A DNA stretch of 64,000 nucleotides, taken from NCBI GenBank assembly GCA_007745835.1, contig CP036424.1, forward strand, positions 3,955,968-4,019,967, in the 5' to 3' direction. The notes beneath the pieces were generated by a model, which had not been told where the DNA came from, did no database searches, and was given only the letters and a program-made list of their open reading frames with translations. Below are positions 1 to 64,000 of this stretch, in pieces (within the stretch, counting starts at the first letter, position 1; each line of letters opens with the position of its first letter). Origin of the DNA: Planctomycetes bacterium MalM25 (GTDB taxonomy: Bacteria; Planctomycetota; Planctomycetia; Pirellulales; Lacipirellulaceae). The translations under genes and the position numbers were made by a program.

Positions 1-273
1 GACAAGCACCTCATTAATAGTCGCACCAGAGCACTGTAGCAGGTACTTCTCACCACAGAGCGTTGCTTCACTGCTCACGGAATCAACTGCGATGATCGGC
101 TCCCTTGAATCGTAGTACGCGCTCGAGAGTGAGAATGCCACGCCGCTTTCAATCACAACGTAAGTCGTGCATCCGCCAAACCCATCTGGTTCGGTTTCCC
201 AAGGCGTTCGATAGATGCCGGCGATCTGCTGGCCAACGATGTCATCGCGGAGTAGTTGGCTTTCTGTAGGCAT
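1..273 (-). CDS. Hypothetical protein, 3' part beyond window edge
   Basis: An open frame runs from an ATG at 273 to the window edge with no stop, giving the first 91 residues (starting MPTESQLLRDD, then GQQIAGIYRTPWETEPDGF). I do not recognise the family. The frame has no signal peptide or membrane segment and looks like a small soluble alpha/beta protein. Base composition is visibly lower in GC than the neighbouring genes, so it may belong to a different gene block or be recently acquired. It is separated from the next gene by a GC-rich inverted-repeat element. The reading frame is clear; the function is unknown. Confidence 0.5.
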   Translation of the reverse strand, partial: MPTESQLLRDDIVGQQIAGIYRTPWETEPDGFGGCTTYVVIESGVAFSLSSAYYDSREPIIAVDSVSSEATLCGEKYLLQCSGATINEVLV

Positions 274-305
274 GCCGCATCACAACCTATTCAGGTGTTG
301 CCATA

Positions 306-402
306 TCCCCTCCCCTTGATGGGGAGGGTTAGGGAGGGGTGGTGAAGCCGGGTACCCGATTCGCCCCCTCCCCTAGCCCCTCCCCACAAGGGGGAGGGGG
401 AC
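306..402. repeat. Two-hairpin GC-rich dispersed element, copy A1
   Basis: Two adjacent C-rich/G-rich hairpins are joined by a short linker containing GGGTACCCG. The same layout recurs at 26370-26466, 48018-48112 and 57504-57600, with the shared block CCCCTCCCCTAGCCCCTCCCC. This copy lies 6-8 bases beyond the stop codon of the barrel protein gene (409), so it may also end transcription of the cytochrome-porin operon, although it lacks a T-run. Confidence 0.8.
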
Positions 403-408
403 ACGCGC

Positions 409-2235
409 TCAGAACTTCCAACGGTACTCAACCCGCGCCCCGTGCACATCGTCCGAGTTATCCAGCAGGCCGATCATCGCGTCGGCGCGGATCAGGTGGG
501 CGGTCGTTAGGGCCTTCTGCCAACGCACGCCGACGCCGACCTGGTCGCCCGCCGTGTTGCGGTCGGCGAGGGCGCCGCGGGCCTTCAGCACGGCGGTCTC
601 GACGATCAGCTGCTGGTTGAACTCGGGCGACAGCAGCTCGACGCCGATCGCGGCGCCGTACGTGTCGTGCCCGGTCGCGTCGAGCGTCGGGTAGCCGGTC
701 AGCTGATCGCTCTGGAAGAGGATCCCCGTGTTGAACAGCACCCCGCCGAAGGCGCCCGCCCGCATCAGCGGCTGCGGCTTGTCGAAGCCGGCGAAGACGT
801 TGATGTACGGCAGCACGTTGTACGGGTTGTTCGTCAGGAAGGTGTTCTCGATCAGGAGGAGCGCGCCGTCGGCCGTCTGCTCCGCGGCGCCGGTCTCCTG
901 CCCCGCGTTGAGGATCAAGCGGACCGAGTTCGACACCAGATTGGCGTACCGCCGCGTGTAACTGGCGCCCAAGTTGTGGTAGCTGCGTCCGCCCCCCTCC
1001 TGGTCGTCGACGAAGCCGTACCCGATCTCGAAGTACCCGCCACGCGACTCGATGAACGTGGTGGCGCCGATCACGGCGGCGTCGTCCTCGTCGAAGCCGA
1101 AGGCGTCGCTGCTGATCCGATCGACGCCTCCGAACAGGGTGACGTCGAAGTTCGACCAGTCGAGCAGCGGGCTGTTCTGCGCGGGCAACGTCACCGCGGC
1201 GCCGACGATCGCGTCGAGCGACCAGACGCCGTTCTGGAACAAGAGCGGGATGAGGCCGGCCGTGAACGGCAAGTCGAACGGGGCGTAGGTGTGCTCGAAA
1301 CCGCCGAGCATCGCCCCGAAGTCGCCCTCGAAGAAGAGCGTGTCGGTCTCCGCCTGGAAGAAGTCGAGCTCCTCGATGAACTCGCCATCGGCCACCCGCA
1401 TGAACCGTGCGTCCTTCTGGAACGGGCCCAGGAAGGCGTGGATCCGCTCGGTCGAGGTGATCTGGTAGTCGAGCTCCAGGTTCAGCCGGTGGGCGAGCAC
1501 CGTCTGCGAGTCGTTAGCCAGGTCGTTGTGCGCCAGGCCGACGCGGTAGTCGCCGTACACGTAGAAGCGGTGGAAGCTCAGGTTCGTCGGCCCGAACTCC
1601 TCGCCACCGATCGGCGTGGGGCCGGGGCCGTAGAACGGGGCGCCCCACTCGATGAGCGGCCTCTGGGTCTTGATCTCCGACTTGCCCTGGTAGGTCATCA
1701 GCTCGCCGCACGGCTCGTACGGCGCGAAGAAGGCGTCCGCGCTGAAGTCGCCGGTGCCGCACGGCGTCGCGCAGGCGCGCGGGTCGTGGCAGACCGGGTG
1801 GTGCTCGATCTCGGGGAGCTTCGGCTCCTCGTCCTTCTTCTTGCCCTTCGCCTTCTTGTCGTCTTTCGCCGCCGGTTCCGGGCAGGCGTACGCCTCGACG
1901 GGCAGCTCGGGGCTCTCCAGTGGCGGCGGCGCGAACAGACCGAATCGCCCCACGACCGGCTGCCCCGGCGAGCCGACGCCGCACGTCATGGCAACCCGCA
2001 CCGGCTCCTGGGGGCAAGAGGCACCCTGTCGATGAGTGCTGAGCGAAGAGGGAGGGCGAGGCTCCCGCCGAGCTTCGAAGCGGGTCCCCGGGACCGGCTC
2101 CGCAGGAGCGTCGCCCTCCCGGCAAGATGAGGCCGGCGGCTTGAACAGCTCGTCCGCCGCGCAGACGCCCCCCGCCAGCCAGCCGATCAGGCAGGCCGCA
2201 GCGAGGCGGGCGACATGGGTTGCGGATCGTTTCAT
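409..2235 (-). CDS. Outer-membrane beta-barrel (porin-like) protein
   Basis: A 608-residue secreted protein. Residues 1-26 form a signal peptide ending VCAA. Residues 27-130 are low complexity and contain Cys and a Lys-rich patch (DDKKAKGKKKDEE). From about residue 190 the chain shows alternating hydrophobic/aromatic strands typical of an outer-membrane barrel, and it ends in Phe (EYRWKF), as expected for BAM-dependent insertion. Residues about 38-62 (EGDAPAEPVPG...) are encoded by an imperfect inverted repeat and look like an in-frame repeat insertion rather than original protein. The gene starts 11 bases after the stop of the multihaem cytochrome, so the two are probably co-transcribed, which suggests a barrel-cytochrome partnership. 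The exact barrel family is not certain from sequence reading alone. Confidence 0.8.
   Translation of the reverse strand: MKRSATHVARLAAACLIGWLAGGVCAADELFKPPASSCREGDAPAEPVPGTRFEARREPRPPSSLSTHRQGASCPQEPVRVAMTCGVGSPGQPVVGRFGLFAPPPLESPELPVEAYACPEPAAKDDKKAKGKKKDEEPKLPEIEHHPVCHDPRACATPCGTGDFSADAFFAPYEPCGELMTYQGKSEIKTQRPLIEWGAPFYGPGPTPIGGEEFGPTNLSFHRFYVYGDYRVGLAHNDLANDSQTVLAHRLNLELDYQITSTERIHAFLGPFQKDARFMRVADGEFIEELDFFQAETDTLFFEGDFGAMLGGFEHTYAPFDLPFTAGLIPLLFQNGVWSLDAIVGAAVTLPAQNSPLLDWSNFDVTLFGGVDRISSDAFGFDEDDAAVIGATTFIESRGGYFEIGYGFVDDQEGGGRSYHNLGASYTRRYANLVSNSVRLILNAGQETGAAEQTADGALLLIENTFLTNNPYNVLPYINVFAGFDKPQPLMRAGAFGGVLFNTGILFQSDQLTGYPTLDATGHDTYGAAIGVELLSPEFNQQLIVETAVLKARGALADRNTAGDQVGVGVRWQKALTTAHLIRADAMIGLLDNSDDVHGARVEYRWKF
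2050..2120. repeat. Imperfect inverted repeat translated within the barrel protein
   Basis: The left arm GGGAGGGCGAGGCTCCCGCC (from 2050) pairs with the right arm ending at 2120, whose complement begins GGGAGGGCGACGCTCCTGCG, with only a few mismatches. The translation (EGDAPAEP..REPRPPS on the minus strand, GSAGASPS on the plus strand) resembles phrases I know from dispersed repeats in planctomycete genomes. Only this copy is seen here, so repeat status rests partly on that recollection. Confidence 0.55.
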
Positions 2236-2246
2236 ACGATGGGCGG

Positions 2247-5234
2247 TCAGCGGACTTCGAACTCCACGCTTTGCGGGTGGATGTCGAGCGTCCCTTCGGT
2301 CATCGAGCGCAGCATCTCGGGCGTCGACTGACAGAGCCGCATGAAGTACATCGGCTCGGTCCGGTTGCGCAGGCGGAAGCTCAGGCGGTACCGGCCCCGC
2401 TCGCGCAACAGCTCGCCCGGCACGGTGTACTTCACCCGCTTCTTGCCCAGCGGCGCGAGCGAGCGGCTCTCCATGCGGATGAACGGCGGGTGGTTCGACA
2501 CCGTGTAGGGCGTCGTGCCGGGCCTCAGGTGGGGCACCTGGTCGAAGCTGAAGTTCACCGGCAGGTAGAACTCGCGATCGGTCCCCGAAGCGCCCGTGAT
2601 CAGGAACATCGTCTGCAAATTAAACAGCTGCTTGTCGAACGGCGCACGGCCCTCGCGGACGTCGACCGAGTGGATGTCGCACAGGTCGCCGCCCGAGTCG
2701 GTGTAGCCGCTCTCCCACAGCCGCTGCCCGCGCGGACCGATCAGCACGACGTTCGCCCACAGCTGCGGCTGCGCGCCGAGCGACGCGGTCGGCAGATTGT
2801 GCCCCTCGTTCTTGTTCGCCACGACGTAGTCGAACTTCAGGTCGAAGCCCGCCCGCGGCGGCTGGCGGAAGAAGGGGCCGTCGACGTGCGAGCCGTTCTC
2901 CATCACCAGCTCGCGGTAACGCCGCTTCGTCTTCAGCCGCTCGAGGTTGTCCTCGACGATGTCGCGGGCGTCGTAGCGGTCGTCGGGGTCGGACCAGACC
3001 TTGGGGAACCAGGCCGCCGTGTCGACCTCCTTGTCCTCGTACTCCTCGATCTTCTCTTCGAACTCGTCGGTCCCCCAGCCGGCCCGCCAATCGAACTGCA
3101 TCCACTCGGCGAAGGTCCAGTCGCCGGCGTCCTTGTGCTGCGGGAAGACGCCCGGGTGCGCGATCGAGTAGCCCGGGCCGTAGAAGACGTGGCTCGACTG
3201 CTTGCGGAGGTTGTTGACCGTCTTGCCGTTCATCTCGGCGATCGGGCCGTAGTTGTAGCCCCCCGCCATGCCGGGGACGCGGCCCATGTGGCACTCTTGG
3301 CAGGTGACCCCCTTCTTGCACGCGGGCGAGGCGCGGTACTGCTCCCACACGACCTCGAGCTTGATGCCGGGGTGGACCGCCACCTGGTGGCAGCTGGTGC
3401 ACGCCTCCGCCTGGGTGAGCTGGTCGAAGAAGCGCCCCTCGGTGTGGATCGCCTGGCCGGGGCCCTTCTCGTGGGGCGAGGTCTTCACCTTGTACGACTT
3501 CTTATCGGCGATCGCCGTCGCCACGCCATCGCCACCGACTCCGCCGTACACCGGCGCGTGGATGTCGCCCGGCACGACCCGGCGGTCGCCGTTGCTCTTG
3601 CCCCATCGCTGATTGACCCGGTGGCAGACGATGCAGGTCACGCCCTCTTGGGCGGCGGGGATCATCTGGTCGTACGGCGTGCTGCGGGCCTCGTACATCG
3701 CCGTGCCGACGGGCGAGTGGCAGCGCTGGCAGAAATGACCGACCGTCCCCTGACTCAGCTTGCTGATCGTCTGCTCGAAGCGGTGGAACATCGGCGAGAC
3801 GAACGCGTAGGCGTGGCTCGACACACTCCACTGGTCGTAGATCCGCTGGTGGCAGACCGCGCAGTCCTGGGCCGACGGGTAGCAGTTCTTCGCGAACAGC
3901 TCGCGGTGCGACTCGTCCGCCGACTTACCCTCCGCCGCCTCGCGGGCCTCGGCTGCCGCCTTCGCTCCCCCACCGGGATGGGCTGCCGGCGGCGCCGCGG
4001 TCGCCGGCTGGGATAACTTCGGCGCCGCAAAGACCGCCTTACGCTGCGGCGTCGGGGCGGCGGGCGGAGTGGCGACGACCTCAGACTCCGCTGCCGGCAT
4101 GGGGGATGCGGGCGGAGGAATCTCGGGGCTGGCGGGCCCAAGAGCGGGTGTCGCTGGCTCGACGTCTTGCGTGGGGGCGCCCGGAGTCTCCTCGGGCTGC
4201 TCCCTCGGTGGCGCCGCCGGGCGTGTCGGGGCGACGCGATCAAATGGGCCTTCCCAGCCCCGTTCCGCCTCCACATGCGGGGTGGCGGGCGCCGGGAACG
4301 CCGGGGCGGAACTCGCTTCGGCCCTCTCGTCCGTCCGTTCATCGACCGGCGCCGCCACGCCGGGAGGGCTGAAGAGTGGTTCCGAACCCGAGGGCGCGTC
4401 GCTCGCTACTGGTGGGCCGAACTCCTCATGATCTCCCTCGGGGCGATCCGACCCTTCGCCGAATCGCTCGATCAACTCGACGAGGGGCGCTGACTTGATG
4501 GATTCCGGGATCCCAGCGGGGCCGGGGGAACTCGCTTCCGCCCGGTCAGGCACCGGCTCTACCGCCCCACTCTCATCGGGTGGTTCAAGCACCAACGGCG
4601 GCGGCGCTTGCCCAAGGGGAGACGGCTTGCTCGCGGGCGGGCTAGGGTCGCGGTCAGCTGGCTCTGGGTTGGCTGGATCAGGAGACGCGGGGTCGGGCGC
4701 CTCGGCTGTGGGAGCGGGCGCTGGATCGGGGCGGTCCTCCGGCACGAACCAGGCGTCCGGGGAGACCAGCCACCCCTCGCCTGCGTCCGACTGAGCGCCC
4801 CGCGTCTCCACGGCGCCGGAGAGCCCTTGATTTGGGTCCCGCGACGCGAGTCGGATCCCAGTGAGACGGCCCCTGGGGCCTCTGCTAGCTGCATCGGTGG
4901 GCTGCTGCACCGTCCGTGGCAGGATTTCGGCGGGCAATTCCGCCGCTGAGGTCGGGCAGAGCCCAACGATCGCCGCGTACTCGCGCTCGGTCAACCGCTT
5001 CGGAGCCGCCTTGAGGGGGGGTTCCTGCTTGTCCGGGACGTGGTGAGAGGTGCTCGCGGCCCTAGGGGGCGCGGGTTCCGTGGCCAACCAGACAGCTCGC
5101 CACCCTAGCACGAGGGCCATCGTTCCGATCGCCACCAATCCCCAAGGGCGAGCGAGCTCTTGGCGGTGGCTGAGGGACGAACGCATCAAGGCGGCATGGC
5201 GTGGGGCACGGACTTGGACCGTTGTCCTACTCAC
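2247..5234 (-). CDS. Multihaem c-type cytochrome with long Pro-rich linker
   Basis: A 995-residue protein anchored by one N-terminal membrane segment (about residues 30-50, GLVAIGTMALVLGW). Residues about 75-440 form a disordered Pro/Ala/Glu-rich linker. The C-terminal half begins near residue 445 and carries five CxxCH haem-binding motifs in order (CAVCH, CQRCH, CIVCH, CTSCH, CQECH), with further His residues that could be distal ligands. This resembles cytochrome c554/NrfA-class electron carriers. A beta-rich domain of about 300 residues follows. The linker could let the haem domain reach across the periplasm. It is the first gene of a two-gene operon with the barrel protein. The start is a GTG at 5234; an ATG at 5186 is an alternative. 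Haem number and electron-transfer role are inferred from motifs; the redox partner is unknown. Confidence 0.85.
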   Translation of the reverse strand: MSRTTVQVRAPRHAALMRSSLSHRQELARPWGLVAIGTMALVLGWRAVWLATEPAPPRAASTSHHVPDKQEPPLKAAPKRLTEREYAAIVGLCPTSAAELPAEILPRTVQQPTDAASRGPRGRLTGIRLASRDPNQGLSGAVETRGAQSDAGEGWLVSPDAWFVPEDRPDPAPAPTAEAPDPASPDPANPEPADRDPSPPASKPSPLGQAPPPLVLEPPDESGAVEPVPDRAEASSPGPAGIPESIKSAPLVELIERFGEGSDRPEGDHEEFGPPVASDAPSGSEPLFSPPGVAAPVDERTDERAEASSAPAFPAPATPHVEAERGWEGPFDRVAPTRPAAPPREQPEETPGAPTQDVEPATPALGPASPEIPPPASPMPAAESEVVATPPAAPTPQRKAVFAAPKLSQPATAAPPAAHPGGGAKAAAEAREAAEGKSADESHRELFAKNCYPSAQDCAVCHQRIYDQWSVSSHAYAFVSPMFHRFEQTISKLSQGTVGHFCQRCHSPVGTAMYEARSTPYDQMIPAAQEGVTCIVCHRVNQRWGKSNGDRRVVPGDIHAPVYGGVGGDGVATAIADKKSYKVKTSPHEKGPGQAIHTEGRFFDQLTQAEACTSCHQVAVHPGIKLEVVWEQYRASPACKKGVTCQECHMGRVPGMAGGYNYGPIAEMNGKTVNNLRKQSSHVFYGPGYSIAHPGVFPQHKDAGDWTFAEWMQFDWRAGWGTDEFEEKIEEYEDKEVDTAAWFPKVWSDPDDRYDARDIVEDNLERLKTKRRYRELVMENGSHVDGPFFRQPPRAGFDLKFDYVVANKNEGHNLPTASLGAQPQLWANVVLIGPRGQRLWESGYTDSGGDLCDIHSVDVREGRAPFDKQLFNLQTMFLITGASGTDREFYLPVNFSFDQVPHLRPGTTPYTVSNHPPFIRMESRSLAPLGKKRVKYTVPGELLRERGRYRLSFRLRNRTEPMYFMRLCQSTPEMLRSMTEGTLDIHPQSVEFEVR

Positions 5235-5586
5235 ACGCCACCGCCAGCTAGCACAGCCGGCGCCACCGCTACGGACAGACGGTCTCCCGTGTCAGGATCG
5301 ACCCGGCACGCCCGCCGGTCCCGCGCTTCCCGATTGCTCGCTTAACTCAACGCAGCCGGCAAGGTCTGCCAATCTCGATCGGGCCCCCCTCTGAAGAGAA
5401 CCGCCAAGACGCCAAGAGCGCCACGGATCGCCAAGAAGCTCTCACGGCAGTCAAACCCAACGACACGGTCTGCTCCTTAGGGGCGCAACAAAAAAAGAGG
5501 CCCGTGGGCGAACCCACGGACCTCTCTTTGTTTATGCGTGCTGAACGTTCAGCACTTGTCCCTCGCCGAAGCGAAGGTCGTCAAAC
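5235..5586. other. Intergenic region with terminator only
   Basis: About 350 bases lie between the cytochrome start and the next minus-strand stop. Apart from the terminator at 5488-5527 I see no gene. The 5' leader and promoter of the cytochrome operon should lie here, but no clear -10/-35 pair stands out. Confidence 0.5.
5488..5527 (-). terminator. Rho-independent terminator of the PEP-CTERM gene
   Basis: On the minus strand, AGAGGTCCGTGGG, a TTCG loop and CCCACGGGCCTCT form a strong hairpin followed by TTTTTTT. It lies about 60 bases after the stop at 5587. Confidence 0.88.
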
Positions 5587-6216
5587 TCACTTGCGGCGGG
5601 CGACGAAGCCAACCAGAGCCAGACCGGCGAGCAGCGCGGTCGAGGGCTCGGGGATGAAGCTGAGAACGCCGTTCTCAACCTTGCCACCCTCGAAGCTGAC
5701 GCCTTGACCGCCGGCGTTGCCGAAGTAGAAGGCGGCGCCGTTCGCGTCATCGGTCAGAACGACGCGGGCGGTCAGGAAGCCCTGTTGGTCGCTGACGACA
5801 ACACCCGGCGACGGCGCCCAAGCGGCGTCGATGCCCTCGGTGTCGAACTTCTCGGTGCCGGTCGAGCCGGGGAGCTCAGTCGAACCACCAACGAAGAGCG
5901 TGCTGGCCGACGTGTCAGCCGTCAGACCACCCATCGACACGAAGGTGTCGTAAGCGAGAGCCGGGAACGGAACCAGCAGAGCGTCGGTCGGGGCAAGGTT
6001 GCTGCCGAAGGCGTCCTGGTTGATCGCACCACTGCTGAGGTCAACGATCATCTGCTGGCCGAAGAGCTGGCCCTCGAAGCCGATGATGATGTCGTTCGCG
6101 ACGTGGCCGGCCGGAACATCGCCACCGGTCGTGCTGATGACCTCGATGCTGGTCAGAGCGGCGTTGGCGGTGCAGGCCGAAAGGGCGAACAGGGCAGCGA
6201 AGAAAATGTTACGCAT
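5587..6216 (-). CDS. PEP-CTERM sorted secreted protein
   Basis: A 209-residue protein with an N-terminal signal peptide (MRNIFFAALFALSACTANA). The central domain of about 160 residues is acidic and beta-rich, with no recognised family. The C-terminus has the full tripartite PEP-CTERM signal: PEPS at about residue 188, a hydrophobic helix (TALLAGLALVGFVA) and terminal RRK. By family knowledge this directs exosortase-dependent processing and surface attachment or export. No exosortase gene is in the window. The gene has its own terminator and sits beside two more PEP-CTERM genes on the same strand. Confidence 0.85.
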   Translation of the reverse strand: MRNIFFAALFALSACTANAALTSIEVISTTGGDVPAGHVANDIIIGFEGQLFGQQMIVDLSSGAINQDAFGSNLAPTDALLVPFPALAYDTFVSMGGLTADTSASTLFVGGSTELPGSTGTEKFDTEGIDAAWAPSPGVVVSDQQGFLTARVVLTDDANGAAFYFGNAGGQGVSFEGGKVENGVLSFIPEPSTALLAGLALVGFVARRK

Positions 6217-6412
6217 AGTTGTGATTCTCGCGTGTTGAATGAAATTGCGTGCTTAAAGGGGAATGCCCGAGATCTTCTCGGTCCGTTTGTTCCATCTCAT
6301 TCCGAAAGGCTTCGAAAGAGACATGCTTCTTGTGAGAAGCGGTGACATTGGGATGTCGAACTCACTGCTGCATTAGCAATTACACCTTGTCGTATTCATT
6401 CCCTGGCGAACG

Positions 6413-6440
6413 GTGGCGGCCCTCACGTTCGGGCCGCCAC
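6413..6440 (-). terminator. GC-rich hairpin between two PEP-CTERM genes
   Basis: A perfect 10-bp stem (GTGGCGGCCC / GGGCCGCCAC) with an 8-base loop lies just beyond the stop at 6468. There is no T-run, so it could be a transcript-end or stability hairpin rather than a classical terminator. Confidence 0.55.
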
Positions 6441-6467
6441 TCGTTGGCCAACGTGTCCATTCTATCT

Positions 6468-7208
6468 TCAGACCGAGCGACGAACGCCCAGGCACGCGAT
6501 ACCAATCAAACCGAGCAGAGCGGCGGTCGGCTCGGGAACCGCAACCGCGGCGGCCGACTGACCCCAAGTGCCGAGCAGAGCGGTCAGCTCATCGTCGCCG
6601 ACGCCGGGAGCGGTCGGCTGAGCACCATCCCAACCAGCGGGGACCGGGGGAATGGCGCCACCCCAGTTGCTGAGGAGGAGGGTCAGGTCGCCGTCGCCGA
6701 CGGAGCCGTTGCCATCGAAGTCGCCAGCGAGGAAGCCGGTGCCGGGGTCATCATCCAGAGCTTGGACAACCGTGCCGATGTCGTTGAGAGCGCCAGCTTG
6801 GGCCACCAGACCGGTGCCGGTTGCGTCGCCCGCACCCGTGTAGTCGAAGGTGAGCAGCTCGTGGGTGCCGATGGCGAGGTCGGCGCCGAAGGCGGCGAAG
6901 ATCCAGCCAGCGCCGGTGTCGATGTCCAGGCCTTCGCCGTCGCCACCGACGGGCGAGCCGGCGATGAACGGGTTGTCGCCCGGGTTTTCCGTGTCGAAGT
7001 TGGTCGTGTTCTCGGTGGCGCTGACAAGCGTCAGGCCGGCGCCGAGTTCGATGCCGATCTCGACACCGATCGAGCCAACGGCGTCGGTCGTCACGCTGAC
7101 GGTCGCGGTGCCGGAGCCGTCATCGGCAATCGAGAGGGACGGGGCGGCGACAGCCGGGGCCGACATGGCTCCGAGTGCGGCCAGACATGCAAAGCTCTTC
7201 CAGGACAT
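6468..7208 (-). CDS. PEP-CTERM protein with dockerin-like repeat
   Basis: The chosen ATG at 7208 follows GGTGGAGAGAAACGA, a usable ribosome site, and opens a signal peptide (MSWKSFACLAALGAMSAPAVA); an upstream in-frame start would add 49 residues before it and is unlikely. The mature protein has a beta-sandwich-like region (about residues 22-150), then a Ca-binding dockerin-type segment (DFDGNGSVGDGDLTLLLSNW) with a weaker second half (GVGDDELTALLGTWG). It ends in a PEP-CTERM signal (VPEPTAALLGLIGIACLGVRR). Dockerin-type repeats are common in planctomycete surface proteins. Its ligand or partner cannot be read from sequence. Confidence 0.85.
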   Translation of the reverse strand: MSWKSFACLAALGAMSAPAVAAPSLSIADDGSGTATVSVTTDAVGSIGVEIGIELGAGLTLVSATENTTNFDTENPGDNPFIAGSPVGGDGEGLDIDTGAGWIFAAFGADLAIGTHELLTFDYTGAGDATGTGLVAQAGALNDIGTVVQALDDDPGTGFLAGDFDGNGSVGDGDLTLLLSNWGGAIPPVPAGWDGAQPTAPGVGDDELTALLGTWGQSAAAVAVPEPTAALLGLIGIACLGVRRSV

Positions 7209-7866
7209 TCGTTTCTCTCCACCCACTTGAGAAATGAGATTCACCAGAGTTGCCGAGCGTTGTTTAGCTGGGCGACCTGCGGAAAACTCGAAGTAAGGAA
7301 AAATCGTTGAGGTACTAGTAAATCGCGTTGTGCTTGATCGTGATGCTTTCGGCATCGTGTTGCGTTCGGCATCGTGTTGCGTTCGGCGTTGTGCCGGGGT
7401 GGGCGAGCCCTATCCCTTGCTTGCAGGCACCCTGCCTCGACAGCCTGTCCCGCAAACCGAGGTTCGCCGAGACGTGCTGACAAGACCACGAGTGGCCTTA
7501 CACGCCATTCAACTAGGTGATGATCTGCATTTCAAGCTTCTTGTCAGAAAACGACTGGTTTTCTGCGCGTTTCGCGGATGACCGCTTCGATCGCTTGAAG
7601 ATTGCGTGAAAATCGTAGTCGAAAACGCTTGACCCTTCGTTCCACTCGCAGACTGCTGCCCTCCGCGATGGAGAGCAACCGCTTCGAGACCACCACCGCG
7701 GAGGCGATGCGGCTTCGGCTGATTGGGGTCAGAGGGGCGTTTGCTCTTCTGAACAGAATCAGGGCCGAAGCTTGTGGCCGACGCTGCGACGAGTCGCTAG
7801 CGAGACGAGGAGTCGCTACGGCCGAAGCCGTAACAACACCGAATATGTTCGGCCCGACTGTCGCTG
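7209..7866. other. Intergenic region, short tandem repeat, no gene recognised
   Basis: About 650 bases separate two minus-strand PEP-CTERM genes. Small open frames exist on both strands but none shows a known family, signal peptide or ribosome site. Base composition is lower in GC than the coding regions. It holds a short tandem repeat at 7348-7398. Confidence 0.5.
7348..7398. repeat. Short tandem repeat
   Basis: The unit TTCGGCATCGTGTTGCG occurs twice in tandem, followed by a partial third copy (TTCGGCGTTGTG). It lies in the leader region upstream of the dockerin-like PEP-CTERM gene. There are too few copies and no spacers, so it is not a CRISPR array. Confidence 0.7.
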
Positions 7867-8853
7867 TCAAGCAACGGATCCGGGTTGTTCGCTTTTTCCT
7901 GACTGACGCCGCATGCCCAGCCCCCCACGGCGGGCCGTTCCGAGCGTCATCAGGCCGATCAGCAGGGCCATCTGGGCCGCTGGCTCGGGCACGGCGACCG
8001 CCGACGAGCCGGCCTGGACCAATCCGTAGTTGTTGGCCCACACGAGGCGATCGGCGCCGTTGACCAGCCCGTCCCCGTTGCCGTCGGCCCCGGTGAGCGG
8101 CGTGACGTTCTGGCCCGAGGTGTCACGCCACACGGTGTAGTCGGCGGCGTCGACACGGCCGTCGGCGTTGTAGTCGCCCGTTGCGGTGCCGAAGGTGAGG
8201 TTGGTGACCACGAGCGTCGTGAAACCGACGTCGAGTGTGCGTGCTCCGGGCGTGCTTAGGTCGCCGATCGACGTGAGCAACGAGCCGTCGAAACGGCTCG
8301 GGTCGTCGCCGAATCCGGGCGTCTCGCCCACAGAAAACAGGCCGCTGGCCACGGTCACCCCGGTCGACCAGAGCGGGTCGTCGGTCGCCCAGGGAGAGTC
8401 CTGCAAGCCGGTAAGCGAAGTGATATTCGGTCCCAAGGAGCTCGTTCCGCCCGGCTTGCCGGGGAAGTTGGGCGAGCCGTTGGAGAGCGTGCCGACACCG
8501 TAAAAGACCCCCTGTTGCTGCCCCGAGGGAGCGAGCACTTGGCCCGCGATGATGTCGCGTCCGGACGGGGTGCCCAACGAGGTGAAGGTGGCGAAGCCGG
8601 CGTTGACCGTCGCGCTGCCGTTGACGCGGCCTCGGGGCAACTCGTTGTTGACCGTCGGCGCCACGCCGACCAGCGGCGCCTGCAGCGAGAACAAGCCCTG
8701 CTCGTCGGTGCGAGCGTAAAGCGTCCAGCTGCCGCCGGTGCTGGATGAAGCGCCGCTGTACTGCACATCAAGGCGCAAATCGATCTGCGCTGCGGACGCA
8801 AAACCGACCAGAGCGAGCGGGGCGAGGAGGCAAAGGGAGCGCAGGCCGAGCAT
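7867..8853 (-). CDS. PEP-CTERM protein with two dockerin-type Ca repeats
   Basis: The ATG at 8853 opens a classical signal peptide (MLGLRSLCLLAPLALVGFASA); longer in-frame starts run through a GC-rich repeat and are not credible. Residues 22-235 form a secreted beta-rich domain without a recognised family. Two Ca-binding loops follow, GDYNADGRVDAADYTVWRD and GADGNGDGLVNGADRLVWAN, which together make a type I dockerin-like module. The VPEP motif plus hydrophobic helix is the PEP-CTERM signal, but the chain continues about 20 residues past the usual RR (GGLGMRRQSGKSEQPGSVA), which is unusual for this signal. Likely surface displayed. Confidence 0.82.
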   Translation of the reverse strand: MLGLRSLCLLAPLALVGFASAAQIDLRLDVQYSGASSSTGGSWTLYARTDEQGLFSLQAPLVGVAPTVNNELPRGRVNGSATVNAGFATFTSLGTPSGRDIIAGQVLAPSGQQQGVFYGVGTLSNGSPNFPGKPGGTSSLGPNITSLTGLQDSPWATDDPLWSTGVTVASGLFSVGETPGFGDDPSRFDGSLLTSIGDLSTPGARTLDVGFTTLVVTNLTFGTATGDYNADGRVDAADYTVWRDTSGQNVTPLTGADGNGDGLVNGADRLVWANNYGLVQAGSSAVAVPEPAAQMALLIGLMTLGTARRGGLGMRRQSGKSEQPGSVA

Positions 8854-9985
8854 GACGAGGCCGTCTCTTCTCAAAGGGTGGTGTTCCGGAGTTCGCGGCG
8901 ACCCCGGGGAGGTCGGGGGCCAGGGGGAATCGCCCCCAGACTCGCCGCATAGTCCCCAGACTAACCGAGGGGGCGTCCCCCTGGCGAGCATCTGGGGGCC
9001 CTCGGGGGCGGGTCGTGCGGGTCGCACGGATAGCCGCTGCGGATCGCGCCGCTGATGAGGGTTCGGCGGCGCCCCAGCGGGCTATTGCCGGCGCCGTAAA
9101 CGGGCGTCTTTCACCGACCGGTGCAGGCCGAACGGGGCGGCATGAAATCGCTCGGAGAGAGCCCAGAAAGTCCCAAATTGCTTTGACTCGCGGTCCGCGG
9201 AGGCGATATCACGGTTCTTGTTGGAAGCGAGGCGGGTGAGAGATGGCCAGCTCGCCGCGAACGACCTCGCAGGGAACCCAACGACGACCGCGTGCGTCCT
9301 AATTGATGGAGCCGTGCCCACGCCGGGGACGGTTCGATCGAGTCCGAGCAACCCTTCGGAGGCCCAACGCCAACGTCGCTAATTTCGTCCTCAATCCTGC
9401 GGCCCCCCCTGTCAGCGCCACGGCCCTGACAGACTGGTCGGCCGCCCGATTTCCTCGGGCGTGAAGGCGACAAACGACGGCTTTTTCGTCATCGATAGAC
9501 CGCGACCTTAACCGAGGCGCGTCGCCTGTCTGGAGGCTCTGAGAGCCCCGCCAGACGCTAACAAGGCGCCCGCCCCGCTCAGAGCCGAAGCGCGGCGCAG
9601 GTCGATCGATACACGAACGGGCAGTCGCTTGCCGCCCACGCATCCCGTGACCGAATAACCCTGTTTTTCAAGGACTTTTTCGTAACGAACCGACGGAATC
9701 CGCCAAGCCCCTTTCGCCCTCCGTGGCACGGCTTGGCGTTACTTAACGCACTCATTCGTGGGCCGGTGACTTCCCTTTGGTGACAGTCGCCGGCCCTCTT
9801 TTTTTGCGCTCGTCGCAAGCGTCTTTGGATGCGGCAGCCGGTCACCGAGTCTTACTAGCGGGCGCGGCTTGGCTGGACGGAAAGCGGGGCAACCGACATC
9901 GCCAGAGCGGCGGGTTAGGCCGTAAGATGCCTGCTGATTGTTCGCTCCCTCTCGGCCCCCTCCGCGACCGCCCCGGCAAGTCTCG
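8854..9985. other. Long intergenic region without a convincing gene
   Basis: About 1.1 kb lies between divergent genes. Short frames on both strands (for example minus 9082-9351, 9111-9473 and 9508-9729) overlap each other and show no recognisable family. It holds an inverted repeat near 8920-8983 (CCAGGGGGAATCGCCCCC against GGGGGCGTCCCCCTGG) and a plus-strand terminator at 9759-9808 with no obvious protein gene before it, so a non-coding transcript is possible. Confidence 0.5.
9759..9808 (+). terminator. Plus-strand rho-independent terminator of unknown transcript
   Basis: GGGCCGGTGAC and GTCGCCGGCCC form a strong stem, followed by TCTTTTTTT. The upstream plus strand (about 9480-9758) has no protein gene that I can support. 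Confidence 0.75.
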
Positions 9986-12703
9986 ATGGCGCACCTCACC
10001 ACGTTTGTGTTCACCGACCTGGTGGGCTCGGTGAGTCTCAAGGCGAAGATGCCGGGGGTCGACGCCGCGCAGCGCGACGCGGCCTATGTGCAGCAGGTGC
10101 TGCAGCCCCACCGGCAGCGGATCGAGGCCCACCTGGACGAGGCGGGCGGGCGCGTCGTCTCGACCGCCGGCGACGGACACTTCCTGGTTTTTCCTGACAC
10201 CCTGCGGGCCGCCTGGTGGGCGCTGCAGGTGCTGCGGGACCACCAGCCCGCGACCGAGGCCGCCGGCCAAGCGTTCGACGGCCTGAACATCGAAGTCCGG
10301 CTCGGCATGCACGCGGGCACGCCGCAGCCCGATCCGGCGGACCCGGACAACTTCGTGGGGCGAGCCGTCGACTACGCGGCCCGGCTGGCCGACCACGCCC
10401 AAGGGGGGCAGATCCTGGTCTCCCGAACGACCGCCTCGATCATCGAGGATGGCGCCCTCTCCGATTCACGGCTGCATTCGCACGGCGAAATCGACCTGAA
10501 GGGGATCGGCAAGGTCGAGACCTTCGAGCTGCTCGGCGGCGACCAACAGCCGACAAGACCGCGAAAAACGCCCTCGCAGACAGGCGAACGCTCCTGGAGT
10601 GTGCTCCCGAGGACCATGGGTCTGACCGAGTACATCGAGCACTCCGGCAGCCGGCGCCCCGGTTCGGCGGGCTCGAGCAGCGCGGTCGCCACCTCGGTGC
10701 GGCCGCGGCGGCTGGGCAATTACGAGCTGGGCGACTTGCTCGGCGCCGGCGGCATGGGCAACGTGTACAAGGCCCGCCACGCCCAGTTCGACCGCGCCCG
10801 GGCGGTGAAGATCATCCGCCCCGACCTGGTGGAATCCGGCGGCGAATCGGTCGTGCGGCGGTTCTACCAAGAGGTCCGGGCGAACGGTTCGCTGGAGCAC
10901 CCGAACCTCGTGGTGGCGATCGACTCCTCCTCGCCCGGCGACGAGACGCACTACCTGGTCATGGAGTACATCGACGGGGTGAGCCTCGACGAGCTGCTCC
11001 GCAACGAGGGCCCGCTGCCGATCGCCGACGCCTGCGAGATCGCCCGGCAAGCCGCCCTCGGCCTTGAGCACCTGTACGAGGAGGGCCTCGTGCACCGCGA
11101 CGTGAAGCCCTCCAACCTGATGCTCACGCTCGCCAGCAGCCCCCACGCCCCGGTCGATTCGGCGGGGAGCCTCACGGCCCGCAGCGCCTCGACGAAGCTG
11201 CCGGTGGTCAAGCTGATGGACCTCGGCCTCGCCCTGCTGGCCCCCGTCGACGGCGAGGACCGGCTCACGCAGATGGACCGCGGCGGCATGGGGACGGGGC
11301 ACTACATGCCGCCCGAGCAGTGGAAAACGACCTCGGTCGATATCCGGGCGGACATCTACAGCCTGGGCTGCACACTCTACCACCTGCTGACCGGCGAGCC
11401 GCCGTTCGCGCAGTCGGACCTGAAGCCGGAGCGGAGCCACGCCACCGAGCCGCCCCCGCCGCTGTCCGGCCGCTGCGACGCCCCGCCCGAGCTGGCCCGG
11501 CTGGTCGAGCGGATGCTCGCCAAGCGGCCGGAAGACCGCCCCCAAACGCCGCTCGACGTGGTCGAAGCCCTCACCCCCCTCGCCGCCGGGCACGGGCTTG
11601 CCGAGCGGGTCACGCGTTACCGCAAGTCGGGGGGCTCCTCAACGCGGCGATCGGACCACCACCTCGACACCCGGCCCGAACGGGACGAGCCTGCCGAAAC
11701 GAACGTCCCCAGCGGCCGCCGCCTGGATGGCACAGCGACCGACCCGGCCGGCTCGGGCTGGGGACGCTGGATTCTCCCGGCGTTGGTCACCTTGGCCGCC
11801 TGCGCGGCCCTGCTGGCCGTGATGATGCGGGGCGACGACCGGGCGATGCACGCCGACAAGCTAAAAAGCGACGCCGGTTTCGCCGCCCGCGAGATGGCCA
11901 ACGCCATCGATTCCCGCGTCCACGCGCTGGAGACCGCCGCCGACGAGCCCCGATTGCCCGAGTGGATCGCCACCGTCGAGGCGGGCGAGGGGCCGCTCGA
12001 GAACTGGCTGATCCAGCAACGGGGCCGCTGGGACGAGAAGCTCCACTACCGCTCCGCCAGCTGGTTCGTCACCGACGCCCGGGGGGTGCAGATCGCCCGG
12101 GCGCCCCACTCGCCGAAGTCGATCGGCGAGAGCTACGCCCACCGCGATTACTTCCACGGCCGGGGCAAAGACCTCGAAAAAGGGGTCACCGGGGTCGAGC
12201 CGATCCGCGAACCGCACCGCTCGGCGGTCTACGACAGCAGCTCCGCGCCCGGCAAGCTGAAGGTCGCCTTCTCCACGCCGATCTACGGCAAGCGGAGCGA
12301 GGGCCGCCGGCCGGTCGTCGGCGTGCTGGCCATGTCGATCGAACTGGGCGACTTCGCCGAGTTCGACGAGATCGAGGCGACCACAGGCACCGCGGAAATC
12401 CTCCTGGTCGACACCGGCGCGGACGGCTTCGAGGGGGCCAAGCGGCGGGGCCTCGTGCTCCAGCACCGCGACCTGGCGAGCCACACCAGCGCCGCCAAGC
12501 CGGTCCGCTTGAGCAAGGAGCTACAGGGCCGCATCGCGGCGGCGCCCGACGCGAATCGGGGCGTCCTGCTCGGCGCCTACCCCGACATCCTGGGTCGCTC
12601 CGGAAGCGATTACCTGGGCGCCTACGCCCCCGTGAAGCCCAAGACCCTGTCGGCCGATCCCCGCGGCCCGTGGGTCGTCATCGCTCAGAAGCAGGCGCCC
12701 TAA
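9986..12703 (+). CDS. Nucleotidyl cyclase - Ser/Thr kinase - Cache-like sensor fusion
   Basis: The ATG at 9986 (MAHLTTFVFTDLVGS) is the natural cyclase start; an upstream TTG would add 16 Pro-rich residues. The product has 905 residues. Residues 1-185 are a class III adenylate/guanylate cyclase domain with metal Asp in FTDLVGS, the second Asp in STAGDGHFLVF and the GRAVDYAARLA segment. Residues about 246-545 are a Hanks-type kinase: glycine loop GAGGMGNVYK, AVKII lysine, catalytic HRDVKPSN, DLGLA in place of DFG, GTGHYMPPEQ and DIYSLGCTLYHLLTGEPPF. A Pro/Arg-rich linker leads to a single membrane helix (WILPALVTLAACAALLAVMM, about 588-608). The last about 290 residues resemble an extracytoplasmic Cache-type sensor (HRDYFHGRG, VGVLAMSIELGDF). 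It probably couples an outside signal to phosphorylation and perhaps cyclic nucleotide synthesis. The ligand and targets are unknown. Confidence 0.88.
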   Translation: MAHLTTFVFTDLVGSVSLKAKMPGVDAAQRDAAYVQQVLQPHRQRIEAHLDEAGGRVVSTAGDGHFLVFPDTLRAAWWALQVLRDHQPATEAAGQAFDGLNIEVRLGMHAGTPQPDPADPDNFVGRAVDYAARLADHAQGGQILVSRTTASIIEDGALSDSRLHSHGEIDLKGIGKVETFELLGGDQQPTRPRKTPSQTGERSWSVLPRTMGLTEYIEHSGSRRPGSAGSSSAVATSVRPRRLGNYELGDLLGAGGMGNVYKARHAQFDRARAVKIIRPDLVESGGESVVRRFYQEVRANGSLEHPNLVVAIDSSSPGDETHYLVMEYIDGVSLDELLRNEGPLPIADACEIARQAALGLEHLYEEGLVHRDVKPSNLMLTLASSPHAPVDSAGSLTARSASTKLPVVKLMDLGLALLAPVDGEDRLTQMDRGGMGTGHYMPPEQWKTTSVDIRADIYSLGCTLYHLLTGEPPFAQSDLKPERSHATEPPPPLSGRCDAPPELARLVERMLAKRPEDRPQTPLDVVEALTPLAAGHGLAERVTRYRKSGGSSTRRSDHHLDTRPERDEPAETNVPSGRRLDGTATDPAGSGWGRWILPALVTLAACAALLAVMMRGDDRAMHADKLKSDAGFAAREMANAIDSRVHALETAADEPRLPEWIATVEAGEGPLENWLIQQRGRWDEKLHYRSASWFVTDARGVQIARAPHSPKSIGESYAHRDYFHGRGKDLEKGVTGVEPIREPHRSAVYDSSSAPGKLKVAFSTPIYGKRSEGRRPVVGVLAMSIELGDFAEFDEIEATTGTAEILLVDTGADGFEGAKRRGLVLQHRDLASHTSAAKPVRLSKELQGRIAAAPDANRGVLLGAYPDILGRSGSDYLGAYAPVKPKTLSADPRGPWVVIAQKQAP

Positions 12704-12878
12704 CTGCGATCGCGCGGTCAATTTGCACGACATGCACGATCACCTTGGTGGCTCATGAGGGTCACACCTTATGCAGTTAGCCCCAGTGGTCAGGATGCGA
12801 ACCCGAGCTGTCACGTAGTACCCGTTTTCGGATACGCTGATTGCGGAACAATCACTCTGCCTAGAAGGGGCCTCTGCC

Positions 12879-13892
12879 ATGACGCACGGCAAGCATCGCG
12901 TTGTTGGATTTACTCTTGTCGAGTTGCTAGTAGTCATAGCGATCATCGGCATACTCGTAGCCCTCCTACTTCCCGCCGTTCAGGCCGCTAGAGAAGCTTC
13001 CCGCCGAAGCTCTTGCTTGAACAATCTCCACCAACTCTCGTTGGCGGTCATGAACTTCGAGAGCATCGCTGGGAAGTTGCCTCCGAGTGCTGAGGTACGC
13101 AACGTTAATGTGCCCGGAAACAACGGCTCATGGGGCGTTCATGGGCGAATTCTCCCGTTCCTTGAGGAAGGCGCCTTATTTCAAGAAGTAGATATCCGGC
13201 TTGCCTGGGATGAGCAAAGCATCATTGATGGATTGAAGATCCCGGTTTTTGCATGCCCTAGTGACCCCGAAGCCGCTGTAGTTCGGACCTTCACGGATAA
13301 CCGGCCAGCACTTTGGCCCACGACTTATGGATTCAACTTCGGGACTTGGTTCGTCTACGACCCACTTACCCAAGAAGGCGGCGACGGGGTCTTTTTCCCG
13401 GACAGCAATCTGCGTATGTCGCGAATCACCGATGGAACTAGCAAGACGCTTGCGGTGAGCGAAGTCAAGGCGTGGACCGCATACAAGCGGAACGGTGGAC
13501 CTGGCAGCACTAACATACCTGAAGACGTAGAGGCGGCTTCAGCGGCTACTGATTCCGGTGCACAGTTCAAGAACACCGGTCATACGGAATGGCCTGACGG
13601 CCGCGTGCATCACACGGGCTTCACAGCGACTATGCCACCGAATACCCGGGTACCCTTTGAGAACGCCGGGCAGATTTTCGATGGCGACTACAACTCATGG
13701 CAGGAAGGCAAGCTAAACGGTGGATCACCTGGTCCTTCCAGCTACGCCATCATCACGTCGAGAAGCCACCATCCCGGAGGGGTCAACTCAGCCATGATGG
13801 ATGGTTCGGTGCGATTCGTTGCCGACGACATAGCTATTGCCAATTGGCGGGCCATGGCAACTCGCGACGGTGGCGAAGTGGTTTCGCAGTGA
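12879..13892 (+). CDS. DUF1559 prepilin-like protein
   Basis: A 337-residue protein. The N-terminus is a type IV pilin/T2SS-type signal ([23 protein letters not shown]), cleaved by prepilin peptidase after the Gly before FTLVE, with the [11 protein letters not shown] helix that is a hallmark of planctomycete DUF1559 proteins. The C-terminus carries the H-x9-DG motif ([18 protein letters not shown]). AAGGGG about 10 bases before the ATG supports the start. Planctomycete genomes encode many such paralogues; their exact role in pseudopilus or surface structure is unsettled. Its codons are clearly more AT-rich than those of neighbouring genes, so it may be an acquired or mobile paralogue. Confidence 0.93.
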
Positions 13893-13958
13893 AGAGAGTT
13901 CCGGGGTGCACAGGAGGCGTCGACCTGGGCGGGCGCCGTCAATCGTTGCCGTGATGGC

Positions 13959-15032
13959 TTAGCTGCTCTTAACGCGCCGGCTAACGACCGCGTGCACCGC
14001 CCCGGCGACCAGGTGCTGGGTGAGCGTCACCGCCAGGATCACCAGCACGGCGACCGGCTGATCGCCGAGCGTCGCCCCGGCCAGCCCGAGGGCGAGGCCC
14101 GTGTTCTTCATCCCCAGGGCGTACGCCCACGCGAGCCGCGTCGGCCGGGCGATCCCCAGCACCCGACTCGCCCCCCAGGCGGCCGTCACCCCCACGATCG
14201 GTAGCGCGGCGGCGGCCACGCAGGTCGTTCCCAGCAGGGGCCAATCGGGCTGTTCGAAAAGGCTCGGCAAGGCCTTCGCGGCGTTGGCGTAGTTGAGCAG
14301 CAGCAGCGCCGCCGCGGAGAGCAGCGTTAGGAAGGTCCGTCCCCGCTCGATCAGGGCGCCGCCCAGAATGGACCGCGTGGCGAAGCCGAGGAGCGTCGGG
14401 CCGAGCACCCAGAACACAAACACGGCGCCCGTGAATCGCGAGACGAGCTCGGCCGCCTGCGCCGCGTTGCCCGGTGAGAGCGTGAGCCCCATGACCCGCA
14501 TCACCACCGGCGTGACCCAGGGGCAGAGGCAGATCGACAGCACCACGAGCCCCAACGCCCACACGAGGCTGCCGCCCGACTGGTGCGTCCAGGCGACCGC
14601 CGAGTTGGCGACCGGCATCGCCCCGGCCAGCGCCAGGCCGAGCGCCAGGGCGGTGACCTGCTCCGGCGGCAGCCACCCCGCCGCCAGGGCGTTCCACGCC
14701 GCGACGACCAACAGCCCGGGGACCCAGACCAAGCCGAGCGCCGCCGACAGCAGGCCGGGCCTCTGAGTCAACTCACGGAGCTTCGGCAGTTCGACCGAGA
14801 CCGCCCCGCAGAAGAGCAGCACGCCGACCAGCACCAGCGAGAACCGCAGCGGGGCGATCGTGCCGGCGTCGTCCGAGGCGCCCAGCCGGTGCATCGCCAA
14901 GCCCGCCCCGGGAGCGAACGCGGCCAGGCCGTAGCAGGCGACCAGCAGCCAGACCAAACGCCGGCGGACCCACGCCGCCAGCCGGGCGAGCGGGGCTTGC
15001 TGGGGCCGATCGGCGGTCGGAGCGGGGGTCAT
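13959..15032 (-). CDS. Bile acid:sodium symporter (BASS) family transporter
   Basis: The chosen ATG at 15032 gives 357 residues; the longer frame adds 14 low-complexity residues. Hydrophobic segments spaced along the whole length suggest 9-10 membrane helices. The SBF-type signature region AGAMPVANSAVAWTHQSGGS and the later YALGMKNTGLALGLAG segment match the two crossover-helix regions of BASS/ACR3-type carriers. The substrate cannot be told; organic anions, pyruvate-like acids or arsenite are known for relatives. It is inner membrane, and the next gene (yceH-like) is upstream on the same strand with a gap of about 80 bases. Confidence 0.82.
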   Translation of the reverse strand: MTPAPTADRPQQAPLARLAAWVRRRLVWLLVACYGLAAFAPGAGLAMHRLGASDDAGTIAPLRFSLVLVGVLLFCGAVSVELPKLRELTQRPGLLSAALGLVWVPGLLVVAAWNALAAGWLPPEQVTALALGLALAGAMPVANSAVAWTHQSGGSLVWALGLVVLSICLCPWVTPVVMRVMGLTLSPGNAAQAAELVSRFTGAVFVFWVLGPTLLGFATRSILGGALIERGRTFLTLLSAAALLLLNYANAAKALPSLFEQPDWPLLGTTCVAAAALPIVGVTAAWGASRVLGIARPTRLAWAYALGMKNTGLALGLAGATLGDQPVAVLVILAVTLTQHLVAGAVHAVVSRRVKSS

Positions 15033-15110
15033 ACCTTGGAATCGAACCGGGGGAGGCGGGCCGCGGGGTCCCAAACTCTAGGTCGCTGAACCGCGGGGCG
15101 ATCCGGTCGT

Positions 15111-15866
15111 TCAGCCCTCGACTCGCTGCTTGAGCCGCTCGACCTCATCACGCAGTTCGCTGATCTGGGCGGTCAGTTCTTCCCGCAACTCGGCGAGCTC
15201 GTCGGAAAGGTCATCCGCCGGCGGCGTTGGTGGGGCTGGAGCCGGGGGCGGAGGGGGGGCGACCGGCGCGGGCCCCGGAGCGGGAGGAGCGGCGGCCGGC
15301 GGAGCCGCGACCGGCTCGCCCGCAACGCCCAGGTCGCGGAGGACGCGTGCCAGTTCCTTCTCGGAGTAGCACGTGTGCGCCACCACCGCGCCACGCCCCG
15401 GAGGGGTCAGGTACCGGACCAAGCCCTTCGCGACCAGCGAGTCGAGGATCGGCCGCAGCTCGCTCATGCCGGCGATCGGCTCCATGCGGGCGGCCCGTCC
15501 GCGGAGGTCGCCGACCGTCTGGGCGCCGCGGAGCAGCAATTCGGCGACGACGGCCAGCTCCGCCTTCTCAACGCCGAGCCAGTCGTACAGGCGGTGGCGG
15601 AATCGCTCGACACGCGAATCCCCCTGCACCACGGTCAGAGCCCCGATCGCCCGCAAAGAATCGACGGTCCGCTCGATCTGGTCCTCGTCGAGCTCCATCT
15701 TGGGGAAGCGGTTGCTCTTCTGGTTGCAACCGGACCGCAGCGCGTTGAGCGACAGCGGGTAGGCGTCGGGCGTGGTCTTGGCCTTCTCGACCAGCACGCC
15801 GAGCACGCGTCGCTGGTAGGCCTCCAGCGGGCCGGGCGGGGTGGGGTTCGATTCGGCGTCGGACAT
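15111..15866 (-). CDS. YceH/DUF480 family protein
   Basis: A 251-residue protein. Residues 14-170 match the YceH family (RRVLGVLVEKAKTTPDAYPL, LNALRSGCNQKSNR, then two winged-helix-like halves with LVAKGLVRYL), close in size to the 215-residue E. coli YceH. A Pro/Ala linker (about 185-220) leads to a C-terminal coiled coil (LAELREELTAQISELRDEVERLK style). The domain is a predicted tandem winged helix; its biological role is not established, though DNA binding is plausible. The Pro-linker plus coiled-coil tail is an extension compared with proteobacterial members. Confidence 0.85.
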   Translation of the reverse strand: MSDAESNPTPPGPLEAYQRRVLGVLVEKAKTTPDAYPLSLNALRSGCNQKSNRFPKMELDEDQIERTVDSLRAIGALTVVQGDSRVERFRHRLYDWLGVEKAELAVVAELLLRGAQTVGDLRGRAARMEPIAGMSELRPILDSLVAKGLVRYLTPPGRGAVVAHTCYSEKELARVLRDLGVAGEPVAAPPAAAPPAPGPAPVAPPPPPAPAPPTPPADDLSDELAELREELTAQISELRDEVERLKQRVEG

Positions 15867-15978
15867 CGGTGTCGGCTCGGGGATGGGGTTCCGTAGAGCC
15901 CGTATCGTAAGGAAGCCGTCGCGGAGCCGTTAGACCACTCTCGTGAGCGGCGACGCCGCGGTTCTCCCGCCCCGCGCA

Positions 15979-16014
15979 TAAAAAATCCCGCGGGCCCCAA
16001 GGGGGGCCCGCGGG
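15979..16014 (-). terminator. Terminator of the Cys-rich porin gene
   Basis: On the minus strand, ACCCGCGGGCCC and GGGCCCGCGGGA form a long GC stem followed by TTTTTT. It lies about 45 bases after the porin stop. Confidence 0.88.
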
Positions 16015-16056
16015 TCGTTGGTGTTTAGCAGCCGGTTTTCAGCGGCGGGTCGTCGC

Positions 16057-17523
16057 TCAGTAGGTGAGGATGACGTCGCAGCCGAACGACCAGTTGTTGT
16101 AGGTCGACGCGTCGGCGAAGCCCATGTTGGCCGCCGCGGCGTCCGAGGCGGTCCAGTCGTAGCGGAGCTCCGGACGGACGATCACGTTGGCGTGCGGCTT
16201 GTAGTTCAAGCCCATGGTCAGCTCCTGGTAGCTGAAGCCGTCCGACTTCCACCACTCGAGGCGGGTGCCCGCGGCCCAGCAGTCGTTCATCGTGTAGAAC
16301 AAGTACTGGTTGATGCCGACCTGGTCGTTCGCCGTGACCGTTCCGTTGCGGTCGTCGATGCCGACGAGGTCGCTCTGGAAGACGTAGTTCACGTTGTCGC
16401 TGACCGCGACATCGAACACGAGCGAGTGGCTGTAGTCGCCACCGGCGCCGAGCGCCGGGGCGCCGAAGCCACGCGAGCGGGCGCCGAAGTCGCCCATCGT
16501 CGTGATGTAGGTGAAGGCGACGTCGTCGGTCAGGTTCGTGCTGAAACCGCCGAGGAAGCTGCTGCCGTCACCGTACTGATCGAAGCCGGTGTCCCAGCCC
16601 GCGGTCCAACCACCGTAGAGCTCCACGTTGTCCATGCCGCTGTAGGTCGCCAAGACACCCGTGTGGGTGAACGGCTCGCTGTTGAACATCGTGAGGGCGT
16701 GGCTGTAGAAGAAGTTGTCCGGAGCGGTCACCACTTCGTAGCCAACCAGCGTGTAGAAGTGACCGGCGATCACGCTCCAGTCACCCTTCGCGATCTCGAG
16801 GTACAGCTGCGGCATGGCCCAACCGTAGTTGAAGCCCGCGGCGCCGTTGCCGTAGTCCCAGCCGTTGGCGAAGTCCCAGCTGCCGGCCGGGTTGCCGAAG
16901 GCTTGGGTCTTCTGGGCGTCGGTGCCGTACATCAGGTCGGCGCGGAAACCCCAGTCGAAGCCGCACGAGCCGTCGGCGACCTTCTCGGCCCAGAACCACT
17001 GCTGCTGCAGGTTCAGGCGGTCTTCGCGGTCGTTGAACGCGAGGTTGTCGTTGCGGTTCTGCGACAGCCGGGCGTTGTCGCTGTGGTAGCCGAACTGGGT
17101 CCAGCCGCCGAAGTCGATCGCGCAGCAACCGCACGGGTCGACTTCACCCTTGAGCGTCCAAGCGTCGCCCAGGCAGCAGTCGCCCAGCAGCGAGCACCCG
17201 CCGCCGCAGCAGGTCGATCCGCATCCGCAAGCGTCGCCGCAACACGAGTCGCCGCAGCATCCATCGTCGCAACCGCAAGAGGGCTCGCACCCACAGCTCG
17301 GCTCGCAGCAGCCATCGCCACAGCAGCCGTCGTCACAACCACAGCTGGGCTCGCAGCCGCAGCTGGGCTCCTCGCAACCGCACGACGGTTCGTCGCAGCA
17401 GCCGGAGGCTTCACAGCAAGAGGTCAATTGGTAGTCGAACGCCGCTTCGATCGCCGTTTCGGCGGACGCGGTCGCGCCACCGAAGGCGACCAGGGCAACG
17501 CCCATGGTCCATCGCAGTGTCAT
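16057..17523 (-). CDS. OmpL-like beta-barrel porin with Cys-rich N-terminal repeats
   Basis: The start at 17523 is set by AAGGAG nine bases before this ATG; an in-frame ATG at 17529 is only three bases from it and longer frames lack a signal peptide. The product has 488 residues. Residues 1-21 (MTLRWTMGVALVAFGGATASA) are a signal peptide. About residues 34-145 hold roughly 32 cysteines in repeats such as EPSCGC, DDGCC and GDSCC. From FGGWTQFGYHSDNARLSQ onward the chain matches the putative beta-barrel porin-2 (OmpL-like) type and ends in a strand (CDVILTY). It is probably an outer-membrane channel whose Cys-rich region lies in the periplasm or at the surface and may be disulfide cross-linked or bind metal. 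The gene is monocistronic with its own terminator. Confidence 0.87.
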   Translation of the reverse strand: MTLRWTMGVALVAFGGATASAETAIEAAFDYQLTSCCEASGCCDEPSCGCEEPSCGCEPSCGCDDGCCGDGCCEPSCGCEPSCGCDDGCCGDSCCGDACGCGSTCCGGGCSLLGDCCLGDAWTLKGEVDPCGCCAIDFGGWTQFGYHSDNARLSQNRNDNLAFNDREDRLNLQQQWFWAEKVADGSCGFDWGFRADLMYGTDAQKTQAFGNPAGSWDFANGWDYGNGAAGFNYGWAMPQLYLEIAKGDWSVIAGHFYTLVGYEVVTAPDNFFYSHALTMFNSEPFTHTGVLATYSGMDNVELYGGWTAGWDTGFDQYGDGSSFLGGFSTNLTDDVAFTYITTMGDFGARSRGFGAPALGAGGDYSHSLVFDVAVSDNVNYVFQSDLVGIDDRNGTVTANDQVGINQYLFYTMNDCWAAGTRLEWWKSDGFSYQELTMGLNYKPHANVIVRPELRYDWTASDAAAANMGFADASTYNNWSFGCDVILTY

Positions 17524-17815
17524 CACCATCAGCTCCTTCTGGGGGGGAATGCTCGCGTCCGTTCGATTCTGCGAGCGAACGGGAAATGCGATCGCCGGGC
17601 GACACAACACGCGTCGCCGGGCCCGATTTGGTTCGCCTGATCGGTCGTGATATCGACGAGGACACGGGCTAGCATGCAAGCCGAGAGTGCTTGCCGAGCC
17701 GGAAAATCCGGCGAAACGGGCCCGTTGCGCGAAACCTTGCGGGCTGGAACGGTCGATCGGACTCGCCGCTAGCGGCGACGCGGAGAGCCGCGACCGAAGA
17801 GCTTGCCTAACCCGA

Positions 17816-18550
17816 TTAGTTGGCGAGCTTCACAAACTCGATCTTCGCCACGCGCCAGCCGGCGGGGCCGAGGCGGTTGGTCGCCGGGCGGTCGAGGAGC
17901 AGTTTGAGACCCGTCTCCGGTTTTTCGTCCGAGGCGGGAACCCGATAGATCCAGGCGAGCGAATGCCTGCCGCGGGTGCGTGTGGCGGGGGTGCAGACGA
18001 CCAGCTCGGGCGCGGGGGCGTCCTTCTTGACCAGACGGGCGATCTCATCGCGGGCGCCGAAGTCCGCCAGGCTCTGCTGGCCCTTTTCGTTCGCCTCGTA
18101 GTACAAGGCGGCGTGTTCCGCCGAAGGGCGGCGATCCTCGTAGGGCAGCGTGAGCTCGTAAGCGGTCACGAGGTCGCCCTCGGTCATCGCCTTGAGGAAC
18201 GCCTCGGCGACGGGGGCGGAGTCCGCCTTGTGCATCCGCTGCAGCAGGGGCCCGCGGACGGCGGTCGCCCCCAGCATCGCCAGGGAAAGCACGAGGCCGA
18301 ACCAGGCCAGGCTCCCTCCCGTACGGGCGGTGGGGTCTTTCTGAACGCCGCGGGCGGCCGCGATGCAGATCACGGCGGCGATGAGCGGCAGCACGGCGAA
18401 GTGGCGGCTCGCCAGCGCCAGGGGCGAGGCCAGCGCCAACGCGGCGCCGAGGACGGCCAGGGTGCTGACCGGGCGATACGCGACCGCGTCGTCCGCCATC
18501 GTGTCCGAGAGGGCGGGCTGATCCGAGAAGAGTGAGGGCCGTTCTTCCAT
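17816..18550 (-). CDS. Membrane protein of unknown function
   Basis: A 244-residue protein that I do not recognise. Residues about 28-110 contain three or four membrane helices (VSTLAVLGAALALASPLALAS, FAVLPLIAAVICIAA, LAWFGLVLSLAMLGATAV), in a layout like DUF4190-type membrane proteins. The remaining 130 residues are soluble and outside the membrane core, with the look of a small NTF2/DUF4878-like alpha+beta domain (FLKAMTEGDLVTAYELT, GWRVAKIEFVKL). It follows cvpA after about 80 bases on the same strand and may belong to the pilT/cvpA cluster. Confidence 0.65.
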   Translation of the reverse strand: MEERPSLFSDQPALSDTMADDAVAYRPVSTLAVLGAALALASPLALASRHFAVLPLIAAVICIAAARGVQKDPTARTGGSLAWFGLVLSLAMLGATAVRGPLLQRMHKADSAPVAEAFLKAMTEGDLVTAYELTLPYEDRRPSAEHAALYYEANEKGQQSLADFGARDEIARLVKKDAPAPELVVCTPATRTRGRHSLAWIYRVPASDEKPETGLKLLLDRPATNRLGPAGWRVAKIEFVKLAN

Positions 18551-18628
18551 GATCGGGTGACGCGTCGAAAGGGTCCCGGTGATGTCCGGGCGGCTGTAAG
18601 ACGGGGTGAGACAGGCGTGGTCTAGCGA

Positions 18629-19234
18629 TCAGCGTTTCACGATGGATTCTTGCATGTTCTGGAACGTCTTGCGGTGCTGACCGTGTTGGTGAACCCAGAG
18701 GTCGCTGCGGAAGCCGGCCGCCCCCAGGGCGCTCGGGTTGAGAGCGGTATCGACCGCGCTGAGCCAGAACACATCGGGCGACGAGGAGCTCTCGAGGCTC
18801 GACTTCACTTCCGCGACCTTGTCGCCGTGCTCGAAGGCGCCCCCCATCTGGTCGTAGGCGAACGGTGCGCAGTGGAAGGTCGCCATGGCGAAGCCCCCCA
18901 GGATGAGCGCGGTGACCAGGCCGATGCCCGCCCCGAGCAGGCCGTCGAGCTGGTCCGGGAAATTGACCCGGTTGCGCGACAGCATCTGGGCGAACTCTTT
19001 GACCAGCCCGGCCGTGAGGGCGAACATGCCCCACAGGATCGGGAAGTCGAGCAGGTAGGTGTACGAGCCGCCGGTCGCCTCGTCGGCCATCACGGTCAGC
19101 GGCTGATGCACGCCGAACGCGGTGATGCCGCCCAAGAGGACAGCGATCAGGGTGATCAGGTTGCTCCAGACGCCGTGCTGGACGGTCATCGCGAACGTGG
19201 CGAAGACGATGATGCCGAAGAAGATGTAGTACAT
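18629..19234 (-). CDS. CvpA family membrane protein
   Basis: A 201-residue protein with four hydrophobic helices (IFFGIIVFATFAMTVQHG, WSNLITLIAVLLGGITAF, LLDFPILWGMFALTAGLV, LLGAGIGLVTALILGGFAM), matching the size and layout of the CvpA family (colicin V production protein type). A hydrophilic tail of about 70 residues follows. The family is linked in other bacteria to envelope integrity and protein secretion, but a biochemical role is not known. It sits 52 bases after the GspE-like gene on the same strand. Confidence 0.75.
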   Translation of the reverse strand: MYYIFFGIIVFATFAMTVQHGVWSNLITLIAVLLGGITAFGVHQPLTVMADEATGGSYTYLLDFPILWGMFALTAGLVKEFAQMLSRNRVNFPDQLDGLLGAGIGLVTALILGGFAMATFHCAPFAYDQMGGAFEHGDKVAEVKSSLESSSSPDVFWLSAVDTALNPSALGAAGFRSDLWVHQHGQHRKTFQNMQESIVKR

Positions 19235-19286
19235 CGAACGAGCCGTGAGTGAGCGGGTCGAGTGTCTTGGACGGACGGGGAGCGGA

Positions 19287-21221
19287 CTAGCCCTTGAGGA
19301 CGCGTTGCAGCTCTTGCAGGGAGGTCGTCCCCTTCGCGACGAGCAGCACGCCCTCCTCCTGGAGCGTCCGCATCCCGGCGGCGCGGGCCGCCTTGCGGAG
19401 GACGTCCATCTTGGGCTCCTTCAGCAGCTTCTCGCGGAACTGGTCGTCGACAACCAGCAGCTCGAAGAGCCCGGTGCGGCCCTTGTAGCCGAGCCCGGAA
19501 CAAGCGACGCAGGGCTTGTTGATCTCTTCCTCGTTGGGCGGGCGGTAGAGCTTGCTGACCTTGCCGGGCGGGATGCCGAGCTTCTTCAGCAGGTTCGGCG
19601 AGGCCTCGTACTCCACCCGGCAGGCGGTGCAGAGCTTGCGGATCAGACGCGTGTTGATCACGCCGATCACGCCGCGGGCGAACTCCTTGTGAGGCGTCTT
19701 CTGCTTGAGCAGCCGGAGGCAGGCCTCGGCGACATCGCCCGCCTGCACGGTGGTGATGACGAGGCGGTCGAGATCGACCTCGTCCATCAGGAGCTTGGCG
19801 GTCTCGGCATCGACGAAGTCACGGACGACCCAGACGCTCGGGTACTTGCGCGAGAGGCTGGGGATCAGGCTGGACGGCGATTCCCCTTTGGCGGCATCGT
19901 AGTAGTGCGACGCGATGTTCTCGATGTCCGTCTCGGGGTGCGACACGTCCTCCACCGAGACGAAGTCGCGCATCAGGCGATCGGTCTCCAGCATGCCGAC
20001 GTCGGTCAGCGTGGTGAGTCCCCCCTCGGGCAAAGCCGAGTAAACGATGATGCCCGTGTCGCTGCCGAGGATCTCGAACCACTGGTCGCGGAGCTTCTCC
20101 CGCATGCCGAGCTGCTCGAGCGTCTTGAAACCGGCGGCGAGGCTGTCGCCGCGGAGCGAGACGACGACCCGCTCGCCCGTCTTCACGCCCTGGCTCTCGA
20201 CGATGCAGTCGTACTTCTTCTTCTCGTAGGCGGCGCCGAATTCGCCCTGCTGCTTCTTCTTGCGCTCGGCCGTGTCGAGGTCCGCCAGCTGCTTCATGAC
20301 CGCGAGCATCACGTCGCCCGACTCGCGGTCGCGAGGCTCGCCGGCGTGCCAGACGCCATCGATCATGTAGCGGAGCGTGACCGCCTCGGCGCCGTAGTCG
20401 AGCAGCGCGCGGCTCGCGCCACGGGCGACCAGGTCGGCGATCAGCTCCTTCACGTGGACGTAGCCGGGCGACTGGCGGGCGGTCAGCAGGTTCGCCTGGT
20501 TGTCGCGGTCGTCGTCGCCACCGCGGGCCTGGAGATCGACATCGGGGCCGCGGAGGTAATCGGCCTTCTTCTCACCGCCCAGCTTGAGGCCGAACAGCTT
20601 GCCGAACTCGCCGATCTGGAAACGCCACCAGCTCCCGGTGAAAACGGTCTGGTGCGCCTCGACCGACTTGTTGTGCTTCATCACGTACGCGATGAAGGGG
20701 CCGATCCATGAGACCAGCAACAGCGACAGGCCGATCGGCGCGGGGATGAACATCGCCAGCAAGCAGATCAGGGCAAAGGGGAACACCATCACCGAGTTCC
20801 ACAGCTCGTGGCCCAGGTTAAAGATCTGCGCGTCCCGGTTCACCCAGTCGCAAGAACGGACCCAGAGCAGCACCAGCAAGACGATCAGCAGCACCTTCCA
20901 CCAAGAGACCGACAGGTCCTTCTGGCGGAAGATCGAGTGCTCGTCGTTCCACTCGTCGATGGCCTTTTTCGCCGCCGGCGCGGGAGCGGCGTCGGCCTCG
21001 GCGGAGTTCTCCTCAGCGATCGCCTCCTTGGCGTCGTCGGGCGTGGCGTCAGCGACCGCGCTGTTGCGCCCGTTTTGCAGGTCCTGCGCCGCCGCGTTGG
21101 TGGCGGCCTGCTCGGCCAATCCGAACTGCGCCGACGCCGGCGTGGCGATCCACCCCAGCAGCAACGCCAGGGCGGCCAGCGCCCACAATCCGTAAGAGAG
21201 CCGACGCCCCTTCAAAGCCAT
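19287..21221 (-). CDS. GspE/PilB-like protein with lost ATPase motifs and membrane anchor
   Basis: A 644-residue protein from the ATG at 21221, which opens a signal or anchor segment (LSYGLWALAALALLLGWIATPASA). More helices lie at about 108-121 and 143-180. From about residue 250 the chain follows the GspE/PilB fold. However, where Walker A (GPTGSGKTT) belongs, at about 394-404, the sequence is YSALPEGGLTT. The Walker B/GEIRD region (about 462-474) reads VWVVRDFVDAETA, and the His box reads TTVQAGD. The tetracysteine zinc site is intact (CTAC at 531-534, CVAC at 571-574, then YKGRTGLFEL). It is therefore most likely a catalytically dead, membrane-anchored GspE relative with a structural or regulatory role. 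It lies 60 bases downstream of pilT on the same strand. Confidence 0.85.
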   Translation of the reverse strand: MALKGRRLSYGLWALAALALLLGWIATPASAQFGLAEQAATNAAAQDLQNGRNSAVADATPDDAKEAIAEENSAEADAAPAPAAKKAIDEWNDEHSIFRQKDLSVSWWKVLLIVLLVLLWVRSCDWVNRDAQIFNLGHELWNSVMVFPFALICLLAMFIPAPIGLSLLLVSWIGPFIAYVMKHNKSVEAHQTVFTGSWWRFQIGEFGKLFGLKLGGEKKADYLRGPDVDLQARGGDDDRDNQANLLTARQSPGYVHVKELIADLVARGASRALLDYGAEAVTLRYMIDGVWHAGEPRDRESGDVMLAVMKQLADLDTAERKKKQQGEFGAAYEKKKYDCIVESQGVKTGERVVVSLRGDSLAAGFKTLEQLGMREKLRDQWFEILGSDTGIIVYSALPEGGLTTLTDVGMLETDRLMRDFVSVEDVSHPETDIENIASHYYDAAKGESPSSLIPSLSRKYPSVWVVRDFVDAETAKLLMDEVDLDRLVITTVQAGDVAEACLRLLKQKTPHKEFARGVIGVINTRLIRKLCTACRVEYEASPNLLKKLGIPPGKVSKLYRPPNEEEINKPCVACSGLGYKGRTGLFELLVVDDQFREKLLKEPKMDVLRKAARAAGMRTLQEEGVLLVAKGTTSLQELQRVLKG

Positions 21222-21280
21222 TCTCTGCACGTTCGCACTCAGCGGTTTCAATGGTTTGGGCTGTTTCGTAGCTGCTGGGA

Positions 21281-22429
21281 TCACAGGATGCCGCCCTGCG
21301 AGACGTCGATCCCCTTGAGGGCCATCTTGAGGGCTTCGCGGTTCGGGGCGACCTCCATGGCGGTCTCGCGGTCGATCAGTTCCTTGTCGCACAGCGACTT
21401 GAGGCTCTGTGTGAAGTCCTGCATGCCGTCCTCGGCCCCGATGCGGATCGCGTCGCCGAGCTTCTCATCTTCCTCCTCGAGGATCAGCTTGGTGATCATC
21501 GGGGTGAAGTTCATGATCTCGACCGTCGGCACCCGGCTGACGCCCGGCTTGATGCTCTTGAGCAGCTTCTGCGCGATGATCCCCTTCATGTTGAAGGCGA
21601 TCGCGCTGCGGAGCGCGGGGTGCATGTCCTGCGGGAAGAGGTCGAGGATACGCCCGATCGTCGAGGGGGCGCTCGACGCGTGGATCGTCCCGAAGACCAG
21701 GTGACCGGTCTCCGCGGCGTGGATCGCCGTCATGAAGGTCTCGCGGTCACGCATCTCGCCGACCAGGATGATGTCCGGGTCTTCACGCACCGCGTGCTTC
21801 ATGCCGACCTCGAAGTCGATCACGTCGAAGCCGACCTCGCGCTGGTTGATCAGGCACTTGTCTTCGGTGAAGACGAACTCGATCGGGTCCTCGAGCGTGA
21901 GGATGTGCTTCCGGTAGTTCGCGTTGATCCAGTTGAGCATCGAGCCGATCGTCGTCGACTTGCCCGAACCGGTGACCCCGGCGAGCAGGACCATGCCCTG
22001 GTCGTAGGTGCAGAGGTTCTGCACGCTCGCCGGGAGGTTGAGGCCCTCGAAGTCGGGGATCCAGCTATTGACCCGCCGCGCGACCAGGCCCATGTGCCCC
22101 AGCTGCTGCAGCAGGTTGACGCGGAACCGCCACTGGGTGCCATCGACGTCGACCGTGTGGGCGAAGTCGGCGCCGCCGTCCTTCTCGAAGATCTTGCGGC
22201 TGCGGTCGTTCATCAGCGGAACGAGCAGCCGGACCATCTCCTCGTCGTCGATCGGGCCGCGTTGCAGCTCGCGGATCGTGCCGCCGACGCGCACCATCGG
22301 CGGCTTGCCCACCTTCAGGTGGAGGTCGGAGGCCTCGTACTTGACGCAGGCGCGGAAGAGCTTGTTCACCTCGAGTTCGAGGTTGTTCGGCATCAAGCCG
22401 CTTTTGATGGGATCGACTTCCGCGGCCAT
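21281..22429 (-). CDS. pilT: PilT-type twitching motility ATPase
   Basis: A 382-residue cytoplasmic hexameric ATPase. Walker A GVTGSGKSTT is at 151-160, the Asp box is TLEDPIE at 178-184, Walker B ILVGEMRDRE is at 221-230, and the His box is GHLVFGTIHAS at 242-252. The N-terminal PAS-like region contains the ASDLHLKVG signature of PilT/PilU. By family knowledge it powers pilus retraction. The start is ATG 22429 (MAAEVDPIKSG); a second Met 12 residues later is possible. The open frame continues much further upstream, but that part is out-of-frame pepF. PilT proper versus PilU cannot be separated here. Unlike the adjacent GspE-like protein, all its ATPase motifs are intact. Confidence 0.93.
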   Translation of the reverse strand: MAAEVDPIKSGLMPNNLELEVNKLFRACVKYEASDLHLKVGKPPMVRVGGTIRELQRGPIDDEEMVRLLVPLMNDRSRKIFEKDGGADFAHTVDVDGTQWRFRVNLLQQLGHMGLVARRVNSWIPDFEGLNLPASVQNLCTYDQGMVLLAGVTGSGKSTTIGSMLNWINANYRKHILTLEDPIEFVFTEDKCLINQREVGFDVIDFEVGMKHAVREDPDIILVGEMRDRETFMTAIHAAETGHLVFGTIHASSAPSTIGRILDLFPQDMHPALRSAIAFNMKGIIAQKLLKSIKPGVSRVPTVEIMNFTPMITKLILEEEDEKLGDAIRIGAEDGMQDFTQSLKSLCDKELIDRETAMEVAPNREALKMALKGIDVSQGGIL

Positions 22430-22629
22430 GGCGTGGCGACTCGTACGCGGGGGTGGGGGTCGTGCGCTGGGAAAAAGGCGTTCCGGCGGCCACGCCCCCC
22501 CAGGAAGGGGAAAACGATGGCGGCAAGCTTGCAGTTTAACCACAACCCGGACGCCTTGCACTCTCCCCGTGCCGGGCGAAGACGCGGCGGATATCCGGGT
22601 CGCAACGGCTGCGCCCGCCGCGACCGGCC

Positions 22630-24426
22630 CTAGAGCAGCCCGTCGAGCTCGTCGACCAGCGACTCGAAGTGGTCCAGGGCGGTGGCGACCGGCTCGGGGC
22701 TCTCCATGTCGACGCCCGCGTCTCGGAGCAGGTCGAGGGGGTGTTGGCTGCAGCCCCCCTTCAGGAAACCGAGGTAGTCGTTCAGCTCCGTCTTGCCGCC
22801 GTTGAGGACCCGCTTGGACAGCGCGATCGCCGCCGACAGGCCGGTCGCGTACTTGTAGACGTAGAAGGCGTTGTAGAAGTGCGGGATGCGGAGGCACTCC
22901 AGCTCGAGGCAGTCGTCCACGACGAAGTCGGGTCCGAAGTAGGCGTCGAGCAACCCGCGGTAGACCCGGCGGAACGCCTCGAGCGTGAGTGGCTCGCCCG
23001 CCTCGGCCATCTCGTGCGTGATCTTCTCGAACTCGGCGAACATCGTCTGGCGGACGATCGTGCCGCGGATCGAGTCGATCTCCTTGTTGATCAGATAGGC
23101 CCGCTCCTTGTCGCTCTTCGCGTTCTCCATCAGGTGATGGTTGAGCAGCTGCTCGTTGAACGTGCTGGCGACCTCGGCCACGAAGATCGTGTAGTTGTAG
23201 TACTCGAAGGGCTGGGTCTTCGACGAGTACCAACTGTGCATCGAGTGGCCCGCCTCGTGGGCGAGCGTGAAGACGTGATCCAGCACGTCGGGCTGGTAGT
23301 TCATCAGGATGTACGGCGCGCCGTCGTACGAGCCGGCGGAGAACGCGCCCGAGTTTTTCCCCTTGTTCGGGTAGCGGTCGCACCAGCGGTCGGTCGTCAG
23401 GCCCGCCTTGAGCGTCGCGCAGTACTCCTCGCCGAGCGGCGTGAGCGAAGCGATGACGGCCTTCACCGCCTGGTCCCACGTGTGCCGTTTGTCCAGGTCG
23501 CTGAGGATCGGCGTGTAGGTGTCGTACTGGTGGATCTCCTTGAGCTTCATCTTGCGACGATGCAAGTCGAAGTACTTGGCGACCGCCGGCAGCTTCGAGC
23601 GGACCGCGGAGACCAGGTTGTCGTACACGCTGGTCGGCACGTTGTCGTCGAACAGCGACGACTCCCGCGCCGACGCGTAGCCCCGCGCCTGCGCGTAGTA
23701 GACGTCCTTGAGGATCGAGCCCCGCAGCGAGGCGGCGAGCGTGTTCTGGTGGTCGGCGAACTCGTCGTAAAACTGATGGAAAGCCGCTTTGCGCACCGAG
23801 CGCTTCGGCGAGTGCAGGAAGACGCTGAAGCTCGACTGGTTCAGCTCGGCCTTCTTGCCCGAGTCGTCCTTCACCTCGCCGAACTTTAGGTCGGTGTCGG
23901 TCAGCTGGCGGAAGATCTCACTGGCGGCGCCGGACATCTCGCTCTGCATCGCGAGCAACCGCTCCTCGCCGTCGGAGAGGGTGTGCGGCTTGTAGCGCGC
24001 CATCCGCTCGAGCATCAGCCGGTACGGCTTCATCTCCTTGGCGGCGGCGAACTTCTTCAGCTTGGCCGCCGAGAGGGCCAGTACCTCGGGTCGGACGTAG
24101 CTGCCCGCCTGCGCGGCGCGGCTGGCGGCGTTCTGCAGCCGGGCCATCATGCCCAGGTAATCGCTGTTCGCCTGGTCCTCGGTGGTCTTCAGCATCGCGT
24201 AGTAGCCGAGCCGCTCTCCCTCGCGCTCGAACTTGCCGTCGAACTTGAAGCACTTCGCAAGCTGAGCCGGCGAGTCGCCGAGCGTCCCTTTGAACTGCTC
24301 GAGCTTGGGGATCTGCTTCTCCCACTTGGTGAAGGCCTTCTCCCAAGCCGCGTCGGAGTCAAACAGGCTGGAGAGGTCCCAGGTGTCCGAGACTTTGACC
24401 TTATCGCGTGTCGGTACCCTCTTCAT
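22630..24426 (-). CDS. pepF: Oligoendopeptidase F (M3 family)
   Basis: A 598-residue cytosolic zinc peptidase that cleaves short peptides. The M3 zinc site HEAGHSMHSW lies near residue 387, with the third ligand region FVAEVASTFNE downstream, and the family-typical C-terminus includes YNAFYVYKYATGLSAA. The N-terminal DTWDLSSLF is characteristic of PepF. Start ATG 24426 is supported by AAAGGA seven bases upstream; a longer frame runs back into the inverted repeat at 24460-24530 and is rejected. Length fits the family (about 600). Confidence 0.94.
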   Translation of the reverse strand: MKRVPTRDKVKVSDTWDLSSLFDSDAAWEKAFTKWEKQIPKLEQFKGTLGDSPAQLAKCFKFDGKFEREGERLGYYAMLKTTEDQANSDYLGMMARLQNAASRAAQAGSYVRPEVLALSAAKLKKFAAAKEMKPYRLMLERMARYKPHTLSDGEERLLAMQSEMSGAASEIFRQLTDTDLKFGEVKDDSGKKAELNQSSFSVFLHSPKRSVRKAAFHQFYDEFADHQNTLAASLRGSILKDVYYAQARGYASARESSLFDDNVPTSVYDNLVSAVRSKLPAVAKYFDLHRRKMKLKEIHQYDTYTPILSDLDKRHTWDQAVKAVIASLTPLGEEYCATLKAGLTTDRWCDRYPNKGKNSGAFSAGSYDGAPYILMNYQPDVLDHVFTLAHEAGHSMHSWYSSKTQPFEYYNYTIFVAEVASTFNEQLLNHHLMENAKSDKERAYLINKEIDSIRGTIVRQTMFAEFEKITHEMAEAGEPLTLEAFRRVYRGLLDAYFGPDFVVDDCLELECLRIPHFYNAFYVYKYATGLSAAIALSKRVLNGGKTELNDYLGFLKGGCSQHPLDLLRDAGVDMESPEPVATALDHFESLVDELDGLL

Positions 24427-24459
24427 GGCGTTCCTTTCTCTCAGACGTTTATTAGTTTG

Positions 24460-24530
24460 AACCACGAAGGAACGAAGGAACAAAGAGCAAGCACGTGGGA
24501 AGCTCTTTGTTCCTTCGTTCCTTCGTGGTT
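24460..24530. repeat. Perfect 29-bp inverted repeat between fabH and pepF
   Basis: The left arm 24460-24488 (AACCACGAAGGAACGAAGGA...) and right arm 24502-24530 are perfect complements around a 13-base loop. I recall the motif family (CCTTCGTTCCTTCGTGG) as widely dispersed in planctomycete and other genomes. It lies 10 bases after the fabH stop and could end or stabilise the transcript. Confidence 0.85.
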
Positions 24531-24540
24531 GGCTTAGAAA

Positions 24541-25578
24541 TCACCACTTCCAAAGCGTGGTGCCCCAGGAGAGGCCCGCGCCGAAGCCGCACATCAGCAA
24601 CTCGTCGCCCGCTTCGATCTGCCCCTCGCGGAACGACTCGTCCAGCGCGATCGGGATGCTGCCCGCCGACGTGTTGCCGTAGCGGTCGAGGTGCTTCACC
24701 ACACGCTCGCGCGGCACGCCCATCGAGTCGGTCGCCGCGTCGAGGATGCGGGCGTTGGCTTGGTGCAGGAGCCAGAGCTTCACCTGCTCCTTGTCGCGGT
24801 CCGCCGCGGTGAGGACGTGGTCGAACGTGTCTTCGAGCAACCGCACGGCCCACTTGAAGATCGGTCGACCGTCCATCTCCATGAGCCAGGGGAGGTGCCC
24901 CTCGGCGTCGGGCGTGGCGGCGCCGTTCTGGCTGAACGGGGTCTCCACGCCGCCCATCCGCCGGGTCAGCAGGTCGGCGCCCGCGCCGTCGGCGCCGAGC
25001 GTCGCGGCGAGCATGCCTTGCTCCTGCGTGCCGGGGGAGAGGACGACTGCGCCTGCTCCGTCGCCGAACAGCGGGAAGGTCTTCTTGTCGTCCGGGTTGA
25101 GGACGCGGGTGTTGGTGTCGGCGCCGATGACCAGCACGTGGCGGGCGGCGCCGGTCGAGACGAACTGCGCCCCGGTCGCCAGGGCGTAGACGAACCCGGC
25201 GCACGCCGCCACGAGGTCCATCGCCGGACAGTTCAGGCCGAGGCGTGTCTGCACCGCCGTGGCCGATTGGGGCATCAACCGGTCGGGGGTGAAGGTGCCC
25301 AGTAGCACCAGGTCGATCTCGTCCGGATCGACCCCCGATGCGGCGAGCGCCCGTTCGGCGGCGTCGGTCGCCAGGTCGCTGGTCGAGACGCCCTCCGGCG
25401 CGTGGCGCCGCTCGCGGATGCCGGTCCGCTGGATGATCCACTCGGGATCGCAGCCGAGGCGGGCCAGGTCCTCGTTCGTGACGACCCGTTCAGCGACGCA
25501 ACTGCCCGTGCCGGAGATACGGACCCCGGTCAGGCTAAAGAGCGGCCCGCGGCGGACTTGGACAGCGGTGTCGGACAT
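24541..25578 (-). CDS. fabH: 3-oxoacyl-ACP synthase III
   Basis: A 345-residue condensing enzyme that joins acetyl-CoA with malonyl-ACP to begin fatty acid synthesis. The catalytic triad is visible: Cys126 in DLVAACAGFVYAL, His272 in LLHQANARIL and Asn302 in YGNTSAGSIP. The family segments RTGIRERR and GDGAGAVVL are present. Start ATG 25578 (MSDTAVQVRR) was chosen over one ten residues earlier because it lies closer to the conserved fold; either is possible. No other fatty acid genes are adjacent, so it may be a stand-alone or specialised KASIII; insertions around residue 200-230 differ from E. coli FabH. Confidence 0.93.
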   Translation of the reverse strand: MSDTAVQVRRGPLFSLTGVRISGTGSCVAERVVTNEDLARLGCDPEWIIQRTGIRERRHAPEGVSTSDLATDAAERALAASGVDPDEIDLVLLGTFTPDRLMPQSATAVQTRLGLNCPAMDLVAACAGFVYALATGAQFVSTGAARHVLVIGADTNTRVLNPDDKKTFPLFGDGAGAVVLSPGTQEQGMLAATLGADGAGADLLTRRMGGVETPFSQNGAATPDAEGHLPWLMEMDGRPIFKWAVRLLEDTFDHVLTAADRDKEQVKLWLLHQANARILDAATDSMGVPRERVVKHLDRYGNTSAGSIPIALDESFREGQIEAGDELLMCGFGAGLSWGTTLWKW

Positions 25579-25660
25579 AGGTGGGCGGCGTGGGGAGCGA
25601 TCGGTCAAACGAGCAACCTACGGGCCCCGCCCCGGGGCCGACAAGGGCGGGCGTGGGGGT

Positions 25661-26341
25661 TTAGGCGGCCTTCTTGCGGCCGACCCGCTCGTAGAGCCAG
25701 GCCCCTTTCCGCTTCCCAACCTGCCGGGCGGCGCCCATCTCCCGCAGGCAGTAGGCGGCCCGCTGAGCGATCCAGCGGGGCGCGCCGAGCGCCTCGGCCA
25801 GCTCGGCCGTGTCGAACGGCTTGGGCAGCTTGCCCGGGACCAGCTTCCACAGGTCGCTCGCCCGCTTGAAGCGGAGCGTCTCGCCGACGTCGGCGAGCAG
25901 CTGGTCCTCGACGACAAAGTCGTTCTTCCGCCACCGCCGTCGTCGGCCGTGCCCGGGGTAGCGCAGCTCCTCAACCTCGACCAGCGGGACTTCCAGAGTC
26001 AGCCGCTTGTGCGGGAACGCCCGCGTGAAGTGGACCAGCTCGTCGAAGATGTCGACCGGCGCGCCCCGCTTGGGGCTCCACCGCCGGCTCACCACGGAAC
26101 CCCCTTCCCGATCGAGCTTGATGATCCGTCGGCGGGTCACGATCGGCTTCACGACCAGCACGCGGTGCTCGTCGCACAGTTTGCGGATCTTATCGCGGAT
26201 CGCCGACAGGCCGCCGTGCTGCACCTCGATCAGCAGGTCCTTGCGGACCACGTCGATGCGGTACCGCCCGTGGCGGACCTCCACCTCGCCGTCGTCGCCC
26301 GCGTAGTGAGCTTTGAGTTGTTGGTGCAGGGAGGTTTCCAT
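25661..26341 (-). CDS. Putative PD-(D/E)xK-fold nuclease-like protein
   Basis: A 226-residue protein of a family I associate with planctomycetes but cannot name. The N-terminal part reads like a restriction-endonuclease-like core: a helix (SLHQQLKAHYA), then RYRIDVV with Asp30, LLIEVQHGG with Glu39 and Gln41 (an ExQ form of ExK), and a helix SAIRDKIRKL, followed by the strand HRVLVVKPIV. The C-terminal half is basic (GHGRRRRWRK) and ends in a winged-helix-like region (TAELAEALGAPRWIAQRAAYCLREMGA type). DNA binding or cleavage is inferred, not shown. No partner gene identifies it as a defence system. Confidence 0.6.
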   Translation of the reverse strand: METSLHQQLKAHYAGDDGEVEVRHGRYRIDVVRKDLLIEVQHGGLSAIRDKIRKLCDEHRVLVVKPIVTRRRIIKLDREGGSVVSRRWSPKRGAPVDIFDELVHFTRAFPHKRLTLEVPLVEVEELRYPGHGRRRRWRKNDFVVEDQLLADVGETLRFKRASDLWKLVPGKLPKPFDTAELAEALGAPRWIAQRAAYCLREMGAARQVGKRKGAWLYERVGRKKAA

Positions 26342-26369
26342 GAGGCGCTAGTGTGAAGACTTCCTTGTC

Positions 26370-26466
26370 TCCCCTCCCCTTGATGGGGAGGGTTCGGGGG
26401 AGGGGTGATGAACCCGTGTACCCGCTTCGCCCCCTCCCCTAGCCCCTCCCCACCAGGGGGAGGGGA
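26370..26466. repeat. Two-hairpin GC-rich dispersed element, copy A2
   Basis: Same two-hairpin organisation and CCCCTCCCCTAGCCCCTCCCC block as copy A1, ending 8 bases from the pyrE stop codon in the same relative orientation. It probably also forms the 3' end of the lipoprotein-pyrE transcript. Confidence 0.82.
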
Positions 26467-26473
26467 ACATTGC

Positions 26474-27037
26474 TCACACCCTGACTCCAAGATCTTCGAC
26501 CGTGAACAACGAGGTCAGCTCGTAGCCCGCCTCCTTGAAGGCCTCGCGGCCCCCCTCTTGGCGGTCAACGATGGCGAGGACGCGTTCCACTTTGAGGCCT
26601 TCGGCCTCGCACAGCTTGATCGCCTTGAGGCTCGACGCGCCGGTCGTAACGACGTCTTCGACGATGACGAGTGACTCACCCTCTTTGTACGGGCCCTCGA
26701 CCTGCTTGCCCTTGCCGTGCTCTTTCGGCTCCTTGCGGACCATCACGCCGCGGAGCGAATAGCCCTTCGAACCGGCGATGGTGAGCACCGCGGCGGTGAT
26801 CGGGTCGGCGCCGATCGCCATGCCGCCCACGAGCTTGGGCCCCTGCCCCATTTTCAGCCGCATCTCGCCGATGAGGTCGATCATACCCTCGCCGATGAGC
26901 TTGGCGCCGCGGGCGTCGAGCGTGACCTTGCGGCAGTCGAGGTAGTAGCTCGCCTTCTTGCCCGAGGCGAGCGTGAAGTCACCGAACTCGAGGGCCGTGT
27001 TCTGGATCAGCTTGGCGAGGGCGTCGCGGTCGTACAT
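26474..27037 (-). CDS. pyrE: Orotate phosphoribosyltransferase
   Basis: A 187-residue enzyme converting orotate and PRPP to OMP in pyrimidine synthesis. The PRPP-binding motif SLVIVEDVVTTGASS is complete. The N-terminal LASGKKASYYLDCRKVTL and VGGMAIGADP are typical of PyrE, as is the length. The ATG at 27037 overlaps the stop codon of the upstream small lipoprotein gene in TGATG, indicating translational coupling; a longer frame starting upstream is therefore rejected. Confidence 0.95.
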   Translation of the reverse strand: MYDRDALAKLIQNTALEFGDFTLASGKKASYYLDCRKVTLDARGAKLIGEGMIDLIGEMRLKMGQGPKLVGGMAIGADPITAAVLTIAGSKGYSLRGVMVRKEPKEHGKGKQVEGPYKEGESLVIVEDVVTTGASSLKAIKLCEAEGLKVERVLAIVDRQEGGREAFKEAGYELTSLFTVEDLGVRV

Positions 27038-27267
27038 CAGGGATTGGGGGCTACGGGGAGGCTTAGGGGGACCTGCTGACCGGCCGCAACGGCCTGCTCG
27101 CCGTCGTGGGCTCGCCATCGATCTTCGTAACCCTCGAAGCGGGCGCGTCGATCGATATCGGTCGGGTCGTTGTACAGGTTACCCCTGAGGACGCCCCGAA
27201 ATAAGGAGTCGCTCGAACCGCAGCCGCAGCTAACGATCGCTAACCCGATAAGCAGGCAACGAGTCAC
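27037..27267 (-). CDS. Small lipoprotein coupled to pyrE
   Basis: A 76-residue product from a GTG start. The N-terminus (MTRCLLIGLAIVSCGCGSSD) has a short positive region, a hydrophobic stretch and the lipobox IVSC, so it should be lipidated at Cys14. The mature part is about 60 hydrophilic residues with no recognised domain. The stop overlaps the pyrE ATG (TGATG), and the LysM protein gene ends 24 bases upstream, so all three may be one transcript. The start codon is less certain than the frame because no strong ribosome site is visible. Confidence 0.7.
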   Translation of the reverse strand: MTRCLLIGLAIVSCGCGSSDSLFRGVLRGNLYNDPTDIDRRARFEGYEDRWRAHDGEQAVAAGQQVPLSLPVAPNP

Positions 27268-27291
27268 CGTATACGCTTTGATGCTTGCACC

Positions 27292-28533
27292 TCACCGCCG
27301 GATCGTCACCGCCGAACCGACCGAGAGGATGTCGTAAAGGTCCGACAAGTCGCGCGAGGCGACCGTCAGCCGGCCGGTGGTTCCGGGCGAGGGGGTCGGC
27401 GTGGCGCTCAGCTCGACCTGCTGGCCCGTCGGGCTCTGCAGCACGACCTTGGGTGTCACCGGCGAGGCGGACAGCGCGTCCGGTTCGAGCCGCTTCTGGC
27501 CGACCATCCAAGCCCCTTCGCCAGGCGTCGCGCCCTCGACGCGGATCGGGAACTTGCCGGCGTACACGCCGTCGAGCATGAGGGCGAGTTCGCCCCGCTG
27601 CAGATCGACGTCCGCGGCGAACGGCCCGCGGAGGACCTTGATGACCTGGCCCGGCTCGACGCCATCGACCTTCGCAACGCCGTTGATCTTCGCGAGCAGC
27701 TGCCAAGGGACTTGGTACTGTTCGCCAATCGTCGCCAGCGTCTCGCCGGCTTCAACCCTGTGCGGCGGGGCGAGGAAGTGTTGGGTTGAGTAGACGAGCG
27801 TGCCGGCGAGCTGGGCGAGCAGGGACTCGAGCTGCGTGCGCTGCGTCGGCGTGAGGTTCGGTTCGGTGCGCCACTTCGATAGCATGCGATGGGCTTGCGG
27901 CAGTTCGTTGCGCTGGAGCGCCGTTTGGGCCGCCTGCCACGCCGCGTCGAAGCCGGGGGCGGACGCGGTGGGCGGGGCGATCGGCGTCGCGGCGGGCGTC
28001 TCGCTGTAGCGACTGGTCGCGGAGCCCAGCGAAGGGACGCTGCCCGACACGCCATTGGGGGGCAGCTCGGTCGACGCCGCCGGGGCGCCGTAATTGGCTT
28101 GGGGGATCACGTCGGGCAGCGGCAGCTTCTCTTGGGTCGCCGTCGGGAACGACGGCGCGCCGACCGGCTCGTTCGCGAGCGTTGTCCCCGCGGGCTGGCC
28201 CTGGATCGGTGTCGGCTCCACGGCGGGCGGCGCGCTAGGGGGCTCGGCCGCCGAGGGCAGCTCGGGCAAGGCGGGCATGGCGGTCGGAGCGGGCTCGCTG
28301 GGGCTCTCCGCCCAACTCGGGGCGGACCGTGCGGTGGGGCTCGTCGCGGCTTCGGCGGCCTGAGAGTCCCCCCCCTGCCAAGCGGGGGGCTCGGCCATCT
28401 CGATCGCCGAGTCGCCCGACTCGGACCAATCATCCTCTAAGGCGACGGACGGGCCTTTCTGGATTTGCTGAGCGAGATAGACGCCCAGGACGGCCAACAC
28501 GGCGATCGTGGCGAGGGGACGGATCGTGCTCAT
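27292..28533 (-). CDS. LysM protein with degenerate L,D-transpeptidase-like domain
   Basis: A 413-residue protein with one N-terminal membrane anchor (about 6-22, LATIAVLAVLGVYLAQQ). A Pro/Ala-rich disordered stretch runs to about residue 195 and an alpha-helical segment to 245. A LysM domain follows at 258-301 (HRVEAGETLATIGEQYQVPW, then GVEPGQVIKVL). The last 110 residues follow the YkuD (L,D-transpeptidase) pattern, ending SRDLSDLYDILSVGSAVTI, but the catalytic SHGC(I/V)R segment is replaced by PSPGTTGRLTVAS with no Cys or His. It probably binds peptidoglycan without cross-linking it. The Ykud assignment is inferred from the strand and C-terminal pattern. Confidence 0.75.
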   Translation of the reverse strand: MSTIRPLATIAVLAVLGVYLAQQIQKGPSVALEDDWSESGDSAIEMAEPPAWQGGDSQAAEAATSPTARSAPSWAESPSEPAPTAMPALPELPSAAEPPSAPPAVEPTPIQGQPAGTTLANEPVGAPSFPTATQEKLPLPDVIPQANYGAPAASTELPPNGVSGSVPSLGSATSRYSETPAATPIAPPTASAPGFDAAWQAAQTALQRNELPQAHRMLSKWRTEPNLTPTQRTQLESLLAQLAGTLVYSTQHFLAPPHRVEAGETLATIGEQYQVPWQLLAKINGVAKVDGVEPGQVIKVLRGPFAADVDLQRGELALMLDGVYAGKFPIRVEGATPGEGAWMVGQKRLEPDALSASPVTPKVVLQSPTGQQVELSATPTPSPGTTGRLTVASRDLSDLYDILSVGSAVTIRR

Positions 28534-28698
28534 CGGTTCGCTTCGCGTATCGGAGTAAAGGGGGCGAGTCGCCTCGCTCCAAGACGCGGGGCGGGCAACC
28601 AGAACCTAGACGCGACGGACCGTAGAGAATCCGTCCGAACGTCGCCAGCTCAGTCAGCGGGACTAGCCAGGCCACGCGGCGCGGCCTACCAAACAGGC

Positions 28699-29214
28699 AT
28701 GGCCGACACCGAACCGACCCCTCCCCAGCGCCCCCGACGCCGCATGCTCTGGCTCATTCTCTTGCTGCCGGTTGTCGCCGTGCTGATGGTGCTAGCAACG
28801 CAGGTCGACGACTGGTCACGCGACCTCACCACCAACCGGGCCCACACGGCGCCGGGCGCGAAACAAGAGCCTTGGCAGACCCACGGCGCCACGCTCGAAG
28901 CGATCGCCGAGGCGGCTGCCGAGCTGGCGCGTCGGGACGCCAAGTGGCGACTCGCTGACGAGAAGCCGTTGCCCGACGACTCGCCACTGCCTCCGCTGCT
29001 GAACGGCCCACCCTCCGCGACGCATCACTTTGTGCGCACGACCGGCTTGATGCGTTACCAAGACGACATCTGGCTGCTCGTCACCGACCAAGGCGACGGC
29101 ACGCTACGCTTCGACGCCGAGAGCCGCAGCCGGGTCGGCAAGGGCGACCTCGGACAGAACCCTCGCAACCTCGCGGAGCTGGAGCGATTGCTCCTTCAGA
29201 CACTGGATCAATAG
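28699..29214 (+). CDS. DUF1499 family membrane-anchored protein
   Basis: A 171-residue product from ATG 28699 (MADTEPTPPQRPRRR); the frame is open further upstream, but that part overlaps the leader of the divergent LysM gene and codes for low-complexity sequence. One membrane helix (LWLILLLPVVAVLMVLA, about 19-36) is followed by a DUF1499-like domain: THGATLEAIAEAAAELARRD, HFVRTTGLMRYQDDIWLLV and the family-typical ESRSRVGKGDLGQNPRNL. The function of DUF1499 is unknown. Confidence 0.8.
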   Translation: MADTEPTPPQRPRRRMLWLILLLPVVAVLMVLATQVDDWSRDLTTNRAHTAPGAKQEPWQTHGATLEAIAEAAAELARRDAKWRLADEKPLPDDSPLPPLLNGPPSATHHFVRTTGLMRYQDDIWLLVTDQGDGTLRFDAESRSRVGKGDLGQNPRNLAELERLLLQTLDQ

Positions 29215-29310
29215 GCGGAAGGACCACTGCGTGCGGCGGCCGCTCCTGAGGGTCACTCCTGCGGTTGTGTCAAGTCGCATTGTGCGACTTTCTTCGCCGG
29301 GATTGTTTCT

Positions 29311-29341
29311 CTCTTTGTCCTCTTCAAAGCGAAGGTATAAT
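29311..29341 (+). promoter_or_regulatory. Candidate sigma-70-type promoter for the DUF2617 gene
   Basis: A perfect TATAAT at 29336-29341 is preceded by TTTGTC/TTGTCC with a 15-16 base spacer. It lies in the gap between the DUF1499 and DUF2617 genes, about 130 bases before the preferred start. The spacer is short, so it is only a candidate. Confidence 0.45.
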
Positions 29342-29473
29342 CGGGGTGTTGGCCAAGGACGACCGTACCGAACCTTCGGACCGAGTCTTCCGCCACGAGC
29401 TTCTGTGCCCGAGGCGTCGCGTTCCCCTCACCGCGAGGACGCGACGCTTCGCCCGTTTAACGAGGTCCAACGC

Positions 29474-30151
29474 GTGCTGTCAGTCCGTCCCAAAATCGCC
29501 GAGCTCGTCCTCCAGCTCTACGGGCGTTCGCTGCACCCAGAACTGTTCGAGGTCTACGGCGAGAAGCGGGTGCGGCGTGGCCGGGTCGCTCCACGTCCGA
29601 ACGGGGGGCCGAACGGGGGCTCGAGCGGGGGCTCGAATGCGGGCGAAGCGGCCGGCGCAATCGACCCGGCGGCCGACGGCTACGAAGCGACCGTGCAGAT
29701 CACCAGCGCCGGGCATGTCGTCACCTGGCGGCACGGCGGGCTGACGCTGACGGAGGTCTGCGCCTCGTCGCACCAGCCGCTGCCCGAGAAACGCCGACTG
29801 ATGTCGCACCGCGTCGAAGGAGAGCACGCCGATCGCGTCGCCTGCCGTGGCGGGGTCACCTACGAGGTGTCGTTCGCCCTCGAGACGATCACGCCCGAGC
29901 GGTTTCAGGCGTACCAGCAAGAGTTCGACTTGATGAGCCTGCAGGGGGGCGCCACCCCCAGCAGCGACGACGGGTCGAGCGGCCTGCTCCATCGCTTCCA
30001 AGCGAGCGGTCGTGTCGGCAAGTCGCTCGGCGCCGTGAGCTATGTCGACGTGCAATCGCGTGACCGCTCGCTCCGCGTGCGGGCGTTGCACACGTTCCCG
30101 GACGATTGTGCGATCGTGAAGACCGAGAGCACGCTGCGTCTGCCCGAATGA
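29474..30151 (+). CDS. DUF2617 family protein
   Basis: About 225 residues from a GTG at 29474, just before the conserved SVRPKIAELVLQLYGRSLHP block of DUF2617. A Gly/Asn-rich loop (PNGGPNGGSSGGSNAG) interrupts the N-terminal third, then the family core returns (VQITSAGHVVTWRHGGLTLTE). Soluble, with no catalytic motif evident; the function of the family is unknown. Longer in-frame starts exist, including a GTG about 23 codons upstream, but they would lie in the leader after the candidate promoter. Confidence 0.72.
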   Translation: MLSVRPKIAELVLQLYGRSLHPELFEVYGEKRVRRGRVAPRPNGGPNGGSSGGSNAGEAAGAIDPAADGYEATVQITSAGHVVTWRHGGLTLTEVCASSHQPLPEKRRLMSHRVEGEHADRVACRGGVTYEVSFALETITPERFQAYQQEFDLMSLQGGATPSSDDGSSGLLHRFQASGRVGKSLGAVSYVDVQSRDRSLRVRALHTFPDDCAIVKTESTLRLPE

Positions 30152-30244
30152 ATAGGGTCTGCCCGAATGAATGGGCCCGCCCGGATGAGTCGGCGCCCAA
30201 CCGGCCAACCGATCCAAGCTCGGCGGTTGATTGCTTCGCGGAGT

Positions 30245-31060
30245 CTATTGTAGTTCCGCTAGAAACTCGCGCAACGCCGCGTTGACCGCGTCGGGTTTCT
30301 CGACCGGCGCCATGTGGCCGGCCCCTTCGATTTCGACGAAGCGGGCGCCCGGGATCGCGTCGGCGACGCCGCGCATCTCCGAGGGGGGGCTGATCGCGTC
30401 GTACTCGCCGACGACGACGAGCGTCGGCTTGGCGATCCCGCTGAGCAGGGGCGTCGAATCGGGTCGCGCGGCCATCGCCCGCTGCGAGGCGGCGATCGTC
30501 TCCGGCCGGGTGGCGGCGATGTCGCGGACGGTCTCGTTGACAATCTTCTCGGGGGTCCCGGGCGCGAAGAGTTTCGGCCGCATCAGCTCGGCGACCCGCG
30601 CCGCGCCCCACTCGCCGACCTTGCCGGCCATCTTGAGCCGCGTCGCGCGGGCTTCCTCCGTATCCGCGGCGGCCTTCGTGTCCATCAGCACGAGTGCGTC
30701 GAAACGATCTGCGTGGCTCCGCAGCATCTCCAGGGCGAGGTAGCCCCCCATTGAGAAGCCCACCAAGACCACCGGGCCTTCGGACTGAAGGTGGTCGATC
30801 AGCGCGGCGAGGTCGTCGGCGTAGCGGGCGAGCGTGGGCTCCTCGTTGGCCTTCGGCCAGAAGCCGAGACACGACTCCCCGTACCCCCGTAGATCCGGCG
30901 CCACGAGGCGGCAAATCTTGGAGAGTCCATCGACTTGCCCGTACCACATGTTGTGCGACAACGGGAAGCCGTGGACCAGCAAGAGCGTCGGCGCCCCGTC
31001 GGTCGTGACTTCGGTGTCCAGATAGACTTGCGATGCGTTGTCGACTAGCAGATCCCTCAT
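30245..31060 (-). CDS. Alpha/beta hydrolase
   Basis: A 271-residue alpha/beta-hydrolase. The oxyanion region is HGFPLSHNMW, the nucleophile elbow is GFSMGG, the acid is in GEYDAIS and the catalytic His is in GAGHMAPVE, so the triad is complete. Relatives include carboxylesterases, lactonases and 3-oxoadipate enol-lactonases; the substrate cannot be told. The ATG overlaps the stop of the upstream TPR protein (ATGA), so they are translationally coupled. The open frame continues far upstream of the ATG in the shadow of that gene and is not used. Confidence 0.9.
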   Translation of the reverse strand: MRDLLVDNASQVYLDTEVTTDGAPTLLLVHGFPLSHNMWYGQVDGLSKICRLVAPDLRGYGESCLGFWPKANEEPTLARYADDLAALIDHLQSEGPVVLVGFSMGGYLALEMLRSHADRFDALVLMDTKAAADTEEARATRLKMAGKVGEWGAARVAELMRPKLFAPGTPEKIVNETVRDIAATRPETIAASQRAMAARPDSTPLLSGIAKPTLVVVGEYDAISPPSEMRGVADAIPGARFVEIEGAGHMAPVEKPDAVNAALREFLAELQ

Positions 31061-32937
31061 CGATCCCCCTCCGATTCGGCTAGGGCCGCCTCGAACTCGT
31101 CGAGCTGCCTCCGCATCACTTCGATCCACGGGCGCTGCTCCACCGCGCGGCGCTGCACGGCGATCGCCTCGTCGAGGCGGCCGGCCGAGAAGAGGCAGCG
31201 ACCGAGCGTGTCGAGCAGGCTCGGTCTGTCGGGGTTCACGTCGAGCGAACGCCGCGAGTAGCGGACCGCCTTGTCGTAGTCGCCCGTCGTGTTGCTGACG
31301 AGCCACGCCCACTGGTTGTAGAGGTTCGCGCGCCAATCCGGGTCTCTTTCGGGGTCGTCCGAGTCTTCCCACTCCCAGATCCTCTGCTCGAAGATCCGCT
31401 GCATCTCGACAAGCACCTCGTCGGTCTTCTTGGCGAAGTCCTCGGTCGGATTCCGCACGCGGTGCATCGCGATCGCGATGTCGGCGTTGGTCGAATCGGA
31501 GCGGATCGCCTGGAGCAGCTCCGCCTGCTCGGTCGCGTCGTCGCCCGCGTCGTGGGCGGCCAGCGCCCGGCAGAGGCGCGCCTGCGACTTCAGCGACCCT
31601 CGGCGGGGCAGGCCACCGTACAACTCGTACTTGACCTGAGGCAGGTTGTCGTAGCGTTCGCGGGCGGCGGGGGTCGTGTCGCAGACGGCGACCAGCGGCG
31701 CGAGGGCGGCGGCGGCCTCCGCGTAGCGGGCGGCGTCGTAGTGGAGGTCGGCCAGCCGCCACGCGACCAGCGCGTCGAGGCCGTCGATCGGCTTGTCCGG
31801 CGAGAACACGCCCGCGGCGGCCTCGTACTCGGCGCGGGCCCAGTCGCTCAGGCCGCGGCGCCGCAGCTCGCCGGCGATGACCACCGTGGGGCCGTACAAC
31901 GCCTCGGCCGTGGCGCGCTTGCCCGCGCTGAGCGGGGCCTCGGCGGCCAGCGCTTTCGCGAAGAGGCGTTCCGCCTCCTCGGCACTGCCGAAACGCAACG
32001 CCAGCTCGGCTCGGCGGTAGAGACCGCGTTTGTCGCGGAGGCTGTCGGCGTGGTCCGTCTCGAGCCGACGTGCCGTCTCGGGAGCCGGGGCGTCGCAAGC
32101 CCACTCCAGAGCGCGAGAGAGCCGACGCCCCGCGTCCTGTTCGTCGAGTTCGAGCAACTCGGCGACCACCTCGGCAGACTCGCCCGCGTCGTCCCGCCGC
32201 AGGGCGACCCGCAACCAACGCCAGAGGACTTGTTCGCGGATCCAAGGGGTCGCCCCTTCCTCGTGCCGGTTGGCAGCCCGCTTCAGCCGCAAGGCTTGCT
32301 TGCGCCACGCCATCATCGGGTAGCGCCGCCCCGCTTCGCTCACGGCGAGGTTGAGCCAATCGGAGGCCCAGCGTTTGCCCGGCCCGTACCGCTCGTTCAG
32401 CTCATCGACCGCCGCGTCGAGCGACGCGAAGTCTTCTGGCGGGATCTCGTACTCCGTGGTTTCGATCAACGCGGCCGCCGCCGAGCGGGCGACCCGGTCC
32501 GAGGCGTCGAAGCGGGCGATCCGCACCAGCGGCGCCACGCCCCGCTGGAGCGGCAGCTTCGCGAGGCCGACCACGCACTCCAGCCGCCCGTCGAGGTAAC
32601 CCTCGCCGTACCCGGCCAGCAGCTCGCGGGCGGAGGGCGAGTCGCCCGGCCACGCCCACGACTCGATCATCCCGCCCAGGAGCTGGCGGCTCGCCTCGGC
32701 GATTTCGGGGTCGTCGTGCTGCTGCGCGGCGCGGAGCGCGTCGAACGCCTTCAGACCGAACGACCTAAGACGCCGCCGGGCGTCGCGCCGCTCGGCGTAG
32801 ACCGGGTGGCCGAGGCCTTCGACGAGTCCCTGGATGGACGCCGCCGGGTCCGCCGCCGAATCCGCCGCCCACGACGGGGCCGTCGCCCAGCAAGTCGCTC
32901 CGATCAGCACCAGGATGGCGAGGCGTGGCGGGCGCAT
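31057..32937 (-). CDS. Secreted HEAT/TPR-repeat protein
   Basis: A 626-residue protein from ATG 32937, which has AGGAG six bases upstream and opens a signal peptide (MRPPRLAILVLIGATCWATAPSWA). An ATG 15 codons earlier overlaps the response-regulator stop in TGATG and is an alternative. Residues about 30-200 look like HEAT-type helices (VYAERRDARRRLRSFG, VAPLVRIARFDASDRVARSAA). The rest is TPR-like, clearest at the C-terminus (DYDKAVRYSRRSLDVNPDRP, GRLDEAIAVQRRAVEQRP). Probably a periplasmic scaffold; no enzyme motif is seen. It is in an operon between the response regulator and the hydrolase. Confidence 0.8.
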   Translation of the reverse strand: MRPPRLAILVLIGATCWATAPSWAADSAADPAASIQGLVEGLGHPVYAERRDARRRLRSFGLKAFDALRAAQQHDDPEIAEASRQLLGGMIESWAWPGDSPSARELLAGYGEGYLDGRLECVVGLAKLPLQRGVAPLVRIARFDASDRVARSAAAALIETTEYEIPPEDFASLDAAVDELNERYGPGKRWASDWLNLAVSEAGRRYPMMAWRKQALRLKRAANRHEEGATPWIREQVLWRWLRVALRRDDAGESAEVVAELLELDEQDAGRRLSRALEWACDAPAPETARRLETDHADSLRDKRGLYRRAELALRFGSAEEAERLFAKALAAEAPLSAGKRATAEALYGPTVVIAGELRRRGLSDWARAEYEAAAGVFSPDKPIDGLDALVAWRLADLHYDAARYAEAAAALAPLVAVCDTTPAARERYDNLPQVKYELYGGLPRRGSLKSQARLCRALAAHDAGDDATEQAELLQAIRSDSTNADIAIAMHRVRNPTEDFAKKTDEVLVEMQRIFEQRIWEWEDSDDPERDPDWRANLYNQWAWLVSNTTGDYDKAVRYSRRSLDVNPDRPSLLDTLGRCLFSAGRLDEAIAVQRRAVEQRPWIEVMRRQLDEFEAALAESEGDR

Positions 32938-32981
32938 GGGGGCTCCTGCGGAGGGGGTGCTGAGGCGGGCGACCCGGGTCA

Positions 32982-33416
32982 TCAGCCGCTGCGGCGTTCC
33001 ATCTCTTCGATGTACTGCCGCAGCCGCTCGACCTCATCGGTCACGCTGAACAGCTTCAGCATATTCTCCACACGCTTAACGAGCTCGATCTTGTTGACCG
33101 GCTTGGAGAGGAAATCGTCGGCCCCCGCCTCGACCGCCCGCTCGATGTCGCCCAATTCGTTGAGCGCGGTGACCATCAGGATCATCACGCTCTTGGTCGC
33201 GTCGTCGCCCTTGAGCTGCTGGCAGACCTCGAAGCCGCTCATCTTGGGCATCATCACATCGAGCAGCACGACGTGCGGCTTGAACTCGGCGACCTTGTCG
33301 AGCGTGTCCTGCCCGTCCACGGCGATCGCCACCTCGATGTCGAGCCCCGCGAGGTAAGCCTCCAGGAGTTCGACGTTCGGCTCGTTGTCGTCGGCGATCA
33401 GGACGCGGTGGGACAT
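32982..33416 (-). CDS. Single-domain response regulator
   Basis: A 144-residue stand-alone receiver domain. The acidic pair is in LIADDNEPN, the phospho-acceptor Asp in VVLLDVMMPKMSG, and the conserved Thr/Ala and Lys in MVTALNE and FLSKPVNKIEL. A short C-terminal coiled coil (DEVERLRQYIEEMERR) could mediate dimerisation. There is no output domain and no kinase gene nearby, so it acts by protein contact or as a phospho-relay element. First gene of the operon with the TPR protein and hydrolase. Confidence 0.92.
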   Translation of the reverse strand: MSHRVLIADDNEPNVELLEAYLAGLDIEVAIAVDGQDTLDKVAEFKPHVVLLDVMMPKMSGFEVCQQLKGDDATKSVMILMVTALNELGDIERAVEAGADDFLSKPVNKIELVKRVENMLKLFSVTDEVERLRQYIEEMERRSG

Positions 33417-33514
33417 TGGGAGATGCTAGATGGCAGAGGATAGATGGTAGGGGATCGAGTGCATGCGAGCCGAGCTGTCCTCAGCTCGAAGCCCCGCCAA
33501 GCGACGCGGCGGCG

Positions 33515-34786
33515 CTAGCCCACCACGCCTTCGAGTTCCGCGTTCAGCTCAGCGGCGGGGACGGGGAAGCCGGCGCACAGCTCGCGGACCTGCTCGCGGA
33601 TCGTGGCGTGCTTGGCCGAGTCGTCGGCCGCCTTGAGGCCTTCGAGCATCCAACCACCGATGGTCCGCATCTCTTCTTCGCCCATGCCGCGGGTCGTGAG
33701 GGCGGGCGTGCCGACGCGGATGCCGGAGGGGTCCATCGGCTTCCGCTCGTCGAACGGGATCATGTTCATGTTGACCGTGACGCCGCAGGCGTGCAGGGCA
33801 TCCTCGGCCGTCTTGCCGCCGATGCCCAGCGGGGTGACGTCGACCAGCATCAGGTGGTTCTCGGTGCCGCCCGACACGAGGTTGAGCCCACCGGCGACGA
33901 GCGTCTCCGCCAGGGCGACCGCGTTCCGTTTCACCTGCTGGATGTACTCCTTGAAGGAGGGTTGCAGTGCCTCGCCGAAGCAGATCGCCTTGCCCGCGAC
34001 GACGTGCATGAGCGGCCCCCCCTGCACGCCGGGGAAGACCCGGCTGTTGAGCACCTTCGCGTACTGCTTCTTCGCGAGCACCAAACCGGCGCGCGGGCCG
34101 CGGAGCGTCTTGTGCGTGGTGGTGGTGACCACGTCGGCGACCGCGACCGGGTCGTCGTGCTCCTTGGCGGCGACCAGGCCGGCGTAGTGCGCCATGTCGA
34201 CCCACAGCTTGGCGCCCACCTCGTCGGCGATCTCGCGGAACTTCGCGTGCGGGATCTCACGCGAGTAAGCGCTCGCGCCGGCGATGATCAGCTTCGGCTT
34301 GTGCTCGCGCGCCTGGCGGGCGACCTGGTCGAAGTCGATCCGGCAGTCCTCTTTTCGCACGCCGTACGAGGTCACGTTGTACAGCATGCCCGACATGTTG
34401 AGCTTCATGCCGTGCGTCAGGTGGCCCCCGTGCGCCAGATCGAGGCCCAGGATCGTGTCGCCCGGCTCGACGAGCGCCAAGTAGACCGCGGCGTTCGCCT
34501 GCGAGCCGCTGTGCGGCTGAACGTTGGCGAACTCGGCGCCGAACAACTCCTTCGCCCGGTCGCGGGCCAGGTCCTCGACCACGTCGACGTGCTCGCACCC
34601 GCCGTAGTAACGCCGGCCGGGGTAGCCCTCGGCGTACTTGTTGGTGAGGACGCTACCGACCGCCTGCTGCACGGCGGCGGAGGTGTAGTTCTCGCTGGCG
34701 ATCATCTCCAGACCGTCCGCCTGGCGGGTCATCTCGTCGGAGATGGCGGCCCACACGGCCGGGTCGTTCTGCTCGATGAAGTTCAT
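33515..34786 (-). CDS. glyA: Serine hydroxymethyltransferase
   Basis: A 423-residue PLP enzyme that interconverts serine and glycine with tetrahydrofolate. The PLP lysine is K226 in [14 protein letters not shown]. Other family blocks are intact: [50 protein letters not shown] and the C-terminal [15 protein letters not shown]. Length and start are standard. It is flanked by the 27-bp inverted repeat on the 5' side. Confidence 0.97.
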
Positions 34787-34931
34787 GCGGGGGGGCTCTT
34801 CTGCGTGATGGGTCGCGGGGCGGGGGGATGGCGTGCTAACCGCAATCGGTCGGCCGACAGCACCGCCCCGCGGGGTGGCTCGATCTGGTTGATTGTCCGA
34901 GGCGCCCCCCGGATCGTCAATCGACGGAAGC

Positions 34932-35011
34932 CTGAGCCGCAGGCGCTAGCCTCGGGCGAACTCAAGGGGAATCCCGACCCGCTCCGCCCGAGGCTAGCGC
35001 CTGCGGCTCAG
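34932..35011. repeat. Perfect 27-bp inverted repeat carrying a stop codon
   Basis: The arms 34932-34958 (CTGAGCCGCAGGCGCTAGCC...) and 34985-35011 are perfect complements around a 26-base loop. The TGA stop of the HEXXH-protein gene (35008-35010) lies inside the right arm. A related but degenerate element, with GAGCCGCGACCGCTAGC, lies downstream of infA. Confidence 0.9.
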
Positions 35012-36285
35012 TTCTTGTGAATCCTGACCGTCAATTCCCCCGTGTTATCCGACAGCCGATTTGGGGAATCGTTCACCCGCAGGAAGAGCTCGCCCGCACT
35101 TTCAGGACGCAAGACGCCACGGGAGCCGATCTCGATCGGCCGCGTGAACGCCCCCGGCCCGGCGTCGATCGCCGCTAGCAGAAGGCCCAACGGCCGGCCG
35201 TCGTGGTACTCCAGCGTGATCCCACCCGCCTCGCAGGGCCACGGAGCCCCGTCCGGGTCGCGGCCGATGACGAATCGACCCAAGGCGGCGATTCGGTACT
35301 CGCGGCCCGGTTCGACCCTTAGGCCGGTCGCTTGCCAGCCGCGGTCAACCTTGAGTTCGATCCGCGGGCTGCCGCCCTCGGTTGAGGCCCCTTGGCTCTC
35401 GAAAGCGATCGCCTCGCGCTGCAGGTCGTGGCCGTACTGGAGCGTCGTCACGAAGAGGCGCCACTCTTGCTCCAGACGCTCTCGGTCCTTGGCGTACATC
35501 CGGGTGAAGCGGCGCTCGAACTGCGGGCTGTTCACCCAGGCGGGCGCTTTGCGGAACCGTTCCGCGTACGCCGGGTGCTTGTCCAGGAAGTGGCACAGCG
35601 CCCAAACCCACGCGTACGACTCGGTGGGGAGGACCACTCGGTTGTCGATCTTGCGGACCGCCTCGACCGAGAGGAGGCGGTCGTCGTCGATCGCGTCTCG
35701 CACCAACCGGACGCGGCCCCAGTCGGGCGCCGCTACGCGGGTCGCCGGCGCGGTGGCGAGTTGCAGACGCCGCCCGTCCCAGGCGTGCGTGCCGCACAGT
35801 TCGGCCATCCCCTCCATGTACCAGCCGGGACCGCACGAGCCGAGGCGGGTCGCCATGAAGCTGTGCGTCGCCTCGTGCAGCAGCAAGTGCCGTCGGTAGT
35901 AATCGGTCGTCTGAGCGCGGACCCAGACCTCGTAGCCGAGCGACAGTCCGTGCTGGAAGTCAGAGCTCTTGACGGGCCATAAACCGAGCGAGCGGAACTT
36001 CGCTTCGTCCTCGATCAGGTAGACGCGCAAACGCCACGCCTCGTCCGGCGAGGCGTCGAACCGCTCGCGCCATTGCGGCAGGGCCAGCTCGATCAGCCGC
36101 GGCAGGCCATCCACCTCTGGCGAGGCGGGGGCATCGGTCACCAGGGTCGCGTGCTCCGACTCCACCACCCGCAGCCCCGCCGCCGCCAGGCGGTCGGGGT
36201 CGAGCGCGCGCGGCGGGGGCCACGCGGCCAGCGCCGGAGCGCCGCACGCCAGGGCGAGAACAAGAAGGGGCCAACCGAGTCGCAA
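35008..36285 (-). CDS. Secreted HEXXH protein (gluzincin-like) with LecA-like C-terminus
   Basis: A 425-residue protein with a signal peptide (MRLGWPLLVLALACGAPALA). Zinc-peptidase motif HEATH lies at 137-141 in LLLHEATHSFMATRLG, with a likely third ligand in WYMEGMAELCGTHAW (Glu about 158-162), as in DUF1570/peptidase-MA type proteins. Residues about 300-425 form a beta-sandwich resembling galactose-binding PA-IL (LecA) domains (LRVEPGREYRIAALGRFV, GELFLRVNDSPNRLSDNTG). Peptidase activity is inferred. The gene starts three bases after the AsmA-like gene, so both are one operon. The stop codon is supplied by a repeat arm. Confidence 0.8.
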   Translation of the reverse strand: MRLGWPLLVLALACGAPALAAWPPPRALDPDRLAAAGLRVVESEHATLVTDAPASPEVDGLPRLIELALPQWRERFDASPDEAWRLRVYLIEDEAKFRSLGLWPVKSSDFQHGLSLGYEVWVRAQTTDYYRRHLLLHEATHSFMATRLGSCGPGWYMEGMAELCGTHAWDGRRLQLATAPATRVAAPDWGRVRLVRDAIDDDRLLSVEAVRKIDNRVVLPTESYAWVWALCHFLDKHPAYAERFRKAPAWVNSPQFERRFTRMYAKDRERLEQEWRLFVTTLQYGHDLQREAIAFESQGASTEGGSPRIELKVDRGWQATGLRVEPGREYRIAALGRFVIGRDPDGAPWPCEAGGITLEYHDGRPLGLLLAAIDAGPGAFTRPIEIGSRGVLRPESAGELFLRVNDSPNRLSDNTGELTVRIHKN

Positions 36286-36288
36286 GAA

Positions 36289-39200
36289 TCACCTCGACCG
36301 CAGACGTTCGAACAGTTTATTGAGGCCCCCTTCGATCGCCCCCGCCGCCGCGTTCTGGATCAGTTCCGACGAGAGCCGGCGGAAAGCGTCGGAGTCGATC
36401 TTGGGCTTGGAGAACGTGCCGCGGATCGGGAGCCGCAGGACCTGACCGCGCAGGCGGCCGAGGAAGTCGGGGCGTTCCTCGATCCATTTCTCTTGGATCG
36501 GCACGGAGAGCACCAGGTCGAGCGTCTCATCGACGCCCACCGAGCCGGACGACTCGACGCGTGCGCTGTCGACGTAGAACACCAGGCCGTTGTGGTAGAC
36601 GCGCCCCTCGACCAGGCGGAAGTTGACGTTCGCGTCGTCGATCGCCACCAGCACCGAGTCGCCCGGCTGCGAGATCGACGAGACGCCGTCGCGCGCCAGC
36701 CCCTCGAGCCGCTGGACCATCGAGACCCACTCGGCGACCGCCGGGCCGGGTCGGACACGGACTTGGTGGATGTTCAACAACCCGGCGGCGCGGCCCGGCG
36801 GCGGGCCGCGCCTCGGGTCGTGCTTCGCCAGGGGGAGGGCCAGCTCGCTGAGCGTCAGCGAGTAACGCCCGTCAATCCGCGTCGCGTCGGCCAGCACCGG
36901 GGCGATGAACTTGAGCACCCGCTCGGTCACCTCGGGCGACATCGCCACGTCGGTCACCAGCGGGCCGGGCCGCAACGAGAGCGAGGCGGGCGGCGGGTCG
37001 AGCACGGCGGCGCCCGCCGCGGTGAGCCGGCCGCGTCCCACCGCCAGGTCGATCGGGTCGACACGCACGACGCCCCGCTCGAGCGTCGCCGCCAGCCGCC
37101 CCGCGCCGACGTGCAAACCAAACACATCGGCCGACGCCCACGGCGCCGAGACCGTGGCCCGCAGCTTCGAGATCGGCGCCGCATCGACCGGGGCGGCGTC
37201 GTCGGTCTCGACGCGGAACGTGGCCCGCTCGCGCCCCACCAGCCGCACGCCGTCGCCCAGCTGGGGCCACAGCAGCGGGGTCACCTTCTCCAGGTCGTAG
37301 TCCACGCCGCCTCCGATCTGCACGCCGCGCAGCGCAACCGCGTCCGCGATCGTCCCGCCGAACGACCCGGTCATCATCTGCGACTCGATCGTCGCTTCGC
37401 GCAGGTCGATGGCGTAGGTCGTGAGCCGGCCGTCGGCGTCGGCGATCGGTCGGGCCATCAGGTCGCCATCGACGCGCAGCTGCGGTTCCGACCAGACGGT
37501 CTGCGTGCCCGGCCGCGCGCCGTTGGCGTTCGCGGGGGGCAGGCGGTCGAGGATCGCGAGCTGCTGGCCCTTCGTGTTGAACTTCAGGTTCAGCCCCTCC
37601 GGCGCCGCGGCGAGGTGGGCCGTCCCCTCCAGGGCGCCGCGTGCTTCGTATCGCTGCTGGCCGGTTCGGGGAGGTGTCCAACCATTGAGCCTCGTCAGGT
37701 CGATCCGGTAGGCGGCGTCGCCGCGCGAAGCACCCGGGTCCGACATCGAGACCAGCACGTCCCGCACCCGCGCCGAGGCGACGCTGCTGATCGCCTGCCC
37801 CTCCGGGACCTGCACCGCACGCTGGCCGGCGTCCCAGTTGGCCCGGCCGGAGGCCTCGATCCGCTCGTTGCGCAACAAGAGACGGGGCGTGCCCGGGTCG
37901 AGCCCCGCCGTGTCGAGGCTCAATCCGCTGAGCACGACCTTGAACTGATCGACGCGTCCGCCAGTGGCGCTCGCCATGCCCGCGGCGTTCAGCTCGATGG
38001 CGCCGGCGAGGCCGATCGCCTCGGCCGTTGGCAGCTCGGGCGCGAGGACCGAGGCCCGCCGGCGCCAACGGGCCACGTCGCCCACGAGCCGAGCCTGGAA
38101 CGGCTGCGCGTCGCCCGCGGCCTGGACCTCGGGCAACGTGATCGACAACTGGTCCTCTCCCGCCGACAGCTTGACGACGCCGCTCGGCGGCCCGGCGGGG
38201 GGGGTCGTGGCGCCGGCGAGTTTCGCGGTGAAAGTGAGGCTCGGCTCGCTGGCGAGCGGGGCGTCCCGCGAACCGACCAGCAGGTTCTGCAACGCGCCCT
38301 CCCCATCGAGCCACCAGCGGCGTTGCGCTTCGTCGCGTCTGACGATGAACTGGGCCTGCCCCGCGCCGGAGAGGTTCGTTTGGCCCAGATCGGCGAACTC
38401 GGCGAGCTCGGTCGCTAGGCGGTTGAGGTCGAAACTCGCGTCGCCGACAAGCCGCGTCGCGTCGCCCGCGGCGGTGGCCTGAAAGAACGACGACTTGGCG
38501 TCGAGCTTCTCGAGCCGCCAGCCGGCCGGGCCCGCCTCGGGCGCGCGTTGCAGGGCGACGAGTTGCACGTCGAGCGGCTCGCGCCAGGTGATGCGTCGTC
38601 CGTCGTTCACGCCGGTGAGGGGGCCGCTGTTGAGCGTTGCCGTGAGGCGCCCCTGGTTGAGGTCGGCGGTCGCGTCGAGGCGGCCCCCGTCGATCCGCGT
38701 GCCGGGCTGCAAGCGGACGAGCTGGGGCGCCGCCGACGCGAGGCGCTCCAGATCGACCCGGCCCCGCGCCTGCAAGTCACGCGGCGCGGAGCCGACGCCG
38801 GCGGCCCACCGTTCGACCTCCTCGGCGTGGATCGAGCCGACGACCGAGGCGGAACCGACCACGCTCTGCACGTCGAGCTGCTGCAGCACGAGGCGATCCC
38901 CCTCGGCGGCGACACGCCACGGGACGTCGATCGTCTGCAGCGCGACCGGCCCGCCACGCGTCGCGGCGCCCAGCGCGGTCACGTCGATCAACCGCACGGC
39001 CCCCGCCGATCGGAACCCGCCCCGCGCCAGAGCGCGGACGACCTCGCCGGGCGAGCCGGCCGCGGGGGCGGTCGCGTCGGCGCGCCACGAGGCGTCCCCC
39101 TCGATGTTCAGGCGCCCGTCGAGCGAGGCCGTCGAGTCGACCCGCCGGAGAAACGGCCCCGCCATCGCGAGCGGCAGCTCTTGTACGCTGAGGCTCCCTT

Positions 39201-39885
39201 GCCGAACGCCGCCGTCGGCCGGCTGCAACGCGACCTCGAACGCCCCGCCCGACGGCGCGTCCGCTTCGCGGAGTTGCCCTTCGGCGGCGAGCTCGATCGC
39301 CCCGAAGCCGAGCCCCGGGTCGCGCAGCCTCAGCTCCACTCCCTCGGCGATCCACTGCTGGCCGCTGGCCAACTCGGTGACGCGCGCCGCCGCGTCGATC
39401 ACCTGCACGTCGATCGATCGCCCCTCCTTCACACTCGCCGGACCGGCGGGCGCCGCGTCTTCGGCTTTAGCTTGGCGTTTCGCTTCGAGTTCCCTGAGCA
39501 GTGGGTCGAAGTTGGTCCCCTCCTGCCCCACCACCAGATCGACACGGGGCTGCTCGACCCGCACCGTGAGCGGCGCGTCGCCCAGCAGAGCGAGCACCCC
39601 GCCGGTGACCTCGACACGGTCGGCGGAGAAGAGGACTTCCCCCGCCGGGTCGTCGAGCTCGATGCCCCTCACGACCGTCGGCCCGGTCCAGGAGAGGCTG
39701 ACGCCCTCCGACCGGAGTCGGCCCGCTTCGGGCGGCAGCGCGCCGGCCAACGCGGAAGCGGGCAGCGGGGTGTAGCTGATGAGGCTCGGCCCCGCGGCGA
39801 TCAAAACGCCTGCGCCCAACAAGCCCCACAGCCACCACCGCCGACGGCGGGTCGGTTGTTCGTTGGTGGCGGAGGGGGTCGTCAT
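36289..39885 (-). CDS. Giant AsmA/TamB-like envelope protein
   Basis: A 1198-residue protein with an N-terminal anchor (RRRRWWLWGLLGAGVLIAAGPSLI). The rest is a repetitive series of amphipathic beta segments without catalytic motifs (GPTVVRGIELDDPAGEVLFS, GVLALLGDAPLTVRVEQPRVD and so on), which is the AsmA/DUF3971 type of architecture. The C-terminal region (SGSVGVDETLDLVLSVPI, LPIRGTFSKPKID) is the AsmA_2-like end. Family knowledge places such proteins as inner-membrane-anchored beta-taco bridges that move lipid to the outer membrane. The three-base gap to the HEXXH-protein gene suggests a shared task. Confidence 0.82.
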   Translation of the reverse strand: MTTPSATNEQPTRRRRWWLWGLLGAGVLIAAGPSLISYTPLPASALAGALPPEAGRLRSEGVSLSWTGPTVVRGIELDDPAGEVLFSADRVEVTGGVLALLGDAPLTVRVEQPRVDLVVGQEGTNFDPLLRELEAKRQAKAEDAAPAGPASVKEGRSIDVQVIDAAARVTELASGQQWIAEGVELRLRDPGLGFGAIELAAEGQLREADAPSGGAFEVALQPADGGVRQGSLSVQELPLAMAGPFLRRVDSTASLDGRLNIEGDASWRADATAPAAGSPGEVVRALARGGFRSAGAVRLIDVTALGAATRGGPVALQTIDVPWRVAAEGDRLVLQQLDVQSVVGSASVVGSIHAEEVERWAAGVGSAPRDLQARGRVDLERLASAAPQLVRLQPGTRIDGGRLDATADLNQGRLTATLNSGPLTGVNDGRRITWREPLDVQLVALQRAPEAGPAGWRLEKLDAKSSFFQATAAGDATRLVGDASFDLNRLATELAEFADLGQTNLSGAGQAQFIVRRDEAQRRWWLDGEGALQNLLVGSRDAPLASEPSLTFTAKLAGATTPPAGPPSGVVKLSAGEDQLSITLPEVQAAGDAQPFQARLVGDVARWRRRASVLAPELPTAEAIGLAGAIELNAAGMASATGGRVDQFKVVLSGLSLDTAGLDPGTPRLLLRNERIEASGRANWDAGQRAVQVPEGQAISSVASARVRDVLVSMSDPGASRGDAAYRIDLTRLNGWTPPRTGQQRYEARGALEGTAHLAAAPEGLNLKFNTKGQQLAILDRLPPANANGARPGTQTVWSEPQLRVDGDLMARPIADADGRLTTYAIDLREATIESQMMTGSFGGTIADAVALRGVQIGGGVDYDLEKVTPLLWPQLGDGVRLVGRERATFRVETDDAAPVDAAPISKLRATVSAPWASADVFGLHVGAGRLAATLERGVVRVDPIDLAVGRGRLTAAGAAVLDPPPASLSLRPGPLVTDVAMSPEVTERVLKFIAPVLADATRIDGRYSLTLSELALPLAKHDPRRGPPPGRAAGLLNIHQVRVRPGPAVAEWVSMVQRLEGLARDGVSSISQPGDSVLVAIDDANVNFRLVEGRVYHNGLVFYVDSARVESSGSVGVDETLDLVLSVPIQEKWIEERPDFLGRLRGQVLRLPIRGTFSKPKIDSDAFRRLSSELIQNAAAGAIEGGLNKLFERLRSR

Positions 39886-40033
39886 CGCGGCGGGCTCGGG
39901 GGGAGTCGTGGGGCGTCCGCGATTCTACGGAGGTCGCCCCCGCCGCGTCACGCCAGATCGCGTCCCCGAGGGGTCGATTAGGCCCCCTACAACCGGCGCC
40001 AGCGGCGCTATCCCAACTCGTGGATAAAGCCCT

Positions 40034-40062
40034 TTGCGAGGGCCTCTGGGGCGACCTATATA
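40034..40062 (+). promoter_or_regulatory. Candidate promoter of the coiled-coil gene
   Basis: TTGCGA at 40034-40039, a 17-base spacer and TATATA at 40057-40062 match a sigma-70 consensus layout. Transcription would start near 40069, about 65 bases before the chosen ATG. This also argues against a start at 40034. Confidence 0.6.
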
Positions 40063-40132
40063 TGCCTGGACCGTTCTCGGTCCTCGATGCGCCCCAAGAG
40101 TCAGCCCGCCCCGCCCTTCTCGATCCCGCCCG

Positions 40133-41641
40133 ATGCCCCCCCAAGGCCCCGAAGCCGCTGAGCTACGCGACCTGGCCGAGCAGACGCGCGGCGTGGTCGG
40201 CGACCTGCGCGAAACGCTCGGGTCGGCCGCCGATGAGCGGCGTGAGCGGCTCGGTCGGCTGAGCGACGAGGCGTCGCAGCTCGTCGAGAGCCTCGCTTCG
40301 CAGGTCGCGAACGAGCTGTCGCAGGACCTCGCCCGCCAGCAGGAAGAACAAGCGGCCGCCGCCCGCCAGCAACTCGACGACGAGCGGTCCGGCCTGCAAA
40401 GCGAACGCGAAGCGTTCGACGCCGAGCGGGAGGCGTGGCAAGCCGAACGGGGCGCCTGGCAAGCCGAGCACGACCAACAAGCCTCCGAACACGAGGCGGA
40501 ACGCGCCGAGCGGGCCCAGTGGGAAGCCGATCGCGACGCCTGGCAGGCCGAACGCGAGCAATGGGAAGCGGTCCGCAACCAGGTCGAGGCCGAGCTCGCC
40601 AGCCAAGAACAACGCCTGCTCGCTGAACGCCAGGAGATCGAAGCGAACCGCCAATCGGGCGGCGACGCCGACGACGTGCTCTACGAGAAACTCGAGCTGG
40701 CCGTCACCGAACGCGACCAGGCCCACGAGAAGCTCGGCGGCGTCGAGGCCCGCGTCGGCGAGCTGACCGCCGCCCTCGCCGAAGCGACCGGCCGCCTCAC
40801 CGCGGCGACCGAGGTCGAGCAAGAGCTCGGCACGCTCCGCGAGAAGTTCGACCTGGTGATGACCGACCTGCAAGCGCACCGCGAGCACGTCGCGGCGCTG
40901 GAGGGCGAGCTCGCCACGCGGCCCGAGACCGCGGGCGCCGACCCGGCCGAGCTCGAACAGCTCCGCCAGGATCGCGACGAGCTGGCCCGTCAACTCGAAG
41001 AACAGGCCCACGCCGGCGAGCCGGTCGAGCCCTCGGCCGAGGTCAACGAGCTGCGCGCCCGCTTCGAGATGGCCGTCGAGGACGTCCGCCAATTGCGGAC
41101 CGAGAACGAGGAGCTGCGTCAGAAGCTCGACAGCGCCCCCGCCGGTGGCGACGCCGCCTCGGAAGGGGATGGCTGGGAGGCGCAGAAGCAGCGTCTGCTC
41201 GCCTCGCTCTCGGACGAGGGGGACGCGGTCGAGCCCGAGCGGCAGGAGGAGCGGGCGACCATCGCCGGCACGCTCCAGATCACCGACGAGGTCGTTGCCG
41301 AGAAGGATCGCGAGATCGAGCGGCTCCGTCAGGAACTCGAGCAGGCCCCCGCCGACAACGGCGAAGCGGTCGTCGACGAGGCCCAGGCCGCGCTGCTCGA
41401 CGAGGATGAGGTCATCCAAGCGGAGCGAGAACGGCTCGCCGCGCTCGAGGCCGAGTGCCAGGAGAAGCTCCGCCAGGCGGAGCTGGAGCTCTCGGTCGAG
41501 CGGGCCAAAATCAGCCGCGCCCAGTCGCAGCTCGAGGAGCAGCAGATCGAGCTGGAGACCCTGAAGGGAGCGTGCTCGACCGGCGGCGAATCGAAACGCC
41601 GCTGGATGGACAAGCTCGGCCTCGGCAACGACAGCAAGTAA
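40133..41641 (+). CDS. Long coiled-coil protein
   Basis: A 502-residue protein from ATG 40133 (MPPQGPEAAELRDLAEQ). Almost the whole chain is Glu/Gln/Arg/Ala-rich heptad helix, with a central repeat of the type FDAEREAWQAERGAWQAEH. It has no signal peptide, no membrane segment and no enzyme motif, and ends with a basic patch (CSTGGESKRRWMDKLGLG). Probably a cytoplasmic rod or scaffold. The open frame starting at 40034 would begin inside the promoter. Family not recognised. Confidence 0.72.
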   Translation: MPPQGPEAAELRDLAEQTRGVVGDLRETLGSAADERRERLGRLSDEASQLVESLASQVANELSQDLARQQEEQAAAARQQLDDERSGLQSEREAFDAEREAWQAERGAWQAEHDQQASEHEAERAERAQWEADRDAWQAEREQWEAVRNQVEAELASQEQRLLAERQEIEANRQSGGDADDVLYEKLELAVTERDQAHEKLGGVEARVGELTAALAEATGRLTAATEVEQELGTLREKFDLVMTDLQAHREHVAALEGELATRPETAGADPAELEQLRQDRDELARQLEEQAHAGEPVEPSAEVNELRARFEMAVEDVRQLRTENEELRQKLDSAPAGGDAASEGDGWEAQKQRLLASLSDEGDAVEPERQEERATIAGTLQITDEVVAEKDREIERLRQELEQAPADNGEAVVDEAQAALLDEDEVIQAERERLAALEAECQEKLRQAELELSVERAKISRAQSQLEEQQIELETLKGACSTGGESKRRWMDKLGLGNDSK

Positions 41642-41650
41642 ATCGCCGGC

Positions 41651-41728
41651 CGAATTGTTGGAAGCGAGCCACCCGTTTCGGTCCTAAGCCTCGGGTTTGA
41701 GCGCTGGGGTCTGTAAACAATTCGGGTC
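41651..41728 (+). repeat. Dispersed repeat G, copy upstream of the GH2 gene
   Basis: The copy begins CGAATTGTTGGAAGCGAGCC and ends AACAATTCGGGT, so its ends are complementary (GAATTGTT / AACAATTC). A second copy in the same orientation lies at 44392-44458, just after the GH2 gene, sharing the first 30 bases, GCGCTGG and the end block. Confidence 0.88.
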
Positions 41729-41845
41729 CGCGCAGCTGGCCAAGAAGCGTGATTGACTCCCATGCCCCGCCAAGATGGGAGCTCGTGTTCTGAGTAGACT
41801 GACGGCTCCCAGTCATCCAATCCGACCCACTTCGACGGCGGCGGC

Positions 41846-44368
41846 ATGCGCGTAATCCAGTTGACTCTTCTGTTTGCTCAAGCGCTCTCCGGGTTGGCTT
41901 CTGCCGAGTCTCGGGAACAAGACTTCAACTTTGGCTGGAAGTTCTTGCTCCAGGCAGACAACGAAGCCTACGAAGGGCCGCTCCCACGACCCGACCGGTC
42001 TTGGCGTGACGTGCGGTTGCCGCATGACTGGAGCGTCGAGCATCCCTTCAGCGAGGAACTGGAAGGTTGCACCGGCTACCTGCCGGGTGGGGTCGGCTGG
42101 TATCAGAAGCACTTCAAGACGCCGACCAACGCCGCCAGCAAGCGGACTTACGTGCTGTTCGACGGCGTCTACAACAACGCGACCTTCTGGCTCAACGGCG
42201 TCCGGCTGGGCGAGAACCCGTACGGCTACTCACCGGCCTACTTCGACCTCACCGAGCACCTCGCGGAGTCGGGCGGAGAGAACGTGCTGACGGTGCACGT
42301 TGACCATTCGCGGTACGCCGACGGTCGCTGGTACACCGGCAGCGGCATCTACCGCAACGTCCGGTTGATCACCCTGAACGAGTTGCACATCCCGATCTGG
42401 GGCACGTACCTGACGACGCCGCAAATCGCAGACGACGAGGCCACCGTCGAGCTGGAAACCCAGGTCGCGAACACGAGCGACCGCGAGGCGACCTTCACGC
42501 TGAGCTCGCGGCTCGTCTCCGCAGCAGGCGGAGTCGTCGCCGAGTCGAGCGACCAGCTCCGCTTGGCGGCGGGCGAACAGAAAGCGTTTCGGCAGACCTT
42601 CACGATCGCCGAACCCGCTCTCTGGAGCCCGGATTCGCCCTCCCTGTACCACGCCGTGACTTCCCTCGGGCAAGAGGGAGCGTCCGTCGATGAGTACACC
42701 ACCCCCTTCGGTATTCGGAGCCTCGAGTTCAGCGCCGACCGCGGGTTCCTGCTCAACGGCGAGCCGACCTACGTCAAAGGTGTCTGCCTCCATCACGACG
42801 GCGGGCTGGTCGGGGCGGCGGTTCCGAAAGGCGTCTGGCGGCGCCGCCTGAGTGAGTTGAAGGCGGGGGGCGTCAACGCGATCCGCCTCGCCCACAACCC
42901 CTTCTCGCAGGAGTTCCTCGACCTCTGCGACGAGATGGGTTTCCTCGTGCAGAACGAGTTCTTCGACGAGTGGGACTACGCGAAAGACAAACGCCTGAAC
43001 TACCACGACCGGCACGACGACCGCATCACCCGCGGCTACGTCGAGCACTTCCAAGAGTGGGCTCAGAGCGACCTCGAACGGACGATGCTCCGCGACCGGA
43101 ATCACCCGTGCGTCTTCCAGTGGAGCATCGGCAACGAGATCGAGTGGACCTACCTGCACCTGCGCTACGTCACGGGTTTCTGGAAAGACCCGAACGATCC
43201 GCAGAAGTCGGGAGCGTACTGGGGTAGCCCCCCTCTGTTCGAACCCGAGGAGCTTAAGAAGCGCTACGACGCCATCGAGAAGGGCGAGCACCTCATGCCC
43301 GAAACGGCCCGCAAGCTGGCCGCGTGGACCCGCGCCCTGGACACGACCCGGCCGATCACGATCAACCTCATCGTGCCCCACGTCAGCCACGTGAACGGCG
43401 TCGTCGACGCCGTCGACATCGCCGGCTACAGCTACCGGGGCGTCGAGTTCGGTTGGGCGAAGAAGCACTTCCCCGACGCGATCGTCACGATCAACGAGAA
43501 CCCCGGCACGTGGGAGGACTGGAAGCACGTCCTCGAGTGGCCCGGCGTGTTCAGCCAGTTCATGTGGACCGGCATCGCCTACTTGGGCGAGTCGCACAAC
43601 CAGTGGCCGAACAAGCACTGGCAGGGGGACATGCTCAACCTGGCCGGCTTCCGCAACCGGGGCTGGGACTACTTCGCCAGCGTCTTCGTCGACGATCCGC
43701 ACCTCTCCCTCGGAACCGAGCCGCTAGAGGGCTCCAAGTTCCGCGAGAGCGAGACCAGCGCCATCCCCGAAGCCAAAGACAACTCGGCGTACCGCTGGGG
43801 GGACACGAACCGCCACTGGAACTACGAGCCGGGCGAGAAGGTGCTGGTCGATGTCTGCTCGAACCACGACCGCGTCGAGCTCTTCCTCAACGGCCGTTCG
43901 CTCGGCGTGCGGAGCCTGTCGGAGTGCCCCGACCGCCTCTTCCGGTGGATCGTCCCCTTCGAACCCGGAACCCTGACCGCGAAAGCGGGCGCGGGCGAGG
44001 CGGCGATGACCCGCTCGCTCGCCACCACGACCGAGCCGACCGGCCTCACCGTCGATTGCGATAAGCAGGAGCTCCGCGCCGACGGCTACGACGTCGCGCA
44101 CCTGGTGGTGCAGCTGCACGACCAGGAAGGCCGTCCGGTGAAGACCGAGAACCGCCTGGTGACCTTCGAAATCGAAGGAGACGCCCGCCTGCTCGGCGTC
44201 GACAACGGCGCCCGCGACAACGTCCAGGACTTCCAGTCCAGCCGCTTGAGGACCGACCAGGGCCGCGCCCTGATGATCCTGCAATCCAACCGCCAAGCGG
44301 GCGACGTCCGCGTGAAGATCACCGCCGAGGGCTTGCCGCCACAGAGCGTGTCGATCGCCGTGCGGTGA
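41846..44368 (+). CDS. Secreted glycoside hydrolase family 2 (beta-galactosidase type)
   Basis: An 840-residue protein with a signal peptide (MRVIQLTLLFAQALSGLASA). The GH2 domain order is present: sugar-binding jelly roll (WRDVRLPHDWSVE, YGYSPAYFDLT), immunoglobulin-like region, then a TIM barrel with HNPFSQEFLDLCDEMGF. The acid/base is Glu431 in WSIGNEIEW. The nucleophile is probably Glu551 in TINENPG, which is less canonical. A C-terminal DUF4982-like and an invasin/Big-like domain follow (DNGARDNVQDFQS). It would hydrolyse beta-galactosides or related sugars from extracellular polysaccharide. Two direct copies of repeat G flank the gene. Confidence 0.92.
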   Translation: MRVIQLTLLFAQALSGLASAESREQDFNFGWKFLLQADNEAYEGPLPRPDRSWRDVRLPHDWSVEHPFSEELEGCTGYLPGGVGWYQKHFKTPTNAASKRTYVLFDGVYNNATFWLNGVRLGENPYGYSPAYFDLTEHLAESGGENVLTVHVDHSRYADGRWYTGSGIYRNVRLITLNELHIPIWGTYLTTPQIADDEATVELETQVANTSDREATFTLSSRLVSAAGGVVAESSDQLRLAAGEQKAFRQTFTIAEPALWSPDSPSLYHAVTSLGQEGASVDEYTTPFGIRSLEFSADRGFLLNGEPTYVKGVCLHHDGGLVGAAVPKGVWRRRLSELKAGGVNAIRLAHNPFSQEFLDLCDEMGFLVQNEFFDEWDYAKDKRLNYHDRHDDRITRGYVEHFQEWAQSDLERTMLRDRNHPCVFQWSIGNEIEWTYLHLRYVTGFWKDPNDPQKSGAYWGSPPLFEPEELKKRYDAIEKGEHLMPETARKLAAWTRALDTTRPITINLIVPHVSHVNGVVDAVDIAGYSYRGVEFGWAKKHFPDAIVTINENPGTWEDWKHVLEWPGVFSQFMWTGIAYLGESHNQWPNKHWQGDMLNLAGFRNRGWDYFASVFVDDPHLSLGTEPLEGSKFRESETSAIPEAKDNSAYRWGDTNRHWNYEPGEKVLVDVCSNHDRVELFLNGRSLGVRSLSECPDRLFRWIVPFEPGTLTAKAGAGEAAMTRSLATTTEPTGLTVDCDKQELRADGYDVAHLVVQLHDQEGRPVKTENRLVTFEIEGDARLLGVDNGARDNVQDFQSSRLRTDQGRALMILQSNRQAGDVRVKITAEGLPPQSVSIAVR

Positions 44369-44391
44369 CGGATCGCGCCAGCGAATTGTTG

Positions 44392-44458
44392 GAAGCGAGC
44401 CACCCGTTTCGTGCCGTCTTTCCCGGGCTTCAGCGTTAGCGCTGGATAACAATTCGGG
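44392..44458 (+). repeat. Dispersed repeat G, copy downstream of the GH2 gene
   Basis: Same orientation and ends as the copy at 41651-41728, with a diverged middle. It starts 24 bases after the GH2 stop and may act as a transcript end through its complementary termini. Confidence 0.88.
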
Positions 44459-44564
44459 TTGCCGCACGCGCCTATTCTGCGTGAGAATCTCCGCGACAGC
44501 CCTTGCTATCGGCCACGCCGTTCAGACAACGCAAGCACGGATGACACACCAGAGAAGGCTCTCA

Positions 44565-45635
44565 ATGTTCGCACGACTCGGTTGCGTGCTCTTTGCCGCC
44601 TTGCTTTTAACAACCCCTGGTATCGCTGGGCCACTTCGTGCTGGCACTCTGCTAGCAACTGATCGCAATCGCGGTGTCGTCGTAGCAATCAATCCTGAAA
44701 CCGGTGAGCAGGAAGTGATTTCTGGAGGGGGCTTGGGTGTGGGCCCAAACCTTGACGCACCCGCGGAGATTGTTGTCACGCCTGATCAGCGGATTTTTGT
44801 CTTTGGCGCCGCGGAAGGGAACCTGATTGTTGAGATTGAGCCATCGACGGGCGATCGCCGCGTTGTCGCTGGCCCTGGTGCCCCTGGCAGTCCATCCTGC
44901 TGCCTGTTTGGGCTAGCGCTGGCACCAGAAGGACTCCTTGCCACGATCGACCGAGACGTGGGCAGGGTTCGCTTCATCGACCCTGGTGACGGAACGAGTT
45001 ACCTCTATGGCCCTAACCTAGGGAGGGACAGTAATCCTTGGGATCTCGTTGTAGATGCAGATAACGCGATCTACATAGCAAACTCTACCCCTTCCACACT
45101 GCAACGACTCTATCGACCGACAGCTTTATCATCAGTGAATATCGAGGTGCTTGCGGATTCTAGTTTTGTTGGTCCTGGCCTCACATTCCGCACTCCTAAC
45201 TCAATCACGTTTGGGGGGGAAGGGACTCTCTATTCGACCAGTTGGGGGGATGCGCTCTACAGTGTCCTCGGTTTCGACCTAACAACGATGGAGCGAGTGC
45301 TGGTATCCGGGTCGAATCGCCTCGATTTTGAGGGGTGGCAAAATCCCTACGAGCGAGGCGGGGGGCCGGCGCTGACGGACATGGCGGAGATCGCCGTGGG
45401 GTTGGATGGCTACCTCTACGCCACGGCGCCGCAGACGGGGCTCTTTCGGATCGATCCCGAGACCGGTGACCGGGAGCTGATCAGTGAATTGAAAGGCCTG
45501 TCCGGCCTGGCGATCGTCCCGATTCCTGAGCCAGCGACGCTCGGTATGCTCGTCTGTCTATTCGGCTTCGCTCTAGCCCGTAGGATAGGTGGTCCCGCCG
45601 GCCCATCGGTTGGGATCAACATCGCCAGCCTGTAG
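44565..45635 (+). CDS. PEP-CTERM protein with NHL/beta-propeller-like repeats
   Basis: A 356-residue product from ATG 44565, supported by GAGAAGG upstream and a signal peptide (MFARLGCVLFAALLLTTPGIAG). The body shows five or six repeats of the kind DRNRGVVVAINPETGEQEVI, ATIDRDVGRVRFIDPGDG and LYATAPQTGLFRIDPETG, suggesting a beta-propeller. IPEPATLGMLVCLFGFALARR is the PEP-CTERM signal. It is followed by an unusual 15-residue tail whose stop codon (TAG, 45633-45635) lies inside an inverted-repeat arm, so the tail may be repeat-derived. The gene is notably AT-richer than its neighbours in its first two thirds. Confidence 0.82.
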   Translation: MFARLGCVLFAALLLTTPGIAGPLRAGTLLATDRNRGVVVAINPETGEQEVISGGGLGVGPNLDAPAEIVVTPDQRIFVFGAAEGNLIVEIEPSTGDRRVVAGPGAPGSPSCCLFGLALAPEGLLATIDRDVGRVRFIDPGDGTSYLYGPNLGRDSNPWDLVVDADNAIYIANSTPSTLQRLYRPTALSSVNIEVLADSSFVGPGLTFRTPNSITFGGEGTLYSTSWGDALYSVLGFDLTTMERVLVSGSNRLDFEGWQNPYERGGGPALTDMAEIAVGLDGYLYATAPQTGLFRIDPETGDRELISELKGLSGLAIVPIPEPATLGMLVCLFGFALARRIGGPAGPSVGINIASL

Positions 45636-45718
45636 GAGGCGTCTCCGACGCCGATTTCGGTAGGTCAGCCATTTCCGGCTCGCGGCGCGTTATCGGCGTC
45701 GGAGACGCCTCCTACAGG
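45629..45718. repeat. Perfect 27-bp inverted repeat between convergent genes
   Basis: The arms 45629-45655 (CCTGTAGGAGGCGTCTCCGA...) and 45692-45718 are exact complements around a 36-base loop. The element contains the stop codon of the plus-strand PEP-CTERM gene and ends 8 bases from the stop of the minus-strand M50-HlyD gene, so it could serve as a two-way transcript end. Confidence 0.9.
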
Positions 45719-45726
45719 TGATCGCC

Positions 45727-47997
45727 TTACAGATCGAAGTTCACCGTCCGCGTTAGGTAGCGGTAGAAGCGCTGCCACAGGGTGCGCGGCTCGGTCGTGA
45801 TCTTCGCTTCGCCCACGAGGCCGACTCGCAGCAGCTCGTGCTGGTGCTTGGCGGCGTCGGGCAGCCGGGCGTAGTCGCCCAGGGGGACGATCGCCTCGAA
45901 CGCGGGCTCGAGCGGCTTCGCTTTGCCGGAGGGGTCGGTCTCCGTGGCGAGCACGCCGCCGGTCAGGCTCGACAGGCGGGGGGGCGACTCGGGCAGGTCC
46001 TCGCGGGAGATCGACTTGATCTCGCTCGGGTACTTCAGGTCGGTCGACTGGTTGAGCATCAGCTTCACCTTCTGCCCCTCGGTGACCAGGTCGATGCTGT
46101 CCTGGGCGATCACCAAGCGGGCCTCCAGCGCCCGGGGGTCGCCGACGCGGCAGAACCGCTCGCCCTGCTCGAGGGTGGCGCCGAGGTTCTTCTTGTCGAG
46201 CGGCGTGCCGGTCCAGACGGCCAGCTCCTTCGGGTCCTGGCCCCGGTCGGTGCGGTAGTCGGGCGGCATGACGACGCCGGCGATCGGCGCGCGGAGGACG
46301 AGGCGCTCGGCGTCCTCGAGCTGCTTGGCGAGCTGCTCCTCGGCCGAGGCGAGGCTCTCGCGGACCTGCGCCACGCGGGTCGAGGCCGACTCGTCGTCGA
46401 ACGCGAGCGCCTGGAGCGAACGGATCTCCGCCTTGTAGGCGGCGACCTCGCCCTCGAGGCGGCGGATCTCGATCTGCAAGTCGACGCTCTTCAGGCGGGC
46501 CAGCTTGTCGCCCGCGGTGACCGTGTCGCCCGGCTCGACGAAGACCTCCTCGAGCGAGGCGGGCACTTCGGCGTAGACGCTCGCGGCGCCGCGCGCGTGG
46601 ATCACCGCGGGGGCGTACACGTACGACGGGTACGGGATGGTCGCCACGGCGGCGACCACGCCGGCGACCAGGGCGCAGGAGATGAGGAACGGCGTGCGTT
46701 TCACTTTGTGTAGCCTCCCGGGCACCCTAAAGAACTTCCACAGCTTCACCATCGGCATGCCGATCATGCCCCACACGGCCATCAGCGCGATCGCCTGGCC
46801 GAGCGGCTTGAGGCCGTACGGCTCGAACACCTGGTTCAAAAAGTAGAGGATCGAGAAGATCACCACCCAGCGATACAGGAACGCCGCCACCGTGTAGAGC
46901 GCGAAGAGCCACTGGTTGCGTTTCGGCAGGAAGGGGTCCTCCTGCTGCTCCATGCCGAGGCAGTACTCGGAGAGCTTGCGGGTGAGGATCTGGTTCGACT
47001 TCTGGCGGAGGTTGGGGACCTCCATCAGGTCGCTGACGATGTAGTAGCCGTCGTAGCGGAGCAGCGGGTTTGCGTTGAACAGGACCGTGCTCACGCTGCT
47101 CACGAACATGATGTTCAGGCAGGTGTAATGCAGCAGGCCCGGCTCGGTGAACCACCAGATCCACGTGCACAGCGAGGCGAGCACCACCTCGACGTACATG
47201 CCCGCGGCGCCGATCGCGGCCCGGTGCCACTTGCTGGGCAGCATCCACGAGTCGCTCACGTTGCAGTACAGGCAGGGCGTGAGCACCAGGAGCATGACGC
47301 CCATCTCGTGGCACTCCCCGCCGAAGTGCTTGCAGGAGAGGCCGTGGCCGAACTCGTGCAGGACCTTCGTGCAGCCGAGCACGGCCGCCATCAGCAACCA
47401 GTTCTCCGCGGCGAAGAAGGCGTTGAAGCTGGGGAGCTTCGACTGGAAGTCATCGAACTGCACGCCGATCAGCAGCGCCGCCGACAACACGAGCAACGAG
47501 CTGAGGAAGAAGCCGGTCTGGCTCCAGAACCAGCGGACCGGCGGGAAGGCGTAGAGGAAGTTGAGGATCCGCTCCGGGTCGATCCCCTTGAAGCGGATCG
47601 ACAAGATGTTCGTGAGCTTCTGCTTGAACTCCTTGCCGCGGCGCTCGTCACGCCGCTTCTTGAGCTGGTCGCCTTGCCCGGGCGAGTCGGTGATCACCAG
47701 GCCGCTCTGGTGCAGCGTGCCGATGAACTGCTGCAGCTCCTCGACGCGGATCGACTGCGGCGGGAAGCGGGCCTCGAACTCCTCGGCGACCTCGTCGAGG
47801 CTCGACTCGCCGTCGAGCATCTCGAGGATGGCGAACTCCTCTTCCTCGAAGCGGAAGTACTGCAGGGCGACGGGGTCCTTCACGACCCAGTAGACCTTGC
47901 CCTGGTACCGCTGCTTCTTGGCCTCGAGGTCGGGCCGCACCCGGATCGGCAGCTTCCGAGAGCTGGACGAGACGAGGCTGTCGGCGAGAGAGGCCAT
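45727..47997 (-). CDS. PqqD - M50 protease-like - HlyD fusion
   Basis: A 756-residue membrane protein. Residues about 20-110 are a PqqD-like winged-helix fold (YWVVKDPVALQYFRFEEEEF, LDGESSLDEVAEEF). A polytopic segment follows with site-2-protease features: HEFGH at 214-218 in KVLHEFGHGLSCKHFGG and NPLLRYDGYY at 310-319 with the third ligand Asp316. From about 460 there is a HlyD-type barrel-sandwich and coiled-coil hairpin (VYAEVPASLEEVFVEPGDTV, then APIAGVV). PqqD domains bind precursor peptides in RiPP pathways; M50 membrane cores cleave or scaffold peptides; HlyD adaptors span the periplasm. It is the last gene of the operon, after a dispersed repeat. The substrate is unknown and no ABC or RND pump gene is adjacent. 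Confidence 0.88.
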   Translation of the reverse strand: MASLADSLVSSSSRKLPIRVRPDLEAKKQRYQGKVYWVVKDPVALQYFRFEEEEFAILEMLDGESSLDEVAEEFEARFPPQSIRVEELQQFIGTLHQSGLVITDSPGQGDQLKKRRDERRGKEFKQKLTNILSIRFKGIDPERILNFLYAFPPVRWFWSQTGFFLSSLLVLSAALLIGVQFDDFQSKLPSFNAFFAAENWLLMAAVLGCTKVLHEFGHGLSCKHFGGECHEMGVMLLVLTPCLYCNVSDSWMLPSKWHRAAIGAAGMYVEVVLASLCTWIWWFTEPGLLHYTCLNIMFVSSVSTVLFNANPLLRYDGYYIVSDLMEVPNLRQKSNQILTRKLSEYCLGMEQQEDPFLPKRNQWLFALYTVAAFLYRWVVIFSILYFLNQVFEPYGLKPLGQAIALMAVWGMIGMPMVKLWKFFRVPGRLHKVKRTPFLISCALVAGVVAAVATIPYPSYVYAPAVIHARGAASVYAEVPASLEEVFVEPGDTVTAGDKLARLKSVDLQIEIRRLEGEVAAYKAEIRSLQALAFDDESASTRVAQVRESLASAEEQLAKQLEDAERLVLRAPIAGVVMPPDYRTDRGQDPKELAVWTGTPLDKKNLGATLEQGERFCRVGDPRALEARLVIAQDSIDLVTEGQKVKLMLNQSTDLKYPSEIKSISREDLPESPPRLSSLTGGVLATETDPSGKAKPLEPAFEAIVPLGDYARLPDAAKHQHELLRVGLVGEAKITTEPRTLWQRFYRYLTRTVNFDL

Positions 47998-48017
47998 AGC
48001 GAGGGGGGCGTACTTAT

Positions 48018-48112
48018 CCCCCTCTCCTTTTAAGGGGAGGGGTTAGGGGAGGGGTGAATCGGGTACCCGGGTCGCCCCCTCCCCTAGCCCCTCCCCCTCA
48101 AGGTGGAGGGGG
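48018..48112. repeat. Two-hairpin GC-rich dispersed element, copy A3
   Basis: Same organisation as A1 and A2, placed one base after the stop of the HlyD gene and about 20 bases before the M50-HlyD start, inside the operon. It could attenuate or punctuate the transcript between the two genes. Confidence 0.82.
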
Positions 48113-48113
48113 A

Positions 48114-49106
48114 CTACTTCGCGTCTCGACCGTGCGAGGGACGCTTGCTCAGCGCTTCGCCCTTCGTGTCGAGGTGGATCTTCATCGTCGCGGGCAGGTT
48201 GGGGCTGATGAGCCAGCGGCCGTCTTCGAGGCGGTTGCTGATCTCGGCGCGGACGAGGTACTTCGGCTCAGCCTCCATGACGGCGACCGGGTCGACGTAC
48301 ACGACGTAGCCGGTCGCCTGCTCGACGCGATTCGGGCCCACCCGCACATCGACCGTGACGCGGCAGTTCTCGACCTCGCGGGGGTCGTACTGACTGAAGT
48401 AGACCCAGCCGTCGATCTGCAGCGTGTCGAGCTGGGCGATCTCGGCGATCACCTCGCCCGGCTGGACCCACTCGCCCTGTTCGCGGTGCATACGCAAGAC
48501 CTCGCCGTCGAAGGGGGCGAGGACCTGACGCTTCTCGATGGCGATCACGGCGGCCTCCATCTCGGCCCGCTTGACGAGCACCTCCAGCTCGACCAGTTCC
48601 TGGTCCTTGATCGCCTTCTCCGAACCGAGGACGGCCCGGTCGTACTCGAGTTTCTCGCGGCGGATCTCGGCTTCGGTCACCGCGCCCTTCACCTCGAGGT
48701 TGGCCTGCATGACCTCTTCCCAGTCGGCGCGCTCAACGAGCTTCTGCGCCTCGGCGTACCGCCACTCGATGTCGTCCTTGGCGCGTTTCTGGGCGAGCTT
48801 CAGCTCGTGACCGGCGCGCTTGTAAGCGACCTCCGCCTCGCGGGAGTCGATCCTCGCGAGCAGCTCTTCGCCCTTGAAGCGCGAGCCGCGGCGCACGGTG
48901 ACGTGCGTCAGGATGCCCGCCTCGGGCGCGGCCAGGTCGATGCGGCTCACGAGGCCGATCACGCAGCGCTGGACTTCGTGCGTCGTGCCGGCGGAGCGGC
49001 CCGCGGCGCGATCGGCCGGCGCGGCGGGCAGTTCGAACTGCGCCAGCGCGGGAGACGCCAGCAGGGCCAGCACGGCGGCGGCAGCGAGCTTGCTTGGGGG
49101 CTTCAT
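48114..49106 (-). CDS. HlyD-family periplasmic adaptor
   Basis: About 330 residues from ATG 49106, which opens a clear signal peptide (MKPPSKLAAAAVLALLASPALA). An alternative GTG at 49175 overlaps the stop of the upstream gene (GTGA) and would add 23 residues. The barrel-sandwich halves are at the start (LAAPEAGILTHVTVRRGSRF) and after the hairpin (LAPFDGEVLRMHREQGEWVQ), with a long coiled-coil hairpin (about residues 85-185) between them. A beta-barrel domain completes the adaptor (LDTLQIDGWVYFSQYD). Second gene of the three-gene operon. Confidence 0.87.
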   Translation of the reverse strand: MKPPSKLAAAAVLALLASPALAQFELPAAPADRAAGRSAGTTHEVQRCVIGLVSRIDLAAPEAGILTHVTVRRGSRFKGEELLARIDSREAEVAYKRAGHELKLAQKRAKDDIEWRYAEAQKLVERADWEEVMQANLEVKGAVTEAEIRREKLEYDRAVLGSEKAIKDQELVELEVLVKRAEMEAAVIAIEKRQVLAPFDGEVLRMHREQGEWVQPGEVIAEIAQLDTLQIDGWVYFSQYDPREVENCRVTVDVRVGPNRVEQATGYVVYVDPVAVMEAEPKYLVRAEISNRLEDGRWLISPNLPATMKIHLDTKGEALSKRPSHGRDAK

Positions 49107-49171
49107 CAGGATCACCCGGGGGGCGTGCGTGGTCGGATTCGGGCACGGCGGCCCGCTCTCCATCGTATTCG

Positions 49172-51370
49172 TCACAACCGGAACAGGATCTTCGACCGAA
49201 CGAAATCGACGAGGTCGTGCAGGTAAGCGTACGCCAAGCTGGCGCGCCCGCAGTGGACACGCGCCTTCACCTCGGCGCCCACCTTCGGGTCGGGGGCGGC
49301 AGCGCGGAACTCTTCCTGGTTGAACTCGACGGTCAGCAGCACGGTGTTCCCCTCGTCGCCCCGCACCTCCGAAGAGGCGGCGATGTCCGCCTCGCGGAGC
49401 GTGCCGGTGAGGGTCGACTCGGTGTTGGTCGCCAGGAGGAACTCGACCTCAAGCGATTGGCTCTCCGACTCGCGGATCGCCCGCGTGATGTGGCCGAGAC
49501 GCTTCTCGGGCATCTTCACTTCGAGGATCCAGTCGCGCTCGGGATCCGCCACTTCAAGCAGCACCTGCCCGCGACGGACGGGGCGGCCGTTGAGGCGCTC
49601 TTCGACGCGGCTGGTGATGATCTGGCCCTTGATCGGGCTCGTGACAATCAGCAACCGTTGCTTCGCGTCGAGCAGCTGCAGCTCCGCTCGCAATGAGGTC
49701 ATCTCCTCCTGGATCCGCGCCAGACGGGCCAGTTTCTGGGCTCGCTCGCTGGGAGAGAGCTCGCCCTGCTGGGAGCCGATCTCAAAATCGAGCGACGCGT
49801 ACTCCGAGCTGATCTGGCTCAGCCGCCCGCGAGTGGACGTCAGATCCTTCTCAAGATCGATGTTCTTGAGCGTGAGCAACTCCTCGGCCTCGGCGACCTG
49901 CTGGTCGTCGGTCACGGAGATCGTGCGGACCTTACCGTCGATCTGCGCGAAGACGTTCGCCTGCACCCGCGGGCGGAGCTTGCCGTCGCCCTCCAGCGTG
50001 AAGTCCTTCTGAATCATCAGCAAGGCGGCGAGCGCGCCGGCGATCAGCGCGGTGATCCCGACCGTCTTGGGCAGCGTGTGCCGCCGGAACATCCAGGTCG
50101 CCTTGCCGAGGGTCTTCCAGAGGGGCATCAGGAAGAGCCCCTCGTGCTCCAGCGCGTTGGCCAGAGCCGTTTCGCTGTGCGAGCGGACCACGTCGACACG
50201 CTGCGTGAAGCCGTCGGCGATCCGGTTGTCGACCATCTGCTCGACGATCAGGGCGCCGATCACGTCCCCCTCGCGGCGGCCGCCCTTGCGGACCTCCTCC
50301 TCGGTCGCCTCGGGGTCGACGCCCCGACGATCAACCAGCGGCAGGATGGCCATCGCCTTGGTCTGCGACTCGTCGACGTAGGCGTCGAGCGCCTTCTCGA
50401 CCTGCGGCGCGAGCTGCGACGTGTCGCCCGTGTACCAGACGTCCTCGCCCGTCTTGGTGACGGCGCGGGCCAGCTTGGTCAGCAGGGTCGAGACGTTCGA
50501 GCGCGCGTCAGGAGTGTCCTGCCCGCTGATCGCTTCAATCTTCGGGCGGCGGCCCTTGCCGACGGCGACCGACACGCGGTCGGCGCCGATCAGTCGGCGG
50601 CCCTCGTTGCTGATCGTGTAGCTCGCCTGCTTCACGTCGAGCTGATCGTGAGCGAGGCGTGTGAACGACTCGAGCTGCTCCCACAGGCCCTGCTTGTCGG
50701 CCAGCAGCGCGAGCCGGCGGCCGCGGAGGTAGTCGCCGGCGAGCTGGCAGACTTGCAGCAGGAAGCGGAGGTAACCCGACTGCACTTGCGGGCGTCCGCC
50801 GGGGCGTTGGAAGACCTCGACCACGCCCTGCGCGCCCTGGTCGTTGTGCACCGGGGCGAGGACGAGCAGGTAGTCGGTGGCGTTCGCGGGGCTGTGTTCT
50901 TCCGCGTCGGTGATGATTTGGCCGTCGGCTCCGAAGCCCGAGTGCGGCTGGACGATCGCCCCCTCTTCGAAGCCGGGCCCGGTCGGGGCCGACAGGACGC
51001 GGTGCAGCAGGCGGCCGTGCTGCTCCTGGGCGATCGGGTTCTCCGCCAAGCCGGTCTGGCGGAGGTTGATCTGGTAGCCGAGCTGCAGCTGGCCCGTGTC
51101 GGAGAGTGTCCAGACGGCTCCGCCGGCGGCCGCCAGGGCCGAGACCACCTTGTTGAGGAACTCCTCGTAGTAGCGGTCGGGCGCAATGTCCTGCCGCGAC
51201 AGATCGCCGATCTGCTGGACGATTGACTGGATCTCCGCCTTGGCCCTCTGGATGGCGGCGGCGTCGACCCCCCCGGCCGGGGAGCCGCTCGCGCCGTTGC
51301 CGGCGCGCGCTTGGGCGGCCGCCTCGCGGGCGCCGGGGTCGGGGACGTTGGTGGGTTCTTGGCTGCTCAC
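49172..51370 (-). CDS. GAF-domain protein fused to a HlyD-type adaptor
   Basis: A 732-residue protein. Residues about 40-215 and 225-415 are two GAF-like domains (AAAGGAVWTLSDTGQLQLGYQ; RRLIGADRVSVAVGKGRRPK), expected in the cytoplasm. A membrane helix lies at about 438-456 (GITALIAGALAALLMIQKD). The C-terminal 270 residues are HlyD-like: barrel-sandwich halves around VFAQIDGKVRTISVTDDQQV and TSPIKGQIITSRVEERLNG, with a coiled-coil hairpin between them. The layout suggests a sensor joined to a periplasmic adaptor in one chain. First gene of the operon; its stop overlaps the possible start of the next gene. The GAF ligand is unknown. Confidence 0.85.
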   Translation of the reverse strand: MSSQEPTNVPDPGAREAAAQARAGNGASGSPAGGVDAAAIQRAKAEIQSIVQQIGDLSRQDIAPDRYYEEFLNKVVSALAAAGGAVWTLSDTGQLQLGYQINLRQTGLAENPIAQEQHGRLLHRVLSAPTGPGFEEGAIVQPHSGFGADGQIITDAEEHSPANATDYLLVLAPVHNDQGAQGVVEVFQRPGGRPQVQSGYLRFLLQVCQLAGDYLRGRRLALLADKQGLWEQLESFTRLAHDQLDVKQASYTISNEGRRLIGADRVSVAVGKGRRPKIEAISGQDTPDARSNVSTLLTKLARAVTKTGEDVWYTGDTSQLAPQVEKALDAYVDESQTKAMAILPLVDRRGVDPEATEEEVRKGGRREGDVIGALIVEQMVDNRIADGFTQRVDVVRSHSETALANALEHEGLFLMPLWKTLGKATWMFRRHTLPKTVGITALIAGALAALLMIQKDFTLEGDGKLRPRVQANVFAQIDGKVRTISVTDDQQVAEAEELLTLKNIDLEKDLTSTRGRLSQISSEYASLDFEIGSQQGELSPSERAQKLARLARIQEEMTSLRAELQLLDAKQRLLIVTSPIKGQIITSRVEERLNGRPVRRGQVLLEVADPERDWILEVKMPEKRLGHITRAIRESESQSLEVEFLLATNTESTLTGTLREADIAASSEVRGDEGNTVLLTVEFNQEEFRAAAPDPKVGAEVKARVHCGRASLAYAYLHDLVDFVRSKILFRL

Positions 51371-51647
51371 AGTCCCTCAAGACTACAGCAAATCGCCGGA
51401 GTTGGCTCTGGTGGGAAAGCACTAATCAGGTCACCCCAGTCGGCGACGCCGTCATAACCGGAACCTGGGGTGTTCTGGCAGCGCCGAGGTGGCCGGGGCC
51501 CGGGCGGGCTGGTAGACTCTGTTGATTCGGCGCCGAGCTTTCTGGCCGCTGACGGCGCTCGCCGCCGTCCGGCCATCTCCATACCACCCCCCATTCCGCG
51601 TTTGAGGCCTGGCCTTCAAGCCGGCCCTCACCCCGCTACCGGTCCGC

Positions 51648-51884
51648 ATGGCGAAGCAACAACAGAAAGAGAAAGAAGAGGCGCTCGAGGTCGAAGGGAC
51701 TGTCACCCAGGCCCTCGCCAACACGCGTTTCAACGTCGAGATCGAGGGCGGGCACATTGTCAACGCCTACATCGGTGGACGCATGCGCAAGCACTACATC
51801 CGCATCGTCCCGGGCGACCGGGTCCGGGTGGAGCTCTCGCCGTACGACCTAACGAAGGGCCGCATAACCTACCGCGAACGCTGA
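51648..51884 (+). CDS. infA: Translation initiation factor IF-1
   Basis: A 78-residue OB-fold protein that binds the ribosomal A site during initiation. Family blocks are plain: [39 protein letters not shown] and [20 protein letters not shown]. The Lys/Glu/Gln-rich N-terminus ([11 protein letters not shown]) is about six residues longer than the usual 72-residue form. It is divergent from the GAF-HlyD operon and followed by a terminator-like inverted repeat. Confidence 0.97.
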
Positions 51885-52315
51885 TTCGTGGGGTTTCCCG
51901 GTGCGAATTGCGGGGCGCCAGCCCGGCCCCAGAGAACCCCGTGGGAGGAAACTCCCTCCCAAGCAGCTGCCGCCGAGCCGCGACCGCTAGCGAGCCCGCC
52001 GAGCGTTTCTCGATACGAGAACGATCGGGTCGCTCCCTGACGGTCGCGGCTCAGTTTTTTTGGCTTCGTCATTCTTGATTCTTGGCGCAGGCACGGGACA
52101 CTCCAGCGGGCCGTTCGGCGCCAACAAAGCTTGCCACGCGGGCAAGAAAGGCGCAAGTTGGGCGAACCCCCCTGTGGCGCCACCCCTGCCGGAGCGGTGA
52201 CTCTCCTCTCCCGTGAGGAACCCCCGGCTTGTCGGCGGCCATCCGTAGTGGAATCTTGTACGCACAGCGGTCGCTCTCCGCGCCGCCTTCCCCCTTGCAC
52301 TCAGGACTCGCGACC
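51885..52315. other. Intergenic region holding a repeat-type terminator
   Basis: About 430 bases lie between infA and the next plus-strand gene. It holds the inverted repeat at 51974-52061. The rest has short overlapping frames on both strands, none recognised. Confidence 0.5.
51974..52061 (+). terminator. Repeat-derived terminator after infA
   Basis: The left arm GAGCCGCGACCGCTAGCGAGC pairs imperfectly with the right arm GCTCCCTGACGGTCGCGGCTC, and TTTTTTT follows on the plus strand. A small inner hairpin (TCTCGATACGAGA) sits in the loop. The arm sequence resembles the 27-bp repeat at 34932-35011. Confidence 0.75.
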
Positions 52316-54064
52316 GTGATCGCTCCCCAACCACGATTCGCCCCCCGCCTGCTGATGGCGCTGGCGACCCTCGCCACGCTCACGCCGTTCGGCCGAGCCC
52401 AGACCGCCACCGCCGAGGCCGACACGGCCGAATCCGCCACCGGCCTGAAGACGGTCGCCGTCGCCGGCCTGTCGAGCCGCGACGAGCTGCTCAAGGACCT
52501 CGACTTCCTCGGCGAGCTGGGCGGACGGCCCGGGCTGTCGGGCGTCATCACCTTCTTCTCGGGCGGAGCGCTCGACGTGCTGGAAGAGGGCCGCCCGATC
52601 GGCGTGGTCCTGCAGACCGACGGCGCCAGCTTCACCCCGCTCGGCTGCCTGCCGGTGACCGACATCGATCGCGTCTTGGAAGTGGCCGAGAACTTCGGCT
52701 TCGAGCCGCTCGCCCTGGACGACGACACCTACGAGATCGAGCTGCCCGACCAGACGATCTTCTTCAAGTCGGCCGGCGAGTGGGTCTTCGTCGCGCAGTC
52801 GGCGGCGGCCCTCGCCTCGGCGCCCGCCGACCCGACCCAGACACTCAACAAGCTAACCGAGACGTACGACCTCGGCGTGACCGCCAGCGTGCCGAACGTC
52901 CCCGAGATGTACCGCCAGATCGCGCTGGAAGAGCTGCGCAACGGCATGGAAGAGGGCCTCGTCCAAGAAGAGGAAGAGAGCGACGAGGACTTCCAAGCAC
53001 GCCGCGACCTGGCCGAGTCGCAGATCGATCAGCTCGCCGACATGATCCAGGGCCTCGACCAAGTCACAATCGGTTGGTCGATCGATTCGGAGGGACGCCG
53101 CACGTTCCTGGACGCGATCATCACCGGCCTGCCCGATTCGGACATCGCGTTGGCGATGAGCGTCTACGACCGCAGCACCAGCGGCGTCAGCGGTTTCCAC
53201 CGCCCCGAGGCGGCCGCCAGCATGCTGACCACCGGCACGACCCCGCCCGAGCTGCTCGAGAAGCAGGCCGCGCAGGTCGACGCCACGGTCGAGATGCTCC
53301 GCACCCAAGCCGAGAAGGGGATCGAAGAGGCCGACGAACTGCCGGACGACCCCGCCTTTCGCGAGGCGCTCCACTCGGCCACGGACGACCTGATCGACGC
53401 CTACGGCGACATGCTCCGCAACGGCCGCATCGAGATGGGCGGCTCGCTCAACCTGGAAGGGGACGGCTTCGACCTGATCTTCGGCGCCTACGTCACCGAC
53501 CCGTCGAAGATCGAGTCGGCGTTCAAGAAGCTCGCCGCCGCCGCCGAGACCCAGGCCGGCGACAAGTGGCCCGGCATCGAGTGGGGCTACGCCGATCACG
53601 CGGGCGTCAAGCTGCACGGAATGAGCATCCCGGTCCCCGATGAGGGCCAGGCCCGCGAGGCCCTCGGCGAGACGCTCCGCGTCCTCATGGGCGTGGGCGA
53701 CGAACGCGTTTACCTCGCCGCCGGACCGCGTGGCGAGGAGGCCCTCAAGCGGGCGATCGACGACTCGGCCGGACTGGAGAACAAAGAGATCCTGCCCGCC
53801 GAGATCATCGTCTCGCTCGGTCAGGTGCTCGCCGCCGCCGAGAAGGTCTCCGGCGACAACCCGCAGGCGGCCGCCGTGATCGGCATGCTGGTCGAGTCGC
53901 TCGAGGAGGCGCCAGAGGGCTCCGACCGGCTCGTCATGACGACCGAAGCGATCGAGAACGGCGTGAAGGTCCGCTACCTCATCGAGGGGGGCGTCCTCGA
54001 GGCGATCGGCAAGGTCGCCGCCCAGGCCGCCGCCATGCAGCAGCAAGGGGGCGGCGGGTTCTGA
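52316..54064 (+). CDS. Large secreted planctomycete-type protein of unknown function
   Basis: About 582 residues from GTG 52316 (then IAPQPRFAPRLLMALATLATLTPFGRAQ, read here in two parts), a signal peptide. The mature chain is acidic, alternating helices and strands, with repeated segments such as VFVAQSAAALASAP, ELLEKQAAQVDATVEML and ERVYLAAGPRGEEAL, and a Gly-rich end (MQQQGGGGF). No enzyme motif, haem site or anchor is visible. The pattern recalls DUF3352-like substrate-independent secreted proteins, but I cannot assign it. The start is uncertain: an ATG lies 13 codons further in. A GC hairpin follows the stop. Confidence 0.7.
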   Translation: MIAPQPRFAPRLLMALATLATLTPFGRAQTATAEADTAESATGLKTVAVAGLSSRDELLKDLDFLGELGGRPGLSGVITFFSGGALDVLEEGRPIGVVLQTDGASFTPLGCLPVTDIDRVLEVAENFGFEPLALDDDTYEIELPDQTIFFKSAGEWVFVAQSAAALASAPADPTQTLNKLTETYDLGVTASVPNVPEMYRQIALEELRNGMEEGLVQEEEESDEDFQARRDLAESQIDQLADMIQGLDQVTIGWSIDSEGRRTFLDAIITGLPDSDIALAMSVYDRSTSGVSGFHRPEAAASMLTTGTTPPELLEKQAAQVDATVEMLRTQAEKGIEEADELPDDPAFREALHSATDDLIDAYGDMLRNGRIEMGGSLNLEGDGFDLIFGAYVTDPSKIESAFKKLAAAAETQAGDKWPGIEWGYADHAGVKLHGMSIPVPDEGQAREALGETLRVLMGVGDERVYLAAGPRGEEALKRAIDDSAGLENKEILPAEIIVSLGQVLAAAEKVSGDNPQAAAVIGMLVESLEEAPEGSDRLVMTTEAIENGVKVRYLIEGGVLEAIGKVAAQAAAMQQQGGGGF

Positions 54065-54116
54065 TCCTGTCGTGGGGGCGAACTCGGTTCGCCCGCCGCT
54101 TGTCGCTACAATCTCC

Positions 54117-54149
54117 CGAAGGGCCCGCCGCTTTGGCGGGCCCTTCGCC
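54117..54149 (+). terminator. GC-rich hairpin after the secreted protein gene
   Basis: GAAGGGCCCGCC and GGCGGGCCCTTC form a perfect 12-bp stem with a 5-base loop, about 50 bases after the stop. There is no long T-run, so termination efficiency is uncertain. Confidence 0.65.
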
Positions 54150-54167
54150 GTTAAATCAGGGTGCCTG

Positions 54168-54340
54168 CCGCAATCCCCCTCCCTTTCAGGGAGGGGCTAG
54201 GGGAGGGTTGATCGCCACGGGACAGGAAAGCTCTCCTGTCCTGAACGTCTCACCCTCCCCAACCCCTCCCTGCAAGGGAGGGGCTACACACCGCTTCAAC
54301 TCTCCCCCAGCCCCTCCCCACCAACGGGAGGGGAACAACT
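54168..54340. repeat. Extended C-rich/G-rich repeat block upstream of lysA
   Basis: Three or four C-rich/G-rich hairpin halves (CCCCTCCCTTTCAGGGAGGGG, CACCCTCCCCAACCCCTCCC, AACGGGAGGGG) with a central hairpin (GACAGGAAAGC / GCTTTCCTGTC-like, around 54220-54245). It resembles the A elements but is longer and composite. It ends about 15 bases before the lysA start and may influence its leader. Confidence 0.7.
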
Positions 54341-54352
54341 CGTCGTTCACCT

Positions 54353-55675
54353 GTGCCAGCGCCCCCCCTCACGCTCTCTGAATTCGCCGGCCTGCCCGTC
54401 GCGGACCTCGCCACGCAGTTCGGCACGCCCTTCTACGCCTACGACGCCGCGCTGATCCGCGAGCGGATCGCCGACCTCGCCGCGTTCGACGTGGTGCGGT
54501 ACGCGCAGAAGGCGTCATCGAACCTGGCGATCTTGCGCCTCGCACGCGAGGCGGGCGTGGTGGTCGACGCGGTCAGCGCCGGCGAGATCGCCCGCGCCCT
54601 CGCCGCCGGCTATGAGCCCTCGCCCCGCGATCACGACGAGTCGGCCCTCCTCGCCGGCCACCACCCGGCGATCGTCTACACGGCCGACGTGTTCGACCGC
54701 GCGAGCCTCGAAGCCGTCGTCGAGCACGACCTGCCGGTCAACTGCGGCTCGCCCGACATGATCGACCAGTACGGCGAGCGTTGCCGGGCGCTCGGCCGGA
54801 TGCGCGGCGTGACGCTCCGCATCAACCCGGGCTTCGGCCACGGCCACAGCCAGAAGGTCAACACGGGCGGCGAGGGCTCCAAGCACGGCGTCTGGCACAC
54901 CGACGTGTCCGACTGCTTAGAGCGTTGCGAGAGGTGGGGCCTGCGCGTGACCGGCGTTCACATGCACATCGGCAGCGGAACCGACATGCAGCACCTCGGT
55001 CAGGTCGGCGCCGCGTTGGAGGAGGTCGCCGCCCAGGTCGGGCCTTCAGTGGTGAGCATCAGCGCCGGCGGCGGCCTCAGCACGCCCTACCGGGGCGACG
55101 AACCGACGGTCGATCTGGCCGGCTACTACGCGACCTGGAACGCGGTCCGCGATCGCCTCGCCGAGCGGTTCGGCCACGCGGTGAGCCTGGAGATCGAGCC
55201 GGGCCGCTACCTCGCCGCCGAGTCGGGCGCACTGATCACCGAGGTCCGCGCCGTGAAGCAGCAAGGGAGCACGAACTACGTGCTGGTTGATGCGGGGTTC
55301 AACAACCTGGCGCGGCCGGCGATGTACGGGGCGTACCATCCGATCGCCTTGGCGAAGGCGGAGAGTGGAAGGGGGAAGGCGGAGGACTCGCCAACCGAGC
55401 CGTTCGTTGTCGCGGGGCCGCTCTGCGAGTCGGGCGATGTCTTCACGCAGAAGGACGGCGGCTTCGTCGAGGCCCGCCCCCTGCCCCGCCCCGCGGTGGG
55501 CGACCTGCTGGTGATCGGCGCCGCCGGAGCCTACGGCTACACGATGGCGAGCAACTACAACAGCAAGCCGCTCGTGGCCGAGGTGCTCATCGACGACGGC
55601 GAACCGAAGTTGATCCGCCGGCCGCAAACGGTTGAGGATCTGATCGCGGCGGAGTTGGGTGAAAACACCCAATAG
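54353..55675 (+). CDS. lysA: Diaminopimelate decarboxylase
   Basis: A 440-residue PLP enzyme that makes L-lysine from meso-DAP. The PLP lysine is K53 in RYAQKASSN. GVHMHIGSGT, SAGGGLSTPY and the intersubunit Cys in GPLCESGDVF are present. The GTG at 54353 is the only plausible start near the conserved N-terminus. Residues about 335-348 (KAESGRGKAEDSP) are a small insertion encoded by a GCGAAGGCGGA-type repetitive sequence that also occurs in the downstream methyltransferase gene; it lies in a loop and probably does no harm. Confidence 0.95.
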   Translation: MPAPPLTLSEFAGLPVADLATQFGTPFYAYDAALIRERIADLAAFDVVRYAQKASSNLAILRLAREAGVVVDAVSAGEIARALAAGYEPSPRDHDESALLAGHHPAIVYTADVFDRASLEAVVEHDLPVNCGSPDMIDQYGERCRALGRMRGVTLRINPGFGHGHSQKVNTGGEGSKHGVWHTDVSDCLERCERWGLRVTGVHMHIGSGTDMQHLGQVGAALEEVAAQVGPSVVSISAGGGLSTPYRGDEPTVDLAGYYATWNAVRDRLAERFGHAVSLEIEPGRYLAAESGALITEVRAVKQQGSTNYVLVDAGFNNLARPAMYGAYHPIALAKAESGRGKAEDSPTEPFVVAGPLCESGDVFTQKDGGFVEARPLPRPAVGDLLVIGAAGAYGYTMASNYNSKPLVAEVLIDDGEPKLIRRPQTVEDLIAAELGENTQ

Positions 55676-55677
55676 CT

Positions 55678-55938
55678 TTAGGCTGTCGCCGTGACGTTCT
55701 GCGTTGCAGGCACATAGCGTACTTGGCAATCGCCCCCTGAAATCGGATCGAGGAGGCGAATCGGCCGTTCGTTGATTGAATCGTCGACGCGCACGACTAA
55801 GATCGCATCTTGCGCGGCCAGCTCACCCTGGTCTTCCGCGACCACGAAAAAATCGCGGCCGACGTGCGAGAGCGTCAGCTCACGACCAGCGAGCCGGAGT
55901 GTCAGGGCGACTTCTGCCGAGAAGGCGTGCTCAGCCAT
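55678..55938 (-). CDS. Small hypothetical protein, divergent to the kinase-like gene
   Basis: An 86-residue product from ATG 55938 (a TTG two codons earlier is possible). GGGAG nine bases upstream supports the ATG. The chain is acidic and beta-rich (ALTLRLAGRELTLSHVGRDFFVV) with no recognised motif. Its start codon shares CATG with the divergent kinase-like gene, and it converges on lysA with only two bases between the stops. Base composition is lower in GC. Function unknown. Confidence 0.6.
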   Translation of the reverse strand: MAEHAFSAEVALTLRLAGRELTLSHVGRDFFVVAEDQGELAAQDAILVVRVDDSINERPIRLLDPISGGDCQVRYVPATQNVTATA

Positions 55939-56431
55939 GTTCAACGACTCCCGATTGCTAATTAACGCGACCGCTTATTGCGATCGTAATGGCACGGGCC
56001 TCTTGAAGGAAGCGAAATTGGGGCACGGCACCGATGGAGCCGTTTGGGCGACGGCCCACGGAACAGCTGTCAAAGCGTTCGAGCTCGCAACGACCTACTC
56101 CCGTGAACTCGCCGCTTATCAAAGACTGGCGGAGCTTCGACTACGACGACTGCACGGGCATTATATCCCCCACCTGCTCAACTTCGACGACGAGCTCCTC
56201 GTCATCGAGATGACCATCGTCCGGCCCCCCTTCTTGCTCGACTTCGGCAAGGCGTATGTCGACCGGCCCCCGCCGTACTGGGACGACTCACAGCTGGTCG
56301 CCAACGCCCGGGCGGAGTGGGCCGAGCTGTTCGGCGAGCGCTGGCCCGACGTGGCCGCGTTGCTCGGGGCGCTCCAGGAGACCGGCGTGTACTACGTCGA
56401 CCCGCGGCCCGGGAACATCCATTTCGGCTGA
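55937..56431 (+). CDS. Minimal protein-kinase-like fold protein
   Basis: A 164-residue product from ATG 55937. Residues 27-36 (KLGHGTDGAV) resemble a glycine loop; AVKAFE at 44-49 carries the VAIK-type lysine, and Glu57 in the next helix could be its partner. EMTIVRPPFLLDF fits the hinge. VYYVDPRPGNIHF (151-163) has the spacing of the HxDxxxxN catalytic loop, with the chain ending immediately after it. It would thus lack the DFG Asp and C-lobe, so it is either a non-catalytic pseudokinase or a specialised phosphotransferase. The in-frame region further upstream is antisense to the divergent gene and is not used. Confidence 0.65.
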   Translation: MFNDSRLLINATAYCDRNGTGLLKEAKLGHGTDGAVWATAHGTAVKAFELATTYSRELAAYQRLAELRLRRLHGHYIPHLLNFDDELLVIEMTIVRPPFLLDFGKAYVDRPPPYWDDSQLVANARAEWAELFGERWPDVAALLGALQETGVYYVDPRPGNIHFG

Positions 56432-56479
56432 ACCGACGCTCCCTGCCGATCCCGCCCCCGGCTTGCTACCCTAGCGGCC

Positions 56480-58420
56480 ATGAGCAACGCCACTCCTCTC
56501 GACGCCGCTCCGGGCGCTGACGCTTCCGGCTCTCCTGACTCAGCGAACGGTGAGCCGCAGGCCCCCCCCGCGATCGACACCATCCACCAGGGGGACTGCG
56601 TCGAGCTGCTCGCGCAGCTGCCCGCCGAGTCGATCGACCTGGCGTTCGCCGACCCGCCGTACAACATCGGCTTCAAGTACGACGAGTACCAGGACAACCA
56701 CGCGGACGAGGACTACCTCCGCTGGTGCGAGAGCTGGATCGAGCAGCTGCACCGCGTCGTGAAACCGACCGGCGCGTTCTGGCTGGCGATCGGCGACGAG
56801 TACGCCGCGGAGCTGAAGGTCGCCGCCAAGCGGATCGGCTTCACCGCCCGCAACTGGATCGTCTGGTACTACACCTTCGGCCAGAACTGCACGCGCAAGT
56901 TCAACCGCTCGCACGCGCACCTGTTCCACTTCGTCAAGGACGAAGAGCGGCACACCTTCAACGCCGCTGACCCGGCCGTCCGCGTCCCCTCGGCCCGGGC
57001 GCTCGTCTACGGCGACCGCCGCGCGAACCCGACCGGCCGGCTGCCGGACGACACCTGGATCCTCCGCCCGCAAGACCTGCGCGAGGAGGAGGCCGCGTTC
57101 CACCCACAAGACAACACGTGGTACTTCAGCCGCGTCGCCGGCACATTCAAGGAGCGCCAGGGCTTCCACGGCTGCCAGATGCCCGAGCAGTTGCTCGGCC
57201 GCATCGTCCGCGCCAGCAGCAACGAGGGGGACACGGTCCTCGACCCGTTCGCCGGCAGCGGCACGACGCTCGCGGTGGCGAAGAAGCTCGGCCGCCACTG
57301 GCTCGGCTTCGAGCTCTCCACCGACTACGTGAAGTACGCGACCCAGCGGATCGAGGGCGTCACCACCGGCGACGGACTGCACGGCCCCGCCGATCCGGTC
57401 CGCAGCGCGCCGACCACCGCCAAAGGGCGGCGGCTGAAGGGGCACCCGATGGCCGAGGTGGCGAAGGCGGAAGGCCGAAGGCGGAAGGCGGAAAGCGACG
57501 CCTCTCTCCCTCCCCCCTCGGGGGAGGGCCGGGGTGGGGGTGAAGCGGGCACCCGGGTTCCCCCCTCCCCTAGCCCCTCCCCCAAGGGGGGAGGGGGACC
57601 AGCGCGGTCACTACGCGACCTGACGGAGCAGACGCTGATCGACGCTTTCCACGCGGCCTCCGAGGGCGCGTCGCTCGACTGGCTGCTCTGCCGGCCCGAC
57701 CTGCAAGCCAAGTTCGCCGCCGCCTGCGAACAAGCCGGCCTGCTCGGCGGGGCGTACGAGTGGAATCGGCTGCTGCTCAAGCTCCGCAAGTCGGGCAAGC
57801 TCGGCGGCGCCGAGGAGAAGAAGCAGGCGGCTAAGACGCCCGTCAACGACCCAGAAGCGTACGCCTTCGCCGCGGAGATCGCCTGGGCCCGGGCACGGGC
57901 CAAGCACCGCGACGTCTCGCTCGACGACCTGCTGTGCGACCCGGACAAGCTCGCGGCGTTCGACAAGGCGGCGGCCAAGGCCGCGCCCGGCTTCGAGCCG
58001 CACGAGCACCGCTGGGCCGCGTTGCGGCTCCGCAAGGCGGCGAAGAAGCTGAAGGCCGAGGCCGTGCAGTACGAGTTCGTCGTCGCGAAGCTCGTGAACC
58101 AGCTCGCCACCGGTCGGCGTAAGAAGCTCACGCTCCGCGCCGCCCAATCGCTGCGTGAGCAACCGGGCGTGTACGTCATCGCCGGCGCGGCGAAGCCGGA
58201 CACGGGCGAGTCGGGCTATGTCGGCGAGGCGGCCGACCTGGGCGAACGCCTCGCCTCGCACCTCGTGGCGCCCCCGCTGCGCGGCGACCTCTGGTACGCG
58301 TCGGCGACCGACGAGTCCCTCCCCAGCGACGCCTACCGGCACGCGTTGCGTTGGAACCTGGCCCACCGCCTGCAACCGACGCTCTCGATCGACCTGCTCG
58401 CCGACGGCGCGACGTTCTAG
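56480..58420 (+). CDS. Beta-class N6-adenine DNA methyltransferase fused to tandem repeats and a GIY-YIG-like domain
   Basis: A 646-residue protein. Residues 33-295 are the methyltransferase: motif IV DPPYNIGF at 58-65 precedes motif I LDPFAGSGTT at 254-263, the order of the beta class; DPPY indicates adenine-N6. Residues about 341-376 (PPPSGEGRGGG..PSPSPSPKGGGG) are encoded by a dispersed repeat. Two related helical repeats follow (about 385-440 and 461-525, sharing DxLLCxPDxxxxF and a RLxLRK-type end). Residues 563-640 fit GIY-YIG: GVY at 563, YVG at 580, Arg590 and His594, but the position of the catalytic Glu appears to be Arg. It may be a solitary regulatory methylase with a non-cutting DNA-binding tail. 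No restriction partner is adjacent. Confidence 0.85.
   Translation: MSNATPLDAAPGADASGSPDSANGEPQAPPAIDTIHQGDCVELLAQLPAESIDLAFADPPYNIGFKYDEYQDNHADEDYLRWCESWIEQLHRVVKPTGAFWLAIGDEYAAELKVAAKRIGFTARNWIVWYYTFGQNCTRKFNRSHAHLFHFVKDEERHTFNAADPAVRVPSARALVYGDRRANPTGRLPDDTWILRPQDLREEEAAFHPQDNTWYFSRVAGTFKERQGFHGCQMPEQLLGRIVRASSNEGDTVLDPFAGSGTTLAVAKKLGRHWLGFELSTDYVKYATQRIEGVTTGDGLHGPADPVRSAPTTAKGRRLKGHPMAEVAKAEGRRRKAESDASLPPPSGEGRGGGEAGTRVPPSPSPSPKGGGGPARSLRDLTEQTLIDAFHAASEGASLDWLLCRPDLQAKFAAACEQAGLLGGAYEWNRLLLKLRKSGKLGGAEEKKQAAKTPVNDPEAYAFAAEIAWARARAKHRDVSLDDLLCDPDKLAAFDKAAAKAAPGFEPHEHRWAALRLRKAAKKLKAEAVQYEFVVAKLVNQLATGRRKKLTLRAAQSLREQPGVYVIAGAAKPDTGESGYVGEAADLGERLASHLVAPPLRGDLWYASATDESLPSDAYRHALRWNLAHRLQPTLSIDLLADGATF
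57504..57600. repeat. Two-hairpin GC-rich element, copy A4, inside the methyltransferase gene
   Basis: Same block as A1-A3 (CCCCTCCCCTAGCCCCTCCCC) with its preceding hairpin and an ACCCGGGT linker. Here it is read in frame through the gene, and it is preceded by a GCGGAAGGCGGAA-type simple repeat (about 57463-57497). Confidence 0.85.
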
Positions 58421-58473
58421 CAGGCCGCGGAGCGAACGCGACGAACCGCCCACTCACCTGGCTTCCGCCATCC

Positions 58474-59403
58474 CTAGCTGCCCAAGGACCGACGCAGCGT
58501 GGCTGACGGAGATTCGCCGAACAGTTCGCTGTAGCGGCTGGCGAAGCGGCCGAAATCCCAGAAGCCATGCGCCGCCGCCACCCGGGCGACCGTGGTGACC
58601 TCGGGACCCTTCTCGCGGAGCTCCCGCTTGGCTCGATCAAGGCGTTTCAGCAGCAGGTACCGCCGCGGCGAGACACCGTAGCGTTGCTGAAAGGCCCTGC
58701 GGAGGGTTCGTTCCGAGACGCCCGTCGACCGCGCCAATTCACGAACGGTCAGTGGCGTGTGGTGATCGTGCACGGCCTCTTCGAGCCGTCCCGAGATCCG
58801 GTCGCTCCAGAACAGTGAGTCCTGGCTGTGCGAGGTGCTCTCGGGGCCCATCAGCTCGCGCAACGTCAGCACGAGCTCCGACTCAAGCGCCCTGGTGGCG
58901 GTGGGGCAATCCAAAAGGGCGGGCGTCTCCTTGGCCTCTCTGAGGAAGGAGCGAACTAGCGAACGCACCCACCGTATCTCTCCTCCTCGCGCCTTCAGCA
59001 ACTGCGGCCGGCGCCTCCTCGCTGCGTTCCTCGCTTCGGCGGTACCCAAGAGCAAGGACTCGGGCACCAGAATCGACATCCACCGATGCTGGCCCGGGAG
59101 GGACAGGCTGAACTCGGACCCCGGTGGGCCCGCGAAGAGCGTATCGGCGTCGAGCTGGAGCCCGTTCGCCAGTCCGAATCCCTCGCTGTCGTCTTGATAG
59201 TAAATGGCCCAGCCATCCTGCAGGACGCTCCCTTCGCAGATGTTTCCCGAGCCATCGAAGCCGCGCTGGATGTGGAGCTCTCCGACACGAACCTGCTCAT
59301 GGATCCACTTGGGAACCTCGAGGTTCAGCAGCGTGAGACCCACATCGACCTGCTGGATCACCTCTTCGTAGGCTTCGAATTCATCTAGAGTCAATCGATG
59401 CAT
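58474..59403 (-). CDS. AraC-family transcriptional regulator
   Basis: A 309-residue regulator. The C-terminal 100 residues hold the two helix-turn-helix motifs: LTVRELARSTGVSERTLRRAF and VARVAAAHGFWDFGRFASRY, followed by the family end SELFGESPSATLR. The N-terminal 200 residues are a divergent sensor region (LQLDADTLFAGPPG, FSLSLPGQHRWMSILVPE), resembling cupin-like input domains. It lies downstream of the sulfatase pair on the same strand with a gap of about 290 bases; a role in controlling polysaccharide use is suggested only by position. Confidence 0.9.
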   Translation of the reverse strand: MHRLTLDEFEAYEEVIQQVDVGLTLLNLEVPKWIHEQVRVGELHIQRGFDGSGNICEGSVLQDGWAIYYQDDSEGFGLANGLQLDADTLFAGPPGSEFSLSLPGQHRWMSILVPESLLLGTAEARNAARRRRPQLLKARGGEIRWVRSLVRSFLREAKETPALLDCPTATRALESELVLTLRELMGPESTSHSQDSLFWSDRISGRLEEAVHDHHTPLTVRELARSTGVSERTLRRAFQQRYGVSPRRYLLLKRLDRAKRELREKGPEVTTVARVAAAHGFWDFGRFASRYSELFGESPSATLRRSLGS

Positions 59404-59689
59404 GGGATAAGCCGGCGTCGCTGTCGGTAGGACGCACGGATCTTAGTCGAATCCGGGACCGTGGCCGATATTACGTAGCCAGTGTGCCCTCAGGCGTCGA
59501 GAAATTGTTTCAGCAAAACGGCGGTGGAGGAGGGATCATACTCGGGCGGCCTCCGGCTGCCGACGCCTCTGCGATTGCGGGTTGCCGCAGCGACGGCCAC
59601 GGGGCAAGCGGCCGTTGCTGCGGCGATTTCCGTGGCCCTCTCGTGACTCGTTGATGAGGGCGAGCCCCCAGCGATTGTGGGTTTCGTCT

Positions 59690-61279
59690 TTATGGCTTTG
59701 TGTAAGACTCCGGCGCAGTGAAAGCTTCGTTCTGTTCGGGGCGGAAGTCTGACACGTTGATCCAACCCGCCGGGGGCATCCGCCCCGCCATCGCCTTCTC
59801 GTAGAAACCGCGGCGCGACGGTTCGGCGTACGGGTAGGCGTCGAAGACCGCCCCCTCGCCCCGCTGACGCGGGTCGCCCTGGGCGAGCAGCTCCGCCTCC
59901 ATCTGGCGACGCATCGCGGCGAGCTTCTCCGCGTAGTCGGGGTCGTCGGCCAGGTTGTTCACACAGTCGGCGTCCTTCTGGAGGTCATAAAGCTCGTCGT
60001 CGGGACGCTTGCCGAAGTTCAGTCGCCAGTAGCGATCGGCGTCGCCTTGGCCGAAGGCGTCGAGCACGGCGGTCTTGGTCGGGCTGCCGTCGCAGTTGGG
60101 GTAGCCGGTCTCGGGGTTTCCGATCGGCCAGCGGTCGTTCTCGTCGTTTCGAAGGTACAAGTAGCGTTCGTTCACGAGGCCACGGATCGGATAGCCGGCG
60201 TCGTTGGGTCGGCCGATGTCGTGGCGTTCTTTGCCGATGAGCAAGTGACTCCGACTCGTGTTAACAAGCAACGACTTGAGCAAGAGCTGCGGGGCGAGGC
60301 TGCGGCCCTCCATCGGCGCCATGCCGCTCTTGGTCGGAACGACGCCAGCAAGGTCGAGGATCGTGGGGGCGAGGTCGGTCAGCGACACGAAGCCGCGGGT
60401 CTTCTGCCTTCCCACGCCGCCCGGCCAGCGGATGGCGAGTGGGATGTGGTTGGAGTGCTCGTACGCTTGGCCCTTGCAGCGTGGGAACGGCATGCCGTGG
60501 TCGGACGTGACGATCACCAGCGTGTTGTCGATCTCGCCCCGCTCCTCCAGCTCGGCGAGGATCTTCCCCAGGTGCCGATCGAAGTGCTCCACCTCGAAGG
60601 CGTAGTCGAGCATATCACCACGGACGGTCGCGTTGTCGGGCCAGTAGGCGGGGACACGATCGACTTGGTCGAGTGACTTGCCCCCCTGCCGTTCGCCCGA
60701 GCCTTGCTCGTAGGCGCGATGGGGTTCGAGCGCGCCGTACCAGAAGCACCACGGGGCGTCGGCCGCCTCGTCGAGGAAGTCCTTGAAGTTCGCCGCGTAG
60801 TCGTTGTCCGAGATGTGCTCGGCCGGCGGGTCGAGCTTGCGGCGGCCGTAGTGCGGTCCCGCGAGGCGCCGCGGGCTGCCGTCGGCGTGCGCCGCCTTGC
60901 CGGGGGACCAGCCCTTGCCGGTGTAGCCGACGTGGTAGCCCGCGTCGCCGAGCGCCTCGACGTAGGTCTTAAACTTCACCGGGAAGTTCGGCACGTGATT
61001 GGCGGCCTCCTCCAACTGCCACGAGTTGCGTCCCGTTAACAAGATCGCTCGTGACGGCGCACACTTCGCATTCGGCGTGTAGGCGTGGTGGAAGAGCATC
61101 CCCTCACGCGCGACCCGGTCGAACGCGGGGGTCGCGACCCAATCGCACCCGTACACGCCCGCGTGGCCGTACGACCAGTCGTCCGCGATGGCGAGCAACA
61201 CGTTGGGGCGTTCGGCGGCGGCGAACACCGCGGCGAGGACCAACGCAAGCGCCCGCCCCACCGTCAGGAGCCGTGTCAT
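59690..61279 (-). CDS. Sulfatase (formylglycine type)
   Basis: A 529-residue secreted hydrolase of sulfate esters. Signal peptide from ATG 61279 ([22 protein letters not shown]); a GTG 14 codons earlier overlaps the upstream sulfatase stop (GTGA). The catalytic C-x-P-S-R is [12 protein letters not shown] with Cys73, to be converted to formylglycine. Metal ligands include IADDWSY and TSDHGMPFP, the latter with DH rather than DN, as in heparan N-sulfatase-like members. Likely acts on sulfated polysaccharide with the neighbouring sulfatase. No formylglycine-generating enzyme is in the window. Confidence 0.93.
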
Positions 61280-61317
61280 GGGTTTCACCAGAAGAGGGGA
61301 GCGCGGACTTGTGTGGG

Positions 61318-62760
61318 TCACCGTTGCTTGGCAGCGCGCTCCTTCTCGCGCGGGAACAGCGGGGACCCCTCGCTGCGGGTGTGAGCGGCGTCCATCGCGG
61401 CTTGCAACTCGGCGACGATCTCGGGGTGTTCGGCGGCGAGGTCGTTCTCTTCGCCGAGGTCGTTCGCCAGGTCGTACAGTTCGATCGGCTTCGGGTTGTT
61501 GGTCGAAACGTCGTACTGCACTGCCTTCCAGTCGCCCCGCCGGATCGAGCGGCGGCCCCGCTTCTCGGTGAACTCGAAGTAGATCCCCGCGTGCTCGGCT
61601 TGGTCCGCGGGATCACCCCACAGCGTCGGTGCGAGGCTGACGCCGTCGATCCCCGCGGGCGTATCGGCGCCCGCCGCGTCGGCGAGGGTCGGCAGCCAGT
61701 CCTGGAACCCGGAGACCCGGGTCGTGGTCGCGCCGGCCGCGACACGGCCGGGCCACCGGACGATGGTCGGCACCCGCACGCCCCCTTCGTAGAGGTCACG
61801 TTTCATCCCCTTCAGCGGTCCGTTGGAGTTGAAGAACCGGTGAGCGTGCCCCCCCTCGGAATGCGGGCCGTTGTCGCTGGAGAAGATGACCAGGGTCCGC
61901 TCGTCGAGGCCCAACGCGGCGATCTTGTCGAGCATGCGCCCGACGTTCGTGTCGAGGCGTCGCATCATCTCGGCGAAACCCTTCTCGGGGGCGGGCCAGT
62001 CGCGGTCGGCGTAGGGGCCGAAGTCGGGGACCTCCATCCCCTTCTCGGGCCGCGGCCCGTTGCCGGCCTCGTTGTTGGCGTGGGGCGTGTTGTACGCGAG
62101 GTAGAGGAAGAAGGGACGCTCACGGTTCTCGTCGAGGAAGCGGAGCGCCTCCTCGGTGATCAGCTCGGGCGCGTAGTCGACCCGCTCCGACGCGACGCCC
62201 GTTCCGTCCTCGCCCCGCCACTCGGGGTCGATCTTGTTGCGGAGCGGCTCGCGGACGCCGTTGCGGACCAGGTACTCGGGGTAGAAGTTGTGAGCGTGCC
62301 GCATGCTGACGTAGCCGTAGAAATCGGCGAAGCCGCAGCGGCTCGGGTCGTCGTCACCGAGGTCCCGGCCGAGCCCCCACTTGCCGAAGCAGCCGGTGCG
62401 GTAGCCGGCGGCGGAGAGGACGGTGCCGATCGTCGGCTCCCCGTCGGACAGGCTTCCGGGCCCGTTGCTGCGGACGGTCGCGTGGCCGATGTGCTTGCCG
62501 GTGATCAGCACACAACGCGACGGCGCGCAGACCGTGCTGCCGGCGTAGTGTTGCGTCAGCCGGGTCCCTTCGGCGGCCATCCGGTCGAGCCGCGGTGTCG
62601 GCAGTTGCTCGCCCCCGAAGCAGGCCAGGTCTCCGTAGCCGGCATCATCAGCGAGAATCAAAAGGACGTTCGGTCGGTCCTGACCAAGGCCCGCCCCCGC
62701 TACGATGACGGTCAAGAACGAGCCGGTGAGGAATCGCCGCCAAAGCGGGAAGAGCTGCAT
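61318..62760 (-). CDS. Arylsulfatase-type sulfatase
   Basis: A 480-residue secreted sulfatase. Signal or anchor segment from ATG 62760 ([17 protein letters not shown]). Active site [12 protein letters not shown] with Cys78; metal ligands LADDAGYGD and [11 protein letters not shown]; the substrate-side GFFGKWGLG-type block reads [11 protein letters not shown]. The family is arylsulfatase A-like; substrate specificity cannot be read. It is the first gene of a two-sulfatase operon (its TGA overlaps a possible start of the next gene) and divergent to the DUF5060 gene. Confidence 0.93.
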
Positions 62761-62907
62761 GGTGTCGCCTGTCGCGTGTGTGTCCTGCAAGCGGTTCGAC
62801 CGCTGAGTAAGATACCCCCTCGAACGCCGGGAGGCGTTCTGTGGGTCTTACCCTAGGCGAGCCCGCGCCGCGGAATCAACCAATCTCCTCTTAAAAAACC
62901 GATAACG

Positions 62908-64000
62908 ATGCGCACCCGCCTGCTCCTTTTCGCCACGCTCGTGATCCCCTGGTTGGCCTCCGTCGCCCCCGCCGAAGGCCGGATCGAGGGCGATCCGCGT
63001 TGTTGGCACAAGGTGACCCTCTCCTTGAAGGGCCCCGCCGCGAGCGAGACCGACACGGCGCCCAACCCGTTCGTCGACTACGGGTTCTGGGTCGATTTCA
63101 AGCACGCCAACTCGGGCGATCGGTTCTGGGTGCCGGGCTACTTCGCCGCCGACGGCGACGCGGGCGAGTCGGGCGCCGAGTCGGGCGACGTCTGGCGTGC
63201 CCACCTCGCGCCGCACAAGCCGGGCGCGTGGACGTACACGGTTCACTTCACCCGCGGCGACGGCGCGGCGCTCGACCCCTCCTGCCCCGGCGAGCCGGTC
63301 GAGGGCGTCGACGGCGCCACGGGCGAGTTCACCATCCAGCCGTCCGACAAGTCGGGACGCGACTTCCGCGGCAAGGGCCGCTTGCGGTACGTCGGCGAGC
63401 GCTACCTCAAGTTCGCCCAGTCGGGGGAGACCTTCCTGAAGGCGGGCCCCGACGCGCCCGAGACGATGCTCGCCTACGTCGACTTCGACGGCACGACCAC
63501 CCGCAAGGTGAAGCTCAAGACCTGGGAGAAGCACGCCCGCGACTGGCGCGAGGGCGACCCGACCTGGCGGGGCGGCAAGGGCAAGGGCCTCGTCGGCGCG
63601 ATGAACTATCTGGCCTCGAAGGGGCTGAACTCGGTCTCCTTCCTCCCCTACAACGCGGGCGGCGACGGCGACAACGTCTGGCCGATGATCGCCCCGGGCA
63701 AGAAGCAGCACTACGACTGCTCGAAGCTCGATCAATGGGCCGTTGTCTTCGATCACGCTCAAGAGCAAGGCATCTACCTGCACTTCAAGATGCAGGAGGC
63801 CGAGAACGACGACAACCGCATCGGTTGGCAGAAGAACAATGAGAACCTCAAGAAAAAGTCCCCCTTCCCGGATTCGCTCGACGGCGGCGCGCTCGGCGTC
63901 GAGCGCAAGCTGTATTGCAAGGAACTCGTCGCGCGGTTCGGCTACGAGCTCGCGCTCAACTGGAACCTGGGCGAAGAGAACACCCAGTCGGTCGAGGAGC
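62908..64000 (+). CDS. DUF5060-type secreted glycoside hydrolase-like protein, cut by window end
   Basis: The ATG at 62908 opens a signal peptide (MRTRLLLFATLVIPWLASVAPA). Residues about 28-150 match the DUF5060 domain (RCWHKVTLSLKGP, NPFVDYGFWVDFKHA, FWVPGYFAADGDA, GAWTYTVHFTRGDGAAL). A TIM-barrel-like region follows (GLVGAMNYLASKGLNSVSFL, WAVVFDHAQEQGIYLHFKMQ) up to ALNWNLGEEN, where a catalytic NLGEE-type Glu may lie. 364 codons are in the window and no stop is reached. Together with the sulfatases it suggests breakdown of an algal-type sulfated polysaccharide. Confidence 0.88.
   Translation, partial: MRTRLLLFATLVIPWLASVAPAEGRIEGDPRCWHKVTLSLKGPAASETDTAPNPFVDYGFWVDFKHANSGDRFWVPGYFAADGDAGESGAESGDVWRAHLAPHKPGAWTYTVHFTRGDGAALDPSCPGEPVEGVDGATGEFTIQPSDKSGRDFRGKGRLRYVGERYLKFAQSGETFLKAGPDAPETMLAYVDFDGTTTRKVKLKTWEKHARDWREGDPTWRGGKGKGLVGAMNYLASKGLNSVSFLPYNAGGDGDNVWPMIAPGKKQHYDCSKLDQWAVVFDHAQEQGIYLHFKMQEAENDDNRIGWQKNNENLKKKSPFPDSLDGGALGVERKLYCKELVARFGYELALNWNLGEENTQSVEE

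Follow-up and report, generated by a model that had tools for sequence, protein, structure and literature searches.

A conserved GAF-HlyD, HlyD, and RRE-M50-HlyD gene trio in Planctomycetes bacterium MalM25 as the probable core of an ABC-less exporter for large LEPR-XLL proteins

Results

Three adjacent genes each encode a HlyD-type adaptor

Within the window, i.e., the whole 64,000-nt stretch of the Planctomycetes bacterium MalM25 contig CP036424.1 that was analysed, three adjacent ORFs lie on the minus strand (51370-49172, 49175-48114, and 47997-45727), with the following features:

49172..51370, minus strand: GAF-HlyD protein, 732 aa, with a GAF part, a hydrophobic helix at about residues 433-455, and a HlyD adaptor
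50237..50635, minus strand: GAF domain, residues 246-378 (Pfam PF01590, 22.7 bits, cut-off 22.4)
48114..49106, minus strand: HlyD/RND-type periplasmic adaptor, likely start at ATG 49106 with a signal peptide (ORF listed from 49175)
45727..47997, minus strand: RRE(PqqD)-M50-HlyD protein, 756 aa
47689..47952, minus strand: RRE/PqqD-like domain, residues 16-103, proposed leader reader (predicted model)
47014..47415, minus strand: site-2 protease core, residues 195-328 (model comparison and Pfam M50)
47344..47358, minus strand: HEFGH zinc/catalytic motif, residues 214-218
47047..47070, minus strand: NPLLRYDG second metal-ligand motif, residues 310-317
45757..46698, minus strand: HlyD/MacA-like adaptor, residues 434-747 (MacA 9qgy, Z 16.8, 251 aligned, rmsd 7.9)

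Pfam searches revealed HlyD_3 matches in all three ORFs (E=3e-10, 9e-13, and 3e-9, respectively), in line with the initial annotation, which had assigned a HlyD-type adaptor to each gene. The same annotation had placed tandem GAF domains in the first gene; one of them scored above the Pfam cut-off, whereas a second found no Pfam match at E<=0.1. In the middle gene, we read a Sec-type signal peptide, MKPPSKLAAAAVLALLASPALAQ, as starting at ATG 49106, and N-terminal peptides of this type are also present in several of the 15 homologues of the middle protein shown. The stop/start overlap at 49172-49175, earlier taken as support for co-expression, is probably not the true start of this gene. The start at ATG 49106 would leave a 65 nt gap between the first two genes. 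Co-expression of the trio is supported by co-orientation and conservation rather than by the overlap.

Comparison of homologous neighbourhoods uncovered the full trio at 46 of the 54 public loci whose sequence extends 5 kb or more upstream of M50, numbers that did not change when each stretch was assigned to its best family, which identifies the three genes as a conserved set. Of the 41 public loci with wide flanks, 39 have a GAF-HlyD homologue no farther than 6 kb from M50, and 38 have a counterpart of the middle adaptor. The M50-HlyD protein itself occurs in 46 of 199 Planctomycetota genomes (hereafter M50+), the same 46 being retrieved by single-protein and profile searches.

Seven neighbours of the trio were tested with Pfam (~40-58 kb), namely a GH2 enzyme, an NHL/PEP-CTERM protein, a PLP decarboxylase, a DNA methylase, and three ORFs with no Pfam assignment. 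In line with the initial annotation, none of the seven was recognized as an ABC transporter, a radical SAM enzyme, or an outer-membrane channel, nor was any recognized as a RiPP enzyme, and no ABC/RND pump was found beside the trio. Homologous loci do not always contain such a pump either; a cluster resembling ABC ATPases by sequence was recorded at 9 of 106 loci, with four of its genes no more than 4 kb from M50; an ABC gene is not a regular neighbour. OEP matches are present in the MalM25 genome, none of them adjoining the trio. TolC-like genes adjoin some homologues (L052 by Pfam, L053 by clustering, and five plasmid loci by annotation), but this linkage is uncommon in planctomycetes, amounting to a cluster of five loci.

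The M50 protein joins a predicted RRE-like fold to a site-2 protease core

The N-terminus of the M50 protein is modelled as an RRE fold like that of leader-bound lasso-peptide B1 proteins (TbiB1, TfuB1), with the predicted domain aligning to 5v1v (Z 10.2, 84 aligned, rmsd 2.7) and 6jx3 (Z 9.8, 84 aligned, rmsd 2.7), and a match to TfuB1 at E=0.0046. The PqqD fold originally assigned here is thus supported by the predicted model, but not by the sequence match, which stays below the Pfam cut-off (17.9 vs 23.4 bits). The PqqD-type domain is a plausible leader reader, although the RRE resemblance alone is no proof of binding to the LEPR-XLL motif described below. In contrast to the lasso-peptide B1 proteins, this RRE is fused to an M50-HlyD membrane protein, and the leader differs.

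The following core aligned to an RseP orthologue (7w6y, Z 10.8, 132 aligned, rmsd 3.3) and, over residues 142-328, to SpoIVFB (8vjl, Z 10.1, 134 aligned, rmsd 4.1), and it matched Peptidase_M50 above the Pfam cut-off (30.2 vs 27.2 bits). Residues H214, E215, H218, N310, and D316 were invariant in all 16 aligned sequences. The protein is therefore predicted to combine the HExxH motif, the second D motif, and the membrane core of site-2 proteases, which upholds the HEFGH core of the initial annotation. Its residues 30-412 also resemble the daptide intramembrane protease model NF041824 (178.6 bits, E=2e-52), but fall short of the equivalog cut-off of 300, and the MalM25 protein adds a HlyD domain. 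The M50 protein is likely the membrane core of the set in place of a pump, as had been proposed at the outset and, before that, in PMC4452313.

The trio belongs to a SecA-associated module

A module of M50-HlyD, GAF-HlyD, and HlyD proteins with a short "secondary" SecA ATPase has been described once, with its substrate given as unknown and the proposal that SecA supplies the ATPase and M50 the pore, as far as the main text goes (Kamneva et al. 2015, PMC4452313); in Methylobacterium extorquens AM1 it corresponds to MexAM1_META1p2399-2402. The trio belongs to this module; here too, the GAF-HlyD and HlyD genes adjoin M50-HlyD, no ABC transporter was found at the locus (trio plus seven neighbours), and the genome encodes a secondary SecA_DEAD protein without a full wing-scaffold. 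The analysis adds a candidate substrate class carrying the LEPR-XLL motif, the RRE-modelled M50 N-terminus, and a DUF3467 partner, and it finds the MalM25 parts unlinked; the words PqqD, DUF3467, giant, and cadherin are absent from the main text of PMC4452313.

The short SecA of MalM25 (G000:C1:2601384-2603339, 654 aa) retains the SecA_DEAD, PP_bind, and P-loop domains, with no match to the wing-scaffold domain SecA_SW at E<=0.001. Defined as a frame of <=770 aa, short SecA was found in 27 of 46 M50+ vs 3 of 153 M50- genomes, a count that includes one doubtful fragment (G075, aligned over 17-532 only) and leaves 19 M50+ genomes without it under this rule. In a hand-picked list of 39 rows, to which adjacency contributed four long-frame entries and which includes one full-length M50- entry, 18 SecA copies were located 6 kb or less from an M50 gene. 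No SecA-like gene is annotated beside the M50 genes of E. coli, Burkholderia, Azospirillum, and Thalassospira in the stretches read, the plasmid gene tables being incomplete.

DUF3467 is a further partner of the module. It occurs in 28 of 46 M50+ vs 12 of 153 M50- genomes, and 12 listed copies, leaving out further units within one protein, have an M50 gene at a distance of 6 kb or less. It is not specific, because it also matches three control genomes in addition to those 12 M50- genomes. A SecB-like chaperone role was considered and dropped, as neither Foldseek (E<=0.001) nor VIA-align (Z>=5) returned a match for the model (mean pLDDT 78). In MalM25, DUF3467 (879076-879336), like short SecA, is unlinked to the trio, and both are linked in other genomes; the set is hence not self-contained, contrary to the first reading.

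Large proteins with an N-terminal LEPR-XLL motif are the probable cargo

Comparison across genomes suggests that the cargo is a group of very large outer-surface proteins sharing a short N-terminal tag. These are probably, for the most part, large proteins with the N-terminal LEPR-XLL / Planc_extracel motif (xExLExRxLLAAD). NF012209 and PF07595 (Planc_extracel) describe the same leader motif as that of the MalM25 candidates, PF07595 being matched by 8 of the 10 N-termini tested, every time under its cut-off. The latter family presumably originates in Rhodopirellula work, and neither family name refers to an exporter. Literature searches, run without the name Planc_extracel, retrieved no description of a reader for this motif and no paper linking LEPR-XLL to the M50-HlyD module.

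NF012209 matched 21 of the 199 Planctomycetota genomes, distributed as 20 of 46 M50+ vs 1 of 153 M50- (p=7e-14, not corrected for kinship, as genome counts are not phylogenetically independent). Within eight families with both kinds of genome among those listed, it matched 8 of 13 M50+ vs 0 of 9 M50- (p=0.0055), in a small test whose M50- genomes are those among the matches listed, some of them incomplete. Conversely, 26 of the 46 M50+ genomes have no NF012209 match, 19 match neither motif profile, and the motif occurs in G165, which lacks the M50 protein. From outside the phylum, the control genome of Deinobacterium chartae matches NF012209 above its cut-off, and at E<=10 the model matches 7 of 14 control genomes, one of them above cut-off. 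The wider profile A4 was built from seven MalM25 leaders and four from related loci, which renders its matches in this genome and in G121 partly circular; without these two genomes (G000 and G121), it matched 18 of 44 M50+ vs 9 of 153 M50-. In G121, seven of nine A4 matches were read, six of which start within the first 42 residues and the seventh, from L043, which also contributed to A4, near residue 93.

MalM25 has 19 candidate substrate ORFs of 373-6256 aa (profile E<=0.01), and in every one the match begins no more than 72 residues after the first possible start. Five of them were scanned for domains and yielded subtilase, CBMs, RTX repeats, Calx-beta, PA14, and others. NF012209 at E<=10 gave nine matches in this genome, seven of which were read; six are ORFs with the N-terminal motif, while L169 is a membrane-transporter-like ORF and was not counted. 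Seven of the eight leaders measured, out of 25 read, have no hydrophobic h-region (maximum 11-residue hydropathy 0.3-1.0), as compared with 2.9, 2.75, and 1.7 for N-termini read as Sec-type; the exception is L194, with a hydrophobic stretch (2.2). Taking the first start of L190 also places such a stretch upstream of its motif.

Most planctomycete candidates are unlinked to the trio, those of MalM25 included. Motif matches lie 1.2, 2.8, and 5.4 kb from the M50 gene in G173, G160, and G107, respectively, in a proximity list covering 26 of 55 rows; inspection of the other rows by eye gave no further LEPR match within 6 kb of M50. A second MalM25 locus, L042, carries a 1962-aa ORF with LERRRVLSAD directly upstream of a GAF-HlyD homologue, in which no GAF domain was found, and an M50-HlyD gene. 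This candidate, recognized by eye and A4, has no NF012209 match. Giant ORFs beside L042 and L059 were discarded as cargo on account of their Pkinase/WD40 domains.

SecA-like and DUF3467 genes recur next to M50 homologues, as do giant genes in proteobacterial plasmids. Of the 12 proteobacterial plasmid records read, out of 80 matching, 11 include a giant gene that bears the motif or a divergent version of it, and motif giants adjoin the M50 locus in several genera. The annotated order in Pontibrevibacter is LEPR-XLL giant, DUF3467, adaptor, PqqD family protein, DEAD/DEAH protein, and adaptor, with the DEAD/DEAH protein being SecA-like by position. The 19 kb read of the Azospirillum locus (L145) contain no motif giant.

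Discussion

Collectively, we consider it probable that the trio is the core of an ABC-less, type-I-like exporter for large LEPR-XLL surface or extracellular proteins, with leader binding, cleavage, and transport by the trio inferred from the above data. A large cargo protein, basic at its N-terminus and bearing the xE-x-LE-x-R-x-LLAAD leader, would be kept competent in the cytosol, perhaps with DUF3467. The RRE/PqqD domain, a fold assigned by modelling, would bind this leader, whereupon the short SecA-like ATPase, whose co-occurrence with M50 is documented, would push the polypeptide through the membrane at the M50 core of about seven helices. The HlyD parts identified in the three proteins would build a periplasmic duct to a TolC-like channel, the intact site-2-protease site, with its conserved residues, might cut the leader or gate release, and the GAF part of the GAF-HlyD protein may regulate from the cytosol. 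In MalM25 these parts are scattered, with the trio in the window and the short SecA, DUF3467, and candidate substrates elsewhere. Of the sensing and peptide-handling complex originally envisaged, the conserved set is upheld, but its likely cargo is large LEPR-XLL surface proteins encoded mostly elsewhere rather than a short RiPP precursor.

HlyD adaptors, TolC at some loci, and giant adhesin-like cargo are common to this set and to type I secretion (HlyB-HlyD-TolC; SiiE-like giant adhesins). However, type I secretion needs a dedicated ABC transporter with the adaptor, which was not found at the trio locus and, judged by sequence look only, is no regular neighbour in relatives. Its signal is C-terminal, whereas the MalM25 candidates bear an N-terminal leader motif. 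That the components make up a separate secretion system, in which an RRE-site-2-protease protein is leader reader and inner-membrane gate, a wing-less SecA the motor, and three HlyD adaptors lead to a TolC-like channel, is a tentative proposal that we hold to be nearly, but not quite, an even bet.

An unlikely but sizeable alternative is that the giants cross SecYEG in the ordinary way, with short SecA as a SecA2-type motor, M50 acting like a signal-peptide peptidase, and the HlyD proteins spanning the periplasm. The SecA domains kept, the RseP-like core, and the hydrophobic stretches at L194 and L190 are compatible with it, as are the known SecA2 systems discussed in PMC4452313; the lack of an h-region in most leaders measured and of a wing-scaffold match in short SecA speak against it. 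That M50 cuts short precursor peptides in a RiPP/daptide-like manner, with the HlyD parts exporting them, appears highly improbable, since the RRE-like fold and NF041824 resemblance that suggest it are countered by a score far under the cut-off, by the absence of RiPP enzymes among the seven neighbours tested, and by the nature of the recurring neighbours. A regulatory or sensory envelope complex of GAF sensor and site-2 protease with no export role, in which shared ancestry explains the motif association, is hardly credible. The GAF domain and S2P core, and the phylogenetic clumping of all traits, would fit it, but not the motif giants beside proteobacterial M50 loci, the three close matches in planctomycetes, the within-family contrast, or the three HlyD adaptors with TolC neighbours at some loci.

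Joining the 2015 module to the LEPR-XLL motif bears on how planctomycetes and many other Gram-negative bacteria display very large proteins on their surface, and it brings a short leader, a named reader domain, and a motor together in a system open to testing. Were the separate system real, one machine would export many giants, both surface proteins of planctomycetes and adhesin-like proteins of Proteobacteria. If the link between module and motif holds, RRE-type leader recognition would extend from small peptides to proteins of up to ~12,900 residues, the approximate length of the Pseudosulfitobacter giant.

Composition and conservation of the trio

The GAF-HlyD, HlyD and PqqD-M50-HlyD genes (the trio) almost certainly belong to the SecA/M50-HlyD/GAF-HlyD/HlyD module described by Kamneva et al. 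2015 (PMC4452313), who already remarked on the absence of an ABC transporter, proposed SecA as the ATPase and M50 as the pore, and regarded the module's wider biological role as completely unknown. The words DUF3467, PqqD, giant and cadherin are absent from the main text of that paper, and a search mainly of openly available literature, under names other than Planc_extracel, found no publication joining the module to the LEPR-XLL leader motif. In the window, the trio comprises:

51370-49172, minus strand: GAF-HlyD gene (HlyD_3 and one GAF by Pfam)
49175-48114, minus strand: HlyD gene, listed ORF with likely start at 49106 (HlyD_3 by Pfam)
47997-45727, minus strand: PqqD-M50-HlyD gene (HlyD_3 and M50 above the Pfam cut-off)

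Pfam placed HlyD_3 in all three proteins (3/3), confirming the initial annotation of three adjacent genes each with a HlyD adaptor; of the tandem GAF domains also proposed there, the GAF assignment stands but only one domain passes the cut-off. The M50 protein scores over the cut-off for M50 and under it for PqqD, keeps both HEFGH and NPLLRYDG, and shows no variation at H214, E215, H218, N310 and D316 across 16 aligned sequences. The stop/start overlap at 49172-49175, formerly read as support for co-expression, is probably not used, because the signal peptide of the HlyD gene begins inside the listed ORF. In agreement with the initial reading, neither pumps nor RiPP enzymes were found among the seven trio neighbours tested (three without a Pfam family). 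Adjoining the trio, an NHL-repeat protein (window 44481-45635) carries a borderline PEP-CTERM sorting signal, so a second surface-sorting route may exist in this genome.

Gene neighbourhoods were compared in the best 80 of 552 confirmed public relatives, nearly all titled planctomycetes and mostly MAGs. The expected co-occurrence of the three genes was evident among these 80 in 46 of the 54 loci with at least 5 kb upstream, where both partners lie within 6 kb of the M50 gene; the remaining eight lack both partners (3), HlyD only (3) or GAF-HlyD only (2). At the 41 loci of the same 80 with at least 6.5 kb upstream plus 2.5 kb downstream, we scored HlyD 38 times, GAF-HlyD 39, DUF3467 18 and SecA-like genes 7. 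The M50 protein occurs in 46 of 199 Planctomycetota genomes (M50+), the window's own included; a single-protein query (E≤1e-10) and a 16-row profile (E≤1e-20) retrieved identical sets. Elsewhere in the window's genome (G000:C1:1097-1102 kb), a further M50-HlyD gene, diverged from the first, is accompanied by a GAF-HlyD homologue in which Pfam found no GAF domain. Ser/Thr kinase-WD40 ORFs of ~1,850 aa adjoin M50-HlyD loci in two genomes (L042:12018-17579, the second own locus, and L059:2956-8466). In three genomes, an extra M50-HlyD copy (G105:C1:140493-142664, G137:C5:46627-48822, G194:C20:26574-28775) contains a single in-frame stop in the stretch that matches the profile, which may reflect decay or merely the gene end.

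Short SecA and DUF3467 as partners

Clustering of 1,237 ORFs from 106 loci revealed two further families recurring near the M50 gene, namely DUF3467, seen at 21 loci, and a SecA-like ATPase of 600-750 aa, seen at 12 (one truncated by a contig end and two on alphaproteobacterial plasmids). Short SecA (frame ≤770 aa) occurs in 27/46 M50+ vs 3/153 M50- genomes, and DUF3467 in 28/46 vs 12/153; the latter is not specific to this system, since 3 of 14 control genomes match as well. No more than 6 kb separates 18 copies of SecA and 12 listed copies of DUF3467 from an M50 gene; four members of family f6 (G002, G034, G095, G172) have DUF3467 ~2.2 kb to one side of an M50 gene and SecA ~0.1 kb to the other. 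In ten genomes (G024, G048, G069, G087, G105, G137, G152, G181, G194, G198), DUF3467 matches twice in frames of 215-318 aa, which exist besides a single-match frame.

The window's genome encodes one short SecA and one DUF3467, both unlinked to the trio, and one ordinary SecA. Its short SecA (654 aa) contains SecA_DEAD, PP_bind and P-loop domains, and the domain search returned no wing-scaffold match. We lean towards use of a SecA-like motor here. At several proteobacterial loci the genes listed next to M50 include nothing SecA-like, so the motor there may reside elsewhere or be of a different kind.

A leader motif associated with the M50 protein

LEPR-XLL proteins are quite likely the export cargo of this module. 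The LEPR-XLL profile NF012209 (E≤0.05) matched 21 of the 199 genomes, 20 of them M50+ (Fisher p=7e-14, uncorrected for kinship) and one (G165) outside; Deinobacterium chartae was the only match among 14 control genomes. Within eight families with both M50+ and M50- members among the matches listed, two of which have no profile match in any member counted, the profile was found in 8/13 M50+ vs 0/9 M50- genomes (p=0.0055). Profile A4, built from seven own-genome and four related-locus leaders, matched 20/46 M50+ vs 9/153 M50- genomes at E≤0.01 and 10/46 vs 1/153 at E≤0.001; either profile matched 27/46 vs 9/153. M50, SecA, DUF3467 and a motif profile are all present in 19 of the 199 genomes. An M50 gene and a motif match are at most 6 kb apart in G160, G173 and G107, and likewise at the second locus of the window's genome.

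The own-genome motif reads xE-x-LE-x-R-x-[LVM]-[LMF]-A-A-D, mostly behind a basic stretch. A4 retrieved 19 own ORFs (E≤0.01), all with the match beginning within the first 72 residues; in another planctomycete genome, G121, seven of nine A4 ORFs were examined, with starts within 42 residues in six and at ~93 in one. Two positions of the 13-column block, E5 and R7, never vary among 25 planctomycete leaders (19 own, six of G121), nor among 10 proteobacterial ones; an eleventh proteobacterial leader, from Rhizobium and outside that count, is FESLEPRLLLSAD. The motif itself is already known, as 8 out of 10 N-termini match PF07595 (Planctomycete extracellular), all eight under its cut-off. Five own motif ORFs, one covered by its first 4,000 residues, contain RTX repeats, bacterial Ig-like, CBM, subtilase, Calx-beta, PA14, pectate-lyase-like and dockerin domains. 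Four own motif proteins (L167, L171, L172, L193) have a similar C-terminus, in which an LLLL-like hydrophobic stretch is followed by ~40 residues, most of them acidic, and a final AF; this pattern could be a second sorting signal.

Predicted structures

The M50 protein was modelled with AlphaFold2 (mean pLDDT 82.4, pTM 0.59), and the model was compared with known structures by VIA-align. Residues 16-103 resemble the leader-bound RiPP recognition elements (RRE) TbiB1 (5v1v; Z 10.2, rmsd 2.7, 84 aligned) and TfuB1 (6jx3; Z 9.8, rmsd 2.7, 84 aligned), the latter also matched in a profile search of PDB sequences (E=0.0046). The helical part resembles an RseP orthologue (residues 195-328; Z 10.8, rmsd 3.3, 132 aligned) and SpoIVFB (142-328; Z 10.1, rmsd 4.1, 134 aligned); as Z ~10 is weak if taken alone, its site-2-protease assignment is carried by the M50 hit in Pfam together with the invariant motifs. 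Residues 432-748 resemble MacA (Z 16.8, rmsd 7.9, 251 aligned). From residue 160 to residue 452 the model shows seven long helices (hydropathy peaks number six), which would place the RRE in the cytoplasm and the HlyD part outside it. GAF-HlyD has a single hydrophobic stretch (433-455), so its GAF part is presumably cytosolic. The RRE is a reasonable candidate for the reader of the leader, and the M50 protein, more tentatively, for its cutter.

Giant proteins on proteobacterial plasmids

In the 12 records examined, of 80 matching proteobacterial plasmid records, the M50 gene usually has near it a gene whose product is thousands of residues long. In eleven, a giant shows the motif at its N-terminus, sometimes in divergent form (E. 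coli, Methylosinus, Pseudosulfitobacter, Burkholderia, Thalassospira, Ensifer, Rhodobacteraceae M382, Mesorhizobium, Pontibrevibacter, Pseudohalocynthiibacter and Rhizobium), the sole exception being Azospirillum L145, with no motif giant in the 19 kb examined. In M382, the motif protein and the giant ORF adjoining the M50 operon are separate genes with the record start between them; the Pseudohalocynthiibacter giant runs to the end of its record, and the Rhizobium motif lies in frame upstream of the annotated start. The divergent motifs are EPRVVYDA (Burkholderia) and ESRQLFDG (E. coli). NF012209 scored 12.5-30.4 bits in four of the first five giants scanned, three over the cut-off of 17, and matched neither the E. 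coli giant nor that of the second own locus. At the E. coli plasmid locus (L142, NZ_CP081687.1), M50-HlyD is accompanied by TolC, two adaptors and an Ig-like protein of 4,459 aa; matches to the M50 protein occur in 18 plasmid records from Escherichia and 8 from Citrobacter.
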